From: Candidatus Altarchaeum sp.
Lineage (GTDB): Archaea > Altiarchaeota > Altiarchaeia > Altiarchaeales > Altiarchaeaceae
Assembly (NCBI GenBank): GCA_018260755.1
Contig: JAGTWP010000026.1
Coordinates: forward strand, 1 to 18,123
Length of the DNA: 18,123 nucleotides
Direction: 5' to 3'
Below the pieces are notes generated by a model. That model was not told the DNA's origin. It was given only the letters and a program-made list of their open reading frames with translations, and did not search any database. Within the stretch, counting starts at the first letter, position 1. The number at the start of each line of letters is the position of its first letter. Positions 1 to 18,123 of the stretch are shown here, in pieces. The position numbers and the translations under genes were made by a program.

Positions 1-2
1 AT

Positions 3-275
3 ACTCTAACCAGTAACACAGCGAATAATAATAATTATCGTGGAATTTATTTATCTTCTTCAAATAGTACTCTAACTAGTAACACAGCGAATAATAATAA
101 TCAGGATGGAATTTATTTATATTCTTCCTCAAACAGCACATTAAACAACAACACAGCAAACACAAACACTCGGTATGGAATTTATTTATATTCTTCCTCA
201 AACAACAACCTGACCTCCAATACAGTGAATAATAATAATTATGGAATTTATTCCACAAACTCAAACACAACAATA
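3..275 (+). repeat. Coding tandem repeats of about 66-69 bp (beta-helix rungs)
   Basis: Four head-to-tail units begin near 3, 69, 138 and 207. They are nearly identical at the DNA level over stretches such as AACACAGCGAATAATAATAA in the first two units. Each unit encodes one beta-helix rung. The high nucleotide identity points to recent expansion, and the copy number may vary between strains. Confidence 0.8.
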
Positions 276-581
276 AATTCGAACATTGTTTGCGGGAATA
301 CCCAATTGGATTTCAATTCTTCTGATTGGCAATCAAGTTCCGGGGATAACAATACTTGTAATAATGCAGATGGATGGAATGATACCGGAGCAGCTGGATG
401 TAAAAATAAATGTATCTGGTGTACAGAGCCAAAAGATATCTTTGATGCTGTTGAAATGCTTGAGATATTAAGCGGAGAGAATAATTCAAACGGTTTGGTA
501 TATTGCGATTTAAATAACGACAATACAATAAATTTATTTGATGTATTTGCTTTAATTGACAAGATTGTTATCGAGGAATAA
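3..581 (+). CDS. Secreted parallel beta-helix (NosD-like) protein with C-terminal dockerin-like module, 5' partial
   Basis: The reading frame is open to the left edge, so this is the last 192 residues of a larger protein. It starts with four tandem 20-23-residue repeats rich in Asn, Ser and Thr, each with a core like NTxNNNNxxGIYL. This is the pattern of right-handed parallel beta-helix rungs in NosD/CASH-type surface proteins. A Cys-containing linker follows. The last 50 residues look like a dockerin: a degenerate first half (DIFDAVEMLEIL) and a clean calcium loop, DLNNDNTINLFD, with Asp/Asn at the ligand positions, followed by a short helix. The protein is probably exported and anchored or cross-linked outside the cell, though the signal peptide lies outside the window. 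Its 3' end overlaps the convergent mfnF remnant by 14 bp. The beta-helix call is firm. The dockerin call is likely, and its cohesin partner is unknown. Confidence 0.82.
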   Translation, partial: TLTSNTANNNNYRGIYLSSSNSTLTSNTANNNNQDGIYLYSSSNSTLNNNTANTNTRYGIYLYSSSNNNLTSNTVNNNNYGIYSTNSNTTINSNIVCGNTQLDFNSSDWQSSSGDNNTCNNADGWNDTGAAGCKNKCIWCTEPKDIFDAVEMLEILSGENNSNGLVYCDLNNDNTINLFDVFALIDKIVIEE

Positions 582-1020
582 TCTTAACAAACTTTGTTAA
601 AAAATAAAGTGCTTTTACTGCACTCAAATCCCTATATTTCAGCGAAGCATTCAGATCCTTATAAAGAAATTTTCCCGCACCTATAATAAGACGGTTTTTT
701 ATTTTATATTTCTTTTCTAATCGTTCAATTGCCCTGTTTATTGTTTTAATTTGTTCAGCCCTGAAATATTTTGCAATTTGTATAACATCCTCCTTTGAAA
801 TTTTACTTTTACTTTTACTTTCAGAAGTATTATAAATTTCACTATCGCTCACATCGCAGCAAACAGTTCTTGCAATCCTTCTCATACATTCAATTATACT
901 TTTTCCTTTTTCGTCAGATGTCTCTGAGGTATATTCATTTTCAGAAATTTTTCCCAAGCTCCTGTAAACATCACCTGTATTTGCGAAATACTCTGCTGAA
1001 ATTTTTAAATTTTTGCTCAA
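568..1020 (-). pseudogene. mfnF: C-terminal remnant of MfnF-like methanofuran biosynthesis protein
   Basis: The 150 residues match only the C-terminal half of MfnF (H4MPT-linked C1-transfer hydantoinase/kinase-like family). MfnF joins the tyramine-glutamate moiety to the furan methylamine in methanofuran synthesis. Recognisable family blocks are AEYFANTGDVYRSLGKIS, the following YTSETSDEKGKS (family YTxxTxDGxGKS), ECMRRIARTVCCD, and IIGAGKFL near residue 115. The N-terminal ASKHA ATP-binding half, roughly 180 residues, is absent: only 83 bp separate this ORF from mfnD. Family-like residues continue upstream of the TTG at 1018-1020 for about 15 codons until an in-frame TAA at 1066-1068, so no true start is visible. 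The gene follows mvaD and mfnD on the same strand, which fits the pathway. I infer a 5'-deleted pseudogene. A stand-alone domain is possible but less likely. Confidence 0.72.
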
Positions 1021-1103
1021 TTTAAATGAATGTGATAAAAAAAGCCAACATTTAGCATTACTTATTTACCACAACCCAAAATATTTATATCTATATTTGT
1101 TTT

Positions 1104-2066
1104 TTATTTTTTTATCCTGCATATCATTCTATCTTTATATTTCAAAATTTCAGCGACATTTAAAAATTTAACCTTACTTAACTCCTTACTTAAAATTTCC
1201 TCGTCTTTAAAACATGCAATATGTAATTTTGCAATATTTAAATTTGTTGCTTTGCTTAATGCGATTGCAGAGGTTGTAATTCGCGGATTAATTTCAATCA
1301 GATAAATTTTTTCGTTTTTAGTATCAATTACAAAATCTATTCCGATATAACCCTTCAGGTCTAAATGCATACATACGAGCTTTGAATACTCAAAAATTTT
1401 TGACTTTATATATTCATTTGCTTGAAATGGAACAACACCTCCATCATAAGATACCTTTCCTTTATCAAAATTTATGTATTGTTTGTTTAAAGAAACAGGC
1501 TCAACTTCTTTGCCTGCAAATAAACAAACAGATGTATGAATTCCGTCAATAAATTCCTGAACGATAAATTTTTCGTTAAATTTTTGTTTTCCTGATTTGA
1601 CAAATCTTTCATAGCACTCATTATCTTTAAAAACATATATGCTTTCGCATCCTGTCCCATATATTGGTTTTATTATTATCGGAAAATCAGCAAGATTTGG
1701 AAATTTAGTAGTTTTTGGCATTGGAATCTTTCCTTTTAATTCCTTATACAGAGAAAATTTGTTCAGTGTTTTGTTAAGTGAATCTATTGGCGAAATGAGA
1801 ACTTTGTCAAAAATGTTGTGACGATTTAAAAAATTTGAAATTTCCAGTAATTCATAATTCGGTGCTATTAAAATTGTATTGTCAGAATTATAAATATTTT
1901 TCAAAATTTTTTCATACAAGTGCTCGCCATTGTTATCTGACATTGTGCAGGTATTAATTCCTTCTTTTTTTAAGCCATAAATCATTAAATTTCGCATTGC
2001 TCTTCCTTCTATGCTCAAATTTTTATCATTTACAGCGGTTGCATATTCAAATACGAAGATTTTCAT
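1104..2066 (-). CDS. mfnD: Tyramine-L-glutamate ligase, ATP-grasp family (methanofuran biosynthesis)
   Basis: MfnD uses ATP to join tyramine to the gamma-carboxylate of glutamate, an early step of methanofuran assembly in the cytoplasm. The 320-aa length suits the family. It opens with MKIFVFEYATA (family hallmark FEYA). The ATP-grasp lysine block is FPIIIKPIYGTGCESIYVF near residues 128-147. This is followed by IVQEFIDGIHTSVCLFAGKE, VSLNKQYI, GYIGIDFVID and the metal-binding IYLIEINPRITTS near 255-267. These match the archaeal MfnD pattern closely, so a generic RimK-like ligase is less likely. The gene starts only 6 bp after mvaD and is surely cotranscribed with it. The mfnF remnant downstream supports the methanofuran assignment. 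Confidence 0.8.
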   Translation of the reverse strand: MKIFVFEYATAVNDKNLSIEGRAMRNLMIYGLKKEGINTCTMSDNNGEHLYEKILKNIYNSDNTILIAPNYELLEISNFLNRHNIFDKVLISPIDSLNKTLNKFSLYKELKGKIPMPKTTKFPNLADFPIIIKPIYGTGCESIYVFKDNECYERFVKSGKQKFNEKFIVQEFIDGIHTSVCLFAGKEVEPVSLNKQYINFDKGKVSYDGGVVPFQANEYIKSKIFEYSKLVCMHLDLKGYIGIDFVIDTKNEKIYLIEINPRITTSAIALSKATNLNIAKLHIACFKDEEILSKELSKVKFLNVAEILKYKDRMICRIKK

Positions 2067-2072
2067 TTAATT

Positions 2073-3038
2073 TTAAAATAAATCTTCCTTAATCACTCTT
2101 GCCTTTCCTCCTGGTTTTGATTCTAAAATTTCAAAATTTAATTCGCTAATTCTTTCTTTGACCTTTTCTTTATCCTTATGCAAACACAAAACATGAACAT
2201 TTGGACCTGCATCAATTGTAAAATAGCATTCAATTCCGTTCTTTCGCAAATTCCATACTTCCTTCATAATTTTCAATGTCTCAGGCTCCCAGTAAAACAA
2301 TCCCGAATTCATCATCACAGTATGCATAGATATGCAGTCCTTTTCAGCATAAGTTCCGAGCGTTTTCAAATTTCTATCAATTATAGATTTTCTCACAAAA
2401 TTTAAATTTTCATTAACTTCGGCAAGCCGTGCATAAAAATAAGGATTAAATTTCTGCATCCCTGTTGTTGATGAGACATCTTTTTTTTCCTTTTTTACCA
2501 TAACTATTAAATCATAAATTTCAAAATATTCGGAGTTTGCAATTGAAACCGAGTATGAATCATCATTACAGGTTCCGGTTAGCCATTCTGTGAATCCGTC
2601 GGGAATTGACCTGCATGCAGAACCGCTTCCTAATCTTGCCAATATGCTTAGTTCTTTTTCGCTCAAATTTAAATTTAAGGCAGATGCACTTGCCACTGTT
2701 AAAGCAGCAAATCCGGACGCCGAAGATGCGATTCCGCTTGACATAGGAAAGTTATTCTCGCTTACAACCTTTGCCTTTAAGGTAGTATTTACCTGATTTC
2801 TAAATCTGTCTATAAATTTAATTACTCTTTCCTTTGCTGTTCCTTCCGCAACATTTTTGTTAATTATGACAACGTCCTCATCAAAGTCATTAAATTCAAC
2901 CGTTGTTTTTGTCCATAAATTTCCCAGATTCATTGAAATGCTATTGTTGAGCGGAATTCTCAAATCTTCGTCCTTTTTTCCCCAATATTTAACGAATGCA
3001 ATATTAGGATGTGATATTGCTGTTGATTTAAATTTCAT
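2073..3038 (-). CDS. mvaD: Diphosphomevalonate (or phosphomevalonate) decarboxylase
   Basis: This GHMP-kinase-fold enzyme performs the ATP-dependent decarboxylation of (di)phosphomevalonate in the mevalonate pathway that supplies archaeal isoprenoid lipids. The 321-aa length is typical. Motifs in order: NIAFVKYWGKKDE with the active-site Lys17; the phosphate-binding loop MSSGIASSASGFAAL (residues 99-113); GSGSACRSIPDGFTEW (138-152); SSTTGM (189-194); and FTIDAGPNVHVL with catalytic Asp276. All key residues are present, so it should be active. I cannot tell by eye whether it prefers diphosphomevalonate (classical) or monophosphomevalonate (some archaea). It is the first gene of the mvaD-mfnD-mfnF' operon. 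Its first nine codons are part of a 36-bp sequence repeated at 5689-5724. A TATA-like stretch (3097-3112) lies about 60-75 bp upstream of the ATG. Confidence 0.9.
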   Translation of the reverse strand: MKFKSTAISHPNIAFVKYWGKKDEDLRIPLNNSISMNLGNLWTKTTVEFNDFDEDVVIINKNVAEGTAKERVIKFIDRFRNQVNTTLKAKVVSENNFPMSSGIASSASGFAALTVASASALNLNLSEKELSILARLGSGSACRSIPDGFTEWLTGTCNDDSYSVSIANSEYFEIYDLIVMVKKEKKDVSSTTGMQKFNPYFYARLAEVNENLNFVRKSIIDRNLKTLGTYAEKDCISMHTVMMNSGLFYWEPETLKIMKEVWNLRKNGIECYFTIDAGPNVHVLCLHKDKEKVKERISELNFEILESKPGGKARVIKEDLF

Positions 3039-3048
3039 TTTAAAATTT
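3013..3048. repeat. 36-bp direct repeat, copy 1 (mvaD 5' end)
   Basis: These 36 bases cover the first codons and start of mvaD plus 10 bp upstream. They recur without a mismatch and in the same orientation at 5689-5724. Together the two copies bound the 2.64-kb segment that carries the double-TIR gene and its 184-aa partner. Confidence 0.95.
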
Positions 3049-3474
3049 GTAGTTTTAAGTTTTTGATTTTTATGGAGTTTAAAAATTTTCTTGCCGTTAT
3101 ATATATTATAATAATACTTTTAGGTAGTGATAAAGAGGTAATGATATTTTGTAACAATTTTATGCATTTTACCCTTTCCAAATATTGAATTTTGGTTTAA
3201 ATATTAAATTTTATCATTACTATTTTAGCACGACCCAATATTTTACACCCGATATACGATTCATTAATCTGCTTTAATAGTGCAAAGATAGTGGGACTTA
3301 CTCAAAACATACATAAATTCAGGGATTTTAAGGCCTTTTTACGTATTGAACTACGTAAGTCCTGAATAGTAGATTGACTAATGTTGCAAAATAACTTTTT
3401 CAGAACCATTCCTTGCACCATCATTGAGTCAACCAAAACAAATGAATGCGTAAAGCATTGTCTACTACAAAAAA
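3049..3474. other. Intergenic region with hairpins and possible mobile-element remnant
   Basis: No convincing gene was found in these 426 bp. The mvaD-proximal part is AT-rich and holds a TATA-like stretch at 3097-3112. A 9-bp inverted repeat (GTAATGATA at 3138-3146, TATCATTAC at 3212-3220) follows. The part from about 3230 to 3474 is less AT-rich than other spacers. It contains a perfect 7-bp hairpin (TTACGTA 3339-3345, TACGTAA 3352-3358, 6-nt loop) and longer-range arms (GGACTTAC 3294-3301 with GTAAGTCC 3355-3362; ATTCAGG 3317-3323 with CCTGAAT 3361-3367). It could be an insertion-sequence end, a structured RNA or a terminator. I cannot decide which. Confidence 0.45.
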
Positions 3475-4029
3475 TCATATAAGTTTCATCTTTTTTAACT
3501 TTTCTTCAATTCGTTCTATTGCTTCAAGATGGGCATTTGAACCGGTCTCAAATATTTTATCAAAAAGAGATCTATAAAAAGACATTCCATTTGTCATATA
3601 AGTAATTCCAATAATTCTTTTATCTTTATCTCCTTTCCATCCTATTAAAGTATGATGATCGCCGATAATACAACTTATAAAGTCATCATGTTCTACATAT
3701 CGTAATGCAACAGTTTCCCAATGTGATGTTAGTTCCATCCAACTTTTTTTGATCTCTTCCCATCCATTTTTTCCGTTCTTTTTCACATATTCAATTATTA
3801 CATCTTCTGTTCTAGGAAGTGAAAATAAATATTCAACAAATATCTTATCTTCTTTTATTTTCTTCATTAGCACCTCGTAGTATTCCTTCCTTTCTTTTGT
3901 TGCTCTTTCACTTGGAAGAATTAATGCAGGCGTCTTTGCGGCACCTCCAAAAAAATATGTTTCATTTACTATTGAGATTGCTCTCTTATAAAATGCTTCA
4001 TTTCCAACCTCTTCTTCAACAACAACCAT
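3475..4029 (-). CDS. 184-aa partner of the double-TIR protein; PLD-like/sensor-type domain suspected
   Basis: I do not recognise this as a named family. It has no signal peptide or membrane segment and is rich in charged residues. The ordered pattern, with an N-terminal helix, VEYLFSLP near residues 66-73, and then a closing IIGDHHTLIGWKGDKDKRIIG (about 121-141) followed by a helix SFYRSLFDKIFE, resembles the last half of degenerate phospholipase-D-like domains used as sensors in archaeal regulators. No HKD catalytic motif is visible. A similar closing block (GIVFGENSNEALIWWKP, then VITELFNRNY) ends the neighbouring double-TIR protein. The gene starts 45 bp after that protein's stop, on the same strand, so the two are probably cotranscribed. 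A role as partner, regulator or immunity protein of the TIR effector is inference. Confidence 0.6.
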   Translation of the reverse strand: MVVVEEEVGNEAFYKRAISIVNETYFFGGAAKTPALILPSERATKERKEYYEVLMKKIKEDKIFVEYLFSLPRTEDVIIEYVKKNGKNGWEEIKKSWMELTSHWETVALRYVEHDDFISCIIGDHHTLIGWKGDKDKRIIGITYMTNGMSFYRSLFDKIFETGSNAHLEAIERIEEKLKKMKLI

Positions 4030-4074
4030 TTTAATGACAAATTATTAATAAATTTAGTTTTTTAAATTTAGTTT

Positions 4075-5556
4075 TTAAATAAAAATTTTTGAAAATTCTG
4101 AAAATGTATCAAAAGATAATTCTTTGTTATAATTCCTGTTAAAAAGCTCTGTTATTACATCTATTTCTTCTTTACTATCCTCAAACATTACGTATACTAT
4201 ATCTTCATTTGCTGGTTTCCACCATATTAACGCTTCATTTGAATTTTCACCAAAAACAATTCCTTCATCTTTAGAAGGTGTTTGTAAAATACTTCCAAAA
4301 GGATCAATTAATTTTAAATATGGCTTTCCAAGCAATATATTCATATCTTTTAGCAATTTATCCTTTGTCTTTTGCAGATTATTTATTTTTTCTACTGTGG
4401 TTTTCCAAGAAAATAAGAGAAATATGTTTTTATCATTTTTCATTGCATTGTCAAGCAATTTTATAACTTCCTTCATATATCTTTCACTTAAGCAACTAAT
4501 GGGAGCCACTGGAGAATAAAAATAAATTCTTTTGTTTTTGTTAATTATTTCTTCAATATTTTTCACAAATTCCGACTCGCTCATAAGTTTCAGTCCTTTT
4601 TTTTCTTTGAGGAGTTCATGCATGCTAATTTTATATAATTCTTCAATTTTTGTACCAAATTCTTTTGCTACTTCTTCTTTACTTTCAAATGGTTCTTGCC
4701 TTAACCATTGAAGAGTATTTACTTCTTCAGGAATTTCCGCTCCCTTCATACAGACACACAAAATAAAGTTTTCCTTTTCTACACTCTTTGCTACATAGAA
4801 TTCTTTTTTTAAAGATTCGCTGGTTTCCCATGCTTCTGAAGTAAGAATGAGAACAAAATAATCTGCTTTTTTTATCTTCTTAAATCTATATTTCTCTTCA
4901 TTTTCTTCCCCTGCAGGCATATCTTCTGCAGCAACAAAAGCTTCTTCAATTTCTTCTAGCCCTTTAAAAAAGTGTTTTAAATGTATTGCTATATCTTTTC
5001 CTATGTCTGTTTCATAAGCTATAAAAAATTTTAGTTTTCGTTTCTTTAATTCTTTAATTTTTCTACTTTCTTGGAGGAGTTCATGCATGCGATCTTCATA
5101 TATTTGGAGGAGTTCATGCATGCGATCTTCATATATTTTTTTAATTTTTGTACCAAATTCTCTTGCTACTTCTTCTTCATTTTTAAATGGTTCTTGCCTT
5201 AACCATTGAATAGTCTTTACTTCTTCAGGAATTTCCGCTCCCTTCATACAGACACACAAAATAAAGTTTTTCTTTTTTACACTCTTTGCTACATAGAATT
5301 CTTTTTTTAAAGATTCGCTGATTTCCCATGCTTTTGGAGTAAGAATGAGAACAAAATAATCTGCTTTTTTTATCTTCTCAAATCTATACTCCTCTTCATT
5401 TTCTTCCCCTGGAGAAATATCTTCTGCAGCAACAAAAGCTTCTTCAATTTCTTTTAGCTCTTCCAAAAAGTATTTTAAATGTATTGCTATATCTTTTCCT
5501 GTGCGTGTTTCATAAGCTATAAAAAATTTTAGTTTTTGTCCTTTTAAATTTTCCAT
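4075..5556 (-). CDS. Tandem double-TIR protein with C-terminal PLD-like/sensor-type domain
   Basis: Two TIR domains lie at about residues 9-140 and 175-306. Each has a first strand KFFIAYET, a box with FVAAED and pGEENEE, KADYFVLILT, and then ESLKKEFYVAKS. The Glu in that helix (Glu86 and Glu252) sits where the NAD-cleaving glutamate of TIR NADases lies. The domains are about 80% or more identical and their DNA is also very similar, so the duplication (about 498 bp) is recent. The linker carries an 11-residue repeat, IYEDRMHELLQ, twice, and MHELL returns after the second TIR. Residues about 325-493 form a different domain (RIYFYSPVAP, later GIVFGENSNEALIWWKP) resembling catalytically dead PLD-like sensor domains. 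TIR proteins of this kind often deplete NAD in antiviral defence. That role is inferred here. The protein is cytoplasmic, with no membrane segment. The cassette is bounded by a 36-bp repeat. Confidence 0.83.
   Translation of the reverse strand: MENLKGQKLKFFIAYETRTGKDIAIHLKYFLEELKEIEEAFVAAEDISPGEENEEEYRFEKIKKADYFVLILTPKAWEISESLKKEFYVAKSVKKKNFILCVCMKGAEIPEEVKTIQWLRQEPFKNEEEVAREFGTKIKKIYEDRMHELLQIYEDRMHELLQESRKIKELKKRKLKFFIAYETDIGKDIAIHLKHFFKGLEEIEEAFVAAEDMPAGEENEEKYRFKKIKKADYFVLILTSEAWETSESLKKEFYVAKSVEKENFILCVCMKGAEIPEEVNTLQWLRQEPFESKEEVAKEFGTKIEELYKISMHELLKEKKGLKLMSESEFVKNIEEIINKNKRIYFYSPVAPISCLSERYMKEVIKLLDNAMKNDKNIFLLFSWKTTVEKINNLQKTKDKLLKDMNILLGKPYLKLIDPFGSILQTPSKDEGIVFGENSNEALIWWKPANEDIVYVMFEDSKEEIDVITELFNRNYNKELSFDTFSEFSKIFI
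5071..5136 (-). repeat. Two perfect 33-bp tandem units in the TIR linker
   Basis: Units at 5071-5103 and 5104-5136 are identical and in frame. They encode IYEDRMHELLQ twice. A third, partial match (GAGGAGTTCATGCATGC) occurs near 4609-4625, after the second TIR domain. This marks the edge of the larger internal duplication of about 498 bp. Confidence 0.92.
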
Positions 5557-5688
5557 TTTTTAGGGAAATAATAGTGTCAGTGTTAAATATCCATAATCAA
5601 AACAAAATTAATAATTATTGCTCACGATAAACAATTAATTATGCGTGAAATAATTTAATTCTTACACTTACAATTAACGCAATTTTGA

Positions 5689-5724
5689 GATATTGCTGTT
5701 GATTTAAATTTCATTTTAAAATTT
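5689..5724. repeat. 36-bp direct repeat, copy 2 (orphan mvaD 5' fragment)
   Basis: This is an exact copy of 3013-3048. On the minus strand it reads the mvaD start and MKFKSTAIS, then diverges and stops after 19 codons. It marks the distal edge of the TIR cassette. Because TATA-like sequence lies just beyond it, this could be the site of the ancestral mvaD promoter. Confidence 0.93.
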
Positions 5725-5791
5725 TAAAATTTTATGAAAATTTATAATTTGTTAAAATAATAATTTATAATTCGTTAAAATTAAAGATTAG

Positions 5792-5895
5792 ATTAAAGAT
5801 TAGATAAAAAAGATTAGATTAAAGATTAGATAAAAAAGATTAGATTAAAGATTAGATAAAAAAGATTAGATTAAAGATTAGATAAAAAAGATTAG
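5792..5895 (+). repeat. Minisatellite: four perfect 26-bp tandem units
   Basis: Four identical 26-bp units lie end to end (5792-5817, 5818-5843, 5844-5869, 5870-5895), built from the core AAAGATTAGATAAA. Shortened, degenerate units continue to the KH start codon at 5958. The plus strand is purine-rich with almost no C. The array fills the 5' untranslated or promoter region of the KH gene. Confidence 0.93.
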
Positions 5896-5957
5896 ATAAA
5901 GATTAGATAAAGAATATTAAATTAAAGATTAGATAAAGAATATTGGATAAAGATAAG

Positions 5958-6494
5958 ATGCAATACACAAAAATAGCAGAAGACCGAATTGGTGTGCTGA
6001 TAGGAAAGGATGGAGAAATAAAAAAGAAAATAGAGGAAAAAACGCATACGAAGATTACAGTCACCGGAACAGAGGTAGATATTTCCGGCTCACCTTATTA
6101 CGAAATGCTTGCAGAAAATGTAGTTGATGCAATAAGTTTGGGATTTAGTCCGGAAAAGGCAATATTATTGACAAAAGAGTATAAGGATTACACTTATGAA
6201 TTCATTTTTCTATCGGAAAAAAAATTTCTGCCCCTCAGAGGAAGGGTTATAGGAACAAACAGGAGTGTTCTGGATAGCATAGAAAAAATTTCAGAGTGTT
6301 ATGTGTGTGTGGGAAAAGAAGGCATAGGTATAATTGGTGATTATGAGGATGTTGAAGATGTAAAAGAGGCAATATTAATGCTCATTAATCACGGAAAACC
6401 CGGAACTGCATACGGATTTTTAGATAAGAGAAAAAAACAACGTAAAGATAGAGAAATGAGAAGAGTAATAAATTCGGAAGACAAATTAGAATAA
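5958..6494 (+). CDS. Archaeal KH-domain RNA-binding protein, PNO1/Dim2-like
   Basis: The archaeal PNO1/Dim2 homologue binds the 3' end region of pre-16S rRNA and helps small-subunit maturation. The protein has 178 residues from the ATG at 5958. KH domain 1 has the classic loop IGVLIGKDGEIKKKIEE (GKDG at 16-19). It is followed by the family sentence VVDAISLGFSPEKAILL (55-71). A second, degenerate KH (LRGRVIGTNRSVLDSIEK, 93-110) follows, and the tail has HGKPGTAYGFLDKRKKQRK. I prefer ATG 5958 over the in-frame TTG at 5943, because homologues begin a few residues before the first KH strand and the TTG lies in the degenerate repeat. No clear Shine-Dalgarno is present. It converges with the regulator gene at 6539. 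Confidence 0.85.
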   Translation: MQYTKIAEDRIGVLIGKDGEIKKKIEEKTHTKITVTGTEVDISGSPYYEMLAENVVDAISLGFSPEKAILLTKEYKDYTYEFIFLSEKKFLPLRGRVIGTNRSVLDSIEKISECYVCVGKEGIGIIGDYEDVEDVKEAILMLINHGKPGTAYGFLDKRKKQRKDREMRRVINSEDKLE

Positions 6495-6538
6495 ATTTAT
6501 ATATTTTCTTTTGGATGTTCCGGAAAAATGGAAAAATT

Positions 6539-7312
6539 TTAAAAACTTTCCGCAATAAATTTTATATATTCCTCAACAAGCGATTTTGTCGGAAGCAAGG
6601 TTATCTTTTTTATATCTCTAACTATTTTGTGGGATAAAAATCTTAATTCTTCTCCGCCGAATTCTCTTTTTTGCCTACTATTCTTTAATATTTCGGAAAT
6701 TTGAGATTCTGTCCAGATTTCAAAGTCATCGCCGCAATTTACCTTTAATTTATCCTGACTATATATCTCATAAGCTTCGGCAAGCTTTTTAGATCTGTTT
6801 TCCAAAATTTTGTAGACTATATCTTTTATTTCAGTTGTTGTAATTCCTTCGTATAAATTTGGTTTTAGTTCTTCCAGCACTTTGACAGCATCTTCTATCT
6901 TTATTCCTGAAGAAAGCAAGTCATTGAGCAACCTGCTCTGGGAAAATTTTAAGGTAATGCCTTTTCCTTGGACATTGACATTGACCTCTGCAAAAATTTC
7001 TGTCCTTTCATCATTTTTTCCTTCAACAACATCTGTAATTCCGGACGGAGATAAATTTATTGATAAAAAATTCAGGGTATAAAACGCAGCCGGCCTCCTT
7101 CCGTCGGTTCGTTCCACTCTCTTTTTTATTATTTCTCCTTTGTCCAAGTCACTTAAATATTTATAGAGTGTTGATTTTGATGTTTTGGGAAAATTTTTTT
7201 GAATTTCAGAATACAACTTTTCACCGTCTTTCAATATGTTTATAACCATCATCTTTGTCTTTGTTCCTTTTCCGAATACGGAAATTTTTTTTGAATATTC
7301 TTCAATTGACAT
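6539..7312 (-). CDS. Winged-helix transcriptional regulator with ATP-cone-like domain
   Basis: The first 85 residues form a winged helix. A recognition-type segment reads PKTSKSTLYKYLSDLDKGEIIKKRV, then comes a GRRPAAFYTL wing. A middle part (about residues 120-180) reads FSQSRLLNDLLSSGIKIEDAVKVLEE, then EITTTEIKDIVYKIL-like sequence. This is the helical layout of an ATP-cone, the nucleotide-binding module of NrdR, ribonucleotide reductases and archaeal 2-phosphoglycerate kinase. The C-terminal 80 residues are helical and unassigned. I infer a repressor or activator that responds to a nucleotide. It is divergent from the DUF99 gene with a 110-bp spacer containing three TATA-like repeats, so control of itself and the DUF99-phzE-like genes is plausible. 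The start is ATG 7310-7312. A GTG two codons upstream is an alternative. The ATP-cone call is moderate. Confidence 0.7.
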   Translation of the reverse strand: MSIEEYSKKISVFGKGTKTKMMVINILKDGEKLYSEIQKNFPKTSKSTLYKYLSDLDKGEIIKKRVERTDGRRPAAFYTLNFLSINLSPSGITDVVEGKNDERTEIFAEVNVNVQGKGITLKFSQSRLLNDLLSSGIKIEDAVKVLEELKPNLYEGITTTEIKDIVYKILENRSKKLAEAYEIYSQDKLKVNCGDDFEIWTESQISEILKNSRQKREFGGEELRFLSHKIVRDIKKITLLPTKSLVEEYIKFIAESF

Positions 7313-7363
7313 GGGCACCTTAAAATTATATTAAATTTTATATTCTTTTTTATTAAATTTACC

Positions 7364-7414
7364 TTTTATAAATAATTATGTTTTATAAATAATCATATTT
7401 TATAAATATATTTA
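7364..7414. promoter_or_regulatory. Triple 17-bp TATA-like repeat in the divergent promoter
   Basis: Three tandem 17-bp units (7364-7380, 7381-7397, 7398-7414) each begin TTTTATAAATA. The core TTTATAAA is its own reverse complement, so it can serve either strand. The third unit begins 25 bp before the DUF99 ATG (7423), the right distance for a TATA box of a leaderless archaeal transcript. The other two could be regulator operators or extra promoters. Confidence 0.7.
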
Positions 7415-7422
7415 AAATTTAT

Positions 7423-8034
7423 ATGGATAATATAAAATTCAGGAAAATAAAGAAAGAAGTCAGAATTCTCGGAATAGATGATGGACCATTTGATTTCAAG
7501 AAAGACAAAAAAGCGATTATTATAGGAGTGATGTTTAGAGGGGGTTCATTTATTGACGGAGTTATGAAAAGCGAAACAGACGTTGACGGAAAAGATATAA
7601 CTCAGACAATAATTGACATGATGAAAAAGACGAGACATAAGGATTTGCGAGTAATAATGCTTGGCGGGATTACTTATGCAGGATTCAACATTGCTGACAT
7701 TAAACAAATTTTTAATGAGACGCATATTCCTGTAATTGTTGTTGTCAGAAAATTTCCAAATTTTGAAAAGATAAGAAATGCGTTAAAAAATTTCACGGAT
7801 TTTGAAGAAAGATGGAAACTGATTGAAGGCACGGGAAAGCCAAAAAAAGTTAAAGTTAAGAGTGTTGATGGAAGGCAGGGTTTTGTTTATATCCAGAAAT
7901 GCGGAATAAATTTAAGCGATGCAAAGGAAATAGTTAAAATTTCAACAACCCGCGGGTTAATGCCGGAACCAATACGGATTGCTCATATAATTGCGAGTGG
8001 GATTGTTTTGGGAGAATCGCATGGGGATGCTTAA
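7423..8034 (+). CDS. DUF99 family protein (endonuclease V-like fold)
   Basis: The 203-aa protein matches the archaeal DUF99/UPF0215 family along its whole length. It has RILGIDDGPF near residues 14-23, VMFRGGSFIDGV, VIMLGGITYAGFNI (about 77-90), PVIVVVRK, GTGKPKKVKV, and the end block TTRGLMPEPIRIAHIIASGIVLGES. The family is related in fold to endonuclease V, with conserved acidic residues (Asp18, Asp19), but its cellular role is not established. The start ATG lies directly after the TATA repeat and leaves almost no leader. The stop is 10 bp before the downstream PhzE-like ORF, so the two are likely cotranscribed. Confidence 0.88.
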   Translation: MDNIKFRKIKKEVRILGIDDGPFDFKKDKKAIIIGVMFRGGSFIDGVMKSETDVDGKDITQTIIDMMKKTRHKDLRVIMLGGITYAGFNIADIKQIFNETHIPVIVVVRKFPNFEKIRNALKNFTDFEERWKLIEGTGKPKKVKVKSVDGRQGFVYIQKCGINLSDAKEIVKISTTRGLMPEPIRIAHIIASGIVLGESHGDA

Positions 8035-8044
8035 AAATTAAAAT

Positions 8045-9991
8045 ATGAATACTAATTGTAATTCAATTTTTATTAAAAACCGTAATCTAACGATGAAACC
8101 AAATTTCAAAAAACCATTCGCAATAATAAAAAGAAAAGAAGATGTGGGTGCACTGGTATTTGAGGGAGAAGCAATGGAATTGAACAAACTTGAAGATATT
8201 CCCGAAAAAAAAGGAAAAGAAAATTTAAAAGAAAATTTTGACGAAACTTATGACACAATCAGTGCGATTCCTTTCTCACAGATAAAGGAGAGAAATTTTA
8301 AGGTGTATGATGAAGGGGCAAAAATTTTATGTATTAATATTGAAAGACAATCGCGAGTAACATTAGAAAAACTCTTTAAATTTCTTCCCGATGAAAAAAT
8401 TGAATTAGTGGATAAATTAAGGTACAATTATTCTGATAAAGAGTATGAAAAGATAATAAAGTCTGTTATAGAAAATGAGATTGGCAATGGAGAAGGTGCT
8501 AATTTTGTTATTCCGAGAAAAGGAACCGCAAAAATTAAAGATATGTCAGTCAATAAGGCCTTAGGTATTTATAAAAATGTTCTGAGAAGTGAAACGGGAA
8601 GTCATTGGAATTTTATATTTTATAACGGAGATAAATTTCTAATCGGTGCAAGTCCGGAAACACATATTTCTATAAAGGATGGCGAAGTAATGATGCATCC
8701 CATCAGCGGGACATTTAGAAAAGAATCGGAAGAAAAAATAAATTTAAAGAAATTTAAAGAGAACTTTCTAAAATTTCTTTCGGATAAGAAAGAGATTAAC
8801 GAGTTATTCATGGTAGTAGATGAGGAATTAAAAATGATGGCAAAGATTTGCGCTCAAGGCGGAATGATAATAGGTCCCTTGCTGAAAGAAATGTTTGCAC
8901 TCATTCATACGGAATATTTGTTGAGCGGTAAAAGTGATAAGAATATAATTGAAATTTTAAGGGACTCAATGCATGCCGCAACTGTTACGGGAAGTCCTCT
9001 TGAAAGTGCCTGCAGGGTGATTTATAAATACGAAGGTGAAGACAGAAGATATTACGGAAGCCCGCTCGTTCTTATTGGAAGGGATGAAGAAGGCAGGAAA
9101 TTTTTAGATAGTTCTATTTTGATAAGAAGTGTGGAAATCAATATGGATGGAGAAATTTTAACAAGGGTTGGTTCAACACTCGTAAGGGATTCTGTTCCGT
9201 CGGAAGAGGTCGCCGAGACAGAGTCAAAAATCAAAGGGATAATGAACAGTATTCAAAGTTGTTCGAAAAAACAACCATTAAAAATTTTGCCTTATGTTGA
9301 AGAAGATGCCAAAGTGCTTAAGGTGTTACAACGAAGGAATCAAAAATTGTCAAAATTCTGGTTTTTCAATCAGGAAGGTGAAGATAATATGAGTGGGCAA
9401 ATAAAGGGCAAAAATATCACAATTATTGATAACGAAGATGATTTTTGTTATATGTTAAAACATATATTATCAAAGCTCGGAGCAAAGGTAAATATCACCA
9501 GATACGACAAATATGATTTTGATAATGCTCAAAGCGACATAACAATAATCGGTCCGGGTCCGGGAAATCCTAATGCTCTGGAAAATGAAAAAATGAATAT
9601 TATTGGAAACATTGCCACGAAATTTATTAAATCAGACAGAAAATTTGTTGGTGTATGCCTGGGGCATCAGTTTATCTGCAAGTCGCTTGGAATAAAGGTT
9701 GTCCGAAAGGAAAAGCCGTTTCAGGGAGTGCAGGAAACAATTGACTTATTTGGTAAAAAGGAGATTGTCGGGTTTTACAATACTTTCGCGGGAAGGTATG
9801 AAGAAGGATTAGAAAATTTAAAGGAATTAAAATTTAATGATGTCAAAATTAGTTATGCTCAACAAACAAAGGAGATACATGCACTGCGTGGAAGAAATTT
9901 TGTAGGATTCCAGTTTCATCCGGAATCAATTTTAACACAAAACGGGATGGAAATTTTGAGGGATGAATTGATAAATTTGATGGAAAGATAA
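8045..9991 (+). CDS. PhzE-type aminodeoxyisochorismate/anthranilate synthase fused to glutamine amidotransferase
   Basis: The protein has 648 residues. The first ~410 are the chorismate-utilising (TrpE-like) domain, with GNGEGANFVIPRK (148-158), GASPETHISI (201-210), HPISGTFRK (218-226), ELFMVVDEELKMMAKIC (253-269), HTEYLLSG (288-295), TVTGSPLESACRVI (313-326) and ILIRSVEI. Residues ~455-648 are a class I glutamine amidotransferase with Cys538 in GVCLGHQ and His625/Glu627 in FHPES. The phrases ELFMVVDEELKMMA, VTGSPLESA and GFYNTFAGR are typical of PhzE, which makes 2-amino-2-deoxyisochorismate from chorismate and glutamine, rather than of ordinary TrpEG. No other trp or phz gene is in the window. 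Start ATG 8045 is used. ATG 8093, just before the first conserved strand, is an alternative. Confidence 0.85.
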   Translation: MNTNCNSIFIKNRNLTMKPNFKKPFAIIKRKEDVGALVFEGEAMELNKLEDIPEKKGKENLKENFDETYDTISAIPFSQIKERNFKVYDEGAKILCINIERQSRVTLEKLFKFLPDEKIELVDKLRYNYSDKEYEKIIKSVIENEIGNGEGANFVIPRKGTAKIKDMSVNKALGIYKNVLRSETGSHWNFIFYNGDKFLIGASPETHISIKDGEVMMHPISGTFRKESEEKINLKKFKENFLKFLSDKKEINELFMVVDEELKMMAKICAQGGMIIGPLLKEMFALIHTEYLLSGKSDKNIIEILRDSMHAATVTGSPLESACRVIYKYEGEDRRYYGSPLVLIGRDEEGRKFLDSSILIRSVEINMDGEILTRVGSTLVRDSVPSEEVAETESKIKGIMNSIQSCSKKQPLKILPYVEEDAKVLKVLQRRNQKLSKFWFFNQEGEDNMSGQIKGKNITIIDNEDDFCYMLKHILSKLGAKVNITRYDKYDFDNAQSDITIIGPGPGNPNALENEKMNIIGNIATKFIKSDRKFVGVCLGHQFICKSLGIKVVRKEKPFQGVQETIDLFGKKEIVGFYNTFAGRYEEGLENLKELKFNDVKISYAQQTKEIHALRGRNFVGFQFHPESILTQNGMEILRDELINLMER

Positions 9992-10030
9992 GTGATAAGA
10001 TAATAATACAAATAATCAAAAACCAGTAAA

Positions 10031-10258
10031 ATGTTTTACAAAGTAACCGTCGTTATTGAAAAGGATGAATACAGATATTATGCATATTGTCCGGAACTCA
10101 GGGGCTGTCAAACACAGGGAGACACATTAGACGAAGTAATGTCCAATATAAAAGAAGCAATAGATCTTTATATGGCAACATTGCCCGAGAATGAAAAAAT
10201 AACATGTTTGAGCAAAGAAATTTTAACAACATCTATTGGGGTAGAAATTCCGGTATAA
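10031..10258 (+). CDS. hicB: HicB-like antitoxin (short form)
   Basis: A 75-aa HicB-fold protein with the family pattern YYAYCPELRGCQTQGDTLDEVMSNIKEAI, a partially degraded RNase-H-like fold. It neutralises HicA by direct binding. The usual C-terminal DNA-binding part is missing or very short, as in the short UPF0150-type archaeal versions. It lies 39 bp after the PhzE-like gene and 37 bp before hicA, in the less common hicB-hicA order. Confidence 0.85.
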   Translation: MFYKVTVVIEKDEYRYYAYCPELRGCQTQGDTLDEVMSNIKEAIDLYMATLPENEKITCLSKEILTTSIGVEIPV

Positions 10259-10295
10259 AAATTCTTTTAGGCGAATTAACTTATACGATTTGTCA

Positions 10296-10496
10296 ATGGC
10301 TAAATTATCTCGTTTAACATCAAAGGATGCAGAGTCATTGCTGTTGAAAGCAGGATTTGTATTGATTAAGAGTGCCGGTAGCCACAGAATATATATAAAG
10401 AATGATAGAAGAATTGCCGTTCCAATTCATAGTGGAAAGATATTACACCCAAAGATAGTTAAGCAGGTTTTTGAGGCAATTGATGATACAAAATAA
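10296..10496 (+). CDS. hicA: HicA-like mRNA interferase toxin
   Basis: A 66-aa double-stranded-RNA-binding-fold toxin that cuts mRNA. It has the HicA pattern KDAESLLLKAGFVLIKSAGSHRIY with the catalytic His30 in GSH, and VPIHSGKILHPKIVKQVFEAI. The start ATG 10296 fits the family. An in-frame TTG six bases upstream is less likely. It is paired with hicB just upstream and looks intact. Confidence 0.88.
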   Translation: MAKLSRLTSKDAESLLLKAGFVLIKSAGSHRIYIKNDRRIAVPIHSGKILHPKIVKQVFEAIDDTK

Positions 10497-10512
10497 AACG
10501 AGTTAAAAATTT

Positions 10513-10551
10513 ATTTTCTAATCATATTTTCTAATCATATTTTCTAATTAT
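10513..10551 (+). repeat. Three 13-bp tandem units after hicA
   Basis: ATTTTCTAATCAT occurs twice exactly (10513-10525, 10526-10538) and once with one change (10539-10551). It lies between hicA and the first copy of the small gene. It is absent upstream of the second copy, so it arose after or outside that duplication. It may be an operator or simple slippage. Confidence 0.85.
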
Positions 10552-10619
10552 CTTTATTAAATTTAAAGAATTAAAGTTAATTATTATATAGTTGTTTTAA
10601 TTGATGTTCAAATTTCAGA

Positions 10620-10793
10620 ATGGCAAGACCAATTAAACTCGTGACGACGATAACAGGAGATGATGCAGTAAGGTTTTTGGAGGAAATGGATAGAATAGAG
10701 TCCCTAAAACCAAGAGATAAAGAATATCAAGAAAGAAAGAAATACTTTGCATATTGTGAAAAACTTGCAAGACAGGTGGGAGCGGTTAAATAA
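10620..10793 (+). CDS. Small protein, copy 1 (57 aa), putative antitoxin of the GNAT toxin
   Basis: The protein begins MARPIKLVTTITGDDAVRFL and ends YCEKLARQVGAVK. I do not know a named domain. Short archaeal and cyanobacterial proteins with a similar opening (a basic start, then GxDAxRFL) tend to sit beside GNAT-type toxin genes, so an antitoxin role is plausible but inferred. Start: ATG 10620. The upstream ATG at 10604 is out of frame here although the equivalent one is in frame in copy 2, which favours the conserved ATG-GC-AGA start in both. The 3' end overlaps the GNAT remnant by 8 bp. It is almost identical to copy 2 at 10900, with differences only in the last 11 residues. Confidence 0.75.
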   Translation: MARPIKLVTTITGDDAVRFLEEMDRIESLKPRDKEYQERKKYFAYCEKLARQVGAVK

Positions 10794-10840
10794 TTTGGGG
10801 CTCAATAATGTCGCGATATATTAACACATTTTTTTCTTCT
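10786..10840 (-). pseudogene. Remnant of a second GNAT gene (3' end only)
   Basis: On the minus strand this reads EKNVLIYRDIIEPQII then stop, matching the last residues of the intact GNAT (EKTVLMYRDILERN). Everything upstream is missing, replaced by the second duplication unit. It overlaps the small gene copy 1 convergently, just as the intact pair does. Confidence 0.75.
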
Positions 10841-10899
10841 AATTTAAAGAATTAAACTTAATTATAATATATCTGTTTTAATTGATGTTCAAATTTAAA

Positions 10900-11070
10900 A
10901 TGGCGAGACCAATTAAACTCGTGACGACGATAACAGGAGATGATGCAGTAAGGTTTTTGGAGGAAATGGATAGAATAGAGTCCCTAAAACCAAGAGATAA
11001 AGAATATCAAGAAAGAAAGAAATACTTTGCATATTGTAGAAAACTTGCGATACAGGTGGGGGCAGTTTAA
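10900..11070 (+). CDS. Small protein, copy 2 (56 aa), putative antitoxin of the GNAT toxin
   Basis: Identical to copy 1 for the first 46 residues. It then has RKLAIQVGAV in place of EKLARQVGAVK. It converges with the intact GNAT gene and overlaps it by 4 bp, so antisense transcription across the junction is likely. The ATG at 10900 is chosen because only this start is shared by both copies. An in-frame ATG at 10885 would add five residues. The functional inference is as for copy 1. Confidence 0.78.
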   Translation: MARPIKLVTTITGDDAVRFLEEMDRIESLKPRDKEYQERKKYFAYCRKLAIQVGAV

Positions 11071-11615
11071 TTGCGCTCAAGGATATCGCGATACATTAAC
11101 ACAGTTTTCTCTTCTCTAATTTTTGATTTTATTTTCTTAAAATTGTTGTTTTCATAGAATGCAATTACTTCTGGTTTGTTGTAAGCATCAACGCAAATAT
11201 ACCTACATCCTATGCTATCAGATTGTATCAATGCAGTTCCAAAAACTACATTAATTATTTTAGTCCCTATTCCTGCTCTTGAGAAGTTTTTATCTATTGC
11301 CATCCTTCCAATTTTAATTGCAGGATATGTTTTCTGCCTCTTTTTTAATTTCTCCATTATATTTTTTGCTTTGCCTTTAATCTCAATAGCATCATTGGAT
11401 AAAGAATAGTATCCAATCAATACTTCGCCATAAAAACACAGATATGTAACTGCAATTTTTCCTTTCTGGTAGGGGACTGCATCTTCCTTTAAAAATTCAT
11501 TAAGGTCACAATCTCCGCAATCAAATTCTTTTGTAAACCTAAGGTTATTTTCCGATAGTTTTTCAATTCGCAATTGCCGCATGTTTACTTCAGTTGCAGA
11601 TTTATGTTCCCTCAT
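11067..11615 (-). CDS. GNAT-family N-acetyltransferase, TacT-like toxin candidate
   Basis: The layout is that of TacT/AtaT-type toxins, which acetylate aminoacyl-tRNA: an F-x-C-G-x-x-x-LN-x-FL opening (FDCGDCDLNEFLKEDA, residues 31-46), a strand VLIGYYSLS (65-73), YPAIKIGRMAID (97-108), the acetyl-CoA loop SRAGIGTKI (112-120), ICVDAYN and the FYENNNF motif (153-159). The loop is slightly off the usual R/QxxGxG/A. The length is 182 aa from ATG 11615. Met12 (11582) is a plausible alternative start, just ahead of the first strand. The convergent 56-aa gene may be its antitoxin. Ordinary GNATs of unknown substrate remain possible. Confidence 0.8.
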   Translation of the reverse strand: MREHKSATEVNMRQLRIEKLSENNLRFTKEFDCGDCDLNEFLKEDAVPYQKGKIAVTYLCFYGEVLIGYYSLSNDAIEIKGKAKNIMEKLKKRQKTYPAIKIGRMAIDKNFSRAGIGTKIINVVFGTALIQSDSIGCRYICVDAYNKPEVIAFYENNNFKKIKSKIREEKTVLMYRDILERN

Positions 11616-11616
11616 T

Positions 11617-11654
11617 TTTCAGAATAATCTTTCAGAATAATCTTTCAGAATAGG
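11617..11654 (-). repeat. Three 13-bp tandem units upstream of the GNAT gene
   Basis: TTTCAGAATAATC occurs at 11617-11629 and 11630-11642, with a truncated third unit at 11643-11654. It sits immediately ahead of the GNAT start, where an autoregulatory operator would lie, but slippage alone could also explain it. Confidence 0.85.
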
Positions 11655-11670
11655 CCATTACTTTTTACTT

Positions 11671-13497
11671 TTACTTATTCATATTTTCCATTGCCATTCT
11701 GTGTGCCGCAAAATAATTATTTACTAAAATTTTCCAGTCACAAAATGTTGCTAATTCTCTTGCTCTCATCCTTGCCTTCACTCTTTCATCATCTGAGAAA
11801 TTTAAAATTTCCAAAATTTTCTTTGTTAAATTTTCAACAACATATTCATCATCTTTACCCATTCTCTGAACAACATATATTCCTCCTCCATCTTTCTTTT
11901 CTATAAAATTTCCAAAACCTGCCAAATCAGTTGTTATTGTAATTACTCCTTGTTTTGCCGCTTCAAGTGGTGTATATCCCCATGGTTCGTAATATGAAGG
12001 AAAAATTCCTATATCAAAGGCAGAAATTGCAGTGTTGTAATCAAGATTTATAAACATATCTCTCGGTGAAAGATAAACCGGATAATTTATAACTTTAACG
12101 ACATCTTCTTCTTTATTTTCCAGACCATCTGCCTTTAATGACTTTAAAATTGCATCATTCTCAGACCTTAAATCAAACGCGCTTAGCGGTGGCTCTTGTC
12201 CCCTCAATTCATCAAAGTGGGCAAATATATCTCTGCAGGCGTTTATAAACTCATAAGAAAAAAATTGAGCGTATTTGTTTGTCTCATCCGGCATCTTATT
12301 TATCTTTCCGCTTACTATATTGGATATTATTTTATTTTTCATGACTAAAATTTCATTATCCACTATACTTTCAATATTTTCATAAATCATCACATTTTTC
12401 ATAACCATTAAATTTTCACCTTTAACATCAGATGGAATGAAGAAAAATGCAATAACAGCATCAAAATTTAACCGCTCGTTATTCTCTTTCGCTTCCTTAA
12501 GTTTTCGGTTTAAATTTCCCAGCGCCTTGATAAATAAGTCAATTCCTTTGTTTCTGAATTCATATCTGCCTGAAATAAAAATACTTCGTATTCGGTTTGT
12601 ATCAATATTATAATATCTCAGAAAATAGGCATTAAGGAATTTTCTCATTATCTTTCTGTTTTCTCTTCGTCTTATTGTAATCTCGTCTATGGTTATGCCC
12701 GGCTCAATATCAATTCCGTTCGGAAGAATGATGTCTGGCTTTTTGTGCAGAAAATATTCCGCTTCTTTACCTGTTACCTCGCTTACGGTTGAAAATACAT
12801 CTGCATTGGTGGCACTTGCGATTTCCATTGCATGCTTATCAGCAATTCCGAATTTTTTACTTTCTTCAATGGGAAATGTCTGACCTTTTGACAGTCCTTC
12901 ATAAATTTTACCGTATAAATCAATTCCCCTATTTGCCAGTGTTCTTCCGATAATTGTTGCATGTGTGGTAAAAACAGTCGCAACGGGTAAATTTTGCATC
13001 TTTAGATAAAGCAGGCCCGCTCCCGAAAGCCATTCGTGAAAGTGGGCAATAAATTTATCTTCATTGGGAAAAATTTTATATAGTTTTTCAATCAGCATTC
13101 CGCACGCAAAGCCCCACAACAATGGCTCGTCAAATTCATAAGAAGAAAACAGAGAATCAACTTTATAAAATTTCCATAGCATCGCCTTTATTTTATCTCT
13201 TTCTTTCCAAAAATTTTTTATATCAAGCAAAATTACATGCGGATAACCATTGAGCAGCCATTCTCCGTAATGGCATTCGATTCCATTGCTTTTTAATTCA
13301 TCAAAAATTTTACTTAATTCAGTATCAGGCGTTTTTTCGTTAAATTCTGCTATTGCTAATTTCGGATTATAAAATCCGAGCATTATGTAATTCTCCCTTC
13401 CGTAATGTTCAACGATGTATGGTGCCTTTGTTTTTAACACAGTATAAATTCCTCCGACCTTGTTACAAACCTCGTAAGAAATTTCAAAAAGTTTCAT
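11671..13497 (-). CDS. Glycogen synthase, GT3 (eukaryote/archaeal GYS) type
   Basis: The enzyme transfers glucose from a nucleotide sugar onto alpha-1,4-glucan in the cytoplasm. The 608 aa open with MKLFEISYEVCNKVGGIYTVL, the GYS signature around the sugar-nucleotide-binding Lys-Val-Gly-Gly. Then come FIAHFHEWLSGAGLLYL (about 148-164), VFTTHATIIGRTLA, ILPNGID, and FISGRYEFRNKGIDLFIKAL. The retaining-GT E-x7-E motif EPWGYTPLE sits inside FPSYYEPWGYTPLEAAKQG. The length is shorter than animal GYS (about 700), as usual for archaea, with no regulatory phosphorylation tails. It starts 9 bp after the COG2509 flavoprotein gene on the same strand, so it is probably the last gene of that transcript. 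Confidence 0.9.
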   Translation of the reverse strand: MKLFEISYEVCNKVGGIYTVLKTKAPYIVEHYGRENYIMLGFYNPKLAIAEFNEKTPDTELSKIFDELKSNGIECHYGEWLLNGYPHVILLDIKNFWKERDKIKAMLWKFYKVDSLFSSYEFDEPLLWGFACGMLIEKLYKIFPNEDKFIAHFHEWLSGAGLLYLKMQNLPVATVFTTHATIIGRTLANRGIDLYGKIYEGLSKGQTFPIEESKKFGIADKHAMEIASATNADVFSTVSEVTGKEAEYFLHKKPDIILPNGIDIEPGITIDEITIRRRENRKIMRKFLNAYFLRYYNIDTNRIRSIFISGRYEFRNKGIDLFIKALGNLNRKLKEAKENNERLNFDAVIAFFFIPSDVKGENLMVMKNVMIYENIESIVDNEILVMKNKIISNIVSGKINKMPDETNKYAQFFSYEFINACRDIFAHFDELRGQEPPLSAFDLRSENDAILKSLKADGLENKEEDVVKVINYPVYLSPRDMFINLDYNTAISAFDIGIFPSYYEPWGYTPLEAAKQGVITITTDLAGFGNFIEKKDGGGIYVVQRMGKDDEYVVENLTKKILEILNFSDDERVKARMRARELATFCDWKILVNNYFAAHRMAMENMNK

Positions 13498-13506
13498 CTT
13501 AAAAAA

Positions 13507-14907
13507 TTATTTTAAAAAATTTAATACCCCTCTTCCCGCAAGTACTCCTGTTGCCGATGCATTAATTATATCTCTACTTAATCCCGCCCCGTCTCCCGCC
13601 GCAAATAAATTTTTAACCGATGTCTGCATTGCTTTGTCAACTTCAACCCGCATCGCATAAAATTTAATCTCAGGAGCATAAAGTAATATTGAATCACTTG
13701 CCACACCTGGAATGACTGCATTTAATTTTTCCAGCCCTTCCAAAATATCCGCAAGAATTCTGTGCGAGAGAGCCATTGCCAGATTACTCGGCGTAACATC
13801 TTTAAGTGTCGGTTCAACAAAACTTCTCTTTAATCGTTCCGGTGTTGACCTTCTTCCCCTTCTCAAATCACCAAGTCGCTGAATTAACGGCCTTCCTCCG
13901 CCAAGCAAGGTTGCCGTATGAGCGCATAATTCCCCGTAAAGAGTTGTATTTTCCAGTGGTTCCGTTAAATTTATTCTGACCAAAAAAGCAAAATTTGTGT
14001 TCTGTGATTTTTCATTTAGTAAAGAATGCCCGTTAACGCAGACAAAATTTTTATAGTTTTCTTTGACAACAAAGCCGTGATGATTCGTACAAAAGGTCCT
14101 GACAAAGTCCCCGTATTGCTGCGTCCATAACTGAAATTTCGGATCCCTGTTAATGCTTATTATGTCATCCATAATAATTGCCGGCACCTCAATCCTTACC
14201 CCAATATCTATTGCTCCATATTTAGCAGAAATTTTGTGCGCATTTATTACTTTTGAAGTAAATCCAACGCCTATCCTTCCGGGACACAGAATTGTCAGGT
14301 CGGAAAAAATTTTTCTGTCATTATATAATATAACACCTTTACAGATATTGTCTTCAACAAGCAAATCCCCTACTTCCTCATCTGTTAAAATTTCAACACC
14401 CTTCTTTTTCAGCTCATCTGCAAAATTTTTTATAACCTTTGTTGCTCCGTCACTGCCCATATGTCTCTGCTGAATGTCAACAAAATTTACTCCAACACTT
14501 GCCGATTTTTTCTTCAGTTCGTCAATTTTTTCTTTATCGGTTCCAAACTTTTTTTTCGGTGCTCCGAATTTAAGATAAATTTCATCAACATAGTTTACAA
14601 GTTTCCATGCATCATTTCTGTCTTTTGTAAATTCCTCTAAATTTCCGCCTATGTCAGGCCTTAAATTTAACAAACCATCGGAAAATGTTCCAGCACCTCC
14701 GACACCGCACATAATATCACAGGTTTCGCAATTTGTGCATTTTCCGGTTTCTTTCATAGGACATCTTCTTTTTTCAACAGATCTTCCCTTGTCAATAATT
14801 AAAATGGATTTTTCTTTTCCGCTTTTGCATAATTCATAAGCGGCAAACATTCCTGCGGGACCTGCACCTATAATTATTACATCATATTTGTCTTTTTGCA
14901 TTTGCAT
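13507..14907 (-). CDS. FAD-dependent dehydrogenase, COG2509 family
   Basis: A 466-aa flavoprotein. The N-terminal Rossmann loop is VIIIGAGPAGMFAAYEL (10-26), followed by IIDKG. A cysteine cluster RRCPMKETGKCTNCETCDIM leads into GVGGAGTFSDG, the hallmark of COG2509. A second FAD-binding block lies at the C-terminus (NLFAAGDGAGLSRDIINASATG). Members are predicted oxidoreductases of unknown substrate. The Cys cluster could be redox-active or bind a metal. The start is ATG 14907. A second ATG two codons later is equally possible. It is followed at 9 bp by glycogen synthase. Confidence 0.87.
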   Translation of the reverse strand: MQMQKDKYDVIIIGAGPAGMFAAYELCKSGKEKSILIIDKGRSVEKRRCPMKETGKCTNCETCDIMCGVGGAGTFSDGLLNLRPDIGGNLEEFTKDRNDAWKLVNYVDEIYLKFGAPKKKFGTDKEKIDELKKKSASVGVNFVDIQQRHMGSDGATKVIKNFADELKKKGVEILTDEEVGDLLVEDNICKGVILYNDRKIFSDLTILCPGRIGVGFTSKVINAHKISAKYGAIDIGVRIEVPAIIMDDIISINRDPKFQLWTQQYGDFVRTFCTNHHGFVVKENYKNFVCVNGHSLLNEKSQNTNFAFLVRINLTEPLENTTLYGELCAHTATLLGGGRPLIQRLGDLRRGRRSTPERLKRSFVEPTLKDVTPSNLAMALSHRILADILEGLEKLNAVIPGVASDSILLYAPEIKFYAMRVEVDKAMQTSVKNLFAAGDGAGLSRDIINASATGVLAGRGVLNFLK

Positions 14908-14916
14908 TTTAAAGTA

Positions 14917-14950
14917 TATTTTACATTTAAAAATATTTTACATTTAAAAC
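14917..14950. repeat. Two 17-bp tandem units ahead of the flavoprotein gene
   Basis: TATTTTACATTTAAAA is repeated at 14917-14933 and 14934-14950 with one terminal mismatch. It lies just upstream of the COG2509 start on the minus strand, within the likely promoter. Confidence 0.85.
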
Positions 14951-14962
14951 TAAAAATTTAAG

Positions 14963-15047
14963 CAAAATTTTCATTCTTTTTGAATAAAATTTCCCCTGCC
15001 AGTTTGTTCAGAAATGTTCCCGCGCACGCACTTTCAAAAGCATTATC
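14963..15047 (-). pseudogene. Orphan fragment of nnr 3' region (85-bp direct repeat)
   Basis: This matches 15758-15842 inside nnr in 82 of 85 positions and in the same orientation. Read in the nnr frame it gives DNAFESACAGTFLNKLAGEI, then LFKKNENFA and a stop. All three differences change amino acids (G to K, T to A). The normal nnr ending is missing. It lies 29 bp downstream of the TIR gene stop, so the TIR gene is trapped between nnr and this fragment. Confidence 0.93.
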
Positions 15048-15076
15048 TTTTCAAACAAAGCAAGATTAATGGTGTT

Positions 15077-15541
15077 TTATTCTTGATTAAGAAGGCTTCC
15101 ATTTGGCCACAAACTTATGATTTTAATCTCAATCCCATTTTTCTTTTCTACACTTTCTCTTTTAAAAGGAATATATTCGTAATCCTTTTGAATCATTCCT
15201 AAATCTTTTATTCCTTCCTCAACAAACAGCAACATCTTTTTCTTACTAAAAAAACCGTAACTTATTTCGTGATATATCCACGGAGATGTTATCCATTCAT
15301 CTTTATCATTGTGATACCTTTTTGTAAGAATACCGCAAAAAACATTACTTTTATCTATGTTCGGAAGGATTTTTTCTGTTAATGTTTTTGCTTCCGGTTT
15401 GGCGCCGGTTGTAACTTCAAAATATTTTTCCAATTTGTCTATAATCCAACCTACAATTATTTTATCCCTTTCATCAAAACTATGAGCAACAAATGCTCCA
15501 ATTTTTTCGTTTTTACCTTTCAATTGAGGATGTTTAACCAT
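15077..15541 (-). CDS. Single-domain TIR protein
   Basis: The 154-aa protein is essentially one TIR domain. It opens IGAFVAHSFDERDK (14-27, strand A and the BB-loop Ser/Asp region). It continues with IIDKLEKYFEV, TLTEKILPNIDKSNVFCGILTKRY (about 53-76) and SPWIYHEISYGF (86-97). Glu92 aligns with the NAD-hydrolysing glutamate of TIR enzymes, and KMLLFVEEG supplies the next strand. There is no sensor domain, membrane segment or signal peptide. It is unrelated in detail to the double-TIR protein at 4075-5556, sharing only the fold. It lies downstream of nnr on the same strand, with a 148-bp spacer that could hold its own promoter. A NADase effector role is inferred. Confidence 0.78.
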   Translation of the reverse strand: MVKHPQLKGKNEKIGAFVAHSFDERDKIIVGWIIDKLEKYFEVTTGAKPEAKTLTEKILPNIDKSNVFCGILTKRYHNDKDEWITSPWIYHEISYGFFSKKKMLLFVEEGIKDLGMIQKDYEYIPFKRESVEKKNGIEIKIISLWPNGSLLNQE

Positions 15542-15689
15542 AGTCCTATACTTAAACCCATATTATATTTAATTATACTCTGCCCCCTTTCATTTTCTTA
15601 ATATTTTATCTAAATTTATTTAAATTTTTAAATTTTGAAGGTCCTATAAATTGAAATGCTATGTAAATTAAAAATAAGCAATATTAAAT

Positions 15690-17102
15690 TTAAATTTTTC
15701 CAAACTCCCTACAAAATTTTATTGCCTCCGGAATTGTATCAACCAATTGCATTGCATCAAAATTTTCATTCTTTTTGAATAAAATTTCCCCTGTCAGTCC
15801 GTTCAGAAATGTTCCCGCGCACGCACTTTCAAAAGCATTATCATTCTGAGCATAAATCCCTGCAATAATTCCCGCAAGAACATCACCTGTTCCTCCGACA
15901 GTTAACCGTATGCAGTCCTTTTCATTAAATTTTAATCTTTTTGTATCTGCAATAATGTCGGTTTTTCCTTTAACAACAATCGTTGTGTTATACTTTTCCG
16001 CAAATTTTTGGACAACCTTTGCTTTATTTTCCGTATTTTCATTATACAAATCAACGCCGAATAATGCCTTAAATTCCCCTAGATGCGGAGTTACGATACA
16101 ATGCTCATTTAAAATTTCCGGATTTATTAACTTTAACGCCTCCGCATCAATAACAACCTTCTTTGATTTTTCAATCACCTCACTTATTAAGTCCTTGCTT
16201 GCTTTTAATGAAATTCCGTTTCCAATTGCTACGCAGTCAAATTTTGCATAATCAGCCACTAAATTTTGCAGATATTCTTCGTCCTCACAAGTAATAAAAA
16301 TAACCGTCGGGTCAAAAATCCGTCTCTGAACAAATTTCGGGGTTGCAAGATAAGTCAAATCATTAAATTTTTGCGATGCTTTTGCGGCTAAATAAGAGGC
16401 ACCTACATAATCCTTACTTCCTCCAATAACCAATGTTTTTCCGAAATAGCCCTTATGTTCATCACCTTTATACTCCTTTAAGGCAGTTAAAAAGTCCCCG
16501 ATTCCGCACATCCGCTCAATTTTTTTTGGAATTCCTATGCTTTTGACAATGGCATTGCCTGTTTTTCCAATTTCAAAAGAAACAACTTTGTCAGCGTTAA
16601 ATTGTACTTCATCGTCTCCTGTTGGAATATCAACGGCAAGTTTATAACAATTCAGTTCATTCGCTAATTCGTTTGCTAAATTTACAAGTGACTTTATTGG
16701 TTCCCTTAACTTTCCTTTGCTTCCGACACCGATTAAGGCATCAACAACAGCATCTGGTTTAAATTTTAAAATTTCTTCTTTTAGTTTTTCAATTTCACAG
16801 CGAGCATTTATTGTCTTTATATCCGCAAAATTTTTCAAAATGTCAAAATTTTTCTGATTTTCATAAGTTCTGTTTCCTTTCAAAGAATAAACCAGAATTT
16901 CCTTTCCTTCGGCGAGCAAATGTCTTGCAGCACATAATCCGTCTCCGCCGTTATTTCCTGTTCCGCAGAATATTAAAATTTTGCTAAAATTTTTGCATTC
17001 CTCTGCAACACATCTTCCGGCATTTTCCATTAAAAGTAATGTGTCAATCCCGAAAAATTTTGCATTTAAATCAATACGTTTTGTTTCTTTTTCCAAGTCC
17101 AT
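15690..17102 (-). CDS. nnr: Bifunctional NAD(P)H-hydrate epimerase / ADP-dependent NAD(P)HX dehydratase
   Basis: It repairs damaged hydrated NADH and NADPH. The N-terminal YjeF epimerase domain (about 1-205) has the loop GTGNNGGDGLCAARHL, VVDALIGVGSKGK and VDIPTGDDE with the catalytic Asp. The C-terminal ribokinase-like dehydratase (about 215-470) has GYFGKTLVIGGSKDYVGA, VTPHLGEFKALFG, VVKGKTDII, and the nucleotide-binding GGTGDVLAGIIAGIYA. The 470-aa length is normal for the fused protein. An 85-bp stretch encoding part of the last helices (15758-15842) is duplicated downstream of the neighbouring TIR gene. The nnr gene itself is complete and ends with the usual family tail (LVDTIPEAIKF). 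Confidence 0.92.
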   Translation of the reverse strand: MDLEKETKRIDLNAKFFGIDTLLLMENAGRCVAEECKNFSKILIFCGTGNNGGDGLCAARHLLAEGKEILVYSLKGNRTYENQKNFDILKNFADIKTINARCEIEKLKEEILKFKPDAVVDALIGVGSKGKLREPIKSLVNLANELANELNCYKLAVDIPTGDDEVQFNADKVVSFEIGKTGNAIVKSIGIPKKIERMCGIGDFLTALKEYKGDEHKGYFGKTLVIGGSKDYVGASYLAAKASQKFNDLTYLATPKFVQRRIFDPTVIFITCEDEEYLQNLVADYAKFDCVAIGNGISLKASKDLISEVIEKSKKVVIDAEALKLINPEILNEHCIVTPHLGEFKALFGVDLYNENTENKAKVVQKFAEKYNTTIVVKGKTDIIADTKRLKFNEKDCIRLTVGGTGDVLAGIIAGIYAQNDNAFESACAGTFLNGLTGEILFKKNENFDAMQLVDTIPEAIKFCREFGKI

Positions 17103-17253
17103 TGTAAAAAATTTTCGTTTTGTATTTAAATTATATTTTAATATTTATTGTTAAAATTTATAATTTATTATATCTAAAATTAATTTATTTTAACTAAATT
17201 TTAAAAAAGTAAAATAGATAAAATGAACTCAAAATTTTTAGGTAGGATGGGTG

Positions 17254-17265
17254 TATATATATATA
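17254..17265 (+). repeat. (TA)6 dinucleotide tract at the signal-peptide junction
   Basis: Six TA units lie between an upstream ATG (17223), which opens MNSKFLGRMGVYIY, and the main frame. With six units the ATG frame stops at TGA 17271-17273. With five units it would run straight into the surface-protein frame. It is a candidate slipped-strand switch. Confidence 0.85.
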
Positions 17266-17275
17266 CGCTTTGATT

Positions 17276-18123
17276 ATGGGAAGTTTGTTTTTAAATTTAA
17301 ATTTTGTTTCTGGATGCGAATACGAGGTTTATAGTTGTGAAAGTTGGAATGATTGTAGTGGTGCTAATCCTTCATGTATATGTCAATCAAGTGATCCATA
17401 TTGCGATAATAGTTGCGGACAATGTAGTTGTTCAAGCAATGAAGATTGTGGAGGATATATGTGCAGTAATGGAAAATGTACATCTCAACAAATAGATTTA
17501 TGCCAAGGTGTGAGTTGCCTAAATTATTGTAGTGGAAATATACTATATTATAATGGATATTGCTCTGATGGAAGCTGTTATTATTCATCTATGACATGTC
17601 CTTCGGAACAAACATGTCAAAGCGGAGCATGTGTTGCATCAACAACCTGCACAAATGGACAAACACAATCATGCACAATAAATGGTTGTGCTGGAACTCA
17701 AACCTGTTCCAGCGGACAATGGGGAAGTTGCGTTAAAAATGATATTTGTTGTGGAGTTACCTGTCCTTCGGGACAAACATGTCAAAGTGGACAATGTAGA
17801 AGTAGTAGTTCAGAAACATGTCAAACCAAAGAATCCTCAGATCATCCACGTGTTACTGATTATTCTACCTCTTATGCCTACATAAACAATCTTCAAGTTT
17901 CAGGAAGTGTTAGCAAAGCAATTGCAAAGATTGGAATACAACATACATATCAAGGTGATCTTGTGGTTGATATTGGTTATTCTGGAAAAGAAAAAAGAAT
18001 ATGGAATAGGCAAGGTGGAAGCGCCGATAATATTTACAAAGATTTTGATCTTATGACTTTAGGATTTGCAGAAAGTGATTTTACAACATCTCATAATTGG
18101 TATTTAAAGGTCTATGATGCTGC
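17276..18123 (+). CDS. Cys-rich surface protein (lipoprotein candidate) with proprotein-convertase P-domain, 3' partial
   Basis: The frame is open to the right edge (282 codons seen). Residues 14-182 hold about 30 cysteines in short repeats such as CPSGQTCQSGQC and CTNGQTQSC followed by CAGTQTCSSGQWGSC, as in secreted disulphide-rich surface proteins. From about 205 a P-domain begins: VSKAIAKIGIQHTYQGDLVV, DIGYSGKEKRIW, then FTTSHNWYLKVYDA. The P-domain is a beta-sandwich usually found beside secreted proteases. From ATG 17276 the N-terminus is hydrophobic but lacks positive charge. The better signal, MNSKFLGRMGVYIY from ATG 17223, is out of frame by one TA unit. VSGC at residues 11-14 resembles a lipobox, so the mature protein may be lipid-anchored at that Cys. 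The enzyme or binding partner beyond the window is unknown. Confidence 0.75.
   Translation, partial: MGSLFLNLNFVSGCEYEVYSCESWNDCSGANPSCICQSSDPYCDNSCGQCSCSSNEDCGGYMCSNGKCTSQQIDLCQGVSCLNYCSGNILYYNGYCSDGSCYYSSMTCPSEQTCQSGACVASTTCTNGQTQSCTINGCAGTQTCSSGQWGSCVKNDICCGVTCPSGQTCQSGQCRSSSSETCQTKESSDHPRVTDYSTSYAYINNLQVSGSVSKAIAKIGIQHTYQGDLVVDIGYSGKEKRIWNRQGGSADNIYKDFDLMTLGFAESDFTTSHNWYLKVYDA

Follow-up and report, generated by a model that had tools for sequence, protein, structure and literature searches.

How did a gene for a protein with two TIR domains come to lie between two copies of the start of mvaD? The question is raised by contig C59 of a Candidatus Altarchaeum metagenome-assembled genome (MAG) of 1.32 Mb, here denoted G000; the whole stretch analysed, 18,123 nucleotides, is referred to below as the window. 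The close relatives used for comparison are the Candidatus Altarchaeum MAG CG2_30_32_3053 (G002), HURL_140 (G003) and a third genome of the same genus (G001); the genomes compared are MAGs with a completeness of 65-87%. The reading that we prefer, with a probability of roughly 0.45, is that recombination placed a small accessory cassette, comprising the double-TIR gene and the gene for its partner, next to mvaD and left the 5' end of mvaD as a direct repeat, i.e., an insertion with long target duplication, and that this occurred through import from a related Altarchaeum.

The duplicated start of mvaD

The intact mvaD gene (2073..3038, minus strand), encoding diphosphomevalonate decarboxylase (TIGR01240 above the cutoff), starts with an ATG at 3038. 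Its first 26 bp together with 10 bp of upstream sequence (3013..3048, minus strand) recur as an orphan copy at 5689..5724, also on the minus strand, which abuts the cassette on one side and the spacer of a KH-domain gene on the other, and is oriented toward the latter gene. The two copies form a direct repeat identical in 36 of 36 bp; extended to 39 bp (3010-3048 and 5686-5724), the identity is 97%. With up to three mismatches allowed, the 36-bp pattern matches only these two sites in the window, none of 200 dinucleotide-preserving shuffles contains a match, and about 3e-12 chance matches are expected from the composition. Thus, the perfect repeat described in the first-pass annotation is confirmed and is not a chance match. 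The earlier caveat that the 36 bp might be a common dispersed repeat did not materialize either: elsewhere in the G000 genome, there are only two further matches, both partial (32-33 bp, 88%). As originally described, the double-TIR gene and the gene for its 184-aa partner (open reading frames 4075-5556 and 3475-4029) both lie between the copies, and neither a transposase nor an integrase is seen in the segment.

The orphan is the same as the resident mvaD start, including a base that is private to G000. Because the copies are identical and have this base in common, nothing in the orphan points to a foreign allele, and it appears to be young; it may be a remnant of a longer duplication or the product of a separate young event, and its youth is favoured by the identity to the resident gene. 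The orphan lacks the mvaD upstream region, so that import would require an extra deletion, which is a point against this explanation.

The region upstream of the functional mvaD gene (3039..3090, minus strand) is conserved in G001 and G002 and not significantly in G003: for the 50 bp upstream, 0, 1 and 46 of 500 shuffles, respectively, scored as well. Given this conservation, less convincing in G003, mvaD is predicted to retain a promoter region typical of the genus, and the earlier proposal that the gene now reads from a new upstream region is not supported. Between the partner gene and mvaD, about 330 bp (roughly 3079..3402) consist of dispersed repeats and do not belong to the cassette. These include an element of ~165 bp that is present more than 10 times in G000, a 72-bp hairpin element, GGACTTAC...GTAAGTCC, with ends similar to an IS that is located beside mvaD in G003, and a 22-mer (3381-3402) of which G001 contains about 30 exact copies.

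At the opposite side, the upstream end of the cassette (5557..5688) is found elsewhere only in G002, again beside an orphan mvaD start. The KH-side spacer follows (5725..5942); its part adjacent to the orphan is homologous to the spacer between the KH gene and mvaD in G003, and the rest is an array of 26-bp units. This array (5783-5950), upstream of the KH gene in G000, is not present in the G003 spacer. The KH-domain gene itself (arCOG04150; 5943..6494, plus strand) forms the flank of the insertion. Further along the window, near a GNAT gene, there is an intergenic tandem duplication of ~280 bp (10560-11122, 91%) that is single-copy in G003. An Rfam search of the window gave no match.

The double-TIR protein and its partner

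The double-TIR protein (4075..5556, minus strand; 493 aa) consists of two TIR domains and an unassigned C-terminal domain shared with G002. It matches Pfam TIR_2 in two stretches (8.8e-15; 55.7 bits, above the gathering cutoff of 28). The second TIR domain originates from a tandem duplication within the gene (4606..5560, minus strand; 498-bp period, 91-93%), and the G002 homologue contains a single TIR domain.

The partner gene (3475..4029, minus strand) encodes a protein of 184 aa that belongs to no known family, with no PADLOC or Pfam match. Among the 29 genomes of the class examined, it is found in the genus Altarchaeum only, with orthologues in G002 (79%) and, in two copies, in G003 (78% and 60%). 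Next to the two G003 copies, a 250-aa membrane protein is encoded whose C-terminal region weakly resembles the C-terminal domain of the double-TIR protein (31% over 87 residues, pairwise E 3e-5). The G003 locus (L060:1814-4174) comprises the two partner genes, the gene for the 250-aa protein and an isolated permease-like N-terminal fragment of 94 aa, and adjoins an ATP-grasp gene. Two candidate relationships of the partner were rejected: it has no relative among viral contigs that would make it a virus gene, and its comparison with the C-terminal domain of the TIR protein gave no support for homology. The AlphaFold models of the partner and of this domain have pLDDT values of 49 and 42, respectively.

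Thoeris systems are recognized by a ThsB-type TIR protein next to ThsA. Here, the TIR domain resembles ThsB profiles weakly (best 9.1e-6) and there is no ThsA-like match beside the TIR gene. Judging from the TIR domains and from the company of similar cargo at other loci, the cassette is probably a defence module that consists of a TIR effector and an uncharacterized partner.

The mvaD locus in related genomes

In G003, the KH gene (33616-34158) and mvaD (34295) are separated by 136 bp that contain one mvaD start and neither a TIR nor a partner gene. The spacer next to mvaD is different in this genome, so that the locus taken alone is a weaker single-copy empty site. Contig C169 of G002 (L026) retains the gene order TIR, partner, mvaD, and the upstream end of the cassette is found on contig C178 (L027; 80% over 121 bp). 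Within about 20 bp of this cassette end, there is an orphan mvaD 5' end of about 158 bp (L027:589-746) that contains a frameshift and shows 84-88% identity. The homology to the cassette extends up to window position 5576 on C169 and starts from 5568 on C178, and a dispersed repeat is located at the contig ends; on these grounds, the two contigs are taken as adjacent, a join made by homology rather than by assembly. In G002, the cassette has neighbours other than those in G000: a radical-SAM gene and, downstream, another gene. In G000, G001 and G003, mvaD is not found behind that radical-SAM gene.

The orphan at this cassette end is much longer in G002, so that the 36 bp are not a target duplication of fixed length. 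The insertion beside mvaD proposed in the first-pass annotation is supported by the G003 arrangement, whereas the special status given to a 36-bp duplication is not, considering the G002 orphan and the range from 33 to >500 bp at other loci. The same comparison bears on the action of a transposase or tyrosine integrase, provided in trans or since lost, for which the repeat would be a target duplication or an att site. The shared upstream end of the cassette in G000 and G002 and an IS-like sequence near mvaD in G003 could be taken to point in this direction; however, the length of the repeat varies between loci, even for the same cassette, the repeats derive from many unrelated genes, no such enzyme is encoded in the segment, and the insert ends of nine loci, inspected by eye, have no motif in common. 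Such an origin is therefore very improbable.

The position of mvaD varies within the genus: in G001 and G002 (L064 and L065, compared with window positions 1104-2066 and 5943-6494), the KH gene adjoins the ATP-grasp gene without mvaD. Counting the sites at which the four genomes are split 2:2, mvaD of G000 pairs with G001, G002 and G003 at 26, 15 and 13 sites, respectively, and the KH gene at 2, 1 and 70. The latter gene thus comes in two deep haplotypes, G000/G003 and G001/G002, and is an outlier, given that most of the other compared genes are about equally distant from the relatives. The difference between the two genealogies implies that recombination brought mvaD and the KH gene together in G000 and G003.

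Besides mvaD, single-copy empty sites were identified at four loci. The HD/TIR locus of G003 has a single-copy counterpart in each of G000, G001 and G002; the ATPase locus on contig C30 of G000 is single-copy in G003; the operon on C33 of G000 is missing from G003; and the window itself includes the empty site of a FAD gene (13498..13506), where G003 has a gene for a 148-aa protein and a 250-bp copy of the 3' end of the FAD gene. A search of the outer flanks of the wzx, MNT and Lhr loci detected no empty sites.

Recurrence of flanked accessory genes

The recurrence of this arrangement was assessed in 0.95 Mb (602 kb of G000 and 343 kb of G003) by counting low-copy repeats that are spaced 350-8000 bp apart and are at least 84% identical. 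All such pairs are direct (10 direct and 0 inverted in G000, 20 and 0 in G003); 200-kb samples of four other archaeal genomes yielded 0, 0, 2 and 5 direct and 1, 0, 1 and 0 inverted pairs. Many of the direct pairs consist of an intact core-gene end and an orphan copy with accessory genes in between, and the repeat lengths range from 33 bp to 555 bp. MITE-like pairs (the C30 restriction-modification and C75 methyltransferase loci) and paralogous genes were left out of the cases; the names of host genes beyond those scanned with profiles were read from the translations.

Among the cargo, PIN and MazE-like genes adjoin the gene for a CDP-alcohol transferase, PDC-S01 ATPases occur next to apgM and at other loci, an IrrE/RmrA-like gene is accompanied by DUF4411 and PLD genes, AbiEi/AbiEii lie next to the gene for a flippase, an HD gene has a TIR gene as its neighbour, and a NACHT/TPR protein is encoded alongside a PHP gene. 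Altogether, defence and toxin-antitoxin genes seem to move here without a visible transposase.

A second case is found in the window itself. An orphan copy (14963..15050, minus strand; 88 bp, 95%) of a part of the NAD(P)HX dehydratase gene and the in-place copy (15758..15845, minus strand) inside the intact gene (15690-17102) flank a single-TIR-like gene (15077..15541, minus strand) whose 154-aa product scores 21.1 bits, below the TIR_2 gathering cutoff. This case calls for caution because G003 has a homologue of the 154-aa protein without an NAD(P)HX orphan nearby. The latter observation would fit the view that the 36-bp copy arose by a local duplication, of a type common in this genome, that has nothing to do with the cassette, the latter having arrived separately. 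Direct repeats of low copy number and short range are indeed frequent (45 in the G000 sample), and the window contains both the intergenic tandem and the in-gene TIR duplications. Nevertheless, the orphan mvaD start lies at the same cassette end in G002, in a different genomic place, and spaced repeats around accessory genes recur, so that a local duplication appears improbable, although less so than the action of a transposase or integrase.

At the start of a DUF763-like gene (L101:1162-2283 and L132:14722-16275), a flanked insertion is present in both G000 and G003; the ATPase is intact in G003, and only remnants of it, along with another gene, are found in G000. Two further candidates were discarded. 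The apparent duplication of a radical-SAM 5' end in G003 turned out to be a repeat of the 3' end of a PDC-S01-like ATPase gene, and the ATPase 3' terminus, considered as a defined mobile end, corresponds to a conserved C-terminus with short microhomology.

Alleles of the two copies

Import and copying of the target differ in the expected origin of the orphan allele. At four loci with three relatives each, 39 of the 66 differing sites have an orphan state that is also present in a relative, compared with 6.0 expected if the orphan decays from its own functional copy; the underlying null model mutates the orphan only, so that changes in the functional copy inflate the observed number. The relatives are divided between the two copies at 20 sites, and because the simulation ignores changes in functional copies, this is the safer figure. 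The copies at the four older loci thus look like alleles of different species. This favours a homologous import that is one-sided, rather than copying of the target.

The main alternative is a true long target duplication, whereby an unknown process, with widely staggered nicks that are filled in, would copy 30 to >500 bp of host sequence on both sides of the insert, with subsequent decay of the orphans. The topology and the empty sites are equally expected under this scheme. The freshest pairs are 99-100% identical (apgM, 143 bp; PHP, 161 bp; UbiA, 555 bp), the long fresh cases (UbiA and the C33 gene) having identical copies, and the 36 bp at mvaD match the resident allele down to the private base. 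Furthermore, at loci with a single relative, the orphans have changed more than the functional copies, as a copied target would. For these loci and for the freshest pairs, a copied target fits equally well or better. Against it, both copies carry states found in relatives at the HD, wzx, Lhr and G002 mvaD loci, the functional copies at these loci have changed nearly as often as the orphans, and the range of lengths is very wide for a staggered cut. We consider a true long target duplication to be rather unlikely. The copy differences at third codon positions (28 of 55) do not separate the two models.

A possible route of insertion

Under the preferred import from a related Altarchaeum, the cassette would arrive on DNA of that relative that also carries the adjoining core-gene end. 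Homologous recombination within the core gene would join one side, and the other would be joined without homology inside the resident gene end, which would remain as an orphan and decay by mutation and deletion. Selection would retain only those events that leave one intact copy of the gene, which would explain why the repeats are gene ends. More tentatively, one-sided homologous import between species might serve Altarchaeum as a standing route by which defence and toxin-antitoxin genes are installed across the genus without transposases or integrases; the orphan gene ends would then be datable scars.

How defence genes move without the machinery of mobile elements is an open question and, to our knowledge, the mechanism behind the long-target-duplication pattern has remained unsolved since it was described in 2000 for restriction genes. 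Because this archaeal genus offers many insertions, both recent and decayed, along with unoccupied sites in sister species and copies that differ in their alleles, comparison alone can be used to test the mechanism. In addition, a flanking gene-end repeat can serve as a search key, requiring only sequence, for new defence or selfish genes.

Relationship to known systems

The loci described here differ from DDE transposons and IS, with their short duplication of fixed length, terminal inverted repeats and transposase, in that the repeat lengths vary and no transposase is present in the segment. Integrase-dependent islands possess an integrase gene and a constant att site, whereas here the segment contains no integrase and the repeats come from unrelated genes. 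Transposed genes of Arabidopsis are similarly flanked by direct repeats that are often host-derived and are also found at the orthologous target site, and a circle or ectopic recombination has been proposed for them (PMC2869330); the differences are the eukaryotic host and other gene families.

The closest counterpart is the arrangement named insertion with long target duplication (Nobusato et al. 2000, Gene 259:99, via PMC1643837, PMC3031569, PMC4978471). It is known from restriction genes of Helicobacter pylori and is reported to be frequently associated with restriction-modification genes. No report of it in archaea was found in the literature searched. The shared features are accessory genes between long direct repeats of variable length that are single in a relative, without a transposase; at the loci analysed here, direct copies flank the insert and their length is variable (36 bp for the G000 mvaD and about 158 bp for that of G002; 33 to 555 bp elsewhere). 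The present cases are distinguished by their occurrence at many loci of an archaeal genus, by a cargo of TIR, toxin-antitoxin, AbiE and PDC-S01 ATPase genes, and by older pairs of copies that look like different alleles.

Follow-up and report, generated by a model that had tools for sequence, protein, structure and literature searches.

The DNA analyzed here (the window, 18,123 bp) is the whole of contig C59 from a Ca. Altarchaeum genome bin of 78 contigs and 1.32 Mb, which is 85% complete and has a G+C content of 32%. The host is an uncultured archaeon of the subsurface, and its relatives among the genomes of the collection are the Candidatus Altarchaeum/Altiarchaeales bins HURL_140, A3, and CG2_30_32_3053. 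Near the right-hand end of the window, an nnr-type gene on the minus strand (NAD(P)HX epimerase/dehydratase-like, 15690 to 17102) is followed on the plus strand by the A/T-rich promoter and leader region of an operon (17128 to 17222), with AAA before an ATG at position 17223. A long open frame encoding a candidate surface protein then runs on the plus strand from 17270 to the contig end at 18123; read as it stands, it would begin at TTG 17270 or ATG 17276. C59 overlaps contig C33 by 52 bp, its final bases opening that contig, and this sequence is found nowhere else in the bin. The frame continues across this junction to C33:962, giving a protein of 585 amino acids when counted from ATG 17276. 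No Rfam family matched the window or the adjoining stretch of C33.

The gene for this protein leads a surface operon of four genes that continues on C33. Genes 2 to 4 encode a beta-propeller protein (C33:962-3244), a protein of 268 amino acids (C33:3255-4061), and an Ig-like protein of 878 amino acids (C33:4081-6717), each with a hydrophobic stretch near its N terminus. Gene 2 has an ATG that shares bases with the stop codon of gene 1 (TAATG) and lies in a poor start context (score of -1.4), so that translation of these two genes is likely coupled. The first protein is Cys rich in its first half and gave sub-threshold matches to the P-domain PF01483 (P_proprotein, proprotein convertase), to the S-layer outer domain PF05124 (S_layer_C), and to TIGR01564. 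Its surface-type traits are these weak matches, a signal peptide that appears once two reading frames are joined, and neighbors with secretion-type N termini. Searches for homologues returned none in the genus and order, weak Cys-rich matches in two other genomes from the rest of the class, and none in the collections of genome and viral contigs.

Between the ATG at 17223 and the start codons of the long frame lies a (TA)6 tract, TATATATATATA (17254 to 17265, plus strand), which is the only run of at least six TA units and the longest dinucleotide repeat of the 1.32-Mb bin; the exact pattern of its flanks had no match in viral contigs. In the assembled state, in which the count of six units rests on one assembly consensus, ATG 17223 opens a short plus-strand frame, MNSKFLGRMGVYIYTL (17223 to 17273), of 16 codons. 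The initial annotation had placed ATG 17223, the tract, and ATG 17276 where we found them, and had the short frame end at a TGA right after the tract. The stop codon is present (17271 to 17273), but two codons, ACG and CTT, separate it from the repeat. Removal of one TA unit was said to fuse the two frames, and it does so exactly as described: with five units, ATG 17223 enters the surface-protein frame with the N terminus MNSKFLGRMGVYIYALIMGSLFLNLNFVSGC, and the product is a protein of 602 amino acids spanning the contig junction. The frames are joined with two, five, or eight units and separated with three, four, six, seven, nine, or ten. The unit number hence sets the reading frame, as is required of a phase-variable gene, and one phase in three is ON. 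The break must lie within a stretch of about 30 nt that includes the tract (17242 to 17273, plus strand): a loss of 2 nt or a gain of 1 nt there likewise brings ATG 17223 into the long frame, while none of the 1-nt losses within it does.

To judge which start codon is used, we built an upstream-context model iteratively from 895 open reading frames (ORFs) of the bin. Start contexts in this genome carry a strong AAA at positions -3 to -1 and no Shine-Dalgarno signal. ATG 17223 is the best-supported start, scoring 8.6 against a median of 5.0 for gene starts, which puts it at the 88th percentile of modelled gene starts and, among all ATGs, in the top 0.4%. The two start codons of the long frame, ATG 17276 (-3.6) and TTG 17270 (-5.4), both fall into the bottom 2 to 3%. 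When 1,015 open frames were surveyed, only six combined a poor start of their own with an upstream ATG that is well placed but out of frame. The surface gene is the clearest of them, and it alone has a long repeat within the joinable stretch; the other five mostly resemble overlapping or shadow frames.

The position of the lipobox points the same way. A lipobox-like VSGC (17306 to 17317, plus strand) has its cysteine at residue 31 when counted from ATG 17223 and at residue 14 when counted from ATG 17276, and in the genome's candidate lipoproteins it lies at residues 19 to 44. Archaeal lipoproteins are recognized by a positive n-region, a hydrophobic h-region, and [LVI][AST][GA]C at about residues 19 to 35, an arrangement that the gene lacks as assembled and that requires the joined frames. 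The joined N terminus has two basic residues, a hydrophobic core of 19 residues, and VSGC with Cys 31. The charged and hydrophobic signal with a lipobox that had been predicted for the joined frames is a plausible candidate; its core (best 10-residue mean hydropathy of 2.06) is weaker than those of the other lipoproteins of the genome. It seems reasonable to regard the protein as a candidate lipoprotein. Together, the start model, the survey of decapitated starts, and the position of the cysteine indicate that ATG 17223 is almost certainly the true start and that the gene, as assembled, is broken there.

We also asked whether the repeat itself is unusual. Markov models predict 0.3 to 1.4 runs of at least six TA units per genome and one was observed, so that a single such tract is by itself unremarkable and a genome-wide surplus of (TA)6 can be ruled out; two (TA)5 tracts occur elsewhere in the bin. 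Its place is another matter. The joinable stretches of the six candidates amount to about 590 nt, and by our post hoc estimate, the chance of the genome's single (TA)6 falling into one of them would be about 5e-4. This position makes TA slippage a natural cause of the break. No second locus with a comparable simple repeat at a gene start was found in this genome. Runs of G8 to G9 or C8 to C9 occur inside genes (C75:8295-8303, C45:8128-8135, C8:8380-8387, and others), the G8 run of C45 lying about 20 nt downstream of the start of a gene, and these are possible slippage sites.

The operon around the tract has the appearance of a moved element. In two of the three sister genomes (G001 and G003), nnr adjoins an AK6-type kinase gene without the operon; here, an insert of about 7.6 kb with four surface genes lies between the two. 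An exact direct repeat of 160 bp, made up of the 5' end of nnr and a further 25 bp, brackets the surface operon (16968 to 17127 and C33:6756-6915), and at the copy beside the kinase gene, the match to the sister genomes extends over the native spacer. At its right edge, the insertion has the end, truncated, of a dispersed element present in about 50 copies, and its left edge (17135 to 17175) is identical to C46:3975-4015. We infer from this arrangement that the operon is a moved, accessory cassette, in keeping with a gene whose loss or silencing does no harm. The two identical 160-bp repeats would provide a second, recombinational route to loss of the operon.

Several other repeats and duplications were seen in the bin. 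A relic of the cassette lies behind purB at C46:3968-4344; it consists of the left edge (57 bp, 93% identity, with an exact 41-bp core) followed by 167 bp that correspond, at 94%, to the end of operon gene 4. The dispersed repeat is MITE-like and is found at C33:6713-6756 and some 50 places of the genome, with a shared length of up to about 320 bp, one sharp end (TTTTTTGGGTGGCTGAATAGTTAC), and a single inverted pair of ends; it occurs in the sister genome G003 too. An exact direct repeat of 693 bp (C33:14460-15152 and C33:18473-19165), in which the gene of a membrane (site-2-type) protease has its 5' half duplicated, flanks a module that includes HTH/ImmA-like, PIN-like, and phospholipase-D-like genes; this is a second accessory insert lying between two copies of a gene fragment. 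Within the window, a degraded 3' end of nnr (14961 to 15059; 79% identity, one stop) lies beside a TIR-domain gene (15077 to 15541). A protein encoded at 4075 to 5556 has two TIR-like halves that stem from a duplication within its gene (434 bp at 92% identity, 4606 to 5038 and 5103 to 5536).

The reading that we favor, with a confidence a little short of even, is a real and probably recent OFF mutation by TA slippage, in a surface operon that is accessory and was inserted recently. In the population from which this Ca. Altarchaeum bin derives, the operon would be read from ATG 17223, and its first gene would encode an S-layer-like, Cys-rich secreted protein, probably anchored by a lipid. A one-unit slip in the short TA tract within the signal-peptide codons, most simply from five to six units, would have shifted the frame, so that translation would stop after 16 codons and the protein would presumably no longer be exported. 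The downstream surface genes would probably be lowered as well by polarity, given that gene 2 starts on the stop codon of gene 1. A further slip could in principle restore the frame. The remainder of the 585-codon frame is intact, which suggests a recent or reversible event. Slippage as the cause and the recency of the event are what the sequence suggests; the ancestral state would have had five units, and no five-unit sequence was seen. The interpretation of the initial annotation is supported in part, in that ATG 17223 is backed as the true start by its context, the break lies at or beside the tract, and slippage of one unit explains it.

Two alternatives would do away with the mutation altogether. 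Translation might begin at ATG 17276 or TTG 17270, the frame at 17223 being due to chance or encoding a leader peptide. Both codons do share the frame of the long ORF, and the tract, which resembles an archaeal TATA element, could then be imagined as a TATA box. We nevertheless consider this very unlikely, since the two codons have contexts among the poorest of the genome, and the resulting signal would be without positive charge and have its cysteine at residues 14 to 16, earlier than in any candidate lipoprotein here. The role as a TATA box is not supported either: with archaeal promoter spacing, a TATA box at the tract would place the transcript start at about 17285, beyond both codons, and genes of this genome show no enrichment of TATATA at any fixed upstream distance. 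Alternatively, the organism may have five TA units and an intact gene, the sixth unit being an error of the assembly or consensus. The contig is indeed a draft from a genome bin and ends inside the surface gene, the gene is otherwise perfect, and biologically, nothing would be simpler than an intact signal peptide. To obtain the background of frameshifts, we compared the bin with about 282 kb from the sister genome G003. In 100 comparable, conserved genes (32,396 residues, about 97 kb), no genuine frameshift was found, two flagged joints being antisense frames over gene starts, and the 95% upper bound is about one frameshift per 32 kb. This makes a sloppy assembly unlikely. Moreover, starts broken in the same manner are nearly absent elsewhere in the genome, and a tract of 12 bp is readily spanned by short reads. 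An assembly error is thus clearly unlikely in our view, if less so than translation from the downstream codons.

The fixed OFF mutation must also be weighed against two readings in which the product of ATG 17223 is still made. In genuine phase variation, TA slippage would be frequent and go both ways, and the population would be a mixture of ON cells (five or eight units) and OFF cells (six or seven units). The layout would suit it, as the tract lies inside the signal-peptide codons of a surface-type protein that leads its operon, one of every three phases would be ON, the sole (TA)6 of the genome sits exactly at this start, and the downstream frame is undamaged. Canonical mismatch-repair genes were not found either: the bin lacks hits for NucS and MutL, and its single MutS-domain protein scores far below the MutS1 and MutS2 cut-offs. 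Repair of slippage may consequently be weak, tentatively so at a bin completeness of 85%. On the other hand, phase-variable genomes usually have several such loci and no second comparable start tract was found here, and the shortness of the tract makes frequent switching unlikely. Six units are fewer than the 8 accepted as a threshold for dinucleotides (PMC5953494), and documented TA switching involves 9 to 11 units (PMC2651432). As for the slipped-strand layout claimed in the initial annotation, it holds insofar as the unit number sets the frame, but the tract falls short of that cut-off of at least eight dinucleotide units. We regard high-frequency switching as possible but less likely than a fixed OFF mutation, and genuine phase variation as rather unlikely. 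Recoding, in which slippage of the ribosome or RNA polymerase on the tract would yield some product from ATG 17223 despite the six units, appears highly improbable. Known frameshifting mostly uses A/T homopolymer or heptamer slip sites, and alternating TA is a poor slip site. A conserved counterpart for comparison was not found. In favor of recoding, archaea have known or predicted cases of programmed frameshifting (PMC3711429).

What we favor, a fixed OFF mutation, is an event ordinary in kind, namely a slippage frameshift at a surface gene, and unusual in its host. Mixed TA counts, if they exist, would turn the locus into a directly checkable archaeal contingency locus; otherwise, it is an ordinary inactivated accessory gene. 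Ca. Altarchaeum coexists with viruses and, at one site, with an episymbiont (PMC12133352), and variable surface proteins could matter for this reason. That the tract would be a reversible archaeal TA switch of a whole S-layer-like operon, perhaps responding to surface-attaching viruses or episymbionts, is an idea that we hold to be rather unlikely as well.

Simple-repeat switching has been studied almost solely in bacteria, and a 2025 review names archaea as a future extension (PMC11868660). As in the contingency genes of Neisseria, Campylobacter, and Haemophilus, the repeat described here lies in the first codons of a gene, here one for a candidate surface protein, where a change in unit number breaks or restores the frame; unlike them, the Altarchaeum locus has six dinucleotide units, is single, and resides in an archaeal host. 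In the Neisseria phasome study that set the dinucleotide cut-off, the dinucleotide tracts were unchanged (PMC5953494), and in Haemophilus influenzae, seven of eight loci with five dinucleotide units were without length variation (PMC2651432). The hifA/hifB switch of the latter species shares with our locus the TA unit and, probably, the effect on a surface structure (PMC2651432). However, its 9 to 11 units lie in a promoter and alter spacing, whereas the six units of Altarchaeum lie in coding sequence and alter the frame. Homopolymer tracts at the 5' ends of genes are sites of gene inactivation in prokaryotes, 18 archaea included (PMC2831843). With these, the Altarchaeum tract has in common that it is short, prone to slippage, and close to the start, a setting for low-frequency inactivation rather than fast switching; it differs from those poly-A/T tracts in being a dinucleotide repeat and in that its assembled state is already broken.
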